From assembly GCF_002741945.1 (NCBI RefSeq), contig NZ_MDVN01000022.1, positions 310,001-374,000 of the forward strand: a DNA stretch of 64,000 nucleotides, in the 5' to 3' direction. Under the pieces are notes generated by a model. That model saw only the letters and a list, made by a program, of their open reading frames with translations, had not been told where the DNA came from and did not search any database. Source of the DNA: Gaetbulibacter sp. 4G1. Its GTDB lineage: Bacteria > Bacteroidota > Bacteroidia > Flavobacteriales > Flavobacteriaceae. The position numbers and the translations under genes were made by a program. Below, in pieces: positions 1 to 64,000 of the stretch; position 1 is the first letter of the stretch, and the number at the start of each line of letters is the position of its first letter.

Positions 1-365
1 ATTTCTGGACCTGAATCCATATAAAATGCAGCAATATAAATTAGAGGCACAAAAATGAATGCTTCGGCAAGAATATATAACCCAAATGCTAAATATTGCG
101 TATTTCTATCTGGTGTTTTTAAAGTCATTTTTTCAGCATAATTGGTAATAAACATAAAACCTCCTAACATGATAAGCCATTTATACCCATCAGTCATAGA
201 CAACATAAAATCAACAATTGTATCGCTTTGAAGCAATAAATATTCAAAAAGAATGAATACTAAAACCCCTCCCGCAACATGCGAATATGTTTTTTTATAA
301 AAAGCTACTTTATCAACATCAGATAATTCACTTACCATCAGTTTATCTTGAATCATGTTTTCCAT
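1..365 (-). CDS. Bax inhibitor-1/YccA family membrane protein (C-terminus outside window)
   Basis: This is the N-terminal 121 residues of a polytopic inner-membrane protein; the rest lies beyond base 1. I translated it by hand from the ATG at 365, which gives MENMIQDKLMVSEL. A short acidic N-terminus is followed by three or four hydrophobic stretches at about residues 28-45, 60-72 and 87-115. The order of segments and phrases such as YAEKM and YILAEAF resemble the YccA/Bax inhibitor-1 family, which forms pH-sensitive cation-leak channels or modulates membrane proteases. A second Met three codons downstream could also be the start. The family call is by recognition only. The reading frame stays open to the window edge. 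Confidence 0.6.
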   Translation of the reverse strand, partial: MENMIQDKLMVSELSDVDKVAFYKKTYSHVAGGVLVFILFEYLLLQSDTIVDFMLSMTDGYKWLIMLGGFMFITNYAEKMTLKTPDRNTQYLAFGLYILAEAFIFVPLIYIAAFYMDSGPE

Positions 366-467
366 AAATAATTATATTATTTGTTTAAAGTCTAAATGTA
401 CTAAAAAAAAGAAACCGAATTCTTACGTGTTGTATAAAATTCGGTTTTATAATGGTAAAAGTTATTT

Positions 468-1166
468 TTAATCTCTCGAACCTCCAAACACTTGAAGCGC
501 CCAATACAATAAGGTTGCTAAAGATCCTATTGCAGCTACCAAATATGTTCTTGCTGCCCATTTAAGTGCATCTTCAGAACCCGCATACTCTTCTTGAGAC
601 AGCATATTTTTATTTTTTAACCAAGCCAATGCACGGTTACTTGCATCATATTCAACAGGAAGTGTTATAAAACTAAATAAGGTTGCAAACCCCATCATAG
701 CTACACCAGCAACAGCAACCCACCAACCTAAACCTAAGCCAGCAGCTCCACCTAGTATAAGGCCTCCAATAATTAACCATTGCGACATCCCTGATGATAC
801 ACTTACAACTGGTACTAAAGTAGAACGCATTTGTAACCAGCTATAAGCCTTAGCATGTTGTACGGCGTGTCCACACTCGTGAGCTGCAACAGCGGCAGCG
901 GCAGCATTTCTTTGGTTATAAACTCCCTCACTTAAATTAACAGTTTTATTTTTCGGATTGTAATGATCTGTTAAACGACCTGGAGTTGAAATAACTTCTA
1001 CATCTCTAATACCATGATCTGCCAACATTTTTTCAGCAATTTCAGCACCACTCATTCCGTTTCGTAGTTGCACTTTAGAATACGTTTCAAACTTGCGTTT
1101 AAGCTGATTACTTACCGCCCAACTTACAAGCCCAATAGCTCCTATTAATATATAATATCCAAACAT
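468..1166 (-). CDS. YugP-type zinc-dependent membrane peptidase
   Basis: The protein has 232 residues, the usual length for the neutral zinc metallopeptidase family typified by Bacillus YugP (Zn_peptidase_2). A membrane segment lies at residues 3-20. The zinc-binding HECGH motif is at residues 96-100, inside the Ala-rich helix typical of the family. Two further membrane segments are at about residues 128-165 and one near the C-terminus. A downstream acidic motif (PVEYDAS, about residue 170) is the likely third zinc ligand region. The gene stands alone, about 80 bases upstream in sequence from the SemiSWEET gene. The substrate of this family is unknown, so membrane protein quality control is only a guess. 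Confidence 0.85.
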   Translation of the reverse strand: MFGYYILIGAIGLVSWAVSNQLKRKFETYSKVQLRNGMSGAEIAEKMLADHGIRDVEVISTPGRLTDHYNPKNKTVNLSEGVYNQRNAAAAAVAAHECGHAVQHAKAYSWLQMRSTLVPVVSVSSGMSQWLIIGGLILGGAAGLGLGWWVAVAGVAMMGFATLFSFITLPVEYDASNRALAWLKNKNMLSQEEYAGSEDALKWAARTYLVAAIGSLATLLYWALQVFGGSRD

Positions 1167-1245
1167 TTTTTTAAATTTTAATTACACAAATATAATAGCA
1201 AAAAACAAGCCAAATAAAAGTTATGAAATTTTGTCAGATACTAAG

Positions 1246-1509
1246 CTATTTTTTTTGATACCTTATCTTAAAATAAATTAAGAAAAAAGAAGAAACTACG
1301 GTAATTGAATTAGCCATAATCATTGATGGACTATTTATATAAAACGCATAGATTAACCACAAAATAATTCCAGTAAAAAACATTAAAAGCATTGGTAATG
1401 AAAGCCCTGTTACGTCTTTTGTTTTCCATGTTTTATATACTTGTGGCAGAAAAGCAGCCGTTGTTAAAAACGCTGCAACAAAGCCTATAATTTCTATATT
1501 ATTATCCAA
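1246..1509 (-). CDS. SemiSWEET sugar transporter (PQ-loop protein)
   Basis: This 87-residue protein has three hydrophobic helices (about residues 5-22, 38-56 and 63-81), the size and topology of bacterial SemiSWEETs. These form homodimers that carry sugars along their gradient. The signature PQ turn is at residues 22-23 (FLPQV), with the KTKDVTGLS stretch that follows it in the family and an Asn in helix 3 (MANSIT) expected at the substrate site. Its start overlaps the leuS stop by 8 bases on the same strand, so it is probably translated from the leuS message. The sugar cannot be told from sequence. Confidence 0.85.
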   Translation of the reverse strand: MDNNIEIIGFVAAFLTTAAFLPQVYKTWKTKDVTGLSLPMLLMFFTGIILWLIYAFYINSPSMIMANSITVVSSFFLIYFKIRYQKK

Positions 1510-4474
1510 CTATATTTACAATTTTACCAGGAACAACAATCACTTTTTTAGGTATTCTTCCTCCCAATTGCTCTTGGGTTTTTTCGTTTGCTAAAACAGC
1601 TTTTTCGATATCATCCTTACTCATATCTAATGGTAGTTCCATAGTGAAACGCATTTTACCATTAAATGAAATCGGGTAATTCTTGCTACTTTCTATTAAA
1701 TGACTAGCATCAAATTTTGGAAAAGGTACTGTTGAAATAGACTCATTATTCCCTAGCTGATTCCATAATTCTTCCGCAATATGTGGTGCGTATGGTGAAA
1801 TTAAAACCAATAAGGGTTCTAAAATATCCTTACTTGTACATTTTTGAGCAGTTAGCTCATTAACCGCAATCATAAAAGTAGACACTGAGGTATTAAACGA
1901 GAAATTCTCAATATCTTCTTGAACTTTTTTAATAGTTTTATGTAACGTTTTTAAGTTGTCTTTAGTTGGTATGGCATCAGTAACTTTTAGCCCATTATCA
2001 TCCGCATATAGTTTCCAAAGCTTTTTAAGAAATGAATGCACTCCTGTAATACCAGCGGTATTCCATGGTTTGTATTGTTCTAATGGCCCAAGGAACATCT
2101 CATATAGTCTTAAACTGTCTGCTCCATAATCTGCAACGATATTATCAGGGTTAACGACATTGTATTTTGATTTGGACATTTTTTCGACGTCTCTTTTAAC
2201 AATATATTTATCATTATCTCCATTTATAACGTTACAGTTTTCACCAATAAAAATACTATCCTTATATTCCGTTCTCGAATTTTTAAAGTTTTTAACATCA
2301 AGCTCATCTGAAGAATTAACTAAAGACACATCTACATGTAAATCATTAAAAATTACACTAGTAATTTTTGGTGGAACCTTTCCCTTAAAGTCAGTTTCTA
2401 AAAAGTATTGCTTTACTATTTCTTTTACAAAATTTTCTTCTACTTCAGAATCTAAACATATCTTATCATATATAGATTTAGAAACAAAAATGTTAGTCGG
2501 TCTCAAAAATTCTTTGTCTAAAACCACAGGTACGACATTGTATACGAAAGCACTAGTCCCCAAAATCATGCCTTGGTTAATCAGCTTTTTTGCAAACTCG
2601 TCATAAGGTACCAACCCCTTATCAAACATAAACTTTTGCCAAAAACGCGAGTATAACAAATGTCCTGTAGCATGTTCCGAACCACCTATATATAAATCAA
2701 CTTGTTGCCAATAATCAATGGCTTCTTTAGAGAATATTTCGGCATCATTATTTGGGTCCATATAACGATTAAAGTACTGCGAGCTTCCTGCCCACCCTGG
2801 CATTGTATTCAACTCTAAAGGAAAGACATTCTCATTATCGATTAAATCATTTGAGACTACTTCATTCTTCAAAGTGTCCCAAGCCCAAACTGCTGCGTTT
2901 CCTAATGGTGGATCGCCAGTTTCGGTTGGTAAATATTTTTCTACTTCTGGCAATTTAATTGGTAAATGCTCTGCTGCAATCATCTGTGGCATCCCATTTA
3001 CATAATACACCGGGAATGGTTCACCCCAATAACGCTGACGAGAAAATACAGCATCTCGTAAACGGTAATTGGTTTTACCTTCGCCTTGACCAATTTGTTC
3101 CAACTCGTAAATAACACGTTTGGTTGCTTTTTTATAATTCATTCCGTTAAGAAAATCACTATTACCTATTTTAGTATTTGCTTTATCAGCAAACGCTTCT
3201 TCTGAAATATCAACCCCATCAAAAATATTAGGTATAGGAATATTAAAATGTTTAGCAAAATCGTAATCGCGTTGGTCACCACATGGTACCGACATTACTG
3301 CTCCCGTGCCATAACCTGCTAAAACGTAATCGCCAATCCAAACAGGGATAGGTTCTTTGGTAAACGGATGCTCTGCATACGCTCCCGTAAACGCTCCCGA
3401 AATGGTTTTTACATCTGCCATTCTATCACGCTCACTTCGTTTTGCTGTAGCTAATATATAAGCCTCAACCTCTACTTTTTGCTCTAGTGTTGTTATTTGA
3501 GATACTAATTCGTGTTCTGGAGCCAAAGTCATAAAACTTACTCCAAAAATAGTGTCAGGACGTGTAGTAAAAACATCAATAACAGCATCATGATTATTCA
3601 CATTAAAAGTAACCGAAGCTCCAACAGATTTTCCTATCCAATTTCGCTGACTTTCCTTTAAAGAGTCTGTCCAATCAATGGTATCTAACCCTTGAAGTAA
3701 ACGTTCTGCATAGGCAGAAATACGCATACTCCACTGCGTCATTTTTTTACGAATTACCGGATGTCCGCCACGTTCTGAAACGCCATTTACAATTTCATCA
3801 TTTGCCAAAACAGTTCCTAATGCTGGACACCAGTTAACTTCAGTCTCAGCTAAATATGTAAGTCTGTATTGTAATAATATTTGTTGTTGCTTTTCAGATG
3901 AAAATGCATTCCAATCTTCAGCAGAAAATGATTCAATATCATCATCACAAACGGCATTGACGTTCTTGTTTCCTTCCGAAGAAAAAATGACTTCTAATGC
4001 AGAAATATCTTCCGCTTTATTTGAATCGTTATTATACCAAGAATTGAACAATTGAATAAAAATCCATTGTGTCCATTTATAATAACTCGGGTCAGATGTT
4101 CTAACTTCACGAGACCAATCGAATGAAAACCCTATTTGGTCTAACTGACGACGATACGTTTTTATGTTTTCAGCAGTAGTAATAGCTGGGTGTTGACCTG
4201 TTTGAATGGCATATTGTTCTGCAGGCAATCCAAAACTATCATAACCTTGCGGGTGCAATACATTAAACCCTTTATGGCGCTTATATCGCGCATAAATATC
4301 TGAAGCAATATACCCTAACGGATGACCAACATGTAAACCTGCTCCACTTGGATAAGGAAACATATCTAATACATAGTATTTTGGTTTCTCACTATTATTT
4401 ACAGCTTTGAATATTTTATTCTCAGCCCAATACTTTTGCCACTTGGTTTCAATTTCGTTGAAATTGTACTTCAT
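1502..4474 (-). CDS. leuS: leucine--tRNA ligase
   Basis: Class I leucyl-tRNA synthetase of 990 residues; it charges tRNA-Leu in the cytoplasm. The ATP-binding HIGH-type motif is HVGH at residues 48-51, the CP1 editing domain carries TTRPDTIFG, and KMSKS is at about residues 765-769, followed by the anticodon-binding domain. The protein is longer than E. coli LeuS (860). Two insertions account for this: an acidic segment at about residues 150-200, before the zinc/editing region, and about 120 residues just before KMSKS (LS domain region). Both positions are typical for Bacteroidetes. A TAAATTTG promoter element lies 22 bases upstream of the ATG. SemiSWEET follows with an 8-base overlap. Confidence 0.97.
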   Translation of the reverse strand: MKYNFNEIETKWQKYWAENKIFKAVNNSEKPKYYVLDMFPYPSGAGLHVGHPLGYIASDIYARYKRHKGFNVLHPQGYDSFGLPAEQYAIQTGQHPAITTAENIKTYRRQLDQIGFSFDWSREVRTSDPSYYKWTQWIFIQLFNSWYNNDSNKAEDISALEVIFSSEGNKNVNAVCDDDIESFSAEDWNAFSSEKQQQILLQYRLTYLAETEVNWCPALGTVLANDEIVNGVSERGGHPVIRKKMTQWSMRISAYAERLLQGLDTIDWTDSLKESQRNWIGKSVGASVTFNVNNHDAVIDVFTTRPDTIFGVSFMTLAPEHELVSQITTLEQKVEVEAYILATAKRSERDRMADVKTISGAFTGAYAEHPFTKEPIPVWIGDYVLAGYGTGAVMSVPCGDQRDYDFAKHFNIPIPNIFDGVDISEEAFADKANTKIGNSDFLNGMNYKKATKRVIYELEQIGQGEGKTNYRLRDAVFSRQRYWGEPFPVYYVNGMPQMIAAEHLPIKLPEVEKYLPTETGDPPLGNAAVWAWDTLKNEVVSNDLIDNENVFPLELNTMPGWAGSSQYFNRYMDPNNDAEIFSKEAIDYWQQVDLYIGGSEHATGHLLYSRFWQKFMFDKGLVPYDEFAKKLINQGMILGTSAFVYNVVPVVLDKEFLRPTNIFVSKSIYDKICLDSEVEENFVKEIVKQYFLETDFKGKVPPKITSVIFNDLHVDVSLVNSSDELDVKNFKNSRTEYKDSIFIGENCNVINGDNDKYIVKRDVEKMSKSKYNVVNPDNIVADYGADSLRLYEMFLGPLEQYKPWNTAGITGVHSFLKKLWKLYADDNGLKVTDAIPTKDNLKTLHKTIKKVQEDIENFSFNTSVSTFMIAVNELTAQKCTSKDILEPLLVLISPYAPHIAEELWNQLGNNESISTVPFPKFDASHLIESSKNYPISFNGKMRFTMELPLDMSKDDIEKAVLANEKTQEQLGGRIPKKVIVVPGKIVNIVG

Positions 4475-4496
4475 TATCGTCTCTTTTAAGAAGTTG

Positions 4497-4504
4497 CAAA
4501 TTTA
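4497..4504 (-). promoter_or_regulatory. -7 promoter element for leuS
   Basis: Read on the minus strand, the sequence is TAAATTTG, matching the Bacteroidetes -7 consensus TAnnTTTG. It is followed by GC and lies 22 bases before the leuS ATG. The -33 element is weak (a T-run about 18 bases upstream rather than TTTG). Confidence 0.45.
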
Positions 4505-4621
4505 CGCTTTATAAACAAACTGAAAAACCTTTAGTTTTAATAAATAGCTGTATTTCTTCCTTTTTAAATCGATTTATAGAATATTAGATTTACTTTTGAA
4601 TTTATTTCGAAAATTTAACCC

Positions 4622-5536
4622 TTGAATAATAACATACTTAAAGCGCATATAGCATTACTTGGAGCAAATTTAATTTATGGCGTAAATTATATTATAGCAA
4701 AAGGTATAATGCCGCAAAAAATTGGTCCTTCTGCTTTTGTTTTCATTAGATTAATCTGCGCAACTTCATTATTTTGGATTTTAAAATCTGTTGCTTTTAA
4801 AGAAAAAATAGCTAAAAAAGATAGGCCTCGTTTGATGCTGTGTGGTCTTTTAGGTGCAGCGGCCAATCAATTATTATTTTTCCATGGTATTAATTTAACA
4901 TCTCCTGTTGATGCGTCAATAATAATGACTACTACTCCTGTAATTGTGCTTGTTTTTAGCTTTTTTCTTCTTAAAGAAAAAATTACGCCGACAAAACTAT
5001 TGGGTATTAGTATTGGCAGTATTGGAGCAATAGTATTGATTGTATATGGAAATAATTCTGGGGGTACGAGTTCATTTCTTGGTAATTTGTTTGTTATTTT
5101 AAATGCAACTTGTTATGGTCTCTATTTAGTTATTGTTAAACCGCTTATGAAAAAATACAATGCCATAACTGTTATAAGTTGGGTGTTTTTGTTTGGTTTT
5201 ATATTTATGCTCCCTTTTGGTATAAACGATTTTTTAAATACCAATTTTTCTGCTTTCGATTTAAACACCTATTTGGTTATTGGTTTTGTTGTTTTATTCA
5301 CCACCTTTTTTGCATATTTATTTAATATTTATGCACTTAACTATGTGTCACCATCTGTAAATAGTAGTTATATATATTTACAACCAGCCATAAGCTTTAT
5401 TATGGTTAGCATTTATGCGAATTTTTTAATGCAAGACCAATATAAAAATGATATCAACCTAATAAAAGTAGTTTGTTGCTTGCTAGTTGTTATTGGTGTG
5501 TATTTATTAAGTAAACAACCAAAGAAGTTAGCATAA
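4622..5536 (+). CDS. EamA/DMT family permease
   Basis: The 304-residue protein has ten predicted membrane helices arranged as two EamA repeats (about residues 5-140 and 150-297), the drug/metabolite transporter fold. Such proteins usually export amino acids, nucleobases or other metabolites. The start is a TTG at 4622. An in-frame TAA lies just two codons upstream, and the first internal Met (residue 30) would delete helix 1, so TTG is the only sensible start. A second, unrelated-context EamA gene is at 31081-31959. The gene diverges from leuS and precedes ftsX by 84 bases. Substrate unknown. Confidence 0.85.
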   Translation: MNNNILKAHIALLGANLIYGVNYIIAKGIMPQKIGPSAFVFIRLICATSLFWILKSVAFKEKIAKKDRPRLMLCGLLGAAANQLLFFHGINLTSPVDASIIMTTTPVIVLVFSFFLLKEKITPTKLLGISIGSIGAIVLIVYGNNSGGTSSFLGNLFVILNATCYGLYLVIVKPLMKKYNAITVISWVFLFGFIFMLPFGINDFLNTNFSAFDLNTYLVIGFVVLFTTFFAYLFNIYALNYVSPSVNSSYIYLQPAISFIMVSIYANFLMQDQYKNDINLIKVVCCLLVVIGVYLLSKQPKKLA

Positions 5537-5620
5537 TTACAACAATATTAATATGTTTTAGTTTATATAAATAAAGATTGCTTAGACTTTATTATTTTTA
5601 CACAGTTAATCCATCATTTT

Positions 5621-6499
5621 ATGAGTTCATCTTTCGAAAAACACCAAAAACGCAGACTTATTTCTTCATACTTTTCTGTTGTGTTAAGTATTGCTTTGGT
5701 TTTGTTTTTATTGGGGTTATTAGGTATGCTCATTCTTAATGCTAAAAAAGTTTCTGATCATTTTAAAGAACAAGTTGTTGTTACTATTTATTTAAAAGAC
5801 AATGCTAAAGATGTTGAAGTTAAACAACTTGAAAAAAGCTTAGCAATGGCAGATTATGTGAAATCTACCGAATATGTTTCGAAACAACAAGCAGCAGAAT
5901 TTATGAAAGCCGAGAACGGTGAAGACTTTATGGATTTTGTAGGATATAATCCGTTACAAAATTCTATTGATGTGCATTTAAAAGCAGATTTTGTAACCTC
6001 AGAGCATCTTGAAAAAATTTCTGCAGAAGCAATAAATAAAAACTTTGTTGATGAAGTAACTTATGATAACGATTTGGTTAATTTAATGAACGATAACGTT
6101 AAAAAAATAAGCTTTTGGGTGTTAGTAATTAGTGCCATTTTTACATTAATAGCTGTATTATTAATTAACAGCTCTATAAGGTTAGCGGTTTATTCTAAGC
6201 GCTTTACAATAAAAACCATGCAAATGGTTGGGGCAACAAAGCAATTTATTCGTCGCCCTTTTGTTTGGAAAAGCGTACGTTTAGGTATCATTGGAGCTGT
6301 TTTAGCCCTAATAGGTATGGCAATAGTTTTGTTTTATCTTAATAAAACATTTACCGAGCTAGAGTTATTAAGCAACCCTATTTTAGTTAGCCTTTTGTTT
6401 GTTTTTATATTTGCTTTGGGCATTATTATAACTTGGATTAGTACGCATTTTGCAACCCAACGATTTTTAAATTTAAAAACAGACCAACTGTATTATTAG
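5621..6499 (+). CDS. ftsX: cell division protein FtsX
   Basis: FtsX is the membrane partner of the ATPase FtsE and couples divisome assembly to peptidoglycan hydrolases. The 292 residues show the expected plan: a cytoplasmic N-terminus (SSSFEKHQKRRLISSY), helix 1 at about residues 18-40, an extracytoplasmic loop of about 120 residues, then three helices at about 165-187, 215-240 and 255-280. The MQMVGATKQFIRRPF segment before the last helices is the conserved cytoplasmic FtsX signature. No ftsE is adjacent, which is normal in flavobacteria. It heads the run ftsX - DUF3098 - uppP - truB, all on the plus strand with short gaps. Confidence 0.93.
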   Translation: MSSSFEKHQKRRLISSYFSVVLSIALVLFLLGLLGMLILNAKKVSDHFKEQVVVTIYLKDNAKDVEVKQLEKSLAMADYVKSTEYVSKQQAAEFMKAENGEDFMDFVGYNPLQNSIDVHLKADFVTSEHLEKISAEAINKNFVDEVTYDNDLVNLMNDNVKKISFWVLVISAIFTLIAVLLINSSIRLAVYSKRFTIKTMQMVGATKQFIRRPFVWKSVRLGIIGAVLALIGMAIVLFYLNKTFTELELLSNPILVSLLFVFIFALGIIITWISTHFATQRFLNLKTDQLYY

Positions 6500-6571
6500 A
6501 TAATTTACAAAGGTGTTAACATTTCTTTTTAAATAAATCCGTTAATTTGCATGTCTACTTTATAAAGAATT

Positions 6572-6826
6572 ATGGGAGAGAAAAAACGAAAAGAAAACGC
6601 AAAACCTGCATTTGTTTTTGGAAAGAAAAACTATAAATTTATGTTTATTGGTTTAGCTTGTATTGCGCTAGGCTTTATTTTAATGGCTGGCGGCGGTAGT
6701 GACGACCCCAATGTTTTCAATTCTGAAATTTTTAGCTGGAGACGCATTAGGCTAGCTCCTACTTTAATTTTAATTGGTTTTGGTATCCAAGTGTATGCTA
6801 TTTTATTGAACCCAGATAAAAAGTAA
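6572..6826 (+). CDS. DUF3098 family small membrane protein
   Basis: An 84-residue protein with a basic, Lys-rich N-terminus (MGEKKRKENAKPAF), then two membrane helices at about residues 22-40 and 60-80, separated by a short Gly/Asp loop. It matches the DUF3098 pattern known from Bacteroidetes, where the gene nearly always sits between ftsX and uppP. Its stop codon overlaps the uppP start (TAATG), which implies translational coupling. The function is unknown; the context suggests an envelope or cell-division role, which is inference only. Confidence 0.85.
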   Translation: MGEKKRKENAKPAFVFGKKNYKFMFIGLACIALGFILMAGGGSDDPNVFNSEIFSWRRIRLAPTLILIGFGIQVYAILLNPDKK

Positions 6827-7623
6827 TGGATATAATCGACTCAATTATCCTTGGAATTATTCAAGGGCTTACCGAATTTTTACCAGTATCTTCTAGTGGC
6901 CATTTAGAATTAGGAAAAGCTATTCTTGGTGATAATTCAGTCCCTGAAGAAAGTTTACTATTTACAGTTGTTTTGCACTTTGCAACCGCTTTAAGTACCA
7001 TGGTTATTTTTAGAAAAGATATTTTTGATATCATTAAAGGCATTTTAAAGTTTAAATGGAATGAAGATTTACAATTTGTTTCTAAAATTGCAACTTCTAT
7101 GATTCCTGCAGCTGTTATTGGCTTTACTTATGAATCTCAATTTGCAGAATTATTTGGAGGAAACATTAAACTTGTAGGTTTTATGTTAATCATTACAGCA
7201 TTACTTTTATATTTAGCAGACAAAGCTAAGAATACCAACAAAAAAGTTTCTTTCCAAAACGCTTTCATTATAGGTGTTGCTCAAGCCATAGCAATGCTTC
7301 CTGGTATTTCTCGCTCTGGAGCAACAATTTCGACATCGGTACTATTAGGAAACGATAAAACTAAAGCTGCTCGCTTTTCATTTTTAATGGTTGTACCACT
7401 AATATTTGGAAAAATTGCTAAAGATGTTTTAAGTGGAGATATTTCAATGGAAAGTCAAAACATTACATCGCTCTCTGTTGGATTTATCGCTGCCTTTGTA
7501 GCTGGTTTATTTGCCTGCACATGGATGATTGCATTAGTGAAAAAGAGTAAACTCTCTTATTTTGCTATCTACTGTGCTATTGTTGGGGTTATAGCCATTG
7601 TGTTTTCTTTTTTAAATTCATAA
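6826..7623 (+). CDS. uppP: undecaprenyl-diphosphatase (BacA/UppP)
   Basis: UppP dephosphorylates undecaprenyl pyrophosphate so that the lipid carrier can be reused for peptidoglycan and other surface polymers. The 265-residue protein carries both family signatures: GLTEFLPVSSSGH at residues 14-26, with catalytic Glu17 and His26, and PGISRSGAT at about residues 158-168. Seven or eight hydrophobic helices are present. The ATG overlaps the DUF3098 stop by one base, and truB begins two bases after its stop, so the three genes are certainly one transcription unit. Confidence 0.96.
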   Translation: MDIIDSIILGIIQGLTEFLPVSSSGHLELGKAILGDNSVPEESLLFTVVLHFATALSTMVIFRKDIFDIIKGILKFKWNEDLQFVSKIATSMIPAAVIGFTYESQFAELFGGNIKLVGFMLIITALLLYLADKAKNTNKKVSFQNAFIIGVAQAIAMLPGISRSGATISTSVLLGNDKTKAARFSFLMVVPLIFGKIAKDVLSGDISMESQNITSLSVGFIAAFVAGLFACTWMIALVKKSKLSYFAIYCAIVGVIAIVFSFLNS

Positions 7624-7624
7624 T

Positions 7625-8317
7625 ATGATCTCTAAAGAAGAGTTCCTCTCAGGTCAAGTACTATTAGTTGATAAACCATTAACTTGGACATCATTTCAAG
7701 TGGTGAATAAACTCCGGTGGGAAATTCGACAAGCTTTCCAAATTAAAAAAATAAAAGTTGGTCACGCAGGCACTTTGGACCCGTTGGCTTCAGGACTACT
7801 AGTGATTTGTACAGGAAAAATGACTAAACAAATCGATACTTTTCAAGGTCAAGTAAAAGAATATACGGGTACTTTCGTTTTAGGGAGTACAACACCTTCT
7901 TTTGACTTAGAAACGGAAATAAATAACACTTTTCCAACTGAACATATTACACCCCATTTAATACAAGAAACCACTAAGCAATTTATTGGAGAAATTCTAC
8001 AATACCCTCCAGTTTTTTCGGCACTGAAAAAAGACGGAAAACGTTTATACGAGTTTGCAAGAGCTGGTGAAACAGTAGAAATTAAACCTCGAACTGTAAA
8101 CATTCAGGAGTTTGAAATTACGAAAATTGATGGTTTAAATATTGGTTTTAGGGTGGTTTGCAGTAAGGGTACTTATATACGCTCTTTAGCTAACGATTTT
8201 GGTAAAGCATTACAGTCTGGCGCACACTTATCTGTACTCAGGCGTACTAAAATTGGTGATTTTAATGTTGATAATGCCGTTTCAATTGAAGCCTTTATCA
8301 AATCACTAAAAGGCTAA
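7625..8317 (+). CDS. truB: tRNA pseudouridine(55) synthase
   Basis: TruB makes pseudouridine 55 in the T-loop of tRNAs. In 230 residues it shows LLVDKPLTWTSF (residues 13-24), HAGTLDPLASGLL with the catalytic Asp52, the second conserved block YPPVFSALKKDGKRLYE, and the C-terminal SKGTYIRSLANDFG motif. The N-terminus is short and no PUA domain follows, as in other Bacteroidetes TruB proteins. It is the last gene of the ftsX-DUF3098-uppP-truB run, two bases after uppP. Confidence 0.96.
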   Translation: MISKEEFLSGQVLLVDKPLTWTSFQVVNKLRWEIRQAFQIKKIKVGHAGTLDPLASGLLVICTGKMTKQIDTFQGQVKEYTGTFVLGSTTPSFDLETEINNTFPTEHITPHLIQETTKQFIGEILQYPPVFSALKKDGKRLYEFARAGETVEIKPRTVNIQEFEITKIDGLNIGFRVVCSKGTYIRSLANDFGKALQSGAHLSVLRRTKIGDFNVDNAVSIEAFIKSLKG

Positions 8318-8370
8318 TTTGTTTATTTTTACGTATATTCCATATAGAATTGCTATAAATTAATAAAGAT

Positions 8371-9087
8371 TTGAACCTAACAAATCAACATAAAGCCCTA
8401 CTTATCACGTTTCTCTTAACGGGAACTGTTGTGCTTTCTATTTTTAACCTCGGGCTAAAAAAGCACAGTGAATTCATTTCTGAAAGCTTTTATGAAATGG
8501 AACCTGAAGAAGAACTTACTGAAGAAGAGATTAAAATTTTAGAAGCTTTAGAGCAACTAAATGCCAGTAAAGCTGAAACAAATAACGCTTTTAACGAAAC
8601 TAATAACAATAAGCACTTTGCTGAAGCTTACAAACCTATTGCTCCTCCAGAAGATTATGTTCCTAAAAGTAGTGATGCATCAAAACAGGCAGATGCGTTT
8701 AAAAAGGAATATGAAGAACCTGATGATTCTAAATTAAATACAGAAGAACTTTCGTCGTTCAACAAAGTAAATGATTTGTTAAAAAAACAGCAAGATGAAG
8801 GAGCTAATACTAAGAGTACTATTAGCTTTTCATTAGTTGACAGAAAAAAAGTGTATATCCCAATTCCTGTTTATTTATGTGAAATTGGAGGAAAAATTGT
8901 TATTAATATTACTGTAAACTCAAAAGGTGATGTTACAGATGCTTACGTAAACTCATCCTCATCGACATCAAACGAATGCCTAACTGAGCATGCTTTGGAA
9001 TATGCCAAAAAATCCCAATTTAGCGCCAATGCAACTAAAAAAAGTCAAATAGGTTCTATTACGTTTCTCTTTATAGGCAAACAGTAG
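8371..9087 (+). CDS. TonB-like energy transducer (TonB C-terminal domain)
   Basis: The 238-residue protein starts with a TTG; an in-frame stop lies five codons upstream and there is no better ATG before the membrane helix. The N-terminal anchor is at about residues 8-26. An acidic, low-complexity periplasmic linker follows (EPEEELTEEE, PPEDYVP; about 40-150), then a C-terminal domain of about 85 residues with the pattern GGKIVINITVNSKGDVTDA of TonB_C folds. That layout fits TonB-family proteins that pass proton-motive energy to outer-membrane receptors, but the linker is Glu-rich rather than Pro/Lys-rich and no ExbB/ExbD genes are nearby. It overlaps the convergent thioredoxin-like gene by 17 bases. 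Confidence 0.65.
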   Translation: MNLTNQHKALLITFLLTGTVVLSIFNLGLKKHSEFISESFYEMEPEEELTEEEIKILEALEQLNASKAETNNAFNETNNNKHFAEAYKPIAPPEDYVPKSSDASKQADAFKKEYEEPDDSKLNTEELSSFNKVNDLLKKQQDEGANTKSTISFSLVDRKKVYIPIPVYLCEIGGKIVINITVNSKGDVTDAYVNSSSSTSNECLTEHALEYAKKSQFSANATKKSQIGSITFLFIGKQ

Positions 9088-9709
9088 GCTGTAATTGGCA
9101 CATAATTTCAGTAAGATCCTCTATTACATTTTGCCCTTTATCTTTATTATACCAATGCTGTAAATCTTCTTTAAATTCTGGAGTTAATTTACCGTATTTC
9201 GCTTTAAACCTACTAACATAATTTGTTGCTTCGCTTGGTCTTGGTCCGTAAGTATTTGTTACTTTTCCAGATTCGTTATCAATCATTATCACTTTTGGTA
9301 TAGCTCTACCTCCATTAGTTAAAAAGGCATCCATTAATTCTGGGTTTTCATCACGAAGTACAATTTTTAAATTAATGTTTTCGTTTAATTCTGCTACTTT
9401 ATTTATTACAGGCATAATATGTGCTGCATCTCCACACCAGCTCTCGGTAATCAACAACCAAGTGCTAGCCTCATTAAAAGACTCTATTTTATTTTTAGCT
9501 TCTTCTGAAATTTTTACAGTCTTATCCCAACGTTTCATACGCCTGTCGTTAAGCTTAGTATAGTTAATTAAAGCCTCCGTTTTTTCTAATCCTGTTGTAG
9601 AGTCTTCATCTGCTAACTGCTTAACCAAACTTCTGTAGGTATTATACGATATACTTTTTTCTAAGCTTTTTTTTATAATAGAATCCATAAATTTATTTTT
9701 TTGAGACAA
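9071..9709 (-). CDS. thioredoxin-family protein with a single active-site Cys
   Basis: A 212-residue cytoplasmic protein with no signal peptide. A thioredoxin-like core covers about residues 75-165: a WLLITESWCGDAAHIMP segment at the position of the WCxxC site, and a cis-Pro region (GGRAIPKVI, about residue 130). The active site reads Cys92-Gly-Asp-Ala, so the second Cys of CxxC is missing and a dithiol exchange is not possible at this site. The family is common in flavobacteria and annotated only as thioredoxin family. The N-terminal 70 residues are helical and basic. It is a single gene, convergent with the TonB-like gene. Confidence 0.8.
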   Translation of the reverse strand: MSQKNKFMDSIIKKSLEKSISYNTYRSLVKQLADEDSTTGLEKTEALINYTKLNDRRMKRWDKTVKISEEAKNKIESFNEASTWLLITESWCGDAAHIMPVINKVAELNENINLKIVLRDENPELMDAFLTNGGRAIPKVIMIDNESGKVTNTYGPRPSEATNYVSRFKAKYGKLTPEFKEDLQHWYNKDKGQNVIEDLTEIMCQLQPTVCL

Positions 9710-9795
9710 AAATCTGATGACGCAAATTTAGTATCTTGGTATTTTAATTAAGATGATATTTGTCATGTTTTTAATTTAAACCTTACAGTAATATT

Positions 9796-10362
9796 ATGAG
9801 TACAAAACACAGATGTGGTTGGTGCGCCGGTGATGCGTTATATGAAGCCTATCATGACGAAGAATGGGGCGTTCCTGTATATGATGATGCAACCCTTTTT
9901 GAATTTTTAATTTTAGAAACTTTCCAAGCTGGATTGAGCTGGATTACTATTTTACGCAAACGCGAAAATTTTAGAAAAGCTTTTAATAATTTCGACTACA
10001 AAAAAATTGCCAACTATAAACAAGATAAGATTGATAGCCTACTACAAGATGCTGGCATTATTCGAAATAAATTAAAAGTGAATGCTACAATAACTAATGC
10101 TCAAGCTTTTATGAAAATACAAGAAGAATTTGGATCGTTCTCAAAATACATTTGGGGATTTGTTAATGGAAAACCTATTAAAAACAAACTTAAAAACTAT
10201 AAAGTAGCCCCTGCAAATACAGAGTTAAGTGATGCTTTAAGTAAAGATTTAAAAAAGCGTGGTTTTAAATTTGTGGGATCTACAGTTGTTTATGCTCATA
10301 TGCAAGCTACAGGTATGGTAAACGACCATGAAATTGAGTGTTTTAGGTATAATGAGGTTTGA
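9796..10362 (+). CDS. tag: DNA-3-methyladenine glycosylase I
   Basis: Tag excises 3-methyladenine from alkylated DNA. The 188-residue protein matches the family from end to end: the N-terminal zinc ligand region RCGWCAGDALYEAYHDEEWG, the FEFLILETFQAGLSWITILRKRENFR block of the helix-hairpin-helix superfamily, and the C-terminal HMQATGMVNDHEIECFR segment that supplies the remaining zinc ligands. The start is the ATG 14 bases after a T-rich leader. The downstream small membrane protein gene begins five bases after its stop and is probably co-transcribed. Confidence 0.95.
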   Translation: MSTKHRCGWCAGDALYEAYHDEEWGVPVYDDATLFEFLILETFQAGLSWITILRKRENFRKAFNNFDYKKIANYKQDKIDSLLQDAGIIRNKLKVNATITNAQAFMKIQEEFGSFSKYIWGFVNGKPIKNKLKNYKVAPANTELSDALSKDLKKRGFKFVGSTVVYAHMQATGMVNDHEIECFRYNEV

Positions 10363-10367
10363 AGTAG

Positions 10368-10610
10368 GTGATGAATAATTTAGGTTTCGGGTCTTCAATT
10401 TTAAATTTCTTTGGAGCAATAACTCGTTACAGTTATGGGTTGATATGGCGAACTATTTTCAGAAAACCTAAATTTACTTTTAATGAATATTTATATGGCC
10501 CAAAAAATTCAGATAATTATTTTGATCAAACTGCTCATGTTTTTAACAATAAAATAATTGGGCTAATATGCATTGGAGTGCTAATATTTTTATTAATGAA
10601 ATTCACTTAA
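10368..10610 (+). CDS. hypothetical small membrane protein
   Basis: I do not recognise this 80-residue protein. It has a Gly/Phe-rich N-terminus (MNNLGFGSSILNFFG), an amphipathic Tyr/Arg/Trp-rich middle with RKPKFTFNEYLYG, and one clear membrane helix at residues 60-78. The gene has two Met codons at the start and lies five bases behind tag, so it may be read from the tag message. Its 3' end overlaps the end of the convergent aat gene by eight bases. The YLYGPKNSDNYFD region may be a conserved soluble segment. No function is proposed. Confidence 0.6.
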   Translation: MMNNLGFGSSILNFFGAITRYSYGLIWRTIFRKPKFTFNEYLYGPKNSDNYFDQTAHVFNNKIIGLICIGVLIFLLMKFT

Positions 10611-11232
10611 TAAAAAACTCTAAAAACAAATCTCTAGAAATCTCCTCTGCACCCAAGCTTTCTAAATGTTTAGTATACACTTGGCAGTCAATAAGTTTGT
10701 AATTAGTGTTTTGTATAAATGTTATAAAACCTGCTTTACTTGCATTACTTTCTTTGGTAAACATACTTTCTCCACAAAACACTTGGTTTCCTAAATCCAC
10801 TCCATACAACCCTGCTACCAATTTATTATCTCTCCAAACTTCAACAGATTTTGCATAACCTAACTCGTGTAAATTCACATATGCTTCAATCATACTATTA
10901 GTTATCCAAGTACTAGCTTGCCCATCACGTTTTATTTTAGAACATTCTGTAATTACTTCTTTAAAGGCTTTGTTTATAGTAACCGTGTAATTGCAATTAC
11001 GCAATACTTGTTTCATGCTTTTTGAAACTTTCAGTTTTTCTGGAAACAACACAAATCTTGGATTAGGCGACCACCACAGAATAGGTTCTTCTGCTTCAAA
11101 CCAAGGGAAAACACCTTGTTTATAAGCATGTAATAGCCGCTCAACAGATAAATCGCCTCCGATAGCCAACAAACCATCTTTGGTAGCTTTGGATACGTTT
11201 GGAAACCATATGTCATCGGTTAAGAGTTGCAT
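10603..11232 (-). CDS. aat: leucyl/phenylalanyl-tRNA--protein transferase
   Basis: Aat adds Leu or Phe to proteins with N-terminal Arg or Lys, marking them for ClpS/ClpAP degradation (N-degron pathway). Family signatures are all present: GLLAIGGDLSVERLLHAYKQG, FPWFE, WWSPNPRFVLFP, and the acyltransferase core ASTWI...GYAKSVEVW...LVAGLYGV and GESMF. I place the start at the ATG at 11232 (MQLLTDDIWFPNV; 209 residues). A longer reading exists only from a TTG at 11277, and the extra 15 residues do not look like the family. The gene overlaps the convergent small membrane protein gene by eight bases. Confidence 0.92.
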   Translation of the reverse strand: MQLLTDDIWFPNVSKATKDGLLAIGGDLSVERLLHAYKQGVFPWFEAEEPILWWSPNPRFVLFPEKLKVSKSMKQVLRNCNYTVTINKAFKEVITECSKIKRDGQASTWITNSMIEAYVNLHELGYAKSVEVWRDNKLVAGLYGVDLGNQVFCGESMFTKESNASKAGFITFIQNTNYKLIDCQVYTKHLESLGAEEISRDLFLEFFIK

Positions 11233-11253
11233 TGGATTATCTGTAAAAGTAGT

Positions 11254-11315
11254 AAACCTCCAAGTTTTAATAAACAAAGAGGTTTATACAGTGTGATTCC
11301 CGTTTATACAGGAAT
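11254..11315. repeat. two inverted repeats upstream of aat
   Basis: Two stem-forming sequences lie between aat and the DUF3127 gene. AAACCTC at 11254-11260 pairs with GAGGTTT at 11279-11285. ATTCC at 11296-11300 pairs with GGAAT at 11311-11315 (loop CGTTTATACA). The second looks like the short ATTCC...GGAAT intergenic element common in flavobacterial genomes and may act as a weak terminator for the DUF3127 gene. It has no long T-run. Confidence 0.4.
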
Positions 11316-11326
11316 AACAAAATTAT

Positions 11327-11704
11327 TTAAAAAGGAAGATCGTCGTGATCATCTTCTTTTAAATCGCCAGCAGGTTCAAAAGCATTCGCTGGTGGTACTG
11401 GCGGTATGTTTTCTCCAGAAGCTTCAGCTTGTATAGCTTCAATTCTCCAACCTTGAATAGAGTTAAAATATTTAGTTTCTCCTTGTGGATTAACCCATTC
11501 TCTACCACGTAAGTTAATACTAATTTTAACTTGTTGTCCAACTTGATAACTATTTAGCAAATCTGTTTTATCTTGTACAAATTCCACCATTATGTGCTGT
11601 GGATATTGTTCTTCTGTAGTTACCACTATTTCTCTTTTTCTAAACCCATTACTTCCAAAAGTTTGAGTTTCTCCAATCATTTTTATTCTTCCTTGAACTT
11701 CCAT
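11327..11704 (-). CDS. DUF3127 protein, OB-fold-like, with SSB-type C-terminal tip
   Basis: The 125-residue protein has an N-terminal beta-rich domain (residues 1-92) with the DUF3127 pattern: MEVQGRIKMIGETQTFGSNG, then VGQQVKISINLRGREW and KYFNSIQGWRIE. The strand pattern and the LRGREW...YFNSI block resemble an SSB-like OB fold. A disordered Gly/Pro/Ala linker follows and the protein ends in EDDHDDLPF. This ending is almost the same as that of the SSB in this window (ENDDLPF, gene at 34554-35000), which in SSB is the docking tip for repair and replication proteins. That the protein binds nucleic acid and the same partners is my inference. Monocistronic or with aat downstream (95-base gap). 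Confidence 0.8.
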   Translation of the reverse strand: MEVQGRIKMIGETQTFGSNGFRKREIVVTTEEQYPQHIMVEFVQDKTDLLNSYQVGQQVKISINLRGREWVNPQGETKYFNSIQGWRIEAIQAEASGENIPPVPPANAFEPAGDLKEDDHDDLPF

Positions 11705-11760
11705 TTAATCTATTATTTATTCTTTATTAATATTCTTCTCTATTTAGATTGTCTTTAAAC

Positions 11761-12630
11761 TTAAGACAGTAATATTTTCCATGCACTCTCAACATCTCCA
11801 AAACTTAAATAATTACGTGCTAATTTATGTTTTTCTCTATGTGTTGCTGTTTTTATATTTGGATAGCGTTCACCTAAATCTTTAACAAAAGCATTAACAC
11901 TTTCTTTTGTAGGCAATTTTTCAATGTTGCCTAACATCCCTAAATCATTTCCTGTTAAAACCATACTGTTTTTTACAAAATCAGGAAAACTATCTACTCC
12001 AATGCCTAAAGTTGATAGTGGTTTTGGTATTTCAAAAAACCCTTTTTTAGCTCGTGTATAATAACTACCTCCTGCTCTGGCTACCAAGTCTAACTTCTTC
12101 TGATTTATACCGCCTTCTTCATTTAAAACATCATCATCTATGTGAAGTTTAACAACTTCACATATAATTAAGTTTCCTGCTCCTCCTTCTGTTCCTAGTT
12201 TTACAATCTCATTCACCTTACATTCAAATTGTACAGGCGATTCAGCAACACGAAACGGTTTTACAATATCAGATTTTAGCATCGTTAAGCCTGCTTTATC
12301 AAACTCGTTAACACTTTCTGCATACTCTGTACTGCTTAGCGACATTTGATGAACCATATCATAATTCACCACATTTATAACAACTTCTTTTACAGCCTCA
12401 GCATTTTGTAAAGTATGCTTAGTTGTGTTATCTCTAACACGACGCGCAGGCGAAAAGATCATAATTGGTGGGTTTGCACTAAACACATTAAAAAAACTAA
12501 ATGGCGATAAATTTGGGTTACCATCAGCATCCAAGGTGCTTGCAAAAGCAATAGGCCTTGGAGCCACAGCGCTTAACAAATAGCTATGCAATTTCCCAGT
12601 TGAAATATCTTTAGGTTCAAACGACGTCAT
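11761..12630 (-). CDS. flavin reductase family protein (FMN-binding split barrel)
   Basis: This 289-residue protein has the flavin reductase-like domain at about residues 10-200: SAVAPRPIAFASTLDADGNPNLSPFSFFNVFSANPP in the FMN-phosphate region, and the ARRVRDNTTKHT and EFECKV-type core segments. Such proteins bind FMN and either reduce free flavin with NAD(P)H or act as flavoredoxins. The C-terminal 80 residues extend beyond the core, as in the long flavobacterial members. No flavin-dependent oxygenase gene is adjacent, so the electron acceptor is unknown. It is a single gene, divergent from the sensor kinase gene. Confidence 0.85.
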   Translation of the reverse strand: MTSFEPKDISTGKLHSYLLSAVAPRPIAFASTLDADGNPNLSPFSFFNVFSANPPIMIFSPARRVRDNTTKHTLQNAEAVKEVVINVVNYDMVHQMSLSSTEYAESVNEFDKAGLTMLKSDIVKPFRVAESPVQFECKVNEIVKLGTEGGAGNLIICEVVKLHIDDDVLNEEGGINQKKLDLVARAGGSYYTRAKKGFFEIPKPLSTLGIGVDSFPDFVKNSMVLTGNDLGMLGNIEKLPTKESVNAFVKDLGERYPNIKTATHREKHKLARNYLSFGDVESAWKILLS

Positions 12631-12751
12631 TAAACTTTTTTAGGTTCAACAAATGTAACCAATCTCTTAATTAACTAAAAACCGATTTACTAACAACTTG
12701 CGCAATAATATTAACAGATTTACATTATATTACATGTTAAATTAGTAGTTA

Positions 12752-13909
12752 ATGATTTTTACCGAGTACAGAAATACGTTTCGTTGGGTTATGATTACTG
12801 CATCATTTATAATGGTGTCTCTTATATTATGGAAAACTTATGAGTTTTTTCAGCACTTTAAAGAAGAAGAGCGGGCTAAAATGGAAAACTGGTCGTTTGC
12901 TCAAACTGATTTATTAAAAACCGACAATCTTAATGTTGATATAGGAAATTTACCGCTGAAAGTAATAACAAGTAACAAAACAACACCAATGATTCTTGTT
13001 GATATAAATGGGAACCTCTCAAGTTATAATAATATAGATGAAACCAAAGCAACCGATTCATTATATATACAGAAATTAATTTCAAAATTTGAAAAAGAAA
13101 ACAACCCTATTGAAGTTATTTTAGATGGCAAACTTTATAACACAATCTATTACGGAAATTCACCCTTAATAAACAAACTAAAGTATTACCCATTAGCTCT
13201 AATACTAATTATCGTTTTATTTGGTGCTGTTATATTTTTCTTTTACAGTAGTAATAAAAATGCGACTCAAAACAAGCTATGGTCTGGTATGGCAAAAGAA
13301 ACAGCTCATCAAATTGGCACACCATTATCATCTTTAATTGGATGGACAGAAATTTTAAAAAGCGAAAATGTTAACCCCGAATACATTGTAGAAATTGAAA
13401 AAGATGTAGATCGTTTACAAACCATAACTGAACGCTTTAGTAAAATAGGATCTATCCCAGTTTTAGAAGTTGCCGATATTATAAAAGAAACGATTAACTC
13501 TTATGATTATTTAAAATCGAGGTCATCAAAACTTGTAGATTTTGAAATTATAACTCCCAGTGGCGATATTCCTGTAAAACTTAATAAGCAACTGTATAGC
13601 TGGGTTATTGAAAACTTAGTTAAGAATGCTATTGATGCTATGAAAGGTCGAGGTAAACTTACACTTGAAATTTCTCAGCTGGAAAACAATGTAAAAGTAA
13701 GTGTGACAGATACAGGAAAGGGCATTCAAAAAAATCAATTTAAAAAAATATTCGAACCTGGTTACACGACTAAAAAACGTGGTTGGGGGCTAGGGTTATC
13801 GCTTACCAAGCGCATTATAGAAGATTTTCATGATGGTAAAATTAAAGTTTTGCGATCAGAAATAAACAAGGGTACAACTATACAAATTGCTCTATCAAGA
13901 GCAGTTTAA
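12752..13909 (+). CDS. membrane sensor histidine kinase (orphan)
   Basis: A 385-residue kinase: membrane helix at about residues 14-32, an extracytoplasmic sensor region of about 115 residues (PAS/Cache-like spacing with ILVDINGNLSSYN), a second helix at about 147-167, and the phosphoacceptor box ETAHQIGTPLSSLIGW with His186. The ATPase domain carries the N box ENLVKNAIDAM, G1 DTGKGI and G2 GWGLGLSLTKRII. It has the short HisKA region of the type common in Bacteroidetes. No response regulator gene is adjacent. The zinc-ribbon membrane protein gene begins 14 bases after its stop, the obvious candidate partner. The signal sensed is unknown. Confidence 0.9.
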   Translation: MIFTEYRNTFRWVMITASFIMVSLILWKTYEFFQHFKEEERAKMENWSFAQTDLLKTDNLNVDIGNLPLKVITSNKTTPMILVDINGNLSSYNNIDETKATDSLYIQKLISKFEKENNPIEVILDGKLYNTIYYGNSPLINKLKYYPLALILIIVLFGAVIFFFYSSNKNATQNKLWSGMAKETAHQIGTPLSSLIGWTEILKSENVNPEYIVEIEKDVDRLQTITERFSKIGSIPVLEVADIIKETINSYDYLKSRSSKLVDFEIITPSGDIPVKLNKQLYSWVIENLVKNAIDAMKGRGKLTLEISQLENNVKVSVTDTGKGIQKNQFKKIFEPGYTTKKRGWGLGLSLTKRIIEDFHDGKIKVLRSEINKGTTIQIALSRAV

Positions 13910-13923
13910 CAACCTCTAAAGTT

Positions 13924-14274
13924 ATGTCTGAAAGATTCATCACTGTAAAAGAAGTAGTACTAAACAATAATTGCCCAGAATGTTATAGTAAAGGCGGCTT
14001 ACGTTTAACTTTTAAACAGCAGTTTATTGAAACTAAATTTTACAAGTCGATAACTAATAACATTAAAAACAGTATTGCTTGTAAAACTTGTAATACAACT
14101 ATCTATCCTGTGCAATGGACTGATGATATTGAACGTGTTTTTGAATATCAACAAAAAGCTTTTGTTCCAAAAAAAGCATCTACCTATTTAAAGAAAGCAA
14201 CTTGGGTCGTTATTGTATTTGTTGTGGCAGTTATTATTGCTGTTCTATTTTTTATACTTTACCCTAAATTATAA
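13924..14274 (+). CDS. zinc-ribbon protein with C-terminal membrane anchor
   Basis: I do not recognise this 116-residue family. It has two CxxC knuckles, CPEC (residues 17-20) and CKTC (about 57-60), spaced as in a treble-clef or rubredoxin-like zinc ribbon. A soluble segment with TDDIERVFEYQQ follows, and a single membrane helix at about residues 92-113. The tail anchor places the zinc domain in the cytoplasm, if the N-terminus is inside. It follows the sensor kinase by 14 bases on the same strand and ends six bases inside the convergent HIT gene. A role in the kinase's signalling is suggested by position only. Confidence 0.65.
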   Translation: MSERFITVKEVVLNNNCPECYSKGGLRLTFKQQFIETKFYKSITNNIKNSIACKTCNTTIYPVQWTDDIERVFEYQQKAFVPKKASTYLKKATWVVIVFVVAVIIAVLFFILYPKL

Positions 14275-14658
14275 ATGTGATTTAATAGCTTCTGCTACAT
14301 CTTGAAATTCTTCCGATGTCAACTTTACTTTTTGAATAAAACGCGCGCTTTCCATAGAGTGTAACGGAATTAAGTGCACATGTGTATGTGGTACTTCTAA
14401 ACCTATAACCGTCATTCCTACACGTTTACACGGAATAGCTTTTTCAATAGCAATTGCCACTTCTCTCGAAAAATGCATCAAACCATTATAGGTAGCTTCA
14501 TCTAAATCAAAAATTTTGTCTACTTCTTTTTTAGGAATACAAAGTGTATGTCCTTTACTATTAGGATTTACATCAAGAAATGCTAAGAAATTATCAGTCT
14601 CTGCAACTTTATAACAAGGAATTTCGCCATTTACTATTTTAGTGAAAATTGAAGCCAT
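14269..14658 (-). CDS. HIT family nucleotide-binding protein
   Basis: The 129-residue protein has the histidine triad HTHVHLIPLH at about residues 91-100, with the preceding LEVPH, and the N-terminal ASIFTKIVNGEIPCYKVAE and FLAFLDVNPNSKGH blocks that form the purine nucleotide pocket. HIT proteins hydrolyse adenosine phosphoramidates and aminoacyl-adenylates. It follows greA on the same strand, but a strong terminator (14695-14727) lies between them, so it may have its own promoter. The pairing greA-HIT is a common flavobacterial order. Confidence 0.92.
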   Translation of the reverse strand: MASIFTKIVNGEIPCYKVAETDNFLAFLDVNPNSKGHTLCIPKKEVDKIFDLDEATYNGLMHFSREVAIAIEKAIPCKRVGMTVIGLEVPHTHVHLIPLHSMESARFIQKVKLTSEEFQDVAEAIKSHL

Positions 14659-14694
14659 ATATCTTGAGGATTTTGAGAGTATTTGTAAATATAA

Positions 14695-14727
14695 AAGATT
14701 CCTGTTTAAGTTAGGCAGGAATCTTTT
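14695..14727 (-). terminator. intrinsic terminator of greA
   Basis: On the minus strand an AAAGATTCCTG stem pairs with CAGGAATCTTT across a loop of about 11 bases, followed by T residues. It lies 23 bases after the greA stop codon and before the HIT gene. The stem is nearly perfect and A/T-flanked on both sides. Confidence 0.8.
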
Positions 14728-14749
14728 TAAAAAATATTTTTACACTTAT

Positions 14750-15223
14750 TTATCTAGAAATCTCAATAATATCAAATTTCATTACACCATTAGGGACTTG
14801 TATTTCTGCTACATCTCCAACTGATTTTCCTAACAACCCTTTTCCAATGGGTGAATTAACTGATATTTTACCCGAAGCTAAATCTGCTTCACCATCAGCA
14901 ACCAAAGTATAGTTCATTTCCATACCATTAGTTTGATTTTTTATTTTAACTTTTGATAACACCAATATTTTAGAATTATCTAACTGTGATTCGTCAATTA
15001 CACGTGCGCCAGCTAATGCTTCCTCTAATTTAGAAATTCGCATTTCCAACATCCCTTGTGCTTCTTTTGCTGCATCATATTCGGCATTTTCACTTAAATC
15101 ACCTTTATCTCTAGCTTCAGCAATTGCTTTTGAAGCTTTAACTCGTTCTACATCTTTTAACTGCTTTAACTCTGCTCTTAATTTTTTTAACCCTTCTGGT
15201 GTATAGTATGATACTTTACTCAT
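14750..15223 (-). CDS. greA: transcription elongation factor GreA
   Basis: GreA inserts its coiled coil into the RNA polymerase secondary channel and stimulates cleavage of backtracked transcripts. At 157 residues it has the family length. It starts with SYYTPEGLKKLRAEL, has the acidic coiled-coil tip at GDLSENAEYDAAKE (Asp and Glu that act on the catalytic Mg), and ends with the FKBP-like domain containing ISVNSPIGKGLLGKSVGDVAEIQVPNG. A TATATTTG promoter-like sequence lies at 15326-15333 on the minus strand, about 100 bases before the ATG, and a small hairpin (15307-15320 region) is in the leader. Confidence 0.97.
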   Translation of the reverse strand: MSKVSYYTPEGLKKLRAELKQLKDVERVKASKAIAEARDKGDLSENAEYDAAKEAQGMLEMRISKLEEALAGARVIDESQLDNSKILVLSKVKIKNQTNGMEMNYTLVADGEADLASGKISVNSPIGKGLLGKSVGDVAEIQVPNGVMKFDIIEISR

Positions 15224-15392
15224 AACTTCATCGTTTACTTAATAAAAAGATTCCGAAACACAGCTTGATATTTATTATTACAAGTGCTCGGAATAAAAAA
15301 ATCCCGTTTACACGAGATTGTACAACAAATATACAAAATATTTATCTCAATCTGCTTTTTGTTAGTAAATTGCGATTTAATCTTTTAGCACA

Positions 15393-15821
15393 ATGAAGCC
15401 GTATTTATATCTTATAACCTTTATTATTTTAACTTCTTGTAGTAAAAATTCTGTAGACAATAAAAACTGTAAATTTTTACTTGATGTAGGTGTTAATGTA
15501 AGTATTAATTTAAATTTGCCGCAATACAATCAGCTTAATTCTATTGGAAACTCTGTTTATATTGCTAATGTTGGTAATGGTGGCGTTATAGTTACTAATG
15601 CTGGCTCTGGTTTTTTTGCCTGGGATGCAGCAGACCCGAACCATGCAACCAGTTCTTGTTCAATAGTTATAGGTTCAGGATTAGAAGGTACTTGTGGTTG
15701 CACAGATGAAAACAAGTATAGTTTTGTAACTGGACAGCCTTTAGAAAACACAGCTTTGCAATGTGGATTAAAAAATTATCGTGTTGAAGATAATGGTAGT
15801 TCTCTTCTAGTTTTCAACTAA
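15393..15821 (+). CDS. lipoprotein with a degenerate Rieske-like domain
   Basis: The 142-residue protein has a lipoprotein signal ending in LTSC (lipid-modified Cys16). The mature part resembles the Rieske fold of ferredoxin subunits of ring-hydroxylating dioxygenases: a FFAWDAADPNH segment where the first ligand pair should be, then CGCTDENKYSFVTGQP where CxxH and the Pro loop should be, and the closing LKNYRVEDNGSSLLV strand. The CxH and CxxH ligand pairs are incomplete (PNH and CGCT), so I doubt a [2Fe-2S] cluster. Similar short lipoproteins occur in flavobacteria without known function. Single gene, divergent from greA. Confidence 0.6.
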   Translation: MKPYLYLITFIILTSCSKNSVDNKNCKFLLDVGVNVSINLNLPQYNQLNSIGNSVYIANVGNGGVIVTNAGSGFFAWDAADPNHATSSCSIVIGSGLEGTCGCTDENKYSFVTGQPLENTALQCGLKNYRVEDNGSSLLVFN

Positions 15822-15823
15822 AA

Positions 15824-15849
15824 AAGCCTCAATATAAATACTGAGGCTT
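15824..15849. terminator. bidirectional terminator between convergent genes
   Basis: AAGCCTCA and TGAGGCTT form an eight-base perfect stem with a ten-base loop, flanked by A-runs on the left and an A/T tract on the right. It sits three bases after the lipoprotein stop and about 20 bases beyond the stop of the minus-strand TonB receptor gene, so it can serve both. Confidence 0.75.
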
Positions 15850-15867
15850 AGAATAAAATTGTTTTTT

Positions 15868-18042
15868 TTAAAACTTTAAAGTGGCTCCAATTAAAAAATT
15901 AGTGGTTGCTTGTGGGTAATATCCAGGGACTTCAAATGACGCGCCTGGTGTGCTCCAACTATCAATATATACGTAGCCATTTGAGGCATATTTTTCTCCA
16001 AAAACATTATTTATTAACCCAGATAAAAGTATTGATTTAAATATTGAATTTGTTTTGATCTCATAAGTCACATTAAAATCATTAACAAAATAACTCTCTA
16101 ATTTAGAAGTTTCAGAATCTGTATTGCTCATAAACTGTTCTCCAACATATTTACTTAAAAAGGATATTTGGAAATTAGTTTTTGGCTGAAAAATCAATGC
16201 ATTTGCTGCAACAAAATCTGGAGAATACGAAATACTAGTTTTACCAAGATTTATTAATGCTCCATCTCTAGAAATAATAGTTTTCTTATTTTTATTAGTA
16301 CTCACTGTAAAATTGGGTTGTACTGCAAAATGTTTTGTTATTTGTACACTAGCATCAACTTCTAAACCTAAACGATAACTTTTTCCACTATTTGTTCTAA
16401 TTGGAGTTCCAGTATTATCAATAACTCCTGTTAAAACTAACTGCTCGTTATATAACATATAGTAAGCATTAGCACTTATTCTAAATTCATCATTATTGTG
16501 CCTCCAGCCTAATTCAAAATCGTTTAATTGCTCTGGCTTAATGTTTGGATTACTTTCAAAATCTCCTCTACTTGGCTCCCTGTTTGCCCTAGCATAAGAA
16601 AAATACACATTATTTCTTTCATTCAACTCATAAGTTACTCCAGCTTTAGGATTAAAGAAATTATAATTTTCATCAACCAACAAATTCACTCTATCAGAAG
16701 TTAATCCTGTAGTTGTATAATCTATAAATCGCATTTGTAAATCTCCATACAAGCTCACCTTATCATTAAGCTTATAAGTTGCTTTTGTAAATATGCTAAA
16801 ATCTTTTTTCTTCCCTTGACCGTTATAGTAAGTATCTCCAATTTCTGAATTACTTGCATAACGTGCCCAAATAATTTCGCCAAAATGATCACCGATATAA
16901 CTGCTAAAAGAAGTTCCGAAAGACATATCTAGAGCTCCATTTCTGTAATTTGCACTTGCATTTAAAACATAAAAATCGTTATCTAACCAACGACGACGTA
17001 TTAAATCGGTTTCACTGATGGTTTCTCCACCTATGATTATTTCTTCTAAATCATAATCTGCAAAATCTTCGCCTTCCTTGTATTGCTCAAAATACCCACG
17101 ACCATACGTATAATTTAAGCCAAGGTTAGTAGACCAATTGTTATTATATCGTTCATTCCAATGCAATTGGTAATGGTCTTGTTTATAATTATCAACTTCA
17201 TCTTCATGGAATCTTGTTGCTCCGCTTTCATCAGTATACATTCCTGACGGGTTAAACTTTCTGTTACTTTTTAAAGTTGCAGCATCTATTCCGTTCCATG
17301 CTTGATAAGTTATTTCATGCCCTCCAAACGCCAAAGCTTTAATTAATGTTCCATTATTTACATAAGCGCCTTGTAAGAAATAAGACTTTAAATCTGATGT
17401 TGCTCTATCAATATAGCCATCAGAGTTTATTTGAGACAACCGTCCTGATAATTCAAAATGATTATTTAATAACCCTGTACTAAATTTAATATTATGTTTT
17501 CTTGTATTGTAACTTCCAAAAGCATTAGAAATTTCTCCATTTGCTTTATTAGAAACCGCATCAGTTAAAATATTAATACTGGCTCCAAAAGCACCTGAAC
17601 CATTTGTTGATGTACCAACACCTCGTTGCAATTGTAAATTCTCTACAGACGATGAGAAATCTGGCAAATCGACCCAAAAAGTTCCTAATGATTCTGTATC
17701 ATTATACGGAATCCCATTAATTGTTATGTTTGTCGATTGTGCACTTACACCACGCACCCTAATACCCGTATAGCCAACACCAGCACCAGCATCACTCGTT
17801 GTTACAACTGAGGGTAAATAATTGAGTAAAATAGGCAAATCTTGACCTAAATTACGTTTTTCTAAGTCCTTTTTACTAACGTTAGAGTGTGTAATAGGTG
17901 ATGTTGCATTTACACGAACTGCTTTTACTAAAACTTCGTCTAGTTTTTCAACTTTAGTAGAATCTTGTTGGGTTTGATTTTGTTGTGCATTTGCACTGAC
18001 GCTTAACACTAATAGTGTTAAAAAAAGAAATAAATTTTTCAT
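15868..18042 (-). CDS. TonB-dependent outer-membrane receptor under TPP riboswitch control (probable thiamine receptor)
   Basis: A 724-residue receptor: signal peptide (residues 1-19, ending SANA), then a plug domain with LPILLNYLPSVVTTSDAGAGVG and VRGVSAQSTNITINGIPYNDTES, and a 22-strand-type barrel ending in the aromatic GATLKF. There is no carboxypeptidase-like N-domain, unlike the receptor at 26506. A TPP riboswitch aptamer lies 160 bases upstream on the same strand, so the gene is expected to be off when thiamine pyrophosphate is high. Outer-membrane receptors of this kind are known in Bacteroidetes as thiamine importers (OMR-type). The upstream genes on the same strand encode a PnuC-like permease, a kinase and a thiamine-binding protein, which supports thiamine as substrate. 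Confidence 0.85.
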   Translation of the reverse strand: MKNLFLFLTLLVLSVSANAQQNQTQQDSTKVEKLDEVLVKAVRVNATSPITHSNVSKKDLEKRNLGQDLPILLNYLPSVVTTSDAGAGVGYTGIRVRGVSAQSTNITINGIPYNDTESLGTFWVDLPDFSSSVENLQLQRGVGTSTNGSGAFGASINILTDAVSNKANGEISNAFGSYNTRKHNIKFSTGLLNNHFELSGRLSQINSDGYIDRATSDLKSYFLQGAYVNNGTLIKALAFGGHEITYQAWNGIDAATLKSNRKFNPSGMYTDESGATRFHEDEVDNYKQDHYQLHWNERYNNNWSTNLGLNYTYGRGYFEQYKEGEDFADYDLEEIIIGGETISETDLIRRRWLDNDFYVLNASANYRNGALDMSFGTSFSSYIGDHFGEIIWARYASNSEIGDTYYNGQGKKKDFSIFTKATYKLNDKVSLYGDLQMRFIDYTTTGLTSDRVNLLVDENYNFFNPKAGVTYELNERNNVYFSYARANREPSRGDFESNPNIKPEQLNDFELGWRHNNDEFRISANAYYMLYNEQLVLTGVIDNTGTPIRTNSGKSYRLGLEVDASVQITKHFAVQPNFTVSTNKNKKTIISRDGALINLGKTSISYSPDFVAANALIFQPKTNFQISFLSKYVGEQFMSNTDSETSKLESYFVNDFNVTYEIKTNSIFKSILLSGLINNVFGEKYASNGYVYIDSWSTPGASFEVPGYYPQATTNFLIGATLKF

Positions 18043-18177
18043 TACGATTACATTTAAAATCGAATAAAAAGAGGTAATTATTCTTTATTGTTATTAATTA
18101 ATTTTTGAAGCATAACACTTCTTTTCCTTGAGCAAATCGTGAGAACTTCCAAATTTGATAATTCTTTAGCACTCGCT

Positions 18178-18200
18178 AAAAATGTCCACCGAACATTTTC
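18178..18200 (-). terminator. candidate expression-platform terminator of the TPP riboswitch
   Basis: On the minus strand, AAAATGT pairs with ACATTTT (loop TCGGTGG) and is followed by TTTTT counting the last stem bases. It begins about five bases after the aptamer's closing helix and about 135 bases before the receptor ATG. The stem is short and A/T-rich, so it may be weak. Its position is what transcription-terminating riboswitches require. Confidence 0.4.
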
Positions 18201-18204
18201 TTAA

Positions 18205-18286
18205 CGCTCATTTCCTAAACAGCATTACCTGTTCTAGGTTCAATGGGTATGATCTCAGCCACTTATTGGCACCCCTTTTTTGAGAA
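18205..18286 (-). promoter_or_regulatory. TPP riboswitch (THI element)
   Basis: Read on the minus strand, the conserved TPP aptamer landmarks appear in order: GGGGTGCC at 18275, GGCTGAGATC, ACCCATTGAACCT, then ACAGGTAATGCTG and TTTAGGAAATGAG. CTGAGA and the GGTAATGC block are the diagnostic pyrimidine- and pyrophosphate-sensing parts. CTCA at 18281-18284 and TGAG at 18207-18210 can close helix P1. The element precedes the TonB-dependent receptor gene by about 160 bases. Known TPP riboswitches in Bacteroidetes control thiamine synthesis and uptake genes. The intergenic stretch 18043-18375 holds this element and nothing else that I can identify. Confidence 0.95.
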
Positions 18287-18375
18287 CGCTGCAAATGTAG
18301 TAACGAATTATGAGTTTATAAAAACTTCTTGACACAATTTTAAAAAAAAAATTTACTCGAACTCACAATTGGCTA

Positions 18376-18783
18376 TTAATCGATATTTGGTTTTTTTCGG
18401 TTGGCTTTCTTTTCTGAAAGATTACGTTTGTTTTTTAAACGTTTTCTAATAACAGATTTTGGAACTTTAGTAGGGATTCTTTTTTTAGGAATAATTAAAC
18501 TATAGTTTATCAATTCTAAAAAGCGTTTAATTATTAAGTCTTTGTTTTTATGTTGACTTCGGCTTTCATCACACTGCAAAACAAGAACATTTTCTTTAGT
18601 TAATCTATGCTCTAGTTTGGTTTGCAAACGTTCTTTTTGCTCTTCATTAAACACTAATGATTTTGATAAATCAAATTGTAATTCTACTTTAGATGCTACT
18701 TTGTTTACATGCTGTCCGCCAGCTCCAGAACTCCTAATAGCTTTAAAAATTAACTCTTGTAATAGTGCTTCCTTATTAAACAT
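18376..18783 (-). CDS. arfB: alternative ribosome-rescue factor ArfB (peptidyl-tRNA hydrolase YaeJ)
   Basis: ArfB frees ribosomes stalled at mRNA ends by hydrolysing peptidyl-tRNA. The 135-residue protein has the release-factor catalytic motif SSGAGGQHVNKVASKVEL at about residues 18-35, including the GGQ loop. Its C-terminal tail (about 105-135) is strongly basic (RKRLKNKRNLSEKKANRKKPN), the part that enters the empty mRNA channel. It has no codon-recognition domain. It follows the DUF4301 gene with a two-base gap, on the same strand. Confidence 0.95.
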   Translation of the reverse strand: MFNKEALLQELIFKAIRSSGAGGQHVNKVASKVELQFDLSKSLVFNEEQKERLQTKLEHRLTKENVLVLQCDESRSQHKNKDLIIKRFLELINYSLIIPKKRIPTKVPKSVIRKRLKNKRNLSEKKANRKKPNID

Positions 18784-18785
18784 TA

Positions 18786-20333
18786 TTATGCTTGATGTTC
18801 TGGTTTTAATAAATCGTTAACCGTTTTTACGGGGTTAAAAGTTTCTACAGGAATTTCAACAAAAATAGTATTCCAATGGGCCATACTACCATTCCATAAG
18901 CCAGGGAGTTCTAGCGCTTGTATGTCAGCTCCATTTTGTGTTTTTTTAGTTATAAAAGCGGCTTCAGGGTCTACAAAATTTAAAAGGTTAAATTTCTCTC
19001 CTTTATAGTTTTTTGTTCCACAAACTAAATCGGTTGGGTTAAAATGTGTAGCATTTTTAACAATTTCTGCTTGTTCTATATTCTTAATATCTATTTGAGC
19101 AAATTCTACTATTTGTAACGATATTTCATCATTTTCATCTTTAACCCAAAATGGTCCGCCACCAGGCTCGCCTTCATTTTTAACCATACCACAAACACGA
19201 ATAGGACGGTTTAGTTTATCTTTTAAATATTGCTTCTTTTTTTCTGAAGTTAAATCATCAAATTCATCTAAAATTGAAACATTCATTTTTTTAGATAAAA
19301 ACATCGCCATACTTAGCATATCTTTTTCTGTAGCAGTTTCCTCGTCAAGTTTATGCAAAAAAGAAAAGGCTTGTTCTTGGGCTTGAATTAGTGCCCCGGC
19401 TATAAGTTTTTTATACTCTGATATTTTTTTATTCTTATTAAAGACCACAATATTATCGATGTTTTTAATAAAAACAAGATCACTATTTAAATCATTTAAA
19501 TTCTCTAATAAAGCTCCATGTCCTGCAGGTCTAAACAAAATAGAATCATCATCGTTTCTACAAATATTGTTGGTGGTGGTTAAAGCTATTGTTTCAGTTT
19601 CTCCTTTTTGATAAGAAAATGACACATTAAAAGTAGTGTTTGTTTTTTGCTCTAGCCTGTCTTTAATTTTGTTTAATTCTGAATTAAAATAAGGATGATG
19701 TTTTTCAGAAACTGTAAAATGCAAGTCTGATTTATTATTTGTTGAGGCATACAAAGTGGATTCTAATAAATGTTCATGAAAGGCTGTTACTATTTCTGTT
19801 TCGTATTTATGAAATGAGAGTAATCCCTTAGGAAAGAAGCTATAGTTTAAACCATTCTCATACAACATTGTTTTTACAAATTCGAAATAGCTTTCTTCTT
19901 TACTTAACTTTTCAAAATTAGGGTTAATAGTTTTCGCTTTTGATAAAACTTCATTATAAAACGGAAACTCCTCTAATCTCAAAAAAAACGTTTTTATGAG
20001 ATTATCGTTACACCTTTTAGCATACGTTTCAATGGTTTCTTTCTTAGGATTAAAATGATTTAAAAACTCAAATAAAAATTTAAACATCCTTGTGGCAGCC
20101 CCAGAAGCTGGAACAAATTTTACAATGTTTAAACTGTTTTGCTTTGTTTCATACAAATTCACTAAATCTTGAACCTCCTGCTCATTATAACGCTCTATTC
20201 CGCTTCCAATATTTGCCGCAGCAATTAGATTGGAATAAGACATACCATTTTTTATACGCTCAATTTGTTTTTTAACTTGAGTAATTCGTATACCCTTACT
20301 TTCTATATATTGAACATCTTTTTTTGATAACAT
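18786..20333 (-). CDS. DUF4301 family protein
   Basis: This 515-residue cytoplasmic protein belongs to the DUF4301 family, found mainly in Bacteroidetes, with no known function. Visible conserved parts are VKFVPASGAATRMFKFLFEF (residues about 75-95), which resembles a nucleotidyltransferase phosphate loop, ILFRPAGHGALLENLNDL (about 265-285), and RVCGMVKNEGEPGGGPFWVKDE (about 380-400). These Gly-rich blocks look like those of sugar-nucleotide transferases, which is my inference. It overlaps the upstream kinase stop by one base and is followed closely by arfB, so it is part of the same minus-strand operon. Confidence 0.8.
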   Translation of the reverse strand: MLSKKDVQYIESKGIRITQVKKQIERIKNGMSYSNLIAAANIGSGIERYNEQEVQDLVNLYETKQNSLNIVKFVPASGAATRMFKFLFEFLNHFNPKKETIETYAKRCNDNLIKTFFLRLEEFPFYNEVLSKAKTINPNFEKLSKEESYFEFVKTMLYENGLNYSFFPKGLLSFHKYETEIVTAFHEHLLESTLYASTNNKSDLHFTVSEKHHPYFNSELNKIKDRLEQKTNTTFNVSFSYQKGETETIALTTTNNICRNDDDSILFRPAGHGALLENLNDLNSDLVFIKNIDNIVVFNKNKKISEYKKLIAGALIQAQEQAFSFLHKLDEETATEKDMLSMAMFLSKKMNVSILDEFDDLTSEKKKQYLKDKLNRPIRVCGMVKNEGEPGGGPFWVKDENDEISLQIVEFAQIDIKNIEQAEIVKNATHFNPTDLVCGTKNYKGEKFNLLNFVDPEAAFITKKTQNGADIQALELPGLWNGSMAHWNTIFVEIPVETFNPVKTVNDLLKPEHQA

Positions 20334-20902
20334 TATTCTTTCTTCTTTAATAGTTTATCAATATGTTTAACCGCTGTTTTTAATCTAGTTTTTTTATCGC
20401 CTTTTAATAAAATAAAAGGTCTATTATTTTTAACTAATGCTTCTTGAAAAGCATTAAACATTTCTAACCTATGCTTAGGTTTATCTCTTAAGTCGTCTGC
20501 TTCCCAAGGAACATCAATATAAGTTAGAAAATATAAATCGTAAGTATTCTGTAAGGCGTATTTTTTAAGAGTAGTGTTACAAGCTCCTAAGTAATAAGCC
20601 TCGGAATACACTTTGGTTTCTAACAGATCTGTGTCGCAAATCAAAACAGTTTCAGTTTTTTTTGCTAATTCATTTTCTAATTTCATCTGCCCTTTAGCAA
20701 TAGGTAATAAGTCTTTTGGCTCGCAGGTTTCTCGCTCATTATTCCATTTGTTTTGCAAATATTCACGTGCATATTCTGGTACCCATACCGAATTATAGTG
20801 TCTGGCTAACTGTCTTGATAGTGTCGTTTTTCCAGTAGATTCTGGACCAAATAAAACGACTTTTAAGCAGTTTGTAGGTTGTTGTTTAAGCTCTTTTTCC
20901 AT
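20333..20902 (-). CDS. NadR-like P-loop kinase
   Basis: The 189-residue protein has a Walker A motif FGPESTGKTTLSRQLA at about residues 18-33, the VPEYAREYL segment typical of the ribosylnicotinamide kinase domain of NadR, and a Walker B-like ICDTDLLET. No HTH or adenylyltransferase domain is present. NadR-type kinases phosphorylate nicotinamide riboside after PnuC import. In this operon the permease overlaps the gene by 40 bases and a thiamine-binding protein lies upstream, so the substrate might be thiamine rather than nicotinamide riboside. Sequence alone does not decide this. A trapping kinase for an imported vitamin is the safest description. Confidence 0.8.
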   Translation of the reverse strand: MEKELKQQPTNCLKVVLFGPESTGKTTLSRQLARHYNSVWVPEYAREYLQNKWNNERETCEPKDLLPIAKGQMKLENELAKKTETVLICDTDLLETKVYSEAYYLGACNTTLKKYALQNTYDLYFLTYIDVPWEADDLRDKPKHRLEMFNAFQEALVKNNRPFILLKGDKKTRLKTAVKHIDKLLKKKE

Positions 20903-21495
20903 GCAATGTATCCTTGAATTGCTAAAATGGTGAAAATTAAATATTGTAATGATAACATTCCTAATCCTCTATAAGCATATAAAGGTATAGTAATTAAATC
21001 TGCAAAAATCCATAATGTCCAGTTTTCTAATTTCTTATTGGCCATAAACCACATAGCTGTAAAGAAAACTCCAGATGTAAATACATCTATATAGTTAGCG
21101 ATTTGAATATCGTATTCGTTTGCTTTATAGACTGAATAAGTAACTATCATTGTTAATAGAAATAAGCAAAAGCCAATTACCTTCTCTTTAGTATTTGTTC
21201 TAGAAATTGGAACTACATATTTATCTCCCTTTTTTCTAGACCAGTTCCACCAGCCATAAACACTCATAACAGAATAGTAAAAATTCATCATCATATCTCC
21301 AAAGTATTCATTGATGTAGAGAAGATAAACAGTTATTACAGTGCAAATTATTCCGGTTGGGTATACCAAAATGTTTTCTTTTTTAGCATACCAAACACTT
21401 GCTATACCAAACACAAAAGCAACAGCTTCTAATAGTATTTGAATTGTTGGTGTTTGCCGATATGCTTCTAGAAAAAAATCAAAAATTTGGCTCAT
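20863..21495 (-). CDS. pnuC: PnuC/PnuT family vitamin permease
   Basis: A 210-residue inner-membrane protein with seven hydrophobic helices and the family's Trp-rich motif VYGWWNWSRKKGD near the middle (about residue 80-92). PnuC proteins are SWEET-like uniporters for nicotinamide riboside; the PnuT subgroup carries thiamine and is often linked to TPP riboswitches in Bacteroidetes. Here the upstream gene encodes a thiamine-binding protein (17-base overlap), and the TonB receptor 2.8 kb downstream is under a TPP riboswitch, so thiamine is favoured. There is no riboswitch directly in front of this operon. Its 3' end overlaps the kinase gene by 40 bases. Confidence 0.88.
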   Translation of the reverse strand: MSQIFDFFLEAYRQTPTIQILLEAVAFVFGIASVWYAKKENILVYPTGIICTVITVYLLYINEYFGDMMMNFYYSVMSVYGWWNWSRKKGDKYVVPISRTNTKEKVIGFCLFLLTMIVTYSVYKANEYDIQIANYIDVFTSGVFFTAMWFMANKKLENWTLWIFADLITIPLYAYRGLGMLSLQYLIFTILAIQGYIAWKKSLNNNLQTA

Positions 21496-21739
21496 AGTCG
21501 CTTCTATTTGTTTTTACCACCTTCATTGTTAAAACAGAAATATCTGTGTTTTCAAAAGAACGTCTAATTTCTTCATTCAAAAAAGGCATCAACTTATCAT
21601 AGCTCCCAAAAATTTGAGTGCTTAACGGATTTTCTAAAATGGTAAATTCAGAGTCACGCAGTGCTTTTATAAAATCTATGATATGCTTCTCGTAATCATC
21701 TTGTAAAGGAGACAAAGTTAAATCTACTGATACTTCCAT
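21479..21739 (-). CDS. MTH1187-type thiamine-binding protein
   Basis: This 86-residue protein matches the small thiamine-binding (DUF77, MTH1187/YkoF) family: an opening strand MEVSVDLTLSPLQ, a helix DYEKHIIDFIKALRDS, a FTILENPLSTQIFGSYDKLM segment that contributes to the ligand pocket, and a final strand ISVLTMKVVKTNR. Such proteins form small ferredoxin-like oligomers and YkoF binds thiamine. It is the first gene of the minus-strand run leading to the permease and kinase and overlaps the permease start by 17 bases. An 18-base palindrome lies 23 bases upstream. Confidence 0.8.
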   Translation of the reverse strand: MEVSVDLTLSPLQDDYEKHIIDFIKALRDSEFTILENPLSTQIFGSYDKLMPFLNEEIRRSFENTDISVLTMKVVKTNRSDYEPNF

Positions 21740-21761
21740 TTTATTAATTATTTTTATGAGT

Positions 21762-21779
21762 TACTGAACATGTTCAGTA
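21762..21779. repeat. 18-base perfect palindrome
   Basis: TACTGAACATGTTCAGTA reads the same on both strands. It lies between the stop of the GGGP synthase gene and the start of the thiamine-binding gene, both on the minus strand, 23 bases before the latter. It could be an operator for a dimeric repressor or a remnant of the ATGCTGAAC...TTCAGCAT intergenic element also seen at 24594-24614. Confidence 0.6.
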
Positions 21780-21786
21780 TGATAGT

Positions 21787-22512
21787 TTATTTTTTTAAAT
21801 CGTCAAAAAAGGATTCGCATTGTTCAAAAGCAGTGCCAATTACGACTATATCGGCTCCAGAATTATATGCGCTTTCTAATTGTACTATGTTTTTTATTCC
21901 ACCGCCTACTATTAACGGAATTTGTATTTCATCTTTTACTTTTGCAATAATTTTATTAGTTATAGGGTTTAATGCACCGCTTCCTGCTTCTAAGTACATT
22001 AATTTCATTCCTAAAAACTCACCAGCTTTTGCGGTATCTGTAATTTTTTGAATATTACTTCTATCAATAGGCTGTGTTTTTGTTACACGTTCAACTGCCG
22101 TTTGTTTTCCGCTTTCTATTAAAATATACCCTGTGGGAAGCACTTCCAAATTAGTGTTTTTTAATATTGGAATTGATTCTATATGCTTTCCAATTAAATA
22201 TTCTGGATTTCTACCAGAAATTAAGGATAAAAATAATAATGCATCTGCTTTATCTGTAATTTGAGATACGTCACCAGGAAATATAATAACAGGGCGTTTT
22301 GTATGTTTTTTAATTTCTGAAACTAATACTTCTGTAACCTTATCCTCAACTGTACTTCCACCAATAAAAATATGAGTTGCAATAGATTGATTCACTTTTT
22401 TAAAGAAACTTGTAACATTTTCAACAGAAAACTTATCTGGATCAATTAAAACGGCCAATAATTTTTCGTTATTTAAAATTGATCTTTGTATGTCGCTATA
22501 AATACTATTCAT
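21787..22512 (-). CDS. geranylgeranylglyceryl/heptaprenylglyceryl phosphate synthase
   Basis: A 241-residue TIM-barrel prenyltransferase that joins a polyprenyl diphosphate to glycerol-1-phosphate. Signatures are LAVLIDPDKFS (residues 19-29), HIFIGGSTVED, FPGDVSQI and the phosphate-binding end of the barrel LYLEAGSGAL...VGGGIKN and IVVIGTAFE. The enzyme is central to archaeal ether lipids; Bacteroidetes carry a group II version of unclear lipid product. Its start abuts the stop of the phosphopantetheinyl transferase gene, so the two are one unit. Confidence 0.93.
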   Translation of the reverse strand: MNSIYSDIQRSILNNEKLLAVLIDPDKFSVENVTSFFKKVNQSIATHIFIGGSTVEDKVTEVLVSEIKKHTKRPVIIFPGDVSQITDKADALLFLSLISGRNPEYLIGKHIESIPILKNTNLEVLPTGYILIESGKQTAVERVTKTQPIDRSNIQKITDTAKAGEFLGMKLMYLEAGSGALNPITNKIIAKVKDEIQIPLIVGGGIKNIVQLESAYNSGADIVVIGTAFEQCESFFDDLKK

Positions 22513-23139
22513 TTAAGCAATGGCATAAGCGCAAGTAAAACCTTCAAACTCTAAAAATTGAATATTGTATCGATGCTTTTCGCCTTCATAATCAATCCAC
22601 GCTAGGGTTTTATCATCAGCTATATTAAAAGGAATAACTAAACAATGCTTTTTAAAACTTAATCCTGGTGTTGCATAAAGCTTATACAACGATTCTTTTA
22701 CACACCAAATTGCTGTTAGCTTTTTTATGTAATCAGTATCATTTTTATTTAAATAATCAAACTCATACTCTATAAATTTATGAGCAATGATAGTAATTTT
22801 ATCACGTTGCTTTTCAACATCAATACCAACAATTAAACTGCTTACTATAATAGCCGAGAAATTAAATGAGTGTGTAATTGATATTTGCTTGCCATCCTTT
22901 AAATGTGGTTTTCCGTTTTCATCGTAAAACAAATCAGAATCTGAATATCCCAATTCAGCTAATAATTTTCTAACACTTAAAAAACCGCGTTGATGCATTT
23001 CGCTTTTCATACCTAAAACACGTTCTAAACTTTTAGGCTTTAAAGTAATTGATTGCATCAATTCATTATAAGATTCCGAAATTTTCCAGATTTTAACAGT
23101 TGTTTGTGAGTTTGGAGTAATGGTTTTATAAAGAGGCAT
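22513..23139 (-). CDS. 4'-phosphopantetheinyl transferase superfamily protein
   Basis: The 208-residue protein shows the Sfp-type signature: ISITHSFNFSAIIV (about residues 90-103), GIDVEKQRDKI (about 107-117) with the Mg-binding Asp and Glu, and AIWCVKESLYKLYA (about 145-158). It transfers phosphopantetheine from CoA to a Ser of a carrier protein. Length and the preceding RGFLSVRKLLAELGY segment are those of Sfp-like rather than AcpS enzymes. No polyketide or peptide synthase gene is in the window, so the acceptor is probably the fatty-acid ACP or a carrier elsewhere. It is divergent from ahcY and runs directly into the GGGP synthase gene. Confidence 0.9.
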   Translation of the reverse strand: MPLYKTITPNSQTTVKIWKISESYNELMQSITLKPKSLERVLGMKSEMHQRGFLSVRKLLAELGYSDSDLFYDENGKPHLKDGKQISITHSFNFSAIIVSSLIVGIDVEKQRDKITIIAHKFIEYEFDYLNKNDTDYIKKLTAIWCVKESLYKLYATPGLSFKKHCLVIPFNIADDKTLAWIDYEGEKHRYNIQFLEFEGFTCAYAIA

Positions 23140-23163
23140 TTACTTTTCTGAAAGTTATTGATT

Positions 23164-23171
23164 ATCTTTGC
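23164..23171 (+). promoter_or_regulatory. -7 promoter element for ahcY
   Basis: TATCTTTG, followed by C, matches the flavobacterial TAnnTTTG element. It is about 100 bases upstream of the ahcY ATG and just outside the divergent transferase gene. The -33 part is not obvious. The long untranslated leader has no riboswitch that I recognise. Confidence 0.4.
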
Positions 23172-23268
23172 ACGGTCTAAGACTCATAACAATTTTGATT
23201 AGCGAATTTAACTATTTTTAAGGGCTAAAACAAAGTTGTTATACTTTAAAACATTAAGAAAAAATACT

Positions 23269-24585
23269 ATGAGTACAAAAACAATTCCTTACGTAGCTAA
23301 TAAAGTAAAAGATATATCGCTTGCGGCTTGGGGACGAAAAGAAATAGAATTAGCAGAAGCCGAAATGCCAGGGCTTATGAGTTTACGTGAAGAATATAAA
23401 GATTCACAACCTCTTAAAGGTGCTCGTATTGCAGGATGTTTACACATGACTATTCAAACAGCAGTACTAATTGAAACTTTACAAGCTTTAGGAGCGGAGG
23501 TCACTTGGAGCTCTTGTAACATTTTCTCTACACAAGATCAAGCAGCAGCTGCCATTGCTGATGCTGGAACTGCAGTTTATGCATGGAAAGATATGACTGA
23601 AGAAGAATTTGATTGGTGTATCGAGCAAACTCTTTTCTTTGGTGAAGATAGACAACCACTTAACATGATACTTGATGATGGTGGTGATTTAACCAATATG
23701 GTTTTAGATAAATACCCAGAATTAGCAGCTGGAATTAATGGTTTATCTGAAGAAACAACAACTGGAGTTCACAGATTATACGAACGTGTAAAAAATGGAA
23801 CATTACCAATGCCTGCCATTAATGTAAACGATTCTGTTACAAAATCTAAATTCGATAATAAATACGGATGTAAAGAAAGTGCTGTAGATGCAATTCGTCG
23901 TGCTACAGATATTATGTTAGCCGGAAAACGTGTAACTGTTTGTGGTTATGGCGATGTTGGTAAAGGTACTGCTGCTTCTTTTAAAGGTGCTGGAAGTATT
24001 GTAACTGTTACAGAAATAGACCCAATTTGTGCGTTACAAGCGGCTATGGATGGTTTTGAAGTTAAAAAATTAGAAACAGTAATTGGTAATACTGATATTG
24101 TAATTACAACCACTGGAAATAAAGATATTGTTCAAGCACGTCATTTTGAAGCTTTAAAAGACAAAGCTATTGTTTGTAATATTGGGCATTTTGATAATGA
24201 GATTGATATGGCATGGTTAAACGACAACCATGGTCATACCAAAAACACTATTAAACCTCAAGTAGATAAATATACCGTTAACGGAAAAGATATTATTATA
24301 CTTGCCGAAGGTCGCTTAGTAAACCTAGGTTGTGCTACTGGACATCCAAGTTTTGTAATGAGTAACTCATTTACAAACCAAACATTAGCACAAATAGAGC
24401 TTTGGAATAATGCTGATGCTTACAAAAACGATGTATACATGCTACCAAAAGCATTAGACGAGAAAGTAGCAAAATTACATTTAGCAAAAATTGGAGTTGA
24501 ATTAACAGAACTTCGCGAAGAGCAAGCTAGTTATATTGGCGTAACTGTTGATGGACCATACAAGCCAGAGCATTACAGATATTAA
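23269..24585 (+). CDS. ahcY: adenosylhomocysteinase
   Basis: AhcY splits S-adenosylhomocysteine to adenosine and homocysteine and so keeps methyltransferases running. The protein matches the family throughout: [41 protein letters not shown], the NAD loop GYGDVGKG, the [10 protein letters not shown] motif, and the C-terminal [10 protein letters not shown] that completes the neighbouring subunit's NAD site. I start at the ATG at 23269 (MSTKTIPYV, 438 residues). The upstream in-frame ATG at 23236 adds 11 residues ([10 protein letters not shown]) with no family counterpart. A terminator follows at 24631. Confidence 0.97.
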
Positions 24586-24593
24586 TTGACGTC

Positions 24594-24614
24594 ATGCTGA
24601 ACTTGTTTCAGCAT
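24594..24614. repeat. ATGCTGAAC/TTCAGCAT intergenic hairpin
   Basis: ATGCTGAA pairs with TTCAGCAT over a five-base loop (CTTGT). It lies just after the ahcY stop, embedded in GTCATGCTGAACTTGTTTC, a form of dispersed short element often met between genes in flavobacteria. It precedes, and is separate from, the ahcY terminator. Only one clear copy is in the window. Confidence 0.5.
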
Positions 24615-24630
24615 CTCATTATAAACTAAA

Positions 24631-24660
24631 ATCCCAAGCAGAAATGTTTGGGTTTTTTTT
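24631..24660 (+). terminator. intrinsic terminator of ahcY
   Basis: CCCAA and TTGGG (extended by G-T pairing to TTTGGG) form a short stem over GCAGAAATG or so, followed by eight T residues. The T-run touches the end of the convergent minus-strand gene at 24659. Confidence 0.7.
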
Positions 24661-24925
24661 ATTTGGATGAGAAATATCTATTCAAACCCTCATTAATTCT
24701 AGTTTGCAGCGAATTGATATCTACACCATCTTTTCTAAAGATGGTAATATTTTCAGAAACGCGATTACGCTCAACACTTTTTCGTATTTCAATAAGCTCA
24801 ATTTCATTAAAGCTTTCCAAATAATGCTTAACATTATTATCTAAAGATTCATCGCTTAAAAAAACCTTAATAGTTTGTTGCGTTGGAGAGTTTCTAATTT
24901 CTGTTCTAAACGGTAGCATAAACAA
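24659..24925 (-). CDS. hypothetical protein
   Basis: I do not recognise this 88-residue protein. It is soluble, has no Cys and no signal peptide, and looks like alternating strands and helices: TIKVFLSDESLDNNVKHYLESF, then ELIEIRKSVERN and NITIFRKDGVDINSLQTRINEGLN. That could be a small ferredoxin-like fold, but I have no family to name. Met3 (24919) is an equally good start. It is convergent with ahcY and divergent from the DinB-like gene. Confidence 0.55.
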   Translation of the reverse strand: MFMLPFRTEIRNSPTQQTIKVFLSDESLDNNVKHYLESFNEIELIEIRKSVERNRVSENITIFRKDGVDINSLQTRINEGLNRYFSSK

Positions 24926-25013
24926 TAATTTTTAGGTGAAACAATACATAATTGCAAATGCAATAGATAAAGTTAAGAATTTAATTAATACCTTTTTAAA
25001 TTAAATTGTAATA

Positions 25014-25487
25014 ATGAACTACAAAAAAATTGAAGCTTTAAATTTGTTACTAGCTGAAATAGAGCTAAATATTCCTTTTAAGGATAAAACAAATCCAAAG
25101 GTTACAACATCTGATGTTGGCTGGCAACTGGACCATAGTTTAAAGGTTTTTAATGCCGTTAGTGAATGGACCATAAAATCTAACCCAAAAGATTATAAGC
25201 GAGAATTTAATTTTTGGCGCACCATTTTATTCCCTCTAAAATATATTCCAAGAGGTAAAGCAAAAGCACCAAAGTTTGTTTTACCTCCCCAAATAATAAC
25301 ATCAGAAGATTTACATGTCCAATTACAAACTGCAAGAAACCATATTGATACTTTAAAAAAACTACCCAAAGCAGCTTACTTTAAGCATTTTATTTTTGGG
25401 AAATTATCAAAAAAGCAAACTTTACATTTTTTGCAAATGCATACTAATCATCATTTAAAAATTGTTCGAGATATTTTAAAGACATAA
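25014..25487 (+). CDS. DUF1569/DinB-like protein
   Basis: The 157-residue protein resembles the DUF1569 branch of the DinB four-helix bundle family. Metal-ligand candidates are the His in VGWQLDHSLKVF (about residue 41) and the paired His in the C-terminal helix FLQMHTNHHLKIVRDIL (about 140-150). DinB-like proteins usually bind one divalent metal and may act as thiol transferases; no substrate can be assigned here. It stands alone and runs towards the phytase gene, whose end is nine bases away. Confidence 0.75.
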   Translation: MNYKKIEALNLLLAEIELNIPFKDKTNPKVTTSDVGWQLDHSLKVFNAVSEWTIKSNPKDYKREFNFWRTILFPLKYIPRGKAKAPKFVLPPQIITSEDLHVQLQTARNHIDTLKKLPKAAYFKHFIFGKLSKKQTLHFLQMHTNHHLKIVRDILKT

Positions 25488-25495
25488 AAACCTAT

Positions 25496-26503
25496 CTATT
25501 CTACCAATTTTAATTTGCTTAAATCGTGATAAAAAAAGTTTCTTTTATTATTCATAGACACAAATAACCCATTAGGAAATTTATCTCCTAAATTAGCAGT
25601 AGTAACATCACAACCGTCAGTTTCAACAGTGCCTAAATTAAGCTCTTTAACAAAAGCATTCGTTTTTAAATCGAATATATTAAATGTATGTGCTTGCTGA
25701 TTAGAAACAATCAAGAACCCTCTATCTTCATATTTTGCGATAGCAATACCTTCTATATCGTCTTTAAAAAATTCGCCACCAAAGCAGGCTAATTCTTTAT
25801 CACCTTTTTCTGGCTCGGCATAATATTTACGAATACAAGCGCCTTCATCTGAATAATACACATAACCTTCTGTATCATCTACAGCTATGGCTTCTATCTC
25901 TTTTTGCCCACTAAATGCTCCAAACTTTCTTATTAATTTTGCTTTAACACCTAGCCTCTCAGAGGTTAACAGATATTGGTATAAATAACCCTTTTTAGGT
26001 CCTGTTTTTCTTCCCACAATAGCATAAAGTTTTTTTGTTACTGGAGATTTATATAGAGCAATACCCATTGGCAAATTCCCTTCTGGTATTTTTGCATCTT
26101 CAAAAACCTTAAAACCTCCTTGATCCAAAGGCTTCATATCTGGAACCGAAAACAAACGTATTTGTTTGTTTTCTCTTTCAGTAAATGCAATCACATCCGT
26201 TTTAACAGAATCATTAAGTTTAAAACCATATTCCAAATCTACATTATTTGGTCGTTTAAGTCCTCGTATGGTTTTATCTTCAATAATTTTACCGTCTAAA
26301 TCAAAGGCATAAATTGCACCGTTAGTATTTTTATCGGTGCCAAAAACAATACTTTTTGAAGCATCATTAGGGTTTATCCAAATTGCAGGGTCGTCTGTAT
26401 CATAAATTGTTTTTTCTGTTGCTACTTGACGCCTAATACCACATGACATTATTAAAAAAGTAAATGCAAAAATCGAATATATTCTTATACTATTTTTTTT
26501 CAT
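25496..26503 (-). CDS. phytase, lipoprotein (beta-propeller type)
   Basis: The 335-residue protein has a lipoprotein signal ending in IMSC (Cys about 21). The mature part matches beta-propeller phytases: DTDDPAIWINPNDASKSIVFGTDKN (about 40-65), FDLDGKII, RPNNVDLEYGF, EIEAIAVDDTEGYVYYSDEGACIRKYY, and FFKDDIEGIAIAKYEDRGFLIVSNQQ, which supply the acidic Ca-binding sites in the propeller. It releases phosphate from myo-inositol hexakisphosphate and related esters. As a lipoprotein it is probably on the outer membrane. It lies two bases after the TonB receptor gene, a PUL-like pairing for uptake of the released or intact substrate. Confidence 0.93.
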   Translation of the reverse strand: MKKNSIRIYSIFAFTFLIMSCGIRRQVATEKTIYDTDDPAIWINPNDASKSIVFGTDKNTNGAIYAFDLDGKIIEDKTIRGLKRPNNVDLEYGFKLNDSVKTDVIAFTERENKQIRLFSVPDMKPLDQGGFKVFEDAKIPEGNLPMGIALYKSPVTKKLYAIVGRKTGPKKGYLYQYLLTSERLGVKAKLIRKFGAFSGQKEIEAIAVDDTEGYVYYSDEGACIRKYYAEPEKGDKELACFGGEFFKDDIEGIAIAKYEDRGFLIVSNQQAHTFNIFDLKTNAFVKELNLGTVETDGCDVTTANLGDKFPNGLFVSMNNKRNFFYHDLSKLKLVE

Positions 26504-26505
26504 CT

Positions 26506-29289
26506 TTATCTCTTTTTAAATAAATCATATTTAACACCAAAGCTAATGCGCCTTCCATAATACTCTTCTTGCATGGTTCTGCTTTTTATGCCTTGAAAAT
26601 AACGTAAGGGTTGGTCTGTAATATTGTTTAAATCAAAATACACACTGAATGCATCATTTATGGCATAAGAGGCATTAAAATCTAATAAAAATTGCTCATC
26701 ATAATATCTATCTTCAAGATTATTGCCTCCTATTTCATCAATATATGAATCTGAATAATTAGCAGATAAACGTAAGCTTAACTTTTTATCGCTATATGCT
26801 AACGATCCATTAAACATATTTGGGGCTGTTCCAGGCAAGTCTAAATCTTTTCTTTCTTCGCCATCTTCATTTCTTATACCATCAGCACTTGATGTTAAAT
26901 ACGTATAGTTAAGCATAACACTTAGGTTTTTAGCAATACCTGGAAGGAAATCTAATTTACGCTGAATAGAAATTTCTGCTCCAAAAATACTAGCATCATC
27001 TCCATTTTGTGGTTGAAACGAGTCGTATCCTGTTGTTCCTGCACCAAAAGCGTCATTTGCAACCTCTGTTTGAAATGTATAAACAAAATCTTTAATATTT
27101 TTTTGAAATACGCCTCCAGATATAATACCTATGTTTTTAAAATAATGTTCAGCCATCAAATCAAAACCCATTGATGTTGTGGCATTTAAATCTGGATTTC
27201 CTAAAAACACTTCCTCATCATCGGTAACCACATCAACACTTGGTACTAAATCTGCATAATTTGGTCTAGCCAAAGTATTAGTCCACGCGAAGCGCAAAAT
27301 CGTGTTATTAGATGCATTATATTTAAAATGAACTCCTGGTAAAACATTTGTATAATTACTTTTTTTAGTAATAGTCCCTAAAATATTTTCTTCTCCTTCA
27401 ATTTGATTCCCCGTAGCTTCAATATTTGTGTTTTCTAACCTTAATCCAGCTAAAAGACTAAGCTTGTCTGATAATTTCTCATCTATCATTACATAAGAAG
27501 CTATAACATTTTCTTTCACTTTAAAGTTAGCTCTTGCATATTCACTTGGTACATCAACTTTTGTAAAAAGGTTAGTGTCTTCTAAATTTAGTTTTCCTAA
27601 AAACATAGGATCAACAAATAATCCTGCAGCATATCTGCTTCCTGCTAAAAAGTCTGAATCTGTTTGATCTACTAATGTTTGATCTGAAAACACATCAAAA
27701 ACTCCTGTTTCATCTTCATATTCATAAAAGTTATTAGAGCGTTCTTTATTTTTAAATCTTAACTTACTTCCTAGCTTAACAAATCCGCTTTTTCCAAATA
27801 TTTTTGTTGGGAACTTAAGATTAGCATAAAAGTTATAATCTTTCTCATCTGTATATTGATTTTCCTCAGTAATCTCTTTTAAATCAAATTCACTAGGGTT
27901 AACATCAACTATATTTCTAGGGCTAAAAAAAGGAAATTCTGGATTTGATAAATTTGAAATAATCTCAACATCTTTATTTCTATACTCAATATATCTTTCG
28001 TTTAAACGTTCTTCTGATGCTTTTGAGAAAGACCCCATCCAATCTAATTCAGCTTTACCAATAATATGATTTCCGTTTAAAGCATAATTTTGTACACGTT
28101 GGTCTTCTAAACGTGTGTTTTTATTTCTGTTATTATCAATACCTCCTTTAGTTTGTCTCCTAATTTCAGCTTGATATCCCAGATCTGGATTATCTTCATC
28201 AATAAGCTCAATATCCTTATAACGCAACCTAAAACGATTTTCTCTATCATCTCTCCAATTATACATCGTTTTTAAACTAATTGTATTATTTGCATTAAAA
28301 GCATAATCTAAATTAGCTGAAAAACTGCGCCTTATACGTTGTACTAAATAAGTTCTAATATCGGATTCTTTTACATAAGGCGACTCACTATCATCCCACT
28401 CAAACTCAATATTATCTGAACCAAAATCAGAATCATTTATTGAAGTAGAAATCATCCAACCCAATTTGTTGTCTTTTGTTCTATTACCTATTAAAAACGA
28501 ACCATTTAATATTCTCTTATCCGTAATTAAATTAACGCCTGAACCCATTGTTGCAGCTACTCTAAAACCATTAGGAGAAGTTCTTGTTACTAAGTTAACA
28601 GACCCACCTAAAGCATCAGCATCCATATCTGGAGTTACAGCTTTATTAACTTCAATAAGCTGAATCATGTCTGATGGAATCAAATCCATTTGCACATTTC
28701 TATTATCTCCTTCGGCAGAAGGAATACGACTCCCGTTTAACGTTACCGAATTTAATTGAGGTGCCAAGCCTCTAACTATAATATTACGCGCTTCTCCTTG
28801 ATCAACCTGCATGGTAATACCTGGAATACGCTTAACAGCATCTCCAATATTGGCATCTGGAAATTTCCCTATTTGGTCTGTAGAGACAACATTTGTTATG
28901 TTTTGCTTATTTTTTTGCGCATTTAAAGCTTTCGCTTGACTACTATTATATCCTGTAATAAAAACATCCTCAAGCTCTAAAACTGTCGTTTTTATGTCTA
29001 TAATAATTGCAACTGTTTTACCTGCCTCTACATCTACTTCAATTTCAGAATCTTCATATCCTATATATGTAACTTTAATTGTTTGTTTCCCTTCTGGGAT
29101 ATCTACAAATAAAAACTTTCCGTCTTCATTAGAAATAACTCCTTTTTTTAAGGTTTCAATTACAACATTTCCAAAAGGAATAGGCAAGCCTTTTTCATCA
29201 ATAATTGTTCCCTGAATATTTCCATTTTGCCCAATACTAGCGAGAGAAAATAATAGTGTAAATAATAAAAATACGTAACTTTTTTTCAT
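26506..29289 (-). CDS. TonB-dependent receptor paired with the phytase
   Basis: This 927-residue outer-membrane receptor has a signal peptide (1-20), a carboxypeptidase-regulatory-like domain (about 22-110, GTIIDEKGLPIPFGNVVIET...GYEDSEIEV), a plug domain with IVRGLAPQLNSVTLNGSRIP and a large barrel ending in FGVKYDLFKKR. The long TonB boxes and extensions are like those of Bacteroidetes receptors for large or charged ligands. The phytase gene follows after two bases, so the ligand is likely phytate or its inositol-phosphate products; no SusD-like partner is present, which argues against a polysaccharide. That substrate is inference from context. Confidence 0.9.
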   Translation of the reverse strand: MKKSYVFLLFTLLFSLASIGQNGNIQGTIIDEKGLPIPFGNVVIETLKKGVISNEDGKFLFVDIPEGKQTIKVTYIGYEDSEIEVDVEAGKTVAIIIDIKTTVLELEDVFITGYNSSQAKALNAQKNKQNITNVVSTDQIGKFPDANIGDAVKRIPGITMQVDQGEARNIIVRGLAPQLNSVTLNGSRIPSAEGDNRNVQMDLIPSDMIQLIEVNKAVTPDMDADALGGSVNLVTRTSPNGFRVAATMGSGVNLITDKRILNGSFLIGNRTKDNKLGWMISTSINDSDFGSDNIEFEWDDSESPYVKESDIRTYLVQRIRRSFSANLDYAFNANNTISLKTMYNWRDDRENRFRLRYKDIELIDEDNPDLGYQAEIRRQTKGGIDNNRNKNTRLEDQRVQNYALNGNHIIGKAELDWMGSFSKASEERLNERYIEYRNKDVEIISNLSNPEFPFFSPRNIVDVNPSEFDLKEITEENQYTDEKDYNFYANLKFPTKIFGKSGFVKLGSKLRFKNKERSNNFYEYEDETGVFDVFSDQTLVDQTDSDFLAGSRYAAGLFVDPMFLGKLNLEDTNLFTKVDVPSEYARANFKVKENVIASYVMIDEKLSDKLSLLAGLRLENTNIEATGNQIEGEENILGTITKKSNYTNVLPGVHFKYNASNNTILRFAWTNTLARPNYADLVPSVDVVTDDEEVFLGNPDLNATTSMGFDLMAEHYFKNIGIISGGVFQKNIKDFVYTFQTEVANDAFGAGTTGYDSFQPQNGDDASIFGAEISIQRKLDFLPGIAKNLSVMLNYTYLTSSADGIRNEDGEERKDLDLPGTAPNMFNGSLAYSDKKLSLRLSANYSDSYIDEIGGNNLEDRYYDEQFLLDFNASYAINDAFSVYFDLNNITDQPLRYFQGIKSRTMQEEYYGRRISFGVKYDLFKKR

Positions 29290-29455
29290 GGTTATTTTTG
29301 TTGATTAAATTCTCAACGAAATAACAAAATTGGCTTGCCAAGTATTTTAACTGTTTTTTAAGTTTTGGTTATCTATTAACTAAAAAATACATCTATTTTA
29401 AATTTAATTAACATTAAATAAAACTTTAGGTTATATAATTTGAACGCATAAAAAA

Positions 29456-29479
29456 ACCCTTTCTGTAAACAGAAAGGGT
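29456..29479 (-). terminator. intrinsic terminator of rplU-rpmA
   Basis: ACCCTTTCTG and CAGAAAGGGT form a ten-base stem with a TAAA loop; on the minus strand it is followed by TTTTTTT. It lies 27 bases beyond the rpmA stop. The stretch 29290-29455 upstream of it holds no gene that I can see. Confidence 0.85.
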
Positions 29480-29505
29480 CTTTATATTTTAAATAGAAAA
29501 GTTTC

Positions 29506-29766
29506 TTAAGCCTCAAAAGCTTCAACAGAAACGTAAGATCTATTATCTTTTTTCTTTGTAAATTTCACAAGACCATCAACTTTTGCATGTAAAGTATGAT
29601 CTTTCCCTTGGTAAACATTTTCACCTGGGTGATGTGTATTACCACGTTGTCTTAATATAATGTTTCCTGCAATGGCAGCTTGACCACCAAATATCTTAAC
29701 ACCTAAACGTTTCGATTCTGATTCTCTACCATTCTTAGAACTACCTACTCCTTTTTTATGAGCCAT
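29506..29766 (-). CDS. rpmA: 50S ribosomal protein L27
   Basis: L27 reaches the peptidyl-transferase centre with its N-terminus. The 86 residues match the family: [24 protein letters not shown], then the [17 protein letters not shown] and [14 protein letters not shown] core. It lies 27 bases after rplU on the same strand, the universal rplU-rpmA order, and ends before a strong terminator. No N-terminal cleavable extension, as found in some Firmicutes, is present. Confidence 0.98.
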
Positions 29767-29793
29767 TGTCTTAAGTTTTTATATTGTTAATAA

Positions 29794-30306
29794 TTAGCTT
29801 AATGCAGCAATCAAATCAGCTTTTTTCATTGAAGAAATTCCTTCAATCCCTTTTGCTTTAGCCATCTCTTTTAATTCAGCAACAGTAAATTTGCTTAAAT
29901 CTTGAGTTGCTTCAGCCTTCGGTGCAGCTTTTTCAACTTTAGCTTTTGGTTCTGCTTTTTTAGTTTCCTTTTTTGGAGCAGCTTTCTTAGCTCCAGATGC
30001 AGCAATACTTTCTATTACTATCTCAGTTAAAGATTGACGGTGACCATTTTTTACACGGTAACCTTTACGTCTTTTCTTTTTGAAAACGATTACTTTATCA
30101 CCTTTAAGGTGCTTTAAGACTTTTGCTCCTACTTGAGCTCCGTCTATAGCTGGGGCGCCTACAGTTACTTTGTCGCCATCTCCAATTAAAAGAACGTTAT
30201 CGAAAGAAACTTTCTTACCTTCTTCAGTTTGCAAACGGTTAACAAAAACTTTTTGGTCTTTTTCAACTTTAAATTGATGCCCTGCTATCTCTACAATTGC
30301 GTACAT
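29794..30306 (-). CDS. rplU: 50S ribosomal protein L21 with a C-terminal SAP/Rho-N-like extension
   Basis: The first 103 residues are a standard L21: MYAIVEIAGHQFKVEKDQKVFVNRL, then the KVIVFKKKRRKGYRVKNGHRQ signature. The protein is 170 residues, so about 65 are extra: a Lys/Ala/Pro-rich linker (about 108-145) and a small helical module LSKFTVAELKEMAKAKGIEGI with a following KKADLIAAL, which has the pattern of SAP/HeH or Rho N-terminal nucleic-acid-binding folds. Such tails occur on L21 in flavobacteria. The gene has a near-perfect promoter (30346-30376) and is followed by rpmA. Confidence 0.96.
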   Translation of the reverse strand: MYAIVEIAGHQFKVEKDQKVFVNRLQTEEGKKVSFDNVLLIGDGDKVTVGAPAIDGAQVGAKVLKHLKGDKVIVFKKKRRKGYRVKNGHRQSLTEIVIESIAASGAKKAAPKKETKKAEPKAKVEKAAPKAEATQDLSKFTVAELKEMAKAKGIEGISSMKKADLIAALS

Positions 30307-30345
30307 AGCGAATTTTTATTAATTAATTTGTTCAAAAAATGAGTG

Positions 30346-30376
30346 CAAATATACAGCTAATTAATTAAACTACAAA
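30346..30376 (-). promoter_or_regulatory. promoter of rplU-rpmA
   Basis: On the minus strand, TTTG (30373-30376) is separated by 19 bases from TATATTTG (30346-30353), followed by C. This fits the Bacteroidetes consensus exactly and lies 40 bases before the rplU ATG. Confidence 0.8.
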
Positions 30377-30380
30377 CGTT

Positions 30381-30833
30381 TTATTTGTTTTGAAGAATAT
30401 TTCTACTATTTTTAAATAATTGCATAACTGTAAGCGTAGAAACTACAGATGTAGCTAGCCCCATTACTGCAACAACAAAAGTTACCATACCTATATCTAA
30501 ATTAAATTGTCCATTGAGTTTTTCAAGTAAATTTGGCAAAAAACCAGGATTAATTTCAGTTGCATAAAACAAGAAAAACAGAGTAAAAAATAAGGTAGCT
30601 ACAAAGCCTGTTACAATACCTGTTTTAAACCCCTCTCCATAAGAAAAAAGTTCAGCATCTCTAAGCTTTTTTAACCTAACGGCTTCATATATTCCAAAAA
30701 CTGTAATAACAGCATTAAAAAAACTAAAAACCGGATTAGTATGTTTATTAAACAAAGCTAAAATTAAAAAGTATGCAATAAGTACTGCACTAGTAACGAG
30801 GCCAAACCGAATAGGAAGTGTTATTGTTTTCAT
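30381..30833 (-). CDS. DUF4199 family membrane protein
   Basis: A 150-residue protein with four membrane helices at about residues 10-28, 35-52, 70-92 and 115-140, and a conserved basic/acidic segment between helices 2 and 3 (EAVRLKKLRDAELFSYGEGFKTG). This matches the DUF4199 family, abundant in Bacteroidetes and of unknown role. It is monocistronic: the ribosomal operon promoter lies just downstream and a 248-base gap separates it from the next gene upstream. Confidence 0.8.
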   Translation of the reverse strand: MKTITLPIRFGLVTSAVLIAYFLILALFNKHTNPVFSFFNAVITVFGIYEAVRLKKLRDAELFSYGEGFKTGIVTGFVATLFFTLFFLFYATEINPGFLPNLLEKLNGQFNLDIGMVTFVVAVMGLATSVVSTLTVMQLFKNSRNILQNK

Positions 30834-31080
30834 CTGCTTAAATCTTTTAATTATTAAACATTAATTAAAAAACTGAGAGCTTCAGTAAAACTTTATGCCC
30901 TCATATTAAAATTTTATCATGTACTATATATAATTTAGGAAGTTTAAAATAGATTTATGTTAAGTTTCAATCATAAAACTTACTGTAAGGTTCTTAAATT
31001 TCGTGAAAAAAATTGGTTTAAAATAATTTCTGACGAAGTATTTTAAAATAAACACCTGATTTTAAGATTATTAACCAACC

Positions 31081-31959
31081 TTATCCTCTCCGTTTATGAG
31101 ACAAATAAACCCCAAGCAAAATAATTAAACTAGCTATGCCTTGTAAAAAGCTAAAGCCTTCACCATCAATAACACCCCACGCTAATGCCACAACTGGCAT
31201 AACATAAGTAACAGATGATGCAAAAACAGGCGTAGAAAGATGCACTAACTTATTAAATAATATTTTTGCCATGGCTGTACCAAAAAGAGACAAAAGGGTA
31301 ATATACACCATTGCCATTTTAAACTCCGGGTTATTAAATGTTGTTTTTGAAAAGAAATCTGTAAATAATAATACGACAACACCTGGAATAAATATAGCTA
31401 CAAAATTACCAGTAGCTATAGTCAATGGTTTTACATGCTGTAAATACTTCTTTATTATATTAACATTAAAAGCATACATAACGGTTGATAAAATAACAAA
31501 AACCGCATACATGTAGTTTTGGTTTGGGTTTAAATGGGCGCCTTTTAAAATTAATATTGCAGTACCTATAAAGCCAACAATTACACCTAATATTTGTCGT
31601 TTTGTTGATGCTATTTTAAACACAGCAAATCCCAACAAAATAGTATTTAAAGGTACTAATGAGTTTAAAATAGAAACTACTGCACTATCTATTTCGGTTT
31701 CTGCAATAGCAAAAAAAAAGGCTGGGATAAAAGACCCTAAAAACCCAGAAATTATAAGCCACTTCCAATCTTTAGGCTTAATTGTTTTTACTGTTTTGTA
31801 ACCAATAACAAATAAAAACAAACCTGTAATAATAACTCTTAAAGCACCTAACTGGTATGGGCTTAGCCCTAATAAGGATTTTTTAATTAAAATAAACGAA
31901 CTCCCCCAAATTAATGAAAGTGCAAATAGGTATATCCATTTTAAATTGATGTTGTTCAT
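31081..31959 (-). CDS. EamA/DMT family permease
   Basis: This 292-residue protein has ten membrane helices in two EamA repeats: the first begins LFALSLIWGSSFILIKKSL and the second, after the basic linker IIKKYLQHVKPLTIATGN at about 160, ends in LIILLGVYLSHKRRG. It is of the same superfamily as the gene at 4622-5536 but not closely alike. Substrate unknown. The 248 bases downstream of its stop (30834-31080) are A/T-rich, and I see nothing in them. It is divergent from the heavy-metal-domain lipoprotein gene. Confidence 0.85.
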   Translation of the reverse strand: MNNINLKWIYLFALSLIWGSSFILIKKSLLGLSPYQLGALRVIITGLFLFVIGYKTVKTIKPKDWKWLIISGFLGSFIPAFFFAIAETEIDSAVVSILNSLVPLNTILLGFAVFKIASTKRQILGVIVGFIGTAILILKGAHLNPNQNYMYAVFVILSTVMYAFNVNIIKKYLQHVKPLTIATGNFVAIFIPGVVVLLFTDFFSKTTFNNPEFKMAMVYITLLSLFGTAMAKILFNKLVHLSTPVFASSVTYVMPVVALAWGVIDGEGFSFLQGIASLIILLGVYLSHKRRG

Positions 31960-31993
31960 TTATCCTGTTTTTAGAATCACAAAATTCTACTTT

Positions 31994-32027
31994 TTTGTGC
32001 AATAAACGTCATTATTTAGTAGTTTTG
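31994..32027 (+). promoter_or_regulatory. promoter of the heavy-metal-domain lipoprotein gene
   Basis: TTTG (31994-31997) and TAGTTTTG (32020-32027) match the -33 and -7 elements with a 22-base gap, slightly long. The -7 element is 24 bases before the ATG. No obvious metal-regulator operator is visible. Confidence 0.5.
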
Positions 32028-32051
32028 TAGAGAATTTAATACTTTAAAATA

Positions 32052-32558
32052 ATGAAGACATTTAAAAATATTATAGTAGTTACATTAATTACACTTTTTG
32101 CTTTAAGTTGTAAAAATGAAGCTAAACCAGAAGTTAAAACTGTTGCTATTGAAAACGAAGCTATTACTGAAAAAGCTTTAGACCCTAATGCTACATATGC
32201 CAAAGCAGAATTTACTATTGATGGTATGACTTGCGAAATTGGATGTGCAAAAACCATTGAGAAAAAAATTGCCAAAATGGAAGGCGTAAAATCTGCTAAG
32301 GTAGATTTTGACAGAAAACTAGCTATGGTTGAATATAATGAGGCTAAGGTTACACCAATTTCTCTTGAAGAAACCGTAACTAAAGTTGCCGATATTTATA
32401 AAGTTAGCGACATGAAAACCGTTGAAGGGTTTTCATCAAAAAAAGCATGTGCTGCAGATTGCACCAAAGCTTGTTGCGCTAACAAAACCGATGCAGAGAA
32501 AAAAGCATGTGCGGCAGATTGTAAAAAAGCGTGTTGCGCAGAAAAAGCTAAGGCTTAA
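32052..32558 (+). CDS. heavy-metal-associated (HMA) lipoprotein with Cys-rich tandem tail
   Basis: The 168-residue protein has a lipoprotein signal ending LSC (Cys20). One HMA domain spans about residues 52-122. Its metal loop reads GMTCEIGC, so the two Cys (61 and 65) are three residues apart, not two as in typical CopZ/Atx1 domains; this longer form is recurrent in flavobacteria. The tail holds two 20-residue repeats (from about 130 and 150), each with KKACAADC and KACCA, giving eight more Cys (32439-32498 and 32499-32555). A surface copper or zinc chelator is likely, but the metal is inferred. It is convergent with gldD across a shared terminator. Confidence 0.85.
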   Translation: MKTFKNIIVVTLITLFALSCKNEAKPEVKTVAIENEAITEKALDPNATYAKAEFTIDGMTCEIGCAKTIEKKIAKMEGVKSAKVDFDRKLAMVEYNEAKVTPISLEETVTKVADIYKVSDMKTVEGFSSKKACAADCTKACCANKTDAEKKACAADCKKACCAEKAKA

Positions 32559-32580
32559 TTTTTTAAATTTTCTGCCTTTT

Positions 32581-32610
32581 AAAAGCTTCTCAAAATTGAG
32601 AGGCTTTTTT
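32581..32610. terminator. bidirectional terminator between HMA lipoprotein and gldD
   Basis: AAAAGCTTCTCAA pairs with TTGAGAGGCTTTT (one G-T pair) around a two-base loop and is followed by TT on the plus strand. On the minus strand it overlaps the last bases of gldD. It fits both convergent genes. Confidence 0.75.
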
Positions 32611-33190
32611 ATTTCCAAGCCACAGTTTCCATAATATGTTTAATGTCTTTTTGCAAATAATTCGCTGCAGGAAGTATAGAGTCGTAATTAGGTTTTGCGT
32701 AGAAATATAACGACCCTGTTAAAAAATGATTAATGCTGTCTGTTATATAAAATTGAGATTGCGAAGCCGCATTACCTTCAACTTCATAAAACATTCCGTA
32801 AGTTTTTTTACTAGGATTTTCATAAACTGTTTCTAAAATTCCGTCGGCTTTTATATTATGTTTCTGAGTGAAGTTTTGCGCATCGCGCAACAAATCGATT
32901 AGGTCTTTTTTGTTACCCTCAACGGCTTTATAGGTTAAAAAAATAGTGCCCTTTAATGATGGGTATTCTAAATTAATACCATAACTTTTAGCAGATGCAT
33001 TAATAGCTTTCATCTCTACTTTTGAAGCTAAAATATTAGTTTCAAATGTAAAAGGAATATTTAAGTTTGATTCTATATACTTAGCCTTTGGGTAATCTAG
33101 TCTTAAATAAGCTTTTGGCTTTGGTACATAACTTTCACCACAGGACAGGCAAACCAATATTAATACTAATGCATAAAAATTCTTATTCAT
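32609..33190 (-). CDS. gldD: gliding motility lipoprotein GldD
   Basis: GldD is a lipoprotein required for gliding and for type IX secretion in Flavobacterium johnsoniae. The 193 residues begin with a lipoprotein signal (LVCLSC, Cys about 17), followed by GESYVPKPKAYLRLDYPKAKY, the family's most conserved stretch, and a C-terminal TGSLYFYAKPNYDSILPAANYLQKDIKHIMETVAW block. Its start codon overlaps the gldE stop (TAATG). The order mutY-ssb-gldE-gldD is the one known from flavobacteria and supports the name. Confidence 0.94.
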   Translation of the reverse strand: MNKNFYALVLILVCLSCGESYVPKPKAYLRLDYPKAKYIESNLNIPFTFETNILASKVEMKAINASAKSYGINLEYPSLKGTIFLTYKAVEGNKKDLIDLLRDAQNFTQKHNIKADGILETVYENPSKKTYGMFYEVEGNAASQSQFYITDSINHFLTGSLYFYAKPNYDSILPAANYLQKDIKHIMETVAWK

Positions 33191-34494
33191 TAAGTTCTAG
33201 TTAATTTAATGCGTTTAATACGTTTTTTATCTAAGGCTTCAATAGTAAAAACGTAATTTTCAAAATTTATTTTACTATTTAGTTTAGGAAAACTCTTTGA
33301 TATTTCCAAAACAAACCCTGCAATGGTTTCAGCTTCGCCTTTGTTATCTTCAAAAACAGAGTCGTCTTCAACCTTAACAACCTTATAAAAATCTTTTAAC
33401 GCTGTTTTACCCTCAAACACATAGTTATTCTCATCAAGTTTTGAGTACATCAAATCTTCATCATCAAACTCATCACTAATATCACCAACAATTTCTTCAA
33501 TTATATCTTCTAGAGAAATCAACCCAGAAGTTCCTCCATATTCATCTACAACAACAGCTAAATGCACTTTTTTCTCTTGAAACTCCGCCATTAAATCGTC
33601 TAACTTTTTATTCTCTGGCACAAAGAATGGTTCGCGCAATAATGTAGACCAATCAAATTGTTTTCTATCTATATAAGGCAATAAATCCTTTACATACAGA
33701 ATCCCTTCAATGGTATCAATATTATCTTTAAAAACTGGAATTCTTGAATATCCATTAGCAATTATTTCAGGCATAATTTCAGCATACCTTTGCTCTATAT
33801 TAAGTGCAAAAATATCTATTCGAGGGCGCATAACTTGTTTTGTATCTGTGTTTCCAAAGGACACAATACCTTGCAATATTTTTTGTTCTTCTTTGGTGGT
33901 ATCGTCTTCGCTTGTAAGTTCTAAAGCTTGAGATAATTGGTCTACACTTAAGTTAGATTTTTGTTTCCCTAGTTTTTTATGAATTGCTAAAGTAACACCT
34001 CGCATAGGCATGCTAATTGGAGTTAATAACACGTCTAAAACACGTAATGGATACGCCATAAAAGAGGCGAATTTCAACTTATTTCTACTGGCATAAATTT
34101 TAGGTAATATTTCGCCAAATAATAGTATAAGAAAGGTTACAATTATTACTTCTATCGTAAATTTTAATATTGGAGAAGTAATAGACTCAAACATATTGCT
34201 ACCTAAATAAGCAAATAAAATAACAATGGCTATGTTAATAAAGTTGTTAGACACTAATATGGTAGCCAATAACTTTTTTGGGTGTTCTAAAAGTTTAGCA
34301 ATGATTTGAATACGTTTCGATTTTACTTCTAAGCCTTCTTCAATATCGGTTCTTGTAAGTGAAAATAATGCTACTTCGGCACCAGAGATTAGTGCAGAAC
34401 AAATTAAAAGCAAAAACAATAAAGCAAAACCGCTAACAACTGAAAAATCAATTGCAGTAAGTAATGTTATAAAACTCGCGGGATCAGGATCCAA
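33190..34494 (-). CDS. gldE: gliding motility-associated protein GldE (CNNM/CorC-HlyC family)
   Basis: The 434-residue membrane protein has a DUF21/CNNM domain of three or four helices (about 10-190), two CBS domains (about 215-335, with RPRIDIFALNIEQRY and HLAVVVDEYGGTSGLISLEDIIEEIVGDI), and a C-terminal CorC_HlyC domain (about 345-430). Relatives transport or sense Mg2+; GldE acts together with GldD in gliding, where extra GldE can suppress gldB or gldD defects in F. johnsoniae. It overlaps gldD by one base and lies 59 bases after ssb on the same strand. Confidence 0.94.
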   Translation of the reverse strand: MDPDPASFITLLTAIDFSVVSGFALLFLLLICSALISGAEVALFSLTRTDIEEGLEVKSKRIQIIAKLLEHPKKLLATILVSNNFINIAIVILFAYLGSNMFESITSPILKFTIEVIIVTFLILLFGEILPKIYASRNKLKFASFMAYPLRVLDVLLTPISMPMRGVTLAIHKKLGKQKSNLSVDQLSQALELTSEDDTTKEEQKILQGIVSFGNTDTKQVMRPRIDIFALNIEQRYAEIMPEIIANGYSRIPVFKDNIDTIEGILYVKDLLPYIDRKQFDWSTLLREPFFVPENKKLDDLMAEFQEKKVHLAVVVDEYGGTSGLISLEDIIEEIVGDISDEFDDEDLMYSKLDENNYVFEGKTALKDFYKVVKVEDDSVFEDNKGEAETIAGFVLEISKSFPKLNSKINFENYVFTIEALDKKRIKRIKLTRT

Positions 34495-34553
34495 TTACCA
34501 AAGTATTAGTTAAACATAGGCTTCGATATATAAATCGAGAGCCGCTTTTTATA

Positions 34554-35000
34554 TTAAAATGGGAGATCATCATTTTCTTCGCCAACAGGTTTAGTTTCTT
34601 CAGATTGTTTAGCTACAGGTGTTTGAGCTATAGCACTACTAGCTGCATTATTTTCGCTTTCTTTTTTAGTTGATAAAAACGTAAAATCGGTACAGTGAAT
34701 CTCAGTTGAATACCTATCTGCACCTTTATCATCTTGCCATTTTCTGGTTTTCAATCTACCTTCAATATAAACTTTATCTCCTTTGCTTAAATATTTTTCG
34801 CAAATTTCGGCACCTTTATTACGTACCACTATATTATGCCATTCGGTATTTGTAATACGCTCGTTAGTTTGTTTGCTTGTATAAGTTTCGTTTGTAGCCA
34901 ACGGAAAACGTCCAATACATCCGCCTCCTTCAAAGTAATGCATTTTAACTTCATCTCCTAAATGCCCTATAAGCATTACTTTATTTAACGTTCCAGACAT
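34554..35000 (-). CDS. ssb: single-stranded DNA-binding protein
   Basis: SSB coats single-stranded DNA in replication and repair. In 148 residues the OB fold covers 1-112 (GTLNKVMLIGHLGDEVKMHYF, EWHNIVVRNKGAEICEKYLSKGDKVYIEGRLKTRKW). A flexible linker follows and the acidic tip ENDDLPF binds partner proteins. The DUF3127 protein at 11327-11704 has nearly the same tip. The gene lies between mutY and gldE on the same strand; the 89-base gap after mutY contains no clear terminator. Confidence 0.96.
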   Translation of the reverse strand: MSGTLNKVMLIGHLGDEVKMHYFEGGGCIGRFPLATNETYTSKQTNERITNTEWHNIVVRNKGAEICEKYLSKGDKVYIEGRLKTRKWQDDKGADRYSTEIHCTDFTFLSTKKESENNAASSAIAQTPVAKQSEETKPVGEENDDLPF

Positions 35001-35089
35001 AATTTTTTTATTTAATTAATGCAAAATTACTCTTTTGCATTTGATAAACTTAAAATTAATAAAAAAATATGATTGTTTATAATGAAGTA

Positions 35090-36130
35090 TCAAAAATTAA
35101 ACGCATCAATAAAATTGCTAATTATAATAGGCACTGGAAAATCGCGAATTTCATCAACTAAAATTCCGTTAACATTCAGAGTGTCTATATTTATTATCCA
35201 AAATTTAGTATATAAATGCTGGTGCGATAATTTGTGAATAATTACGTCCTTATTATATAACACCAATTCAAAAGATCTATTTTTTAATAAATGGTGTGAT
35301 TTTATATAATTTTTAAATGAGCCATTGCTTTGCTCTCTAGTAGTTTCAATCAAAGGAAATTGATATAAATTTTGCCAAATGCCCTTACCTTCTCGCTTCT
35401 CTAATATTGTTTTCTGGTCTTTTGAAATAAATACCAAGAAATTAAAATGCCTTTTTTTCGCTTTTGCGGATTTAATTTTAAATGGTAATTCATGTATTCT
35501 GTTTTTATTATAAGCCATGCATCCACTATTTAAGGGACAAATATTGCAATCTGGATTTTTTGGTCTGCATTGTACAGCTCCAAATTCCATAATAGCTTGA
35601 TTAAATTCTGCTGGGTTTTTTTTATCAATTAGCTTTTGAGCCAAATCTTTAAACTCCTTTGCTCCCTTCGAAGAATTTATAGGTGTATCAATTTCAAAAT
35701 ATCTAGACAGCACTCGATAAACATTGCCATCAACCACAGCCGTATTTTCGTTAAAACAAATAGACGCAATGGCGCTAGCAGTATAATCACCAACTCCTTT
35801 TAATTTTAATAAGTCTTTATAGTTATTTGGGAAAACTCCATTTAAATCACTAACAATATGTTTTGCGGTTGTATGTAAATTTCTAGCCCGAGAATAGTAA
35901 CCAAGCCCTTGCCATAATTTTAACACATCGTTTTCTTTGGCATTGGCTAAATCAAAAACAGATGGGTATTTACTAACAAATGCTTCGTAATAAGGTAACC
36001 CTTGCTTCACTTGCGTTTGTTGTAAAATAATTTCAGACAACCATATATAATAAGGGTCTTTAGTTTGCCTCCAAGGCAAAATTCTCTTATTATTTGAATA
36101 CCAGCGAGTTACTATTTTTGTAAATATCAT
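35090..36130 (-). CDS. mutY: A/G-specific adenine glycosylase
   Basis: MutY removes adenine paired with 8-oxoguanine. The 346 residues show the catalytic Glu region LSEIILQQTQVKQGLPYYEAF (from about 30), helix-hairpin-helix LKGVGDYTASAIASICF (about 108-124), the Asp-containing VDGNVYRVLSRYF, and the [4Fe-4S] ligands CRPKNPDCNICPLNSGC (about 193-209). The C-terminal NUDIX-like domain (about 230-340, KREGKGIWQNLYQFPL) recognises 8-oxoG. It heads mutY-ssb-gldE-gldD. It diverges from the HU gene. Confidence 0.96.
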   Translation of the reverse strand: MIFTKIVTRWYSNNKRILPWRQTKDPYYIWLSEIILQQTQVKQGLPYYEAFVSKYPSVFDLANAKENDVLKLWQGLGYYSRARNLHTTAKHIVSDLNGVFPNNYKDLLKLKGVGDYTASAIASICFNENTAVVDGNVYRVLSRYFEIDTPINSSKGAKEFKDLAQKLIDKKNPAEFNQAIMEFGAVQCRPKNPDCNICPLNSGCMAYNKNRIHELPFKIKSAKAKKRHFNFLVFISKDQKTILEKREGKGIWQNLYQFPLIETTREQSNGSFKNYIKSHHLLKNRSFELVLYNKDVIIHKLSHQHLYTKFWIINIDTLNVNGILVDEIRDFPVPIIISNFIDAFNF

Positions 36131-36192
36131 TAATTAGTTAAATAGAGCAAACAAAAATAAACGTTTATAATCTTAAATTTTAATGAATTAGG

Positions 36193-36225
36193 TTTGAAAT
36201 ATTGAATATTTAATTCCTATATTTG
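36193..36225 (+). promoter_or_regulatory. promoter of the HU gene
   Basis: TTTG (36193-36196), 21 bases, TATATTTG (36218-36225), then C: a textbook flavobacterial promoter. The -7 element is 48 bases before the HU ATG. Confidence 0.8.
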
Positions 36226-36272
36226 CATCCCTTTTATAATCTATAATAGTAACTAAAAATAAAATATTAAAA

Positions 36273-36563
36273 ATGACGAAGGCTGATTTAGTAGCAAAAA
36301 TTTCTGAGAAATTAGGAATTGAAAAAGGTGATGTTCAAGCAACTGTTGAAACATTTATGGAAGAAGTAAAAACATCATTAGAAAGTGGTGATAATGTGTA
36401 CTTAAGAGGTTTTGGAAGCTTTATTATTAAAACAAGAGCTGAAAAAACTGGAAGAAATATTTCAAAAAATACAACTATTAAAATACCTGCTCATAATATT
36501 CCTGCATTTAAGCCTGCAAAAGTTTTTGTAGAAGGCGTTAAAACTAATGTAGACGTTAAATAA
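36273..36563 (+). CDS. HU family DNA-binding protein
   Basis: A 96-residue nucleoid protein that bends DNA as a dimer. It has the HU/IHF plan: helices MTKADLVAKISEKLG and VQATVETFMEEVKTSLESGD, the strand NVYLRGFGSFIIKTRAEKTGRN with the GFGSF signature, and the flexible arm ISKNTTIKIPAHNIPAFKPAK whose Pro intercalates in DNA. The tail VEGVKTNVDVK is slightly longer than usual. It has its own strong promoter and is followed 43 bases later by a 30-residue basic protein gene. Confidence 0.94.
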   Translation: MTKADLVAKISEKLGIEKGDVQATVETFMEEVKTSLESGDNVYLRGFGSFIIKTRAEKTGRNISKNTTIKIPAHNIPAFKPAKVFVEGVKTNVDVK

Positions 36564-36606
36564 AAAAGAGCGTTAAACGAATTATTAATTTAAAAAGACA
36601 CTATTT

Positions 36607-36699
36607 ATGCCAAGTGGTAAAAAACGCAAAAGACATAAGGTAGCGACGCACAAACGTAAAAAACGTAGACGCGCTAACCGTCACAAAAAGAAAAAATAA
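36607..36699 (+). CDS. 30-residue, extremely basic conserved small protein
   Basis: An ATG ORF of 31 codons that is easily missed: MPSGKKRKRHKVATHK followed by more Lys, Arg and His and a KKKK end. Twenty-one of 30 residues are basic (Lys, Arg or His) and there is no acidic residue. The open frame has a proper start, lies between HU and rng on the same strand, and ends four bases before a strong terminator, which argues that it is real. I recall nearly identical small proteins in other flavobacteria at this locus. Size and charge suggest a ribosome- or RNA-associated protein; the Bacteroidetes-specific small ribosomal proteins (bTHX-like, bL38) come to mind but I cannot tell which, if any. 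Confidence 0.75.
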   Translation: MPSGKKRKRHKVATHKRKKRRRANRHKKKK

Positions 36700-36702
36700 A
36701 CC

Positions 36703-36731
36703 AAAAAAGTAGTTAGATTAGCTACTTTTTT
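36703..36731 (+). terminator. intrinsic terminator after the small basic gene
   Basis: AAAAAAGTAG pairs with CTACTTTTTT over the loop TTAGATTAG, giving a ten-base stem ending in a six-T run. It starts four bases after the small gene's stop and separates it from the rng leader. Confidence 0.85.
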
Positions 36732-36761
36732 CGGTTTTAAAAACAACAAGTTCTTTGAAAT

Positions 36762-36876
36762 GAGTTCATTAATTTTTTTTAACGCCTATAGGTGTTTTAT
36801 GAACTCCACAGATTTAAAAATCCTGTGAAAAAAATAATGTATAATCCATCTGTCGCTTATTTAAAGTGATGGATTA
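36762..36876 (+). promoter_or_regulatory. structured leader upstream of rng (three inverted repeats)
   Basis: Between the terminator and the rng ATG lie three inverted repeats in a row. GAGTTCAT (36762-36769) pairs with ATGAACTC (36799-36806), enclosing AACGCC/GGTGTT around TATA. CACAG (36807-36811) pairs with CTGTG (36823-36827). TAATCCATC (36842-36850) pairs with GATGGATTA (36868-36876), ending 11 bases before the ATG. A highly folded untranslated leader fits autoregulation by the RNase it precedes, as known for E. coli rne, but this is inference. No promoter for rng is obvious within it. Confidence 0.5.
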
Positions 36877-36887
36877 AAATTAACTAA

Positions 36888-38432
36888 ATGGATAAAGAAT
36901 TGATCATTCGATCTAGTTCCGAAAACGTTGATTTTGCCTTATTAAAAGATGGAAAACTTATTGAATTACAGAAAGACGAAGATAGTAACGACTTTTCGGT
37001 TGGTGATGTGTTTATAGCCAAAATACGAAAAGCTGTTCCTGGACTAAATGCTGCATTTGTTAATGTAGGTTACGAAAAAGATGCATTTTTGCATTATCAC
37101 GATTTAGGTCCAAAGCTTCCTTCTCTTTTAAAATTCACAAAACGTGTAAGCACAGGTAAACTAAAAGATTTTTCTTTAAAAAATTTCCCATTCGAGAAAG
37201 ATATTGAGAAAGACGGCAAAATTGCCGACGTCTTAAAATCTAATCAATCGCTATTAGTACAAATAGCAAAAGAACCTATATCAACTAAAGGCCCTAGAAT
37301 AAGCTCAGAGCTTTCTATTGCTGGTAGATATATTGTTTTAGTTCCTTTTTCTAGTCGTATTTCTATTTCACAAAAAATAGAAGACAAAGCAGAAAAAGAC
37401 AGATTAAAACGATTGGTAAAAAGTATCACACCGCAAGGTTTTGGTATAATTGTTCGTACTGTAGCACAAGGCAAAAAAGTAGCTGAACTAGATAAAGATT
37501 TACAAAATTTGCTTAGTCGTTGGACAGCAATGTGTAAAAAGCTACATAAAGCCCATCATCCAAGTAAAGTATTAGGAGAAATGAATAAAGCCTCGTCTAT
37601 TTTACGAGATATATTCAACGACACCTTTACAGGAATTACTGTTGATGATGAAGAGCTTTATTATCAAATTAAAGATTACGTGCAAGAAATTGCACCAAAA
37701 AAAGAATCAATAGTTAAATTGTATCAGTCTAAAGTTCCAATTTTTGAAAAATTTGGAATTGAAAGACAAATTAAAACCTCCTTTGGTAAAACCGTTTCTA
37801 TGGCAAAAGGTGCGTATTTGGTAATAGAACATACCGAAGCACTACATGTTATAGACGTAAACAGCGGTAACAGATCTAACAAAGCAAACAGTCAAGAGGA
37901 TACAGCATTAGAAGTAAATTTAATCGCAGCTACTGAAATGGCTCGTCAATTACGATTACGTGATATGGGCGGCATTATAGTAGTAGATTTTATTGACTTA
38001 ACTAACGCAGAAAATAGGCAAAAGCTTTTTAATCACCTTCGTGATGAAATGAAGGATGATAGAGCAAAACACAAAATATTGCCTCCAAGTAAATTTGGAT
38101 TGATACAAATAACAAGACAACGTGTACGACCAGAAATGAACATCAAAACTCGTGAGGAAAATCCAAACGGGGTTAATGGTCAAGAAGTTGAAGCACCTAT
38201 AGGATTGGTGCAAAAAATAAATCACGATCTTGAAAGACTATTAAAAAAAGACTATAAAAAGTTGACTTTAAACACACATCCTTTTATAGCGGCCTTCTTA
38301 ACAAAAGGTTTTCCATCAGTGCGTTCAAAATGGTTTTTGGAACACAAAAAATGGGTTAAAGTTTTACCAAGAGATGCTTACACATACTTAGAATATCATT
38401 TTTTCGATAAAGATGGTAATCAAATTAAATAA
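36888..38432 (+). CDS. rng: ribonuclease E/G
   Basis: Endoribonuclease of the RNase E/G family, 514 residues, acting in rRNA maturation and mRNA decay. An S1 RNA-binding domain is at about residues 37-125 (interrupted by a basic insert VSTGKLKDFSLKNF), then the 5'-sensor region, and the catalytic DNase I-like domain with the metal-binding Asp323 (VIDVNSGN) and Asp367 (VVDFIDL), matching the two catalytic Asp of RNase E. The Zn-link-like and C-terminal small domain follow; the long RNase E scaffold tail is absent, so it is closest to RNase G. A hairpin-rich leader precedes it and a terminator follows. Confidence 0.95.
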   Translation: MDKELIIRSSSENVDFALLKDGKLIELQKDEDSNDFSVGDVFIAKIRKAVPGLNAAFVNVGYEKDAFLHYHDLGPKLPSLLKFTKRVSTGKLKDFSLKNFPFEKDIEKDGKIADVLKSNQSLLVQIAKEPISTKGPRISSELSIAGRYIVLVPFSSRISISQKIEDKAEKDRLKRLVKSITPQGFGIIVRTVAQGKKVAELDKDLQNLLSRWTAMCKKLHKAHHPSKVLGEMNKASSILRDIFNDTFTGITVDDEELYYQIKDYVQEIAPKKESIVKLYQSKVPIFEKFGIERQIKTSFGKTVSMAKGAYLVIEHTEALHVIDVNSGNRSNKANSQEDTALEVNLIAATEMARQLRLRDMGGIIVVDFIDLTNAENRQKLFNHLRDEMKDDRAKHKILPPSKFGLIQITRQRVRPEMNIKTREENPNGVNGQEVEAPIGLVQKINHDLERLLKKDYKKLTLNTHPFIAAFLTKGFPSVRSKWFLEHKKWVKVLPRDAYTYLEYHFFDKDGNQIK

Positions 38433-38435
38433 TTT

Positions 38436-38471
38436 AAAAACGCCTTACTATTTGTTTAGTAAGGCGTTTTT
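38436..38471 (+). terminator. intrinsic terminator of rng
   Basis: AAAAACGCCTTACTA and TAGTAAGGCGTTTTT form a 15-base perfect stem over TTTGTT, with the T-run on the plus strand. It starts three bases after the rng stop. From 38472 to 38651 I see no gene. Confidence 0.9.
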
Positions 38472-38651
38472 GTTTTATACGTCATTGTGTGAAGGAACAA
38501 CATGGTTATCTGCAAAATTTTATTCCTAAATTTAAATTTGGACTCCTTTTGCTTTAAGAGTATGCCTTTACTGCCTCAAGCACGGTTTATACACGTACTA
38601 AAACTCTTCAACCATAGTCAGTCTTTTTGAAAAACCTACATAAAACTTGTC

Positions 38652-39662
38652 TTAAGTATAAAGTTGTAATTCATTTACATTTTTAACTTTTGCCCAATTT
38701 CCTGTGTCTTTTGATTCTTCTGAAGCTAACGCAATTAAATTCAAATTGGCTACAACTTCAGCATTAGCAAAGTTAGAAGTTCCTTTTTCTATAGAATCCA
38801 AAAAAGCAGCTATCGATTCATGCATCCCTGGCCAGCTAGCATAAGGTTGCTTTGCTGGTAAATATTCTATTTCCCAAATAGGGCTTTTTTTCGTTCTCAC
38901 TTTTATTTCGCCTGTTAAAACATCTATTTGAATGTTGCCGCTATCTCCAACAGCTTCTACATTAATGGTTAGTTTTTCGCAACTATCTGTATTTACTTTA
39001 AGCTCACCCCATATCCCATTGTAATCAAAAAACCCAGTACTCTGACTTTGTCTACGTCCTTCAGTACCATATCCGTCCATAATCAGAACTCGTTTAGGTG
39101 TTGAGCCTAATAAAACATTTAAAACATGTGTATACCAAACTGATAATCGCGCAATATTATTTATATCCTGCTTTGGCTCTGGCCCCCATTGAGATTGTAA
39201 TTTAATACTCACCGTTTGTACGTTGCCAATAACTTTTCTTTTTATTAAATCAGCAGCTTTAGCTATGGCTGGTACAAGAGCTAACTCTAAATCGGCATAT
39301 GTAATTAGCGGAGTTCTTAGCAAACTTTTAATTATTTTAGGAAGTAATACTCTAGTGTGGGCAATTGGAGGTTCATAAAAAACAGCTTTATTCGCTGCTA
39401 ATGTAGCAGATATAATTTCTGCGTGTACAAAATCTGGAACAGCAATCATGACTGCTTCAATTTTTGGAGAGGCCAATAAATCTTTATAACCTTTATAGAT
39501 ATCTATACTAATTCCAAAATCTTCTTTAATTGATTTAATAGTGTTTTCACTTCTAGCAGAAATGGCTATAATTTCTGCTCTACCATCTTTTTTTAAAGCT
39601 GGTATGTATGCTTTTTTAACCCAAGAGCCATAGCCTATAATCCCAATTTTAATTTTTGTCAT
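38652..39662 (-). CDS. Gfo/Idh/MocA family oxidoreductase
   Basis: A 336-residue NAD(P)-dependent dehydrogenase. The Rossmann start IGIIGYGSWVKKAYIPAL (residues 6-23), the AVMIAVPDFVHAEI segment and YEPPIAHTRVLL (about 95-106, in the place of the usual EKP motif) identify the family. The usual catalytic EKP-Lys is replaced by Glu-Pro-Pro, so activity is uncertain. The C-terminal domain has the beta-sheet pattern of sugar dehydrogenases. It follows the HAD phosphatase gene by two bases, so it may act on a phosphorylated sugar or inositol; no substrate can be named. Confidence 0.75.
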   Translation of the reverse strand: MTKIKIGIIGYGSWVKKAYIPALKKDGRAEIIAISARSENTIKSIKEDFGISIDIYKGYKDLLASPKIEAVMIAVPDFVHAEIISATLAANKAVFYEPPIAHTRVLLPKIIKSLLRTPLITYADLELALVPAIAKAADLIKRKVIGNVQTVSIKLQSQWGPEPKQDINNIARLSVWYTHVLNVLLGSTPKRVLIMDGYGTEGRRQSQSTGFFDYNGIWGELKVNTDSCEKLTINVEAVGDSGNIQIDVLTGEIKVRTKKSPIWEIEYLPAKQPYASWPGMHESIAAFLDSIEKGTSNFANAEVVANLNLIALASEESKDTGNWAKVKNVNELQLYT

Positions 39663-39664
39663 TC

Positions 39665-40270
39665 TTATATATTTATATTGAACTTTTTTAACTCATGTTT
39701 TAAACTTCCTCTATCCTTATAATGAATGGTTTTAAAACCAAGTTTATCAGCCGCTTCTATATTTTCTTTAGCATCATCAATAAACAATGATTCATAGGCT
39801 TTTAAATTATAGCGAATAAGTAATACATTATAAATTTGTATATCAGGTTTTATAGTTTCTTCATCTCCAGATACCACTATACCTTCAAACTTTTTAAAAA
39901 AGGGATATTGATTGTAAACTATTGGAAATGATTCGGCAGACCAATTTGTAAGCCCAAATAGTCGGTAATGAATTTTTAGCTTGTCAATTAAATTTACATT
40001 TTCTTTTATTGGACCCTTAATCATCTTTGGCCAATTAGAATAATATAATTTAATTTCATCTGTGTAATCAGGAAATTTATTAATTAATTCTTGAGTAGCT
40101 TCGCTAAATGAACGCCCAGCATCTTGTTTAAGATTCCATGACGCACTGCAAATTGTTTCTAAAAACAATTCCATCTTTTCAGAATCATTAAAGACGTCTT
40201 GGTAAAAGTATCTCGGATTCGCATCTATAAGTACTCCTCCAAAATCAAATATTATATTCTTAATTTTCAT
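39665..40270 (-). CDS. HAD family hydrolase (putative phosphatase)
   Basis: The 201-residue protein has the HAD motif I FDFGGVLIDANP (residues 9-20; the second Asp is replaced: FDFGG rather than DxD, with Asp10 as nucleophile), a helical cap (about 20-95), motif II LTNWS at about 112, the Lys of motif III EETIKPD (about 140) and motif IV FIDDAKENIEAA (about 163). The layout is that of YihX/alpha-haloacid dehalogenase-like sugar phosphatases. It precedes the Gfo/Idh/MocA gene by two bases, probably one transcription unit, after a 76-base gap from the AraC gene. Confidence 0.85.
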   Translation of the reverse strand: MKIKNIIFDFGGVLIDANPRYFYQDVFNDSEKMELFLETICSASWNLKQDAGRSFSEATQELINKFPDYTDEIKLYYSNWPKMIKGPIKENVNLIDKLKIHYRLFGLTNWSAESFPIVYNQYPFFKKFEGIVVSGDEETIKPDIQIYNVLLIRYNLKAYESLFIDDAKENIEAADKLGFKTIHYKDRGSLKHELKKFNINI

Positions 40271-40346
40271 TGTTTATTATTACTCATAAATACTGAGAGT
40301 AAAAATAGAACACATAAGAATTGATAAATTGTATATTTTAAGCAGA

Positions 40347-41141
40347 TTAGAATAATTTGAAATTGTAATTAATTAAACTGTTTCTACTATCATCTTGTTT
40401 TACAAATGATTGATAATTTGAAGGTGTGTAATCTAAGAATTTTTTAAATTCCCGAATAAAATGTGCTTGGTCAAAATATCCCGAATTTAAAGCAATTGAC
40501 GTTAAACTATCATTAGTGCCAATTAAATTACAAAGTGATTTTCGAAACTTAATAAGGCGTTCAAATTTTTTTGGAGAAATGCCAATTATTTTAGTAAAAT
40601 TACGATTAAGTCTTGAATAATTAGTATTAGTTGCTTTACAGTATTCTTCAATAGAACAAGTATCATCATTCCATCTAAATTGTTTATAAAAATCTTTAAT
40701 TTGAAGGACCTCTTTGTACGATGTTTCTGAAAATAAATGATTTAGTAATTGATGGATTTTTTCAATTAAATCTAAGTTAGATTCTGATTTTGAGTGTTTT
40801 AAAATTTTACCTGTGCTTGTGAATTCTAATGATTTATTAAATATTTTTTTGCCATGAATTTGAAAAAAAGGAAACATTCCAAAAGCAAAAAATCGAATAC
40901 CAACAAGTTTAGCACCTTTAGGGTATACTAAAATAGTGTTTGTTGAAGAAGCTCCATCAATATGAGGTTTAGTAATCCAGGTTTGATTTCTTTTATATTT
41001 AGAGTTGTTAAGCGGAACGATTAAATTAACATACTGATTAGGCGGAATTATTATTTCTACTTCTTTTTCAGAGTTTTCTACAATCCATATTCTCTCAATT
41101 AAATGAGCGTATTGTTCCGATTTATATTCATAAACTGTCAA
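40347..41141 (-). CDS. AraC family transcriptional regulator
   Basis: A 264-residue regulator. Residues 1-150 form a sensor domain beginning VYEYKSEQYAHLIERIWIVEN, like the DUF6597-type N-domain of many Bacteroidetes AraC proteins. The two helix-turn-helix motifs of the C-terminal domain are at about 155-250 (IEEYCKATNTNYSRLNRNF and LTSIALNSGYFDQAHFIREFKKFLDYTPSNY). It lies between the aldo-keto reductase gene (16 bases away) and the HAD gene on the same strand. Control of the flanking genes is likely but untested. Confidence 0.88.
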   Translation of the reverse strand: MTVYEYKSEQYAHLIERIWIVENSEKEVEIIIPPNQYVNLIVPLNNSKYKRNQTWITKPHIDGASSTNTILVYPKGAKLVGIRFFAFGMFPFFQIHGKKIFNKSLEFTSTGKILKHSKSESNLDLIEKIHQLLNHLFSETSYKEVLQIKDFYKQFRWNDDTCSIEEYCKATNTNYSRLNRNFTKIIGISPKKFERLIKFRKSLCNLIGTNDSLTSIALNSGYFDQAHFIREFKKFLDYTPSNYQSFVKQDDSRNSLINYNFKLF

Positions 41142-41156
41142 ATGATGACTTATTAA

Positions 41157-42194
41157 TTAAGGCGCAGGGTTAGGAATCGTATCATGCACTTCATTAATTT
41201 GTGCTAATACTTCATCACTTAAAACAACATCAATACTATTAATATTTTCTTTGAGTTGTTCCAAATTGGTAGCACCAATAATATTACTGGTTACAAAAGG
41301 CTGCTGTGTTACAAAGGCTAAACTCATTTGGGCTAAAGTCATGTTATTATCTTCAGCAATTTTTAAATACTTTTTTGTAGCCTCTGTTGCTTGCGGATTG
41401 GTATAACGACCAAATCTTGGGAATAATTTTAAACGTGCATTATCTGCTGCTGTATTCTTAATATATTTTCCAGACAGCACACCAAACGCCATTGGCGAAT
41501 AGGCTAATAAGCCCACGTTTTCGCGGATAGAAACTTCGGCTAAATCGCCTTCAAAAGTTCTACACAATAAAGAGTATGGGTTTTGAATGGTTGCCATTCT
41601 TGGTAAATTATGGTCTTTAGATTCTTCTAGATAGCGCATGGTTCCCCAAGCTTTTTCGTTTGAAACACCAATATTTCTAATTTTTCCTTCTTTAATTATA
41701 CCATCAAGTGTATGGAGTACTTCATTAAAATTATCATTCCAAACATCATTTGGATTATGCTTATAATCTCTAACTCCAAAATAATTAGTTTCACGCTCTG
41801 GCCAGTGTAATTGATACAAATCAATATAATCTGTCTGTAAACGTTTTAAGCTATTATTCACTGCCTCTTTAAGTGCCTCAGGCGCAAAACCATTGGTGCG
41901 AATGTGCGCTGTGTAATCGCCATTACCAGCTATTTTTGAAGCTAAAACTACCTTGTCGCGATTACCTGTTTTTGCAAACCAATTTCCAATAATACGTTCT
42001 GTACTACCATAAGTTTCTGGACTAGCAGGAACCGCATACATTTCGGCAGTATCAAAAAAGTTTACACCCTGGTCTAATGCATAATCCATTTGAGAAAACC
42101 CTTCCTCTTGAGTGTTTTGATTTCCCCAAGTCATGGTTCCTAAACATATTTTACTAACTTTTATATCGGTATTTGGTAGTGTTGTGTATTTCAT
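41157..42194 (-). CDS. tas: aldo/keto reductase, Tas-like
   Basis: The 345-residue NADP-dependent oxidoreductase closely resembles E. coli Tas along its length: KVSKICLGTMTWGNQN, GVNFFDTAEMYAVPASPETYGSTE with the catalytic Tyr, VVLASKIAG with the catalytic Lys, DYIDLYQLHWPER with the His, and NIGVSNEKAWG. Aldo/keto reductases reduce carbonyls with NADPH; the natural substrate of Tas is not settled. The AraC gene follows after 16 bases. A terminator (42242-42282) of the preceding OmpA gene lies upstream. Confidence 0.85.
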   Translation of the reverse strand: MKYTTLPNTDIKVSKICLGTMTWGNQNTQEEGFSQMDYALDQGVNFFDTAEMYAVPASPETYGSTERIIGNWFAKTGNRDKVVLASKIAGNGDYTAHIRTNGFAPEALKEAVNNSLKRLQTDYIDLYQLHWPERETNYFGVRDYKHNPNDVWNDNFNEVLHTLDGIIKEGKIRNIGVSNEKAWGTMRYLEESKDHNLPRMATIQNPYSLLCRTFEGDLAEVSIRENVGLLAYSPMAFGVLSGKYIKNTAADNARLKLFPRFGRYTNPQATEATKKYLKIAEDNNMTLAQMSLAFVTQQPFVTSNIIGATNLEQLKENINSIDVVLSDEVLAQINEVHDTIPNPAP

Positions 42195-42241
42195 TATAAG
42201 ATTATTAGACTAATTAGATTTTCAGACTAGTCGATAAAGAT

Positions 42242-42282
42242 AAAAAACCTTTCAAAACAATATTGCTTTGAAAGGTTTTTTT
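42242..42282 (-). terminator. intrinsic terminator downstream of the OmpA lipoprotein gene
   Basis: AAAAACCTTTCAAA pairs with TTTGAAAGGTTTTT around ACAATATTGC. On the minus strand it follows the OmpA gene by about 90 bases, and the T-run is on that strand. The bases between (42283-42367) hold no gene that I can see. Confidence 0.7.
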
Positions 42283-42367
42283 AATGCGTTAGCGATTGAG
42301 GCATTTGTTGAAGCTCCTCTCAGAGAGCGACTGTCGAAAGTGCGACCCTTGTGGTAACGCCCAAATA

Positions 42368-43327
42368 TTAATTATCGTTTAACAACTTAGACAACTCATC
42401 TAACTTTGGTGTTAAAATCACTTCTATACGTCTGTTTTTTGCTTTACCTTCTGCAGTATCGTTGGTTGCAATTGGTGCAAACTCACCACGACCTGCAGCT
42501 GTTAAATTTTCTGCATTTATAGATGCATTTTCTCTAAGAATATTTACAATGGCTGTTGCACGTTTAGTAGACAAATCCCAGTTACCACTTAAGTTTCCGC
42601 TACCTTTATACGGTGCATTATCAGTATGCCCTTCAATTAAAACTGCAATGTCTGGATTGTCGCCCAATACACCGCCCAACTGTTTTACAGCTCTACGTCC
42701 TTCTGTTCCTACTGCCCAACTTCCTGAACTAAATAACAGCTTATTTTCCATAGACACGTATACTTTTCCATCGCGCTGTTCAACGGTTAGTCCTTTGCCT
42801 TCAAAATCTGTTAACGCTCTAGATATAGCATTTTTAAGCGCTGTCATTGCAGCATCTTTTGATGCAATTACGTTTTCTAATTCTGCTACACGGTTTGATC
42901 GGTCTTCTAACTCTTTTTTGAGTTTTGCTAATCGCGCGTTTTCAGCAGCTAAAGCTTGCTCCTTTGCTTCTAATTGTGCTAAAAGTTCTCTGTTTTTCTT
43001 AGAGTTTTCGGCAATAGATGCAGAACTGTTTTTCTCTAAAGCATCATACGACGCTTTTAAATTATCTAAATTGGATTTTGCTGCATTGTAATCGGCTTGT
43101 AATTTATCGCGCTCAGCAACAGCCTCATCATAAGCCGTTTGAATTTGTTTTAATTCATTTTCAGCAGCTGTTTTTGCATTTAATAAGGCTTCATTTTCGT
43201 TCGAAAGCTTTCTGTTCTCTTGTTTTAAATTGGCATATTTACCTTCTAATTCTTTATATACTTTTGGCGATACACACGAAGCTACTAGTACTAAGGTAAA
43301 TACTGCTAACGAAATTTTTTTAATCAT
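42368..43327 (-). CDS. OmpA-family lipoprotein with coiled coil
   Basis: The 319-residue protein starts with a lipoprotein signal (VLVASC, Cys about 18), followed by a coiled coil from about 28 to 160 that is rich in Glu, Lys and Ala (heptads such as KQENRKLSNENEALLNAK). The OmpA C-terminal peptidoglycan-binding domain covers about 200-312, with VLIEGHTDNAPY, LSTKRATAIVNIL and NRRIEVILTPK. It probably tethers the outer membrane to the cell wall. The signal-proximal PxVYKELEGKY region is typical for flavobacterial members. It ends 90 bases before its terminator; exonuclease III lies just upstream on the same strand. Confidence 0.9.
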   Translation of the reverse strand: MIKKISLAVFTLVLVASCVSPKVYKELEGKYANLKQENRKLSNENEALLNAKTAAENELKQIQTAYDEAVAERDKLQADYNAAKSNLDNLKASYDALEKNSSASIAENSKKNRELLAQLEAKEQALAAENARLAKLKKELEDRSNRVAELENVIASKDAAMTALKNAISRALTDFEGKGLTVEQRDGKVYVSMENKLLFSSGSWAVGTEGRRAVKQLGGVLGDNPDIAVLIEGHTDNAPYKGSGNLSGNWDLSTKRATAIVNILRENASINAENLTAAGRGEFAPIATNDTAEGKAKNRRIEVILTPKLDELSKLLNDN

Positions 43328-43366
43328 GATTTTGGGTTGTTTTTTTATTAATTTGATGACTCTACT

Positions 43367-44128
43367 TTAATTTTCAATTTCTACTAAAATTGGACAATGG
43401 TCACTATGTACCGCATCAGAGAGTATAACGGCTCTTTTGATATTTTCTTGTAATGGTTGCGAAACCATGGCATAATCCAATCGCCAACCTTTATTATTAG
43501 CGCGTGCATTGGCACGATAACTCCACCAACTAAACTGCTGAGAGTCTTTATTTAAATATCTGAAAGAATCTATAAATCCACTATTAATAAAGTTTCCAAT
43601 CCACTCGCGCTCTACTGGTAAAAACCCAGATACACCTTTCATTTTAGGGTTATGAATATCTATTTCTTCATGACAAATATTATAATCACCACAAATCACC
43701 AAGTTTGGTACTTTTTTTCTAAGTGTATTTATATAGTCTTGAAACATATCCATATATTCCAGCTTATGATTCAACCGTGCATCGTTTGTACCAGATGGTA
43801 AATATAAACTCATTACAGAAACACCATCAAAATCTACTCTTATATTTCTGCCTTCAAAGTCCATTGATTCTATTCCTGTGCCATATTCTACATGATTAGG
43901 TTTTGTTTTACACAATACAGCTACTCCACTATAGCCTTTTTTTTGTGCACTAAACCAATAGTTATATTTGTAACCTGCTTCTTCAAACAAATTTAAATCT
44001 AACTGCTCTTTCATCGCTTTTATTTCTTGCAAACAAATAACATCTGGATTGGCGCTTTTTAACCAATCAACAAAGCCTTTATTAACAGCTGCACGAATGC
44101 CGTTTACGTTATAGGATATAATTTTCAT
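43367..44128 (-). CDS. xth: exodeoxyribonuclease III
   Basis: Exonuclease III cuts at abasic sites and trims 3' ends in base-excision repair. The 253 residues contain the family motifs: MKIISYNVNGIRAAVNKG, CLQEIKAMKEQLD (metal-binding Glu), YSGVAVLCKTKPN, CGDYNICHEEIDIHNPK, WRLDYAMVSQPL, and the C-terminal SDHCPILVEI with the catalytic Asp-His. Length and motifs are of the ExoA/Xth group. Its stop is 39 bases before the OmpA gene start, and it diverges from the large membrane protein gene. Confidence 0.95.
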   Translation of the reverse strand: MKIISYNVNGIRAAVNKGFVDWLKSANPDVICLQEIKAMKEQLDLNLFEEAGYKYNYWFSAQKKGYSGVAVLCKTKPNHVEYGTGIESMDFEGRNIRVDFDGVSVMSLYLPSGTNDARLNHKLEYMDMFQDYINTLRKKVPNLVICGDYNICHEEIDIHNPKMKGVSGFLPVEREWIGNFINSGFIDSFRYLNKDSQQFSWWSYRANARANNKGWRLDYAMVSQPLQENIKRAVILSDAVHSDHCPILVEIEN

Positions 44129-44249
44129 GTATCAAATAAGAATTTTAGCTAAAATAAATAATGCGTTACATTTACACTATTATTTATATAAGGAGTTTTA
44201 ACGAAGCTATTAACAAAATATTTTAAACGTATTGCAGTTTAAGTATCTG

Positions 44250-47200
44250 ATGAAGTTTATTACATGCATTTTTATTGTTTTGATTGGTTTTTACGGATTT
44301 TCCCAAGACCAAACTTCTAATTACAAAACTAAAAAAGTTGCTGTAAAAGATACTATTAGAATAGACAGTGTTAGCATTAACTCAAATTCGTTTTCTATTA
44401 AAAGGAAGGATAACTCGACAATAGATTCCACGTACTATACTGTAGATTTTGCAAAAGCGCTTTTAACTTTTAAAAAGCCAATTCAAGCTGATTCAATCAT
44501 TATAAATTATTTAAAATTTCCAGATTTTTTAACCAAAACCTATAAGCAACTAGACGAAAATATAATTGTTGAAAATAATAGTAATGCTCAAACATTATAT
44601 AAATTATCACAAGCCACAGAATCTACAAATTTTATTCCTTTTGATGGCTTAACCACATCTGGTAGCATTTCTCGTGGAGTTACTATTGGAAACAATCAAA
44701 ATTCGGTTTTAAACAGCGAATTAGATTTACAAATAACAGGAAAACTAAACGATAAAGTATCATTACGTGCATCTATTCAAGATGCAAACATCCCTTTACA
44801 AGAAAGTGGATATAGCCAACGATTAGATGAATTTGATCAAGTTTTTATTGAATTGTTTAGCGACAACTGGAACATTCGTGCTGGTGATATAGATTTACTA
44901 AATACCGATTCTTATTTTGCTAGTTTTTCTAAGCGTGTTCAAGGGTTAAGCATCAACGCAAAATTGGGTAATGAAGATGCAAAAACCAATTTATTTGCTG
45001 CTGGAGCTTTTGTTCGCGGGCAATTTACTAGAAGTGAATTTAACGCACAAGAAGGCAATCAAGGGCCTTACAAATTACAAGGGCAAAACGGCGAGCTATT
45101 TGTACTTATTGTTTCTGGTAGTGAAACTGTTTATGTAAACGGCGTTACAGCAAAACGTGGCGAAAATGAGGACTATATTATAGATTATAATGCAGGTGAA
45201 ATTATTTTCAATTCTACATTTCCAATAACTTCTGAAATGCGTATTATTGTCGACTATCAAGTTAGTGAGCGCAATTATTCGCGCTTAGTTGTTTTTGGAG
45301 GTGGGCGTTTTGAAAGCGAAAAATTAAAACTTGGTATTTCAGTATATTCCGAAAACGATGCAAAAAACCAGCCTTTACAGCAAAATCTATCGACTGAACA
45401 AGTACAAATATTAGCAAATGCTGGAGATGATAGAGCACAAATGGTTGCACCATCAGAAGTTTTAGAAGCTTTAAACGATAATAGAGTTTTATATAAAAAG
45501 GAACTTATTGGAGGCGTTGAAGCCTTTGTGTTTTCTAACAACCCGAATGATGAATTATACCGCGTTACCTTTACCCAAGTTGGAACCAATCAAGGCGATT
45601 ATGTTTTAGGGAATATTAATGCCATCAATAATATTTATGAGTATGTTGGAACTAATCTAGGAAATTATGCGCCTATTGTACAGCTTGTTGCTCCTACAAA
45701 GCTTCAAATAGCAGTTGTTAACGGAAGTTATAACCCTACTAAAAACACTGCTATTCATTTTGAAGCCGCTGGAAGTAAAAATGATTTAAATTTATTTTCT
45801 GGATTAAATGATGAAGATAACGATGGCTTTGCGGGCAAGTTTAAAATCATTCAAAATATCACTAAAAAAGACAGCCTTTGGAGTTTAAATGCTTTTATTG
45901 ATGGGGACTATATTCAAAATAATTTTAAAACAATCGAGCGTTTATATAATGCTGAATTTTCTCGTGATTGGAACATTGAAAATCCTTTGGGAAATCAACA
46001 ATTTTCAAAAACAGGTTTACAACTCATTCATCCTAAAAAAGGCAATATAAATTATCAATTTGAACACTTAGAATTCTCTGAAAATTTTAACGGAAACAGG
46101 CATGTTACCAATGTAAATTTATTTCTTAACAAATTTAATATTAATTCTAACTCTAGTTTTTTAAACGCAACATCAAACATAAATACGTCAACTTTCTTGA
46201 GGTCATATAATAGCATAACCTATGGTATGCAAAAAAGCTGGATAGGTACTAAATTAGCTATTGAAAGTAACGAACAAAAAGATATTTCTACCCAAACATT
46301 AACACCTTTAAGTCAAAAATTCAAATCGTACGAAGTTTTTGTTGGCATAGGAGATAGTACTAAAGTATTTGCAGAAGTTGGATATAAAAATAGAGTTAAC
46401 GACAGTATTAGAAATAACGAATTACAAAAAGTAAATACATCCAATACGTTTTATTTAGATTCAAAACTTATTCAAAACACCAACACAAATTTATCTCTTT
46501 TTGCAAATTACAGAACGTTAAAAAGTGAAGATAATACTATTGATGATGAACAGTCTTTAAACTCTAGGTTACAATTTAATCAAAAGCTTTTCAAGCAAAT
46601 AATATTATGGAATATCGTTTTTGAAACTAATTCTGGCACATTACCTCAACAAGATTTTACATATGTTGAAGTCGAGTCTGGACAAGGCACTTACACATGG
46701 ATTGATTACAACACAAACGGTATTCAAGAATTAGAAGAGTTTGAAATTGCTCAGTTTCAAGATCAAGGCAAATATATTCGTGTATTATTACCCAATCGTA
46801 TCTATATTAAGACACATCAGAATAGGCTGAGTCAAACCTTAACGATTAACCCATCACAATGGTCTGTTAGTGAAAATAAATCGAGAAAATTTTGGTCGCA
46901 TTTTTACAATCAATCCAGTTATTTAATTGATAGAAAAATTAAGCGCGATGGTAACAGTTTTAACCTGAATCCATTTGAAAACGATATAAACAATCAATTA
47001 GGGTTACAGTTAAATTTTAGAAATGTGTTATTTTTTAACCGCGGGAAACAGCATTATACCACATCGTACACTTATTTATCAAACAAATCTCGAAACACCT
47101 TATCCATCGGGTTTATTGAGAATAGCTTAAAAAGTCATCAATTTAATTTTAATCATAAAATTGAAGAAAGTTGGCTATTATCATTTCAATCTTCTTTTGA

Positions 47201-47648
47201 TAAAAATGAAAGTGTCAGCGAAAATTTTGTTAGCAAAAATTATAATTTTGATGAAGTGCTTTTTAATCCTAAAATTTCTTATCTATTTAATGATAATTCC
47301 CGCTTTGATATATTTTATCAACACACACAAAAGGATAATACTATTGGTGGTTTTGAATCTTTAAAACAGCAAAAATATGGTGCTTCGTTTGCGTTTTCAA
47401 ATAAAGACAAGAATGCTATAAACGGTGAGTTTAATTATTTTTCGAATGCCTTTAATGGTAACGCAAATACGCCTGTTTCGTATCAAATGTTAGAAGGTTT
47501 ACAACCTGGAAAAAACTTTACATGGAGTATATTAGCACAAAAAAAGCTCACTACATTTTTAGATTTAAATTTAAACTACTTTGGTAGAAAAACGGAAACC
47601 AGCAAAACTATTCATACTGGAACCATTCAATTAAGAGCTTATTTTTAA
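44250..47648 (+). CDS. very large outer-membrane beta-barrel-like protein, function unknown
   Basis: A protein of 1132 residues from the ATG at 44250; a longer frame opens only with a TTG at 44232. The signal peptide (residues 1-18) ends FYGFSQD. The middle contains phrases of beta-structure such as TTSGSISRGVTIGNNQN, QITGKLNDKVSLRASI, FSDNWNIRAGDIDL and VEYVGTNLGNYAP-like turns, followed by many alternating aromatic strands. The last residues end in LRAYF, a C-terminal aromatic as in outer-membrane barrels. The sequence reminds me of SprA-type T9SS translocon barrels in style, but it is half their length. It is conserved in Bacteroidetes as a hypothetical protein. Its end overlaps the convergent M28 peptidase gene by four bases. 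Confidence 0.75.
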   Translation: MKFITCIFIVLIGFYGFSQDQTSNYKTKKVAVKDTIRIDSVSINSNSFSIKRKDNSTIDSTYYTVDFAKALLTFKKPIQADSIIINYLKFPDFLTKTYKQLDENIIVENNSNAQTLYKLSQATESTNFIPFDGLTTSGSISRGVTIGNNQNSVLNSELDLQITGKLNDKVSLRASIQDANIPLQESGYSQRLDEFDQVFIELFSDNWNIRAGDIDLLNTDSYFASFSKRVQGLSINAKLGNEDAKTNLFAAGAFVRGQFTRSEFNAQEGNQGPYKLQGQNGELFVLIVSGSETVYVNGVTAKRGENEDYIIDYNAGEIIFNSTFPITSEMRIIVDYQVSERNYSRLVVFGGGRFESEKLKLGISVYSENDAKNQPLQQNLSTEQVQILANAGDDRAQMVAPSEVLEALNDNRVLYKKELIGGVEAFVFSNNPNDELYRVTFTQVGTNQGDYVLGNINAINNIYEYVGTNLGNYAPIVQLVAPTKLQIAVVNGSYNPTKNTAIHFEAAGSKNDLNLFSGLNDEDNDGFAGKFKIIQNITKKDSLWSLNAFIDGDYIQNNFKTIERLYNAEFSRDWNIENPLGNQQFSKTGLQLIHPKKGNINYQFEHLEFSENFNGNRHVTNVNLFLNKFNINSNSSFLNATSNINTSTFLRSYNSITYGMQKSWIGTKLAIESNEQKDISTQTLTPLSQKFKSYEVFVGIGDSTKVFAEVGYKNRVNDSIRNNELQKVNTSNTFYLDSKLIQNTNTNLSLFANYRTLKSEDNTIDDEQSLNSRLQFNQKLFKQIILWNIVFETNSGTLPQQDFTYVEVESGQGTYTWIDYNTNGIQELEEFEIAQFQDQGKYIRVLLPNRIYIKTHQNRLSQTLTINPSQWSVSENKSRKFWSHFYNQSSYLIDRKIKRDGNSFNLNPFENDINNQLGLQLNFRNVLFFNRGKQHYTTSYTYLSNKSRNTLSIGFIENSLKSHQFNFNHKIEESWLLSFQSSFDKNESVSENFVSKNYNFDEVLFNPKISYLFNDNSRFDIFYQHTQKDNTIGGFESLKQQKYGASFAFSNKDKNAINGEFNYFSNAFNGNANTPVSYQMLEGLQPGKNFTWSILAQKKLTTFLDLNLNYFGRKTETSKTIHTGTIQLRAYF

Positions 47649-48562
47649 AAATGACTAGCATCTACTTTCTCAAAAAGTAAAATAATTGTTTTTACTGCAT
47701 CTTTATAAAATTCTGGGTGAATGTTTTTAAAATCATCTGTTGGTTCGTGATAATCTTTATGGTCTGCAACCCCAAAATATAAAAAAGGAATTTCTCTTTT
47801 ATGAAAACTTGCGTGATCAGACGAATAGGTCCAGTTTTCTTTTCCATCTTCTCCATCATGACCTATTGTAAGTTTAATTTTATTAGATTGTTTAAAAGTA
47901 GAAACCAAATACTTAAGTGTTTTATTATAACGTGTTCCAACAACAAATAATTCATCATTATCACTACGACTAATCATATCCATATTTAAATTAACAACTA
48001 TTTTATGGTGAGGAATACTGGCACTTTCTACAAAATGCTTTGATCCTTTTAAACCTAATTCTTCAGCATCAAAAGCTATTAAAATAACCGAATGTTTTGG
48101 TGGATTCTTTTTAAAATATTCAGCAAATGCAAATAAAGCACTAATTCCTGAAGCATTATCATCTGCACCATTGTATATCTTCTTTTTCTTTATTCCTTCA
48201 TGGTCATAATGCGCACTAATTACAATATACTTATGCGGTGATTCTGTGCCTTTAACAAGCCCTAAAACATTTGCGCCTTCATATCTTTTACCACTAGCTT
48301 TGAACGAAAAAAAATGTTCGTAATTTTCTTTAAAAGGTAAAACGTCTAATAAATGGAATTGGTTAACGATATATTTTCTAGCTTTAACTCCGCCCTTAGT
48401 ACCTGTTCTTCTTCCTTCATATAAGTCTGAGGATAGTGTCTCTAAATGATTTAAAAGTGTTGTTTCATTAAGTAATACTTCTTTATTTATTGAAGCGTTT
48501 TGACCGTTACTAATAAAAGAAAAACTTAAAAGAAAGAATAGAAATATAGTATTAAAGTTCAT
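47645..48562 (-). CDS. M28 family zinc peptidase
   Basis: The 305-residue secreted protein has a signal peptide (about 1-20, ending FISNG) and the M28 co-catalytic zinc site: SAHYDHEG (about 118-125; His and Asp), YNGADDNASGI (about 135-145; Asp), the catalytic EE pair in IAFDAEELGLKGS (about 163-170), and the DHASFHKREIPFLYFGVADHKDYH end with the last zinc His. M28 enzymes are aminopeptidases or glutaminyl cyclases. An 18-base palindrome (TTTAGCTTT and its complement, 48571-48588) lies nine bases upstream of the ATG, followed by the sdh terminator. Confidence 0.92.
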   Translation of the reverse strand: MNFNTIFLFFLLSFSFISNGQNASINKEVLLNETTLLNHLETLSSDLYEGRRTGTKGGVKARKYIVNQFHLLDVLPFKENYEHFFSFKASGKRYEGANVLGLVKGTESPHKYIVISAHYDHEGIKKKKIYNGADDNASGISALFAFAEYFKKNPPKHSVILIAFDAEELGLKGSKHFVESASIPHHKIVVNLNMDMISRSDNDELFVVGTRYNKTLKYLVSTFKQSNKIKLTIGHDGEDGKENWTYSSDHASFHKREIPFLYFGVADHKDYHEPTDDFKNIHPEFYKDAVKTIILLFEKVDASHF

Positions 48563-48570
48563 TTAGCAAA

Positions 48571-48588
48571 TTTAGCTTTAAAGCTAAA
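48571..48588. repeat. 18-base perfect palindrome upstream of the M28 gene
   Basis: TTTAGCTTTAAAGCTAAA, directly in front of the M28 start. It may be an operator or a leader hairpin. It abuts the sdhB terminator on the other side. Confidence 0.45.
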
Positions 48589-48591
48589 CAA

Positions 48592-48617
48592 AAAACCCAT
48601 GTATTCACATGGGTTTT
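48592..48617 (-). terminator. intrinsic terminator of sdhCAB
   Basis: AAAACCCATGT and ACATGGGTTTT form an 11-base stem with a short loop (ATTC) and a T-run on the minus strand, 33 bases after the sdhB stop. Confidence 0.85.
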
Positions 48618-48649
48618 AACTAATATTTATAAAAAATGATTTTCTATTC

Positions 48650-49390
48650 TTACAAATTAGCCTTCATTAATTCCCTATTCATACGTGCTATGTTTTCTAA
48701 AGAAATCCCTTTAGGGCATTCAACTTCACAAGCCCCCGTATTAGTACAGTTTCCAAATCCTTCTAAATCCATTTGGGCTACCATATTTTGCACACGGTCT
48801 GCAGCTTCAACCTGCCCTTGTGGTAACAAAGCATATTGAGACACTTTTGCTCCAACAAATAACATTGCTGATGAATTTTTACAAGTTGCTACACAAGCTC
48901 CACAGCCAATACACGTTGCAGCATCCATAGCTTCATCTGCTGCATGTTTGGAAATAGGAATTGAATTTGCATCTTGCGTATTTCCTGATGTGTTTACAGA
49001 GATATAACCTCCAGCTTGCTGAATACGCTCAAATGCCATTCTATCTACAACTAAATCTTTAATTACAGGAAATGCAGCTGCTCTAAATGGTTCTATTGTA
49101 ATAGTATCTCCATCCTTAAACATACGCATATGCAATTGACAAGTTGTAATACCTCTGTCTGGACCGTGAGCTTCCCCATTTATATACATGGAACACATTC
49201 CACAAATCCCTTCGCGACAATCGTGATCAAAAGCAACAGGCTCTTCTCCTGAGTTTACTAATTGCTCGTTCAAAACATCCATCATTTCCAAAAAAGACAT
49301 GTGCTCTGAAATATCAGTAACTTTATAATCCACCATTTGGCCCTTAGTTTTTGAGTCTTTTTGTCTCCAAATTTTAAGTGTTAAATTCAT
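48650..49390 (-). CDS. sdhB: succinate dehydrogenase/fumarate reductase iron-sulfur subunit
   Basis: SdhB carries electrons from the flavin subunit to quinone through three iron-sulfur clusters. In 246 residues the [2Fe-2S] ligands CREGICGMC with a downstream Cys are at about 58-78, the [4Fe-4S] motif [11 protein letters not shown] is at about 150-160, and the [3Fe-4S] region [14 protein letters not shown] follows at about 200-215. It is the last gene of the minus-strand sdhC-sdhA-sdhB operon, 10 bases after sdhA. A terminator follows. Confidence 0.95.
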
Positions 49391-49400
49391 AATGCCTTTC

Positions 49401-51416
49401 TTATTTGTATGAACGTTGTTTTAGTTCAATATCTTTAAACTCTAATTCTTCTTTATGTAAAACCGCATCTGCTGGTTCTCCTTTATATTCCCAAGCTGCA
49501 ACAAAAGCAAAATCCTTATCATTACGTTTTGCTTCGCCTTTTTGCGGTCCAGATTCTTCAGCAGATTCTTCTCTAAAATGACCTCCACATGATTCTTCTC
49601 TCATTAAAGCATCTTTGGCAAACAACTCTCCAAGTTCTAAGAAATCAGCAACACGTCCAGCCTTTTCAAGTTCTGGATTCATTTCGTTTGACGATCCTGG
49701 AACAGAAACTTCTTTCCAAAACTCTTCACGAATAGCTTTAATCTCAGACATTGCTTCTTCTAACCCTTTTGCATTCCTAGACATTCCTGCTTTGTTCCAC
49801 ATTACTTTACCTAGTTTTTTATGGAAATAATCTACAGATTTTGTTCCTTTATTATTTACAAAGAAATTAATTCTGTCTGTTACTTCTTTCTCGGCTTCAT
49901 CAAATTCTTTAGTATCGGTTGGAATTTCTCCAGTTCGAATATCGTCCGATAAATAGTCTCCAATTGTATATGGCAATACAAAATAACCATCGGCTAAACC
50001 TTGCATTAAAGCCGAAGCACCAAGTCGGTTAGCTCCATGATCGGAGAAATTTGCTTCACCAATACAATAACAACCTGGAATGGTTGTCATTAAATTATAA
50101 TCAACCCAAACGCCTCCCATAGTATAATGTACTGCTGGGTAAATCATCATTGGAGTTTTATATGGGTTTTGGTCTACAATTTTCTCATACATTTGGAATA
50201 AGTTACCATATTTAGCTTCAACTATAGCTTGACCTAATTCGTATATTTTTTCTTTTGAAGCATTTTCAATATTATGAATTTTAGCTTGCTCTTTACCATA
50301 ACGAGTAATCGCAGAAGCAAAATCTAAATATACTGCTTCGCCGGTAGCATTAACACCATAACCCGCATCGCATCTTTCTTTAGCTGCTCGAGAAGCTACA
50401 TCACGAGGTACTAAGTTTCCAAATGCAGGGTAACGTCTTTCTAAATAATAATCGCGTTCGTCTTCAGACAAATCGGTTGGTTTTTTACGCCCTTCACGAA
50501 TTGCTGTTACATCTTCAATATTTTTAGGTACCCAAATACGCCCATCGTTACGTAAAGATTCAGACATCAAAGTTAATTTAGACTGATAATCTCCCGAACG
50601 CGGAATACATGTTGGGTGAATTTGTGTATAACATGGATTTGCAAAATACGCTCCTTTTTTATGAATTTTCCAAGCTGCTGTTGCGTTAGACCCCATAGCA
50701 TTGGTTGATAAGAAATATACATTTCCGTATCCACCAGATCCTACTACTACTGCATGTGCTGAGTGTCTTTCTATTTCTCCAGTAATTAAATTACGTGCAA
50801 TAATTCCCCGTGCTTTTCCATCAACAATAACAACATCAAGCATTTCGTGACGGTTAAACATTTCTATTTTACCTCGTGCTATTTGGCGATTCATTGCTGA
50901 ATATGCTCCTAGTAATAATTGTTGTCCTGTTTGTCCCTTAGCATAAAAAGTTCTCGACACCAATACTCCTCCAAACGAACGATTGTCTAACAAACCACCA
51001 TAATCGCGTGCAAAAGGAACTCCTTGAGCAACACATTGGTCAATAATATTTGCAGACACCTCAGCTAAACGATAAACATTCGCTTCACGCGAACGATAAT
51101 CGCCTCCTTTTACCGTATCGTAAAATAATCTATATGTTGAATCTCCATCTCCTTGATAATTTTTAGCAGCATTTATTCCGCCTTGAGCGGCAATTGAGTG
51201 TGCACGACGAGGAGAATCTTGATAAGCAAATGCTTTAACGTTATATCCTAATTCTGCTAAAGTTGCAGCAGCAGAACCTCCTGCTAAACCCGTACCAACA
51301 ACAATTACATCGATATGACGTTTGTTTGCAGGATTAACTAGATTAATTTTATTTTTATAATCTGTCCATTTATCTTTTATTGGACCCTTAGGTACTTTTG
51401 AATCTAATGTTGCCAT
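49401..51416 (-). CDS. sdhA: succinate dehydrogenase/fumarate reductase flavoprotein subunit
   Basis: This 671-residue catalytic subunit oxidises succinate to fumarate with covalent FAD. Visible features are the dinucleotide fold [20 protein letters not shown] (about 38-57), the flavin-linked His region [24 protein letters not shown] (about 72-95), the substrate-loop TQIHPTCIP, and the C-terminal [13 protein letters not shown] motif. It is longer than proteobacterial SdhA (about 588), in line with the Bacteroidetes/B-type fumarate reductase group. The gene starts two bases after sdhC and leads into sdhB. Confidence 0.96.
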
Positions 51417-51418
51417 AA

Positions 51419-52105
51419 CTATGATAATACGTATTTAAGGTGATGATAAAGTGCAATAAAAATAAATCCTAACGGAATTATAATCGAATAAGCTTTCCCT
51501 ATATTTTGTAGTGTCTTCTTTCTTCCTGCGGTAGAACCCATAGATTGAAAGGCAGAAGTAAAGCCATGTAATAAATGCAACATTAAAAAGATAAATGCAA
51601 CCACATAGGCAATGGTTCTAATATGGCTATGAAATTTATGTGTAAGCTCTTCGTGATAACGAAACCCTTCAACACCTTCCATAGTTCCAGACCAATCACC
51701 TTGGATAAATTTGGTGTTTATTTCTGGAAACCAAAAGTCTATGAAATGTAAAATGATGAATGCTAAAATAGCAACACCACTCCAAATCATGTTTCTACTC
51801 ATCCAAGACGAGTTTGCAGCACCGTTATTTTTAGCATATGACATGCCTTGTGCTTTTTTATTTTTTAGTTCTAATACAAATCCCATTACAAAATGAAACA
51901 CAACACCAAAAATTAACACGGGTTGTAATGCATATTGTATTAGTGGGTTTGTTCCCATAAAGTGGGATACTTCGTTAAATGCATCTGCGCTAAAAACAGA
52001 TAAAATATTAATTGCAAAATGCTGAAGTAAAAAAAACATGAGAAAAAAAGCTGAAAGCGCCATGGCTACTTTTCTTCCTATCGAAGATTTAAAAAATCCG
52101 CTCAT
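51419..52105 (-). CDS. sdhC: succinate dehydrogenase cytochrome b subunit
   Basis: The 228-residue membrane anchor has five helices (about 12-33, 57-78, 100-124, 155-178 and 195-222), the fused single-subunit b-type arrangement seen with B-type complex II. Haem-ligand candidates are the His in [23 protein letters not shown] and LHLLHGF. It oxidises or reduces the quinone pool and anchors SdhA/SdhB at the inner membrane. First gene of the sdhCAB operon; the region upstream (52106-52212) shows no clear promoter motif. Confidence 0.94.
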
Positions 52106-52212
52106 TTTTATGAAGTTAGTTATATAGTATACAAAGGTACTTTACAATAAATTTATAGACAAAAAGTTAAGCCTTTAAATTTATATTTAGAACCATTTTA
52201 ATTTATGTGCAT

Positions 52213-55056
52213 TTAGTTCACTTCAAAAGCCTTTTTATCAGATTCTATTTGGACGGTATAAATACCCTTAGGCAAATAATATTTACCATTGTCTGCTTTA
52301 TTTATTTTAACACTCGTATTCTCTTTCATCAGTGTTTTTTGAGCTTTTTCCGATATAGCTAAATCGTAATCAAAATTATTAAACCCTTTATCGCTTTTTA
52401 CTTTTATTTGAGCTAATTCAGAATTATTCTCTGATAGAATTTTGATTTCTTTTTCTTCAGCTTTATTTGTATAAAATTTAATATTAATTGAAGGCTCATT
52501 AACCTTTGACCAAGCTCTAAAAGAACTCCCCCAACGTGTAGAATATTTTACATCTTCAATATCAAAAAGAACAATAGATTGATTCATTTTTGATGCATTC
52601 ATTTTTTGAAAATGCGCAATATTAGTTTTGTAAATGCTCCTACCGTGAGTTCCTAAAAGTAAATCGTTTGCTTTTGATTGAACAACAATGTCGTGAACTG
52701 CAACACTTGGTAAACCTTTACTAAAAACCTCCCATTGCAAACCATTATTGAAAGACACATATGCACTATTATCTGTTCCTAAATACAAAATATTCTCGTT
52801 TTTAGAATCTTCTTTAATCACATTTACTGGAGATAATGGAATATTAGAACTTATCTTTTTCCATGTGTTTCCATAATCATCACTCATATAAGCGTAAACC
52901 GAAAAATCATCCCAACGGTATCCATTTAAAGTTACATAAACCCGTTCTTTTTTATGCTTTGAAGCAATAACACGTGACACCCACAAGTTTTTTGGTAAAT
53001 TGTTTGAAATATTCTGCCAACTTCCACCTCCATTTTTTGTAACATGAATTAATCCATCGTCACTTCCTGTATAGATTAATCCGAACTGAAAAGGAGACTC
53101 ACTAATGGATGTTAATGTTCCATATGCTACATTTCCTTTTTTACCTCCGTTAGTTAAATCATTACTAATAGCTTCCCAATCATCTCCTTGGTTCATGGAA
53201 CGCATTAACTTATTTCCACCTAAATACAAAATATCTTGATTATGTGGCGACAGCAATATAGGCGTTTGCCAATTAAATCGATATGGGTTTTCGCCTAATT
53301 CATGCTTTGGTTGAATGTACTTTCTCGCTTTTGTATCTCTATTTATTCTGAAATAATTTCCGAATTGATATCCTGTATAAACTATATTAGAGTTTCTGTT
53401 ATCTATTTGAATATGCATGCCATCTCCTCCCATAAGCCTTTGCCATGGATACTGCCCTTCTTGTTGCCAAAGTTTATTTTTACTAGCATTATGAGCTCCA
53501 ACCCAAACGCCATTATCTTGTAAGCCACCATATACATTATAAGGTGTTTCATTATCCACGTTTATAGCATAAAATTGACCTACCGAATTTACATTTAATT
53601 TTTCCCAGCTTTCACCATCATCATAACTCATATTTAACCCGCCATCATTACCATTAATCAAATGCCCTTGTTTTTTAGGGTTTATCCATAGCGCTTGATG
53701 GTCGGCATGTACATTTTCTTTACTTATAGACACAAATTTTTTCCCGCCATCTTTAGATTTTAAAATAGGAACTCCCATAATGTATATAGCGTCTTTATTT
53801 TGTAGATCGACTCTAATTTCACCAAAATAATAACCGTAGCTATAATACAAACCATCAATATAATCATCATGAGTTTTTTTCCAAGTTTTTCCACCATCAA
53901 CGCTTTTGTAAACTTCTGCTCCAATTACAGGTGTATCAAAAAGCATTGTGTTCGCATTTTCTAAATATTTAGCTAAATCGATAGGTTTTACATTACCACT
54001 CCTAATCATTTGTTTTACATTTTCAGCTCGGTATTTTTCTTGAAACCCATTCGTTTTTAAAAATCCATTAAGTTTTTTATCTTGAAGGTTTAAGAAAGAT
54101 TCAGCAGTCATGGTTTTAAAATCTTCTTTTACAAGTCCATGTTTCTCTTCTTTTTTTGAATCTTCTTTTCTTCTAAACTGACTATCGTGTAACGCGTAAA
54201 TTATGTTCTCATTAAAAACCGCTAAACCAATTCTACCAACACCATTACCTGTTGGGAAACCACTTTCTTGAGTCGTTATTTTGGTCCATGTACTACCTGC
54301 ATCTGTACTTTTATAGATTGCAGAATTATTACCGCTACCATTAAAATTCCAAGCTTTTCTGTCTTTTGTCCATGATGAAGCAAACATAATGTTGTAATTA
54401 TTTGGTGCATGTTGCACATCAATAACACCGCTTACATCATCAATAAATAACTTTTGTTTCCAAGTTTTCCCACTGTCAGTCGTTTTGTAAATACCACGCT
54501 CATTATTTGAAGAATACAAATGACCCGTAACACCAATAACTACTTCATCTGAATTATTTGGATTGATGAGAATCCGACCTATATGATGAGAATCTGGCAA
54601 CCCTACATTTACCCATGTTTTTCCGTTATCAGTAGATTTTAGAATTCCTATACCTGCATAACTAGAACGCGATGAATTGTTTTCTCCTGTACCAACCCAA
54701 ATGGTTTTCGTTTTCCAATCTACAGCAATATCACCAACATTTTGAGTGTTTGAAGTATCTAAAATTGGCTCAAAAGTAGAACCATTATTTACTGTATGCC
54801 AAACACCACCAGAGGCATAACCAACATAAAACTCGTTTGGATTGTTAGGGTTAACATCTAAATCTACAACTCTTCCGCTCATTATTGTTGGTCCAATATT
54901 TTTAAAAGCTACATTTTTAACTAATGATTTTTGAGTTAACTCTTGCTTTTGTTTAATAGCTTCCACTACTTTTTTTACTGGCGTTGAAGCTTGTTGACTA
55001 AAGCCATAATGAAAACAAAAAATAAGGCAAATAATAAGGTTTTTTAAAAGTCGCAT
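52213..55056 (-). CDS. secreted sortilin/VPS10-like beta-propeller protein
   Basis: A 947-residue exported protein with a signal peptide (1-20, ending HYGFSQ). It contains many BNR/Asp-box repeats (for example STDNGKTWVNV, TTDSGKTWKQK, STDAGSTWTK, SVDGGKTWKK, YDDGESWEKL, NGGGSWQN and DDYGNTWKK), giving a ten-bladed VPS10/sortilin-type propeller over about 60-830, with a low-complexity stretch near 310-390. The last 110 residues look like a beta-sandwich. Related Bacteroidetes proteins are annotated as glycosyl hydrolases, but the propeller alone does not show catalysis. No T9SS tail is obvious at the C-terminus (it ends ESDKKAFEVN). Confidence 0.85.
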   Translation of the reverse strand: MRLLKNLIICLIFCFHYGFSQQASTPVKKVVEAIKQKQELTQKSLVKNVAFKNIGPTIMSGRVVDLDVNPNNPNEFYVGYASGGVWHTVNNGSTFEPILDTSNTQNVGDIAVDWKTKTIWVGTGENNSSRSSYAGIGILKSTDNGKTWVNVGLPDSHHIGRILINPNNSDEVVIGVTGHLYSSNNERGIYKTTDSGKTWKQKLFIDDVSGVIDVQHAPNNYNIMFASSWTKDRKAWNFNGSGNNSAIYKSTDAGSTWTKITTQESGFPTGNGVGRIGLAVFNENIIYALHDSQFRRKEDSKKEEKHGLVKEDFKTMTAESFLNLQDKKLNGFLKTNGFQEKYRAENVKQMIRSGNVKPIDLAKYLENANTMLFDTPVIGAEVYKSVDGGKTWKKTHDDYIDGLYYSYGYYFGEIRVDLQNKDAIYIMGVPILKSKDGGKKFVSISKENVHADHQALWINPKKQGHLINGNDGGLNMSYDDGESWEKLNVNSVGQFYAINVDNETPYNVYGGLQDNGVWVGAHNASKNKLWQQEGQYPWQRLMGGDGMHIQIDNRNSNIVYTGYQFGNYFRINRDTKARKYIQPKHELGENPYRFNWQTPILLSPHNQDILYLGGNKLMRSMNQGDDWEAISNDLTNGGKKGNVAYGTLTSISESPFQFGLIYTGSDDGLIHVTKNGGGSWQNISNNLPKNLWVSRVIASKHKKERVYVTLNGYRWDDFSVYAYMSDDYGNTWKKISSNIPLSPVNVIKEDSKNENILYLGTDNSAYVSFNNGLQWEVFSKGLPSVAVHDIVVQSKANDLLLGTHGRSIYKTNIAHFQKMNASKMNQSIVLFDIEDVKYSTRWGSSFRAWSKVNEPSINIKFYTNKAEEKEIKILSENNSELAQIKVKSDKGFNNFDYDLAISEKAQKTLMKENTSVKINKADNGKYYLPKGIYTVQIESDKKAFEVN

Positions 55057-55161
55057 TGGTGGTTGTTTTATTTTGATGAAATTTAGTTATTCTTAATGGT
55101 CTAGCAAAATTTAGCTATTTATTTAACAACGATTCAATAATTTTAAATAGGTTAATAAAAA

Positions 55162-55186
55162 AGCCTGTGAAATTATATCACAGGCT
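55162..55186 (-). terminator. intrinsic terminator of the metalloprotease gene
   Basis: AGCCTGTGA pairs with TCACAGGCT over a seven-base loop; on the minus strand a TTTTTT run follows. It lies 27 bases after the metalloprotease stop and before the propeller gene's leader. Confidence 0.8.
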
Positions 55187-55212
55187 CTCATTTATATTTG
55201 TCAACTTAACTA

Positions 55213-57075
55213 TTAATCTAATATCATCTTTCTTGTAATCATAGCAGAATCGGAATGGATATTTACAAAATAAATCCCTTTTGAGGCGCTTGGTATTTCA
55301 ATAGTTTTAGTTTTTGAAGCATTTGAAATATCGTGCTCAGAAATCAATCTTCCGCTAATATCATAAATAACAGCTTTTTGCAAATTAATATATGATGCGT
55401 TATTTATATAAAATTGATTTTTTGCTGGATTAGGATATAAACTAATAGCTCTATTTAATTCATCTTCTTCAACGCTTAAGTTACAGATTGAAGAATCTGT
55501 CATTACTGGTTGTGAACAAGCTACAACAGAAGTGCTTCGTCCGTGCACATTAGTTGCGCCAGCAATATTATTAGCCGTCAATACACGTTGTTGCTCACTA
55601 TTAGAAATAGCATAATGCATTACATCATTTCCGTTATCAACTTGGGCTGAATTATCAATAACATGCCCTAGTTGATGCCCATGCCCCAATTCATGTAGAG
55701 CTACACTTTCAAAGTCATATTCGGTAAATGCTGGTAAACCTGTACCAAAATGCCAATCAGTCTCATCATCAAATACAATATCTAATTCAGCTACATGCCA
55801 ATTCCAGCTTGAAGCATTACCAAAAGCACCACATGCAGAATACCAACTAGAGCATCTTCCTAAAACACCATTTGGCAAGTCATCAGCAGGCACCGCGTTA
55901 TTATCAAATTTAACAACATTAACTCCATCTGAGGCAACAACATCTGTTGTTGTAGCTGAACCACTTATAGTCCAATTAACTTTAGTTTCGCAACGCCATC
56001 TATCCAGTGCTTTTTCAAAATCTGCCTTAGCTCCAGGGAATTCTGAGTCATTAAAAAAATCTGTTTGCATTTCCCATGTATAACCACCACTAGCATTGCG
56101 ATTTACATGCCTAGTTTGATATGCATAAAACCCTAACGGACCATTAGCTCCTGGAGGCATTTGGCCAGTCTCATCATCTGGATCAAAAGTTGCATTAAGT
56201 TCTGCATATGAAATTGTTAGAGTGGCTGCAGAAACATCCGAAGTAGTATCATCATGTGTTACTCTAATGATTCCTGTTCCAGCTCCACCAGGTATTTCCA
56301 CTGTTATTTGTGTATCGGACCATGTAAGTACTTGACTATCTAATGCATCAACAAACGTAGCTCCTCCATCATCCGCATTACTAAACCCAACCTTTCCTTT
56401 TGTTCCTCCAAAACCTAAGCCAGAAATTGTTAATACCGTTTTGGTACCTGCAGTGGCTGTTGTAGGGGCAAAGGTAATAGCTGATGGAGGTAAGAAAACC
56501 TTCGATGTTGTAGTCTTTTTAATGTCTGTAGTAAATGAAGCTATTTCTATGTAGTTTGACTTAGTATAATTTATTATTTCATTATAAAATGAATTAGCGA
56601 TTCCTTTCTTTTTGCTTAAAGGGTTTGCCGCAATATTATCATATAAATTATATCTGTAAAACCCTTGTAAAGAGCTATAAGTTCTGTACTTTTTATTTGA
56701 AGATTTAGCCTCTAATTCTACAGGAATATTATTATCATATAAAGTAAATATTCCAATATCTCCTTTTCTTAATTTCAAACTAGGAGAAACTATTAAAGCT
56801 TTATTCCCTACTGTACCTCCAAGCGTAATAACCTCAATTGTTTTAGGCTGATCTCCTTTAAAGACCTTATACACTTCTACTGTATTTGAAGTATAAATGT
56901 TATGATGATTATCATCCCAAAATGATTTTTTTGCAATTACTTTTCCTTCTACAATTAAACTAGATTGTTCAACTTGCTCTTGCAATGGTATTTCTTTCAA
57001 GGCGGCTTGAGCCATTAATTGCTCTGCACTTATTAAAAATAATAAGGCAATAAATAAAGTAATTTTCTTCATCAT
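55213..57075 (-). CDS. secreted metalloprotease with IPT/TIG domain and T9SS tail
   Basis: I start at the ATG at 57075, which gives a 620-residue protein with signal peptide MMKKITLFIALLFLISAEQL; the longer frame to 57141 adds 22 residues before it. An N-terminal region of about 170 residues is followed by an IPT/TIG fold (about 195-285, AGTKTVLTISGLGFGGTKGKV). The zinc peptidase core contains HELGHGHQLGHV at about 475 (57075 numbering) with DVMHY downstream as a possible Met-turn. Its metzincin-like third ligand follows HExxH by six residues, but the usual Gly at the intermediate position is Gln. The last 75 residues form a type A T9SS sorting domain (YPNPAKNQFYI...GIYFVNIHSD). Confidence 0.88.
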   Translation of the reverse strand: MMKKITLFIALLFLISAEQLMAQAALKEIPLQEQVEQSSLIVEGKVIAKKSFWDDNHHNIYTSNTVEVYKVFKGDQPKTIEVITLGGTVGNKALIVSPSLKLRKGDIGIFTLYDNNIPVELEAKSSNKKYRTYSSLQGFYRYNLYDNIAANPLSKKKGIANSFYNEIINYTKSNYIEIASFTTDIKKTTTSKVFLPPSAITFAPTTATAGTKTVLTISGLGFGGTKGKVGFSNADDGGATFVDALDSQVLTWSDTQITVEIPGGAGTGIIRVTHDDTTSDVSAATLTISYAELNATFDPDDETGQMPPGANGPLGFYAYQTRHVNRNASGGYTWEMQTDFFNDSEFPGAKADFEKALDRWRCETKVNWTISGSATTTDVVASDGVNVVKFDNNAVPADDLPNGVLGRCSSWYSACGAFGNASSWNWHVAELDIVFDDETDWHFGTGLPAFTEYDFESVALHELGHGHQLGHVIDNSAQVDNGNDVMHYAISNSEQQRVLTANNIAGATNVHGRSTSVVACSQPVMTDSSICNLSVEEDELNRAISLYPNPAKNQFYINNASYINLQKAVIYDISGRLISEHDISNASKTKTIEIPSASKGIYFVNIHSDSAMITRKMILD

Positions 57076-57210
57076 ATTAAGTTTTAGAGTTATTTGCATA
57101 GCAAAATACAAGCTTTTAAGCTTATCTATTAAACCATACATTCTTATTGGTCTTCAAAAAATCTGAGGGATTATCAAATATAATAAATAATTATATATGA
57201 TTTATTTAGA

Positions 57211-57228
57211 TTTGCTACATTTAGCAAA
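57211..57228. repeat. inverted repeat in the pepP leader
   Basis: TTTGCTA pairs with TAGCAAA over CATT. It overlaps a TAGATTTG promoter-like sequence and ends 17 bases before the aminopeptidase P start. It might be an operator or a leader hairpin. Confidence 0.35.
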
Positions 57229-57245
57229 CTTAATATATAGTTAAC

Positions 57246-58538
57246 ATGAAATATCATTCAATAAATTCTAACCTATTCATAAAAAATAGAAAAAAATTCG
57301 CTGAAAGCATGAAAGCCAATAGCTTAGCGGTTTTTAATTCAAACGACATTTACCCTATAAGTGCTGATAGTACTATGCCTTTTGAGCAACATCGTGATAT
57401 TTTTTATTTAAGTGGTGTAGACCAAGAGGAAAGCATCTTAGTTTTATTTCCAGATTGTCCAAAAGAAATCCATCGTGAAATTCTTTTTCTAAAAGAAACT
57501 AACGAACATATTGCTATTTGGGAAGGAGAAAAATTAACCAAAGAAAAAGCATTTGCAACTAGCGGAATTAAAACAGTGTATTGGCTTCAAGACATGGAAA
57601 AAATCATGTTTGAAATTATGACGCAATGCGATACTGTTTATATTAATACTAATGAACATTATAGAGCTAATGTTGAAACCGAAACCAGAGAAGATCGTTT
57701 TACTAAATGGCTAAAACATAAATATCCTGCGCATAGCGTAGCTAAAAGCAATCCTGTTTTGCAACGTTTACGTTCCGTTAAAGATCAAATTGAAATAGAT
57801 TTAATACAACAGGCATGTAATATTACCGAAAAAGGTTTCAAACGAATTTTAAATTTTGTAAAACCTAATGTTTGGGAGTTTGAAATTGAAGCAGAGTTTA
57901 TGCATGAGTTTTTACGTAATCGATCAAAAGGATTTGCTTATACACCAATAGTGGCTTCAGGAAACAATGCTAATGTTTTACATTATATTGAGAACAATCA
58001 GCAATGTAAATCTGGTGATTTAATTCTTATGGATGTTGGAGCAGAATATGCTAACTATTCAAGCGATATGACGCGAACCATTCCTGTTTCGGGTAAATTT
58101 ACTGAAAGACAAAAAACTGTATACAACGCTGTTAATAGAGTAAAAAATGAAGCGACAAAAATGTTAGCTCCAGGAACTATTTGGGCAGATTATCATGTAG
58201 AAGTAGGTAAAGTAATGACTAGCGAATTAATAGAGCTAGGACTTATTGATAAAGCTGATGTACAAAATGAAGACCCTAATTGGCCAGCATATAAAAAATA
58301 TTTTATGCATGGCACCAGCCATCACATGGGTTTAGATACACATGATTATGGCATTTTAACAGAGCCTATGCAAGCTAACATGGTTTTTACTGTAGAGCCT
58401 GGTATTTATATTCCAGAAGAAGGTTTTGGTATTCGTTTGGAAGACGATGTTGTCATTCAAGAAAAGGGTGAACCATTTAATTTAATGCGAAATATTCCTA
58501 TTGAAGCAGACGAGATTGAAGATTTAATGAATTCATAA
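57246..58538 (+). CDS. pepP: Xaa-Pro aminopeptidase (aminopeptidase P family)
   Basis: The 430-residue metalloenzyme removes N-terminal residues before Pro. The N-terminal creatinase-like domain (about 1-160) is followed by the M24 pita-bread fold with the five dinuclear metal ligands in DVGAEYANYSSDMTRT (about 262-277), HGTSHHMGLDTHDYG (about 352-366), VFTVEPGIYIPEEGFG (about 376-391) and IRLEDDVVI. Length and motifs match cytoplasmic PepP. It is monocistronic and ends at a hairpin shared with the convergent aspartate kinase gene. Confidence 0.93.
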   Translation: MKYHSINSNLFIKNRKKFAESMKANSLAVFNSNDIYPISADSTMPFEQHRDIFYLSGVDQEESILVLFPDCPKEIHREILFLKETNEHIAIWEGEKLTKEKAFATSGIKTVYWLQDMEKIMFEIMTQCDTVYINTNEHYRANVETETREDRFTKWLKHKYPAHSVAKSNPVLQRLRSVKDQIEIDLIQQACNITEKGFKRILNFVKPNVWEFEIEAEFMHEFLRNRSKGFAYTPIVASGNNANVLHYIENNQQCKSGDLILMDVGAEYANYSSDMTRTIPVSGKFTERQKTVYNAVNRVKNEATKMLAPGTIWADYHVEVGKVMTSELIELGLIDKADVQNEDPNWPAYKKYFMHGTSHHMGLDTHDYGILTEPMQANMVFTVEPGIYIPEEGFGIRLEDDVVIQEKGEPFNLMRNIPIEADEIEDLMNS

Positions 58539-58546
58539 AAAATAAA

Positions 58547-58572
58547 TGAGGGCCGTTAAAAAACGACCCTCA
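58547..58572. terminator. bidirectional hairpin between pepP and aspartate kinase
   Basis: TGAGGGCCGTT and AACGACCCTCA form an 11-base stem with one G-T pair and an AAAA loop. A T-rich stretch follows on the minus strand, so it suits the aspartate kinase gene best. Confidence 0.7.
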
Positions 58573-58606
58573 AACTACAACACTAAAAACTGCAATTTAC
58601 ATGTAT

Positions 58607-59929
58607 TTATACTGTGACTAACTCAAATAAATAATTGTTTAGTTTTCTTAGTGTGTTGATTTTGTCTTTAGAGTTTATCAATAAAGATATATTATTTTTG
58701 CTTCCGCCGTATGAAATCATCCTGATTTTTACATCTTTAAGAATCTTAAATAGTTTATGAGTGTCTTGATGATTTACCACCGAGTGCCCCACCAAACAAA
58801 CAATACTTTGCGCTTTATCTACTTCAATAATTGCAAATTCTTTTAATTCGGCAACAATTTTATCTAAATTTCTGTCATCATCAATAGTTAAAGAAACTGC
58901 AACTTCTGATGTTGTAATCATGTCAATAGAAGTCTCATAAATTTCAAAAATTTCAAAAACTTTCTTTAAAAACCCGTGTGCCTGAAGCATTCTGCCTGAC
59001 TTAATTTTTATAGCCGTAATATTATCTTTAGCAGCAATAGCTTTAATACCATTGTTTGATGTCATATTAGAAATCAATGTACCATGAGCAACGGGATTCA
59101 TTGTGTTTTTTAAGCTTACAGGAATATTATCAGCTCTAACTGGCGTTACCGTTTGCGGGTGCAAAATCTTTGCTCCAAAATAAGCTAACTCTGCAGCTTC
59201 ATCATATGACAAATTAGAAATTGGTCTTGTGTTTTCAACATATCTTGGGTCATTATTATGCATTCCATCAATATCTGTCCATATTTGTACTTCTTCAGCT
59301 TTAACAACGGCTCCAATAATAGTTGCTGTGTAATCACTCCCGCCACGTTGTAAATTAGATATTTCACCTTCAGCATCTAAACAAATAAATCCTTGTGTTA
59401 TGTATATATCGGCTTCTTCTGAATACTTAAAGGCTCTATCTAAATATTCTTTTATATGAGACAAATCTGGTTCTTTCGCTGCATCAATTCGCATAAAACC
59501 TAAAGCAGGTAATAATGTAGAACGCAAACCTTCTTGCTTTAAATAACAGTTGAATATAAATGTGGATAGTAATTCACCTTGTGCTAAAATTTTATTTTCT
59601 AAAACATCGGAATACAGCTTATATGTTGAATCTATTAACAAACTAAATATCTCTGAAACATAATTTTTTGCCTGCTTATTTAGTTTTTTATCAATAAGCA
59701 AGCTATTTATTGTAGCTATATAAGTTCCATGAAGTTTATTAATTTTTTCAATAGCTTCATTTGAATTTTTATCTTCTATATAATTTGCAATAGCAACTAA
59801 TTCGTTAGTAGTGCCTGACATAGCAGATAATACCACGATTTTTTTACTACCATCATTAATTATATTTTTTACATTAATAATGTTTTCTACAGACCCAACC
59901 GATGTTCCACCAAATTTTAATACACGCAT
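58607..59929 (-). CDS. aspartate kinase (monofunctional)
   Basis: The 440-residue enzyme phosphorylates aspartate, the first step toward lysine, threonine and methionine. The N-terminal amino-acid kinase fold starts MRVLKFGGTSVGSVENI, has VVLSAMSGTTNEL and the GGSDYTATIIGAVVKAEEVQIWTDIDGM block (about 198-226). The C-terminal region (about 290-440) holds two ACT units (ISIDMITTSEVAVSLTIDDDR and IVCLVGHSVV...IRMISYGGSKNNISLLI), the feedback-inhibitor site. No homoserine dehydrogenase domain is fused. It is divergent from an ACT-domain gene at 60028. Confidence 0.94.
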   Translation of the reverse strand: MRVLKFGGTSVGSVENIINVKNIINDGSKKIVVLSAMSGTTNELVAIANYIEDKNSNEAIEKINKLHGTYIATINSLLIDKKLNKQAKNYVSEIFSLLIDSTYKLYSDVLENKILAQGELLSTFIFNCYLKQEGLRSTLLPALGFMRIDAAKEPDLSHIKEYLDRAFKYSEEADIYITQGFICLDAEGEISNLQRGGSDYTATIIGAVVKAEEVQIWTDIDGMHNNDPRYVENTRPISNLSYDEAAELAYFGAKILHPQTVTPVRADNIPVSLKNTMNPVAHGTLISNMTSNNGIKAIAAKDNITAIKIKSGRMLQAHGFLKKVFEIFEIYETSIDMITTSEVAVSLTIDDDRNLDKIVAELKEFAIIEVDKAQSIVCLVGHSVVNHQDTHKLFKILKDVKIRMISYGGSKNNISLLINSKDKINTLRKLNNYLFELVTV

Positions 59930-60027
59930 TTATATTAATTTAAAGTATAAAATTACAACCTGTTCCTTCAATAAAGATATTTCTTGAAAAAAATGTTTAC
60001 ATTTACACAAATTGTTATATAATTAAC

Positions 60028-60684
60028 ATGAGAACTGTATCAAACTGTGTAGAAGATATTTTAATCTCTCAACCCTATTTAGAAGAAGCCTTATCCAGAA
60101 ACATTATCAATTTTAGTGCTCTGGCTATTGAGCTTACTAAACCTATTAGCGAAATGCTAAAAAAGGATGTAAAACCTGGTGCAATCATGATGGCTTTAAG
60201 ACGTTACAATCCACCGGTAACGCTTTCAAATTCTGTTAAAATGAAGCGTATGTTGCAAAATTTAGGTGATATTACTGTACGTTCTAACTTAACTGATTTT
60301 ACTGTAAAAAATTCAAATACTTTAATACATAATCATGCAAAAGTTTTAGAAAAAATAGATGGAGAATCTAAACTGTTTTACACGTTTACTAGAGGCGTTC
60401 ACGAAAGCAATATGATTATTTCTAGTAGTTTAAAAAATTATATTACCACACATTTAGAAAACGAAACGTTTCTAGCTGCACAAGATAATTTATCGGCAAT
60501 TACTATTAATTTGCCCAAAGACAACTCGAAAGTTGCTGGGTTGTATTATCATTTTTTTAAGCGGTTAGCTTGGGAAGGTGTTGTACTTTATGAAGTTATT
60601 TCTACTACAAATGAGTTTACTATTTTGGTTGAAGACAAATATGTTGACAAAGCTTTTACCGCTATAAAAAGGGTGAAAAACTAG
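60028..60684 (+). CDS. protein with C-terminal ACT-like domain, possible regulator
   Basis: A 218-residue cytoplasmic protein. Residues 1-80 are helical with NIINFSALAIELTKPISEMLKKDVKPGAIMMALRRYN, a possible helix-turn-helix-like or dimerisation segment. The C-terminal 65 residues (LSAITINLPKDNSKVAGLYYHFFKRLAWEGVVLYEVISTTNEFTILVEDKYVDKAFTAI) follow the beta-alpha-beta-beta-alpha-beta pattern of ACT domains, including the VISTTNEFTILVE strand also seen in aspartate kinases. It lies divergent to the aspartate kinase gene with 98 bases between. I cannot name the family; a small amino-acid-sensing regulator is my inference. Confidence 0.65.
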   Translation: MRTVSNCVEDILISQPYLEEALSRNIINFSALAIELTKPISEMLKKDVKPGAIMMALRRYNPPVTLSNSVKMKRMLQNLGDITVRSNLTDFTVKNSNTLIHNHAKVLEKIDGESKLFYTFTRGVHESNMIISSSLKNYITTHLENETFLAAQDNLSAITINLPKDNSKVAGLYYHFFKRLAWEGVVLYEVISTTNEFTILVEDKYVDKAFTAIKRVKN

Positions 60685-60716
60685 AAAAGACGCACTAAAT
60701 AATTAGTACGCCTTTT
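60685..60716. terminator. bidirectional terminator
   Basis: AAAAGACGCACTA pairs with TAGTACGCCTTTT (two G-T pairs) around AATAAT. It follows the ACT protein gene directly and faces the convergent cupredoxin-like gene. The T-run on the plus strand is four bases. Confidence 0.65.
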
Positions 60717-60744
60717 CAACAATTAACTAGTCACAATCAATAAT

Positions 60745-61128
60745 TTATTTTACAACTAAAGTATATTGTGGTGTTTTATTAAAAGGACAAAAATATTTAT
60801 AGGTTCCTTTTTTAAGAACAACCTCTTTTGAAGATTCTGTTTTACCATGTTTCACCATTTGAGAAACATAAGCATCTGCTATATGGTTTTCAGGTTTAGA
60901 TCCATCTTTACCGTCTTCAATTAAAACTAACCCTACTTCTGGAGCTGCGTTATTATTTGTAACACTAAACACATACGTCCCTTCTGAAAGTGTTAATGCT
61001 TTTTGTGTAAACTCTCCTTCTGTTTGTTCAAAAGATACAGTTTTAACAACATTTTTATCCATTTTGTCTTGAGCGGTAGCTGTTAATGTAAAAGCTACTA
61101 AAAATAATCCTACTACTAAATTTTTCAT
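60745..61128 (-). CDS. secreted cupredoxin-like protein lacking the copper ligands
   Basis: The 127-residue protein has a signal peptide (about 1-19, ending TATAQ). The mature chain has a cupredoxin-like pattern: a long beta-strand start (VVKTVSFEQTEGEFTQKALTLSEGTYVFSVTNNN) and a final KGTYKYFCPFNKTPQYTLVVK. In a type-1 copper protein the end should read like a Cys...His...Met; here only the Cys (in YFCPF) is left, and the His and Met positions hold Lys, Thr and Tyr. The first His ligand is also absent (NNNAAPEVG). It may be a structural or redox variant. The AraC-linked operon lies just upstream. Confidence 0.65.
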   Translation of the reverse strand: MKNLVVGLFLVAFTLTATAQDKMDKNVVKTVSFEQTEGEFTQKALTLSEGTYVFSVTNNNAAPEVGLVLIEDGKDGSKPENHIADAYVSQMVKHGKTESSKEVVLKKGTYKYFCPFNKTPQYTLVVK

Positions 61129-61193
61129 GATTTTGTTTTTTAATTTTTATTCTGTTTTTATTTATTGACTATATAATTTGTTTGTGTTTTAAC

Positions 61194-61550
61194 TTATGCG
61201 TGGTAATAACGTTCTCTATAAATTTTACCATCTTTCCATTGTGTTGCAACTGCTTGCTCTGAAAGCATTGTGCTTCCATCTTTAAGCTTTAATTCCATTA
61301 TTGCAGTGTAAAAAGATGTATTTCCTTGTACAGCAATATCTTTAACCTCATATCTTATAAATTCTGCTAATTGGTTATCAATAAAATCTTGTTCAAAATC
61401 TAGATTAAATTGTTTTCCTTTTTTAGGTTCACCATTTGCTTCTCTTAATTCTACATCATCATGAAGATAGGTATCCATTGCTTCAATAAATTTAGCCTCC
61501 GCTAATAATTCGTGAATGTGTTTTAAATTCTTTTTAATTGGATTTGCCAT
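61194..61550 (-). CDS. NTF2-like/SnoaL-fold protein
   Basis: A 118-residue soluble protein with the NTF2-like cone: an N-terminal helix (NLKHIHELLAEAKFIEAMDTYLHDDVELREANGEP), a curved sheet with FIRYEVKDIAVQGNTSFYTAIMELKLKDGS, and the closing strand EQAVATQWKDGKIYRERYYHA. Such folds bind small hydrophobic molecules or act as isomerases; none can be named. It follows the AhpD-like gene by 90 bases on the same strand with a hairpin (61582-61609) between, and the two occur together with AraC regulators in other flavobacteria, as I recall. Confidence 0.8.
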   Translation of the reverse strand: MANPIKKNLKHIHELLAEAKFIEAMDTYLHDDVELREANGEPKKGKQFNLDFEQDFIDNQLAEFIRYEVKDIAVQGNTSFYTAIMELKLKDGSTMLSEQAVATQWKDGKIYRERYYHA

Positions 61551-61581
61551 TGTATTTTTATGTTAGTTATTGTTTTTACAA

Positions 61582-61609
61582 TTCCGCCTCAATAATTGTT
61601 GAGACGGAA
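61582..61609 (-). other. hairpin between the AhpD-like and NTF2-like genes
   Basis: TTCCGCCTCAA pairs with TTGAGACGGAA (one G-T or mismatch) over TAATTG-like loop bases. No T-run follows on the minus strand, so it looks like an mRNA-stability or partial attenuator element rather than a full terminator. Confidence 0.4.
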
Positions 61610-61640
61610 CTCTTTAAAACGACTTTCGATTCGTTCATAA

Positions 61641-62201
61641 TTAGTTTGCAGTTACTGCAAATTTGCCTGCTTCAACACTTGGAAAATCCACTTCGGTTTC
61701 CGCAATATGGTTTACATAATTGGTTAACGTATTAGACACTACATTTAAAATGATTTCTAAAATATCACCATCATTATAACCAGCTTCCTTTACAGCTTGA
61801 ATAGTTTCAGTAGAAACTTGACCTCTGTTTTTTGTTACCTTTTGTGCAAATTGTAAACCTGCTTGTGTTTTTGCATCTGCTGCAAGACCTTGTCTGTTTT
61901 GTTCTGTTTCCTCAACAGTTAAACCATTCATTTTGCCAATAGTTGTGTGTGCAGATAGGCAATAATTACATGCATTTTCTTCTGCAATTGCTAACGCTAA
62001 TTGCTCTCTAAATTTGTTGTTAAAGTTTCCGCTTGCTGTTAATTCTCCTAAACTTAAATATGTTTGTAAAGTTGCTGGAGAGTTTCCAAATACTTTAATT
62101 AGGTTTGGTATAAATCCTAATTTATTTTGAACGGCGTTAAACAGTTCTTTAGATTTTCCTGTTGTAGTTTCTGGGTTTAATGTTTTAATTCTTGTACTCA
62201 T
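61641..62201 (-). CDS. carboxymuconolactone decarboxylase/AhpD-like protein
   Basis: The 186-residue protein is of the peroxidase-related CMD group. The AhpD core motif is EENACNYCLSAHTTIGK at about residues 88-104: two Cys separated by two residues (CNYC) with the His four after the second Cys, the redox-active centre of AhpD. It may act as an alkyl-hydroperoxide or quinone-protecting thiol enzyme. It follows a 36-codon zinc-ribbon gene by 29 bases and leads to the NTF2-like gene, an operon likely under the AraC protein at 62490. Confidence 0.88.
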   Translation of the reverse strand: MSTRIKTLNPETTTGKSKELFNAVQNKLGFIPNLIKVFGNSPATLQTYLSLGELTASGNFNNKFREQLALAIAEENACNYCLSAHTTIGKMNGLTVEETEQNRQGLAADAKTQAGLQFAQKVTKNRGQVSTETIQAVKEAGYNDGDILEIILNVVSNTLTNYVNHIAETEVDFPSVEAGKFAVTAN

Positions 62202-62230
62202 AATTTCTATTTTTTAATTATTGTTTTAAT

Positions 62231-62338
62231 TTATTTACTTGTGTTTTTGCATTCGCATAATTCCTTTTCTGGGTGATTTTCATCGTATTCTTGATACCCC
62301 CAACAATTAGGACATTGTGTATTTTCTGTTATTTTCAT
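62231..62338 (-). CDS. 35-residue zinc-ribbon-like small protein
   Basis: A short gene not usually listed: ATG at 62338, TAA at 62231-62233. The product reads MKITENTQCPNCWGYQEYDE and on to a CECKNTSK end. It has CPNC (residues 9-12) and a later CEC (about 28-30), so it could bind one zinc. It starts 65 bases inside the gap upstream of the AhpD-like gene and is on the same strand, after a possible promoter (62430-62437) with an AraC-type operator. Small proteins of this type near AhpD-like genes occur in other flavobacteria, as I recall; no function is known to me. Confidence 0.65.
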   Translation of the reverse strand: MKITENTQCPNCWGYQEYDENHPEKELCECKNTSK

Positions 62339-62429
62339 AATTGCTTAGTATTTATATTAGCATTAACGAGAATACTAGTTGTTTTGAATTCTTGAGATGT
62401 TCTCAAAAAGTTCGTTTTTAATTACAATG

Positions 62430-62487
62430 CAAATATGCGACAGGAATGAAGGCTAAAAAATGGACAAAAGTTCCTAATGCTTGGACA
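62430..62487 (-). promoter_or_regulatory. candidate AraC operator and promoter of the small-protein/AhpD operon
   Basis: On the minus strand TGTCCA occurs twice, at 62482-62487 and 62461-62466, with start points 21 bases apart, two turns of the helix, the classic spacing for an AraC-family half-site pair. A near-consensus -7 element CATATTTG (62430-62437) lies 23 bases beyond the proximal half-site, whose edge meets the expected -33 region. That placement fits class II activation. The operator overlaps the last bases before the stop of the AraC gene itself. Confidence 0.5.
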
Positions 62488-62489
62488 GA

Positions 62490-63338
62490 CTAGTTTCTTT
62501 GGTCTTTTTTGAATTGAAGTGGCGATTTTGAAGTCGCTTTTTTGAAGAATCTGGTAAAATATGCCGAATCGTTAAAACCTAAATCATAGGCTATATGTTT
62601 TACAGAATCGTTAGTATAAAGTAATTGACGCTGCGCCTCTAATACAATTCTATTTTTAATAAAATCACTAGGTGTTTGCGAGCCTATTTTTTGAAAGTGT
62701 TTGGTTAACGATTTAGGAGAAACACCTAAGCGGTTTGCGTAATGGGTTACAGAATGTAGTGTTTTAAAATTCTGCTCAACTAGTAAACTAAAATCTTTAA
62801 AGAGTTTTGTTTCTGTATCATCTTTTATAATATGGTATTCTTTTTTTATTCGTACAGAATGAATTATGAATTGCTTTAAATATGTTTGAAGCATATCGTA
62901 TTGTGCTGTTACTTCATTTCTTTTAAACTCATCAATTAAACTTTCTAAAACAAATTGGAGCTTGTGCGTATCACTTTCACATGGTTTTACAAAAGGAGTT
63001 TCGTATACATTATTAAAAAGCACTCCATTACACGCTACTTCTTTATCGTGAGTTTGTATACAGTAAAAATCGCGAACAAATGTTATCTTATATGCTTCTT
63101 TAATTTTTTCAGATTCAACTGAAAATACTTGACCTGGAGATAAAAAGAAAAGCACATTATCATCAAAAGCATAACTTTCAAAATCTATATTATATATACC
63201 TTTCCCTTCTTTAATCCAGTATATGCTGTAAGCATCAACTTGTTCTGGTTTATTAAAAACACAAGCTTTTTCAAATTGAATAACACTTAATGAAAATATA
63301 TCTTTATAGGAGTATGTTAAAATTTCTTGAACTGCCAT
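62490..63338 (-). CDS. AraC family transcriptional regulator
   Basis: The 282-residue protein has a cupin-like N-terminal sensor (about 1-150, with YSIYWIKEGKGIYNIDF and VLFFLSPGQVFSVES) and the two HTH motifs of AraC at about 180-280 (HYANRLGVSPKSLTKHFQK and VKHIAYDLGFNDSAYFTRFFKKATSKSPLQF). The sensor pattern resembles regulators answering small aromatic or fatty ligands, but none can be assigned. It is directly upstream of the small zinc-ribbon/AhpD/NTF2 operon and of a candidate operator. Confidence 0.9.
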   Translation of the reverse strand: MAVQEILTYSYKDIFSLSVIQFEKACVFNKPEQVDAYSIYWIKEGKGIYNIDFESYAFDDNVLFFLSPGQVFSVESEKIKEAYKITFVRDFYCIQTHDKEVACNGVLFNNVYETPFVKPCESDTHKLQFVLESLIDEFKRNEVTAQYDMLQTYLKQFIIHSVRIKKEYHIIKDDTETKLFKDFSLLVEQNFKTLHSVTHYANRLGVSPKSLTKHFQKIGSQTPSDFIKNRIVLEAQRQLLYTNDSVKHIAYDLGFNDSAYFTRFFKKATSKSPLQFKKDQRN

Positions 63339-63346
63339 TTTTTAGT

Positions 63347-64000
63347 TTACTCTGACGCTTTAGTCGTAAAAGTTTTAATATTTAACAACAACCAAACAAG
63401 AAGTGCTGGCAATACCCAACCCAATTGAAATTGAGACAATGGAATAAGTGTTTTTACACCTTCTAAATATTCTGGATTAATAATAAAGCCTAAAAAATCT
63501 GGAATGCTAAATAAAAATGTTACCAAAACCACAAGTCTAAAAACTGTTTTTGTAGCAAACTTATCTGGAAGTACATTAAGCAAAATAAGAACAATTGTAA
63601 TTGGGTAAATAAACATTAGTACTGGTAAAGCTATCATGATAATAGTGTGGAAATCGAGTTGACCAAAGCCTATTCCTATTAAACAACTTAAAACAGCAAC
63701 ACTATTGTAAACTACCTTAGAATCATTAAACAAGCCTTTAAAATAATCAGCAGTCCCTGTTATAATTCCAACTGCTGTAGTAAAACATGCTAAAGCTATT
63801 AATACACTTAAAAAGGCATTTCCTATATTGCCTAGAGTAGCAATACTTATTCCTCTTAGCAAAGTAGCACGTTGCATGTCGCTACTTAAACTACCATCTA
63901 CAAAAATATCTTTTCCATAAAAAGCTCCAACAGCTATTAAACCTGCATATATTAGAAGCAAGCCAAAACCTGCTATAAAACCCGATTTCCTAATTATCGA
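63347..64000 (-). CDS. brnQ: branched-chain amino acid carrier BrnQ (N-terminus outside window)
   Basis: The C-terminal part (217 residues visible) of a sodium-coupled branched-chain amino acid importer. The frame is open to base 64000; the internal TTG at 63961 is not the start, since the upstream codons (RKSGFIAGFG) fit the family. Visible helices are LLLIYAGLIAVGAFYG, LRGISIATLGNIGNAFLSVLIALACFTTAVGIITG, the later ALPVLMFIYPITIVLILL, and a final WVLPALLVWLLL. The sequence resembles BrnQ. It ends eight bases before the AraC gene on the same strand. Confidence 0.85.
   Translation of the reverse strand, partial: SIIRKSGFIAGFGLLLIYAGLIAVGAFYGKDIFVDGSLSSDMQRATLLRGISIATLGNIGNAFLSVLIALACFTTAVGIITGTADYFKGLFNDSKVVYNSVAVLSCLIGIGFGQLDFHTIIMIALPVLMFIYPITIVLILLNVLPDKFATKTVFRLVVLVTFLFSIPDFLGFIINPEYLEGVKTLIPLSQFQLGWVLPALLVWLLLNIKTFTTKASE

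Follow-up and report, generated by a model that had tools for sequence, protein, structure and literature searches.

DUF3127, a probable second SSB-type protein bearing the SSB tip in Gaetbulibacter sp. 4G1 and other Bacteroidota

The DUF3127 protein of Gaetbulibacter sp. 4G1 ends ...KEDDHDDLPF and the canonical single-stranded DNA-binding protein (SSB) of the same window, by which we mean the whole 64,000-nucleotide stretch analyzed, ends ...GEENDDLPF, raising the question of whether DUF3127 acts as a second SSB. SSB is regarded as a hub that covers single-stranded DNA (ssDNA) and uses its C-terminal tip to bring in the enzymes of genome maintenance; in E. coli, losing this tip or its Phe is lethal and leaves SSB unable to bind its partners (PMC10164576). 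From the analyses below, we consider it probable that DUF3127 serves as another SSB, able to bind ssDNA and to recruit the partners of SSB, and that it is the main tip carrier in Weeksellaceae, alongside DnaB. The features concerned are as follows.

11327..11704, minus strand: DUF3127 gene (open reading frame; PF11325, E 4.6e-32; product 125 aa)
11435..11704, minus strand: OB-fold domain of DUF3127, residues 1-90 (AlphaFold2; best Foldseek and VIA-align matches SSB and PriB)
11345..11434, minus strand: predicted disordered linker of DUF3127, approximately residues 91-120 (pLDDT about 50)
11330..11344, minus strand: SSB-type C-terminal tip DDLPF of DUF3127 (sequence; stop codon at 11327-11329)
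10603..11277, minus strand: aat, leucyl/phenylalanyl-tRNA-protein transferase, downstream of DUF3127 (TIGR00667)
11761..12630, minus strand: gene upstream of DUF3127, presumably flavin-reductase-like (conserved as a neighbor in tblastn; no family match in an NCBIfam search)
34554..35000, minus strand: canonical long SSB, 148 aa, with its own DDLPF tip at 34557-34571 (open reading frame; PF00436, E 4.4e-30)

Tip-bearing SSB-type proteins are already known as a kind, and S. aureus SsbB and SsbC (the latter in PMC5945547), like the short SSB of Bacteroidota, are second SSB-type proteins within one genome, as DUF3127 would be; DUF3127 differs from these short paralogues in forming a separate sequence family and, compared with the tipless Bacteroidota short SSB, in keeping the tip. 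The Gaetbulibacter genome itself encodes such a protein outside the window (G000:C21:916924-917229), a second PF00436 SSB that is short, tailless and tipless, ends ELLMLGK and resembles the core SSB of Weeksellaceae. A 102-aa SSB of P. torquis without the last residues is noted and then set aside in PMC3991886, and DUF3127 itself appears in PMC8004638. Our searches on the SSB tip, SSB paralogues in Flavobacterium, SSB in Chryseobacterium and Weeksellaceae, and the DnaB acidic C-terminus in Bacteroidetes, which covered few subscription journals, returned nothing on the question of a DUF3127 tip, and no published report of a conserved tip in host DUF3127 or of an SSB-to-DUF3127 handover in Weeksellaceae was found among them. 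The preliminary description of this locus knew of no described function for DUF3127, which holds for experiments as far as searched, although both PHROGs and the RefSeq records of phages already name phage homologues SSB.

Family assignment and predicted fold

The window protein belongs to DUF3127, matching PF11325 at 110.5 bits over residues 2-89 (Pfam cut-off 27 bits), and is not recognized by the Pfam model of canonical SSB, with 13.9 bits against PF00436 (cut-off 26 bits). PHROG 4932, 'single strand DNA binding protein', matches it along its full length, tip included (E 4.6e-47, residues 1-125), and is the same family; its members are phage proteins named by annotation, whereas the window gene lies at a chromosomal, aat-linked locus.

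An AlphaFold2 model, built from the window protein and 49 viral-contig homologues, has a mean pLDDT of 81 and a pTM of 0.58, with blocks of pLDDT 85-96 across the first 90 residues, predicted to form a barrel, followed by a disordered tail. The predicted strands span positions 2-9, 20-29, 36-42, 57-70 and 76-89 and the helix 43-51 (numbering of the full protein minus 1). Both the disordered linker ahead of the tip and the OB-like fold proposed in the preliminary description are thus borne out by the model, which is closest to SSB and PriB. All 50 matches listed by Foldseek against the PDB are SSBs (E from 2.0e-5, 46 of them at E<=0.001), with TM-scores mostly of 0.4-0.6. The top VIA-align matches are SSB and PriB with Z up to 8.1, a value that is modest alone and reachable by chance arrangements; they include K. 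pneumoniae SSB 7f2n_B (Z 7.5, rmsd 2.0 over 72 residues) and PriB chains (Z 8.1 and 8.0, rmsd 3.0 over 71-72), and the list also contains a few trypanosome editing OB proteins. Profile-profile alignment places DUF3127 with SSB at a probability of 90% and E 1.5e-6 over only 52 columns, and among BFVD viral models the nearest named ones are DUF3127 and SSB proteins. No solved DUF3127 structure was found by sequence search. The Foldseek matches agree with the SSB profile alignment and with weak cross-matches between HMMs, and together they make an SSB-superfamily fold likely for DUF3127.

DUF3127 is predicted to resemble canonical SSBs such as E. coli SSB and FpsSSB of Flavobacterium psychrophilum in its OB core, and resembles them in having an acidic tip ending PF after a disordered linker, with further likeness in the profile alignment over the last two strands and in an exchange of gene order in phages; it differs from them in scoring below the PF00436 cut-off, in having its own family, PF11325, and in aligning over 52 columns only. 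Four aromatic positions of the OB domain are nearly invariant among 118 host loci (aromatic fraction 1.00 at W86 and Y79, 0.94 at W70 and 0.92 at F80), and these residues are plausible candidates for base stacking.

The VIA-align scores also invite comparison with PriB, which DUF3127 resembles as a short single OB-fold of the SSB type (Z about 8). As a PriB-like primosome protein, DUF3127 would be an OB-fold derived from SSB and would link PriA to ssDNA at replication restart, its tip holding it at SSB-coated forks with no SSB role. PriB, however, is without the SSB C-terminal part (PMC8509808), whereas the window protein ends DDLPF and most DUF3127 homologues have the tip, and it was SSBs that made up all 50 Foldseek matches listed. 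We regard a PriB-like role as unlikely, an estimate that also takes in the phage evidence given below.

Conservation of the acidic tip

The shared DDLPF ending reported in the preliminary description was confirmed, and it is rare: across the 3.89-Mb genome the pattern DD[LIVMF]PF followed by a stop codon occurs at two sites only, in DUF3127 and in the window SSB, and the same pattern read backwards as a control occurs at none. Relaxing the pattern to [DE][DE][LIVMF]PF-stop brings up two more sites in this genome, with open frames of only 7 and 12 codons. To assess conservation, we defined a tip as a C-terminal PF with at least two D/E among the preceding six residues and examined 118 host loci (117 genomes), a subset of the 218 genomes, out of 392 searched, that score above the Pfam cut-off, omitting extra copies in G290, G232, G340 and G373, a split gene in G077 and a contig-edge copy in G257. 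The tip is present in 114 of the 118 DUF3127 proteins and in none of the 634 other closed ORFs of at least 100 aa on both strands of the same loci. Among loci from named genomes (the best 80 of 569, an uneven sample, mostly Weeksellaceae) it is found in 80/80 DUF3127 proteins and 0/670 other ORFs. Viral homologues carry it as well, in 70 of 79 closed IMG/VR loci (the best 80 of 180, less one with an open-ended ORF; 14 of 821 other ORFs) and in 11 of 14 named phages (3 of 183 other ORFs), two of the remaining three phages ending SNDLPF. The genome-wide search and the ORF nulls rule out chance or an annotation artifact as the source of the tip. Of the two results that the preliminary description had named as refuting it, a tip not conserved among homologues and a fold unlike OB, neither was seen, the tip being conserved in both hosts and phages.

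Of the four tipless host loci, three belong to genomes of one group (f13) and the fourth is an additional copy in G045, a genome that has the tip on its main copy. The f13 group presents the reverse of the handover described below, in which the final PF is lost from DUF3127 (three of three genomes read) and the tip is kept on the SSB, as DDDLPF, in G001.

If both proteins docked with the same partners, their tips might be expected to vary together. We hand-paired DUF3127 and SSB from 60 genomes, choosing the long PF00436 protein where present and leaving out G012, G281 and G325 (treated as Weeksellaceae), G024 and G220 (no SSB) and G091, and obtained 54 pairs; for one of these genomes, G269, we read two of the four PF00436 genes. 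Both proteins bear the tip in 50 of the 54 pairs. In the remaining four, the strict tip is lacking on the SSB read in G007, G033 and G269 and on DUF3127 in G001, and no pair lacks it on both proteins. The residue before PF (DUF3127/SSB) in the 50 pairs is Leu/Leu in 39, Leu/other in one, other/Leu in two and other/other in eight, a covariation with a Fisher p of 7e-7 that is overstated by the separate counting of related genomes. Covariation of this kind is as shared docking pockets would give, and docking of the same partners by DUF3127 is supported, indirectly, by this shared residue pattern and by genomes in which the tip is on DUF3127 and none was found on PF00436.

The tip by itself is insufficient to make an SSB, since helicases and unrelated proteins in these genomes bear such tips. 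In the T7 replisome, the SSB (gp2.5) and the helicase (gp4) have acidic C-terminal tails that resemble each other and finish with an aromatic residue, a parallel to the tips of DUF3127 or SSB and of DnaB, the proteins themselves being unrelated. Near DUF3127 in phages, primase/helicase-type or DnaB-type proteins also have tips, for example DDNSDVPF and NDDLPF (L178:7441-9264, L476, L478, L036, L091, L104 and others); all three tip hits in the phage null look like proteins of these types, as do most of the 14 in the IMG/VR null, by eye. SSB-type tips were also seen on unrelated proteins in L538 (G118; kinase-like), L541 (G029), L543 (G053; a Hypoth_Ymh/TIGR02391 protein), L546 (G182), L554 (G338) and L382 (G325), and it is a guess that some may be defense proteins exploiting the same docking pockets.

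Distribution and exchange of gene slots in phages

PF11325 matches above the cut-off occur in 218/392 Bacteroidota genomes, not only in the flavobacteria of which the preliminary description spoke, and in one of 14 control genomes, a Bacteroides. The count is 218 rather than 238 after weak matches at E of about 0.002-0.01 (in f17 and a few others) were rejected, most of the frames shown there being 669-685 aa. With 218 of 392 genomes above the cut-off, many Bacteroidota lineages evidently manage without DUF3127. The SSB family was found in 389/392 genomes; of the three without a match, G024 and G220 carry DUF3127 and G136 lacks both families. These are probable assembly gaps, and the absence is discounted because these assemblies comprise 50 to 210 contigs and G204, of the same genus as G220, has an SSB. 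The gene aat adjoins DUF3127 in 99 of 198 host loci, a sample weighted toward Weeksellaceae, and the aat-linked loci of known group are from Flavobacteriaceae or Weeksellaceae. Beside its main copy, G373 has three further divergent DUF3127 copies (C1:403464, 846972, 1713875), which are perhaps prophage-borne, and homologues were also seen on four plasmid records (H41-H44) from Hymenobacter, two Bacteroides and Phocaeicola.

DUF3127 occurs in 124 phage records, with GenBank and RefSeq copies of one phage counted separately, of which 119 are named after Flavobacteriaceae hosts and five have unnamed or uncertain hosts, and in 180 IMG/VR stretches. In a tree of host and phage DUF3127 the two kinds of rows mix, with 15 changes, at least three of which are forced by well-supported branches; we claim no direction of transfer because many forks are poorly supported. 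The phage copies sit in replication/recombination modules, an annotated RecT, Erf, RecE, NinG or RusA gene lying around DUF3127 in 13 of the 14 named phages, several of which are close relatives.

The phage evidence is strongest in related phages in which DUF3127 and canonical SSB occupy one gene slot. Flavobacterium phages Fpv5 and FL-1 have a NinG-like gene, then one or two small genes, then DUF3127; in phage tant8-1 a NinG-like gene and two small genes are followed by a PF00436 SSB ending HDDLPF. The NinG-like genes of Fpv5 and FL-1 are 62% and 67% identical to that of tant8-1, and the flanking genes of the three loci are homologous on both sides, partly rearranged. FCL-2 had been considered as the counterpart of FL-1 in this exchange; the stretch taken from it has no annotated SSB, and tant8-1 was used instead. 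A PF00436 match above the cut-off is present in only one of 49 DUF3127-bearing phage or viral records, with five more below it; this scarcity is weak evidence because few phages match an SSB query at all (1548 of 50,697 phage records with one query).

This exchange with canonical SSB points to an SSB role for DUF3127 rather than a PriB-like one, and it also bears on the view of DUF3127 as an RNA-binding or cold-shock-like OB protein whose tip serves something other than SSB partners. OB-folds also bind RNA, as is generally known, the neighboring aat concerns protein turnover and not DNA, and a weak, non-significant similarity to IF3 was seen, but the recombination and replication context in phages, the shared slot and the fold matches to SSB make an RNA-binding role highly improbable. 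A different possibility, raised in part by the preliminary description, which proposed an SSB-like accessory or competitor, is that DUF3127 acts as a decoy, its tip titrating SSB-interacting enzymes off SSB without coating ssDNA and phages using it to redirect host enzymes. Such a role would fit the tip common to both proteins and the abundance of phage copies (124 phage records, 180 IMG/VR stretches). Conserved aromatic positions in the OB domain count against it, as does the apparent absence of any tip-bearing PF00436 SSB to compete with in 15 of 25 Weeksellaceae genomes, described next, and we give it very little weight; the SSB-like half of the earlier proposal is supported by fold and tip, and no evidence particular to the competitor half was found.

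Tip handover in Weeksellaceae

The 25 Weeksellaceae genomes with a PF00436 match, for all of which the best-matching SSB is short and tipless, comprise eight genomes of group f2 and 17 of 18 named genomes, two sets that may overlap; the eighteenth, G435, a 1.5-Mb MAG, has no PF00436 match and was excluded. The named genomes represent Chryseobacterium, Elizabethkingia, Kaistella, Cloacibacterium, Riemerella columbina, Halpernia, Planobacterium and Bergeyella. In all eight f2 genomes the best PF00436 protein is tailless and ends ...GGK or ...SNK, and in all 17 named genomes with a match it is tipless. DUF3127 ends DDLPF in every one of these Weeksellaceae genomes. The Flavobacteriaceae outgroups Aquimarina, Flavobacterium and Aequorivita carry both SSB forms, the long one ending DDDLPF, NDMPF and DDLPF, respectively.

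A divergent extra SSB with a tip is present in two of the eight f2 and eight of the 17 named genomes; with 10/25 genomes so equipped, DUF3127 is not always the sole SSB-fold tip carrier in Weeksellaceae. For the other 15 of 25 the search brought up no PF00436 protein with a tip; left unread were a further match in G443, another in G444 and a broken one in G434. A scan of the eight f2 genomes for [DE][DE][LIVMF]PF-stop in frames of at least 100 codons, in which every site ending at a stop was read and which misses other tip forms and from which matches with TGG as the last codon were discarded, recovered DUF3127 in eight genomes, DnaB in seven, the extra SSB in two and, in one, a 148-aa protein matching no known family; one of the seven DnaB assignments (L341) is confirmed by Pfam and the rest are by likeness. 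The f2 DnaB tips are in L341, L342, L343, L372, L377, L381 and L383, and DnaB tips were also seen in some other Bacteroidota (L539 in G304, Pfam-confirmed; L545 in G053; L550 in G049), the forms observed being DDDDFPF, EDFPF, DDMPF, DDDVPF, DDEVPF and EEDMPF.

The loss of the tip-bearing ssb in Weeksellaceae is visible in gene order. In the window, the canonical SSB gene belongs to a hu-mutY-ssb-gldE-gldD block with these neighbors:

35090..36130, minus strand: gene that we take to be mutY, anchor of the block (synteny in other genomes)
33190..34494, minus strand: presumed gldE-like gene after ssb (synteny)
32609..33196, minus strand: gldD lipoprotein gene (PF25593 GldD_lipo, E 7.3e-65; tblastn)

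The order hu-mutY-ssb-gldE is present in all five genomes examined, the window's included, of group f1, which is Flavobacteriaceae by the host/phage DUF3127 tree; the block recurs in G033, and mutY-ssb is retained in G002. At none of 14 Weeksellaceae mutY loci (L523-L537) does ssb lie within 1.5 kb of mutY, and in eight of these loci the distance downstream from mutY to the start of a gldD homologue is 45-287 bases, in a place filled in the window by ssb, gldE and gldD; with gldD directly after mutY, these eight loci also lack gldE there. G146, of group f8, has no ssb beside mutY, yet has a tip-bearing SSB elsewhere.

A second, separate handover case lies outside Weeksellaceae in G007 (group f4), whose sole PF00436 SSB has NPEDNE as its ending, the two alternative frames immediately beyond it encoding no tip either, and whose DUF3127 ends GDDLPF. 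The evolutionary rate of DUF3127 in Weeksellaceae gave no clear difference (36 and 3 genome pairs).

Taken together with the fold and phage evidence, these distributions suggest how DUF3127 might work as a second SSB. Its SSB/PriB-type OB-fold would bind ssDNA, and the flexible linker would connect this domain to the acidic DDLPF tip, which may dock into the same pockets of SSB-interacting enzymes as the SSB tip does. In Gaetbulibacter, DUF3127 would be an accessory to two other SSBs, one with a tip and one short and tipless, and could deliver to ssDNA the same enzymes of repair, recombination or restart; in Weeksellaceae, where the core SSB is tipless, it would take over recruiting together with the DnaB tip. 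More tentatively, and with slightly less than even confidence, we propose that Weeksellaceae have a split SSB system, in which ssDNA is coated by an SSB without a tip, while the tip that recruits has moved to DUF3127, backed by that of DnaB.

With DUF3127 as another OB protein whose tip is conserved across Bacteroidota, partner recruitment may have at least two sources in these bacteria, and a domain-of-unknown-function family found above the cut-off in 218 of the 392 Bacteroidota genomes searched gains a testable function. The tipless canonical SSB of Weeksellaceae is a natural experiment on separating coating from recruiting; if the split system is true, living bacteria can uncouple the two activities, and DUF3127 would be expected to be essential in this family.
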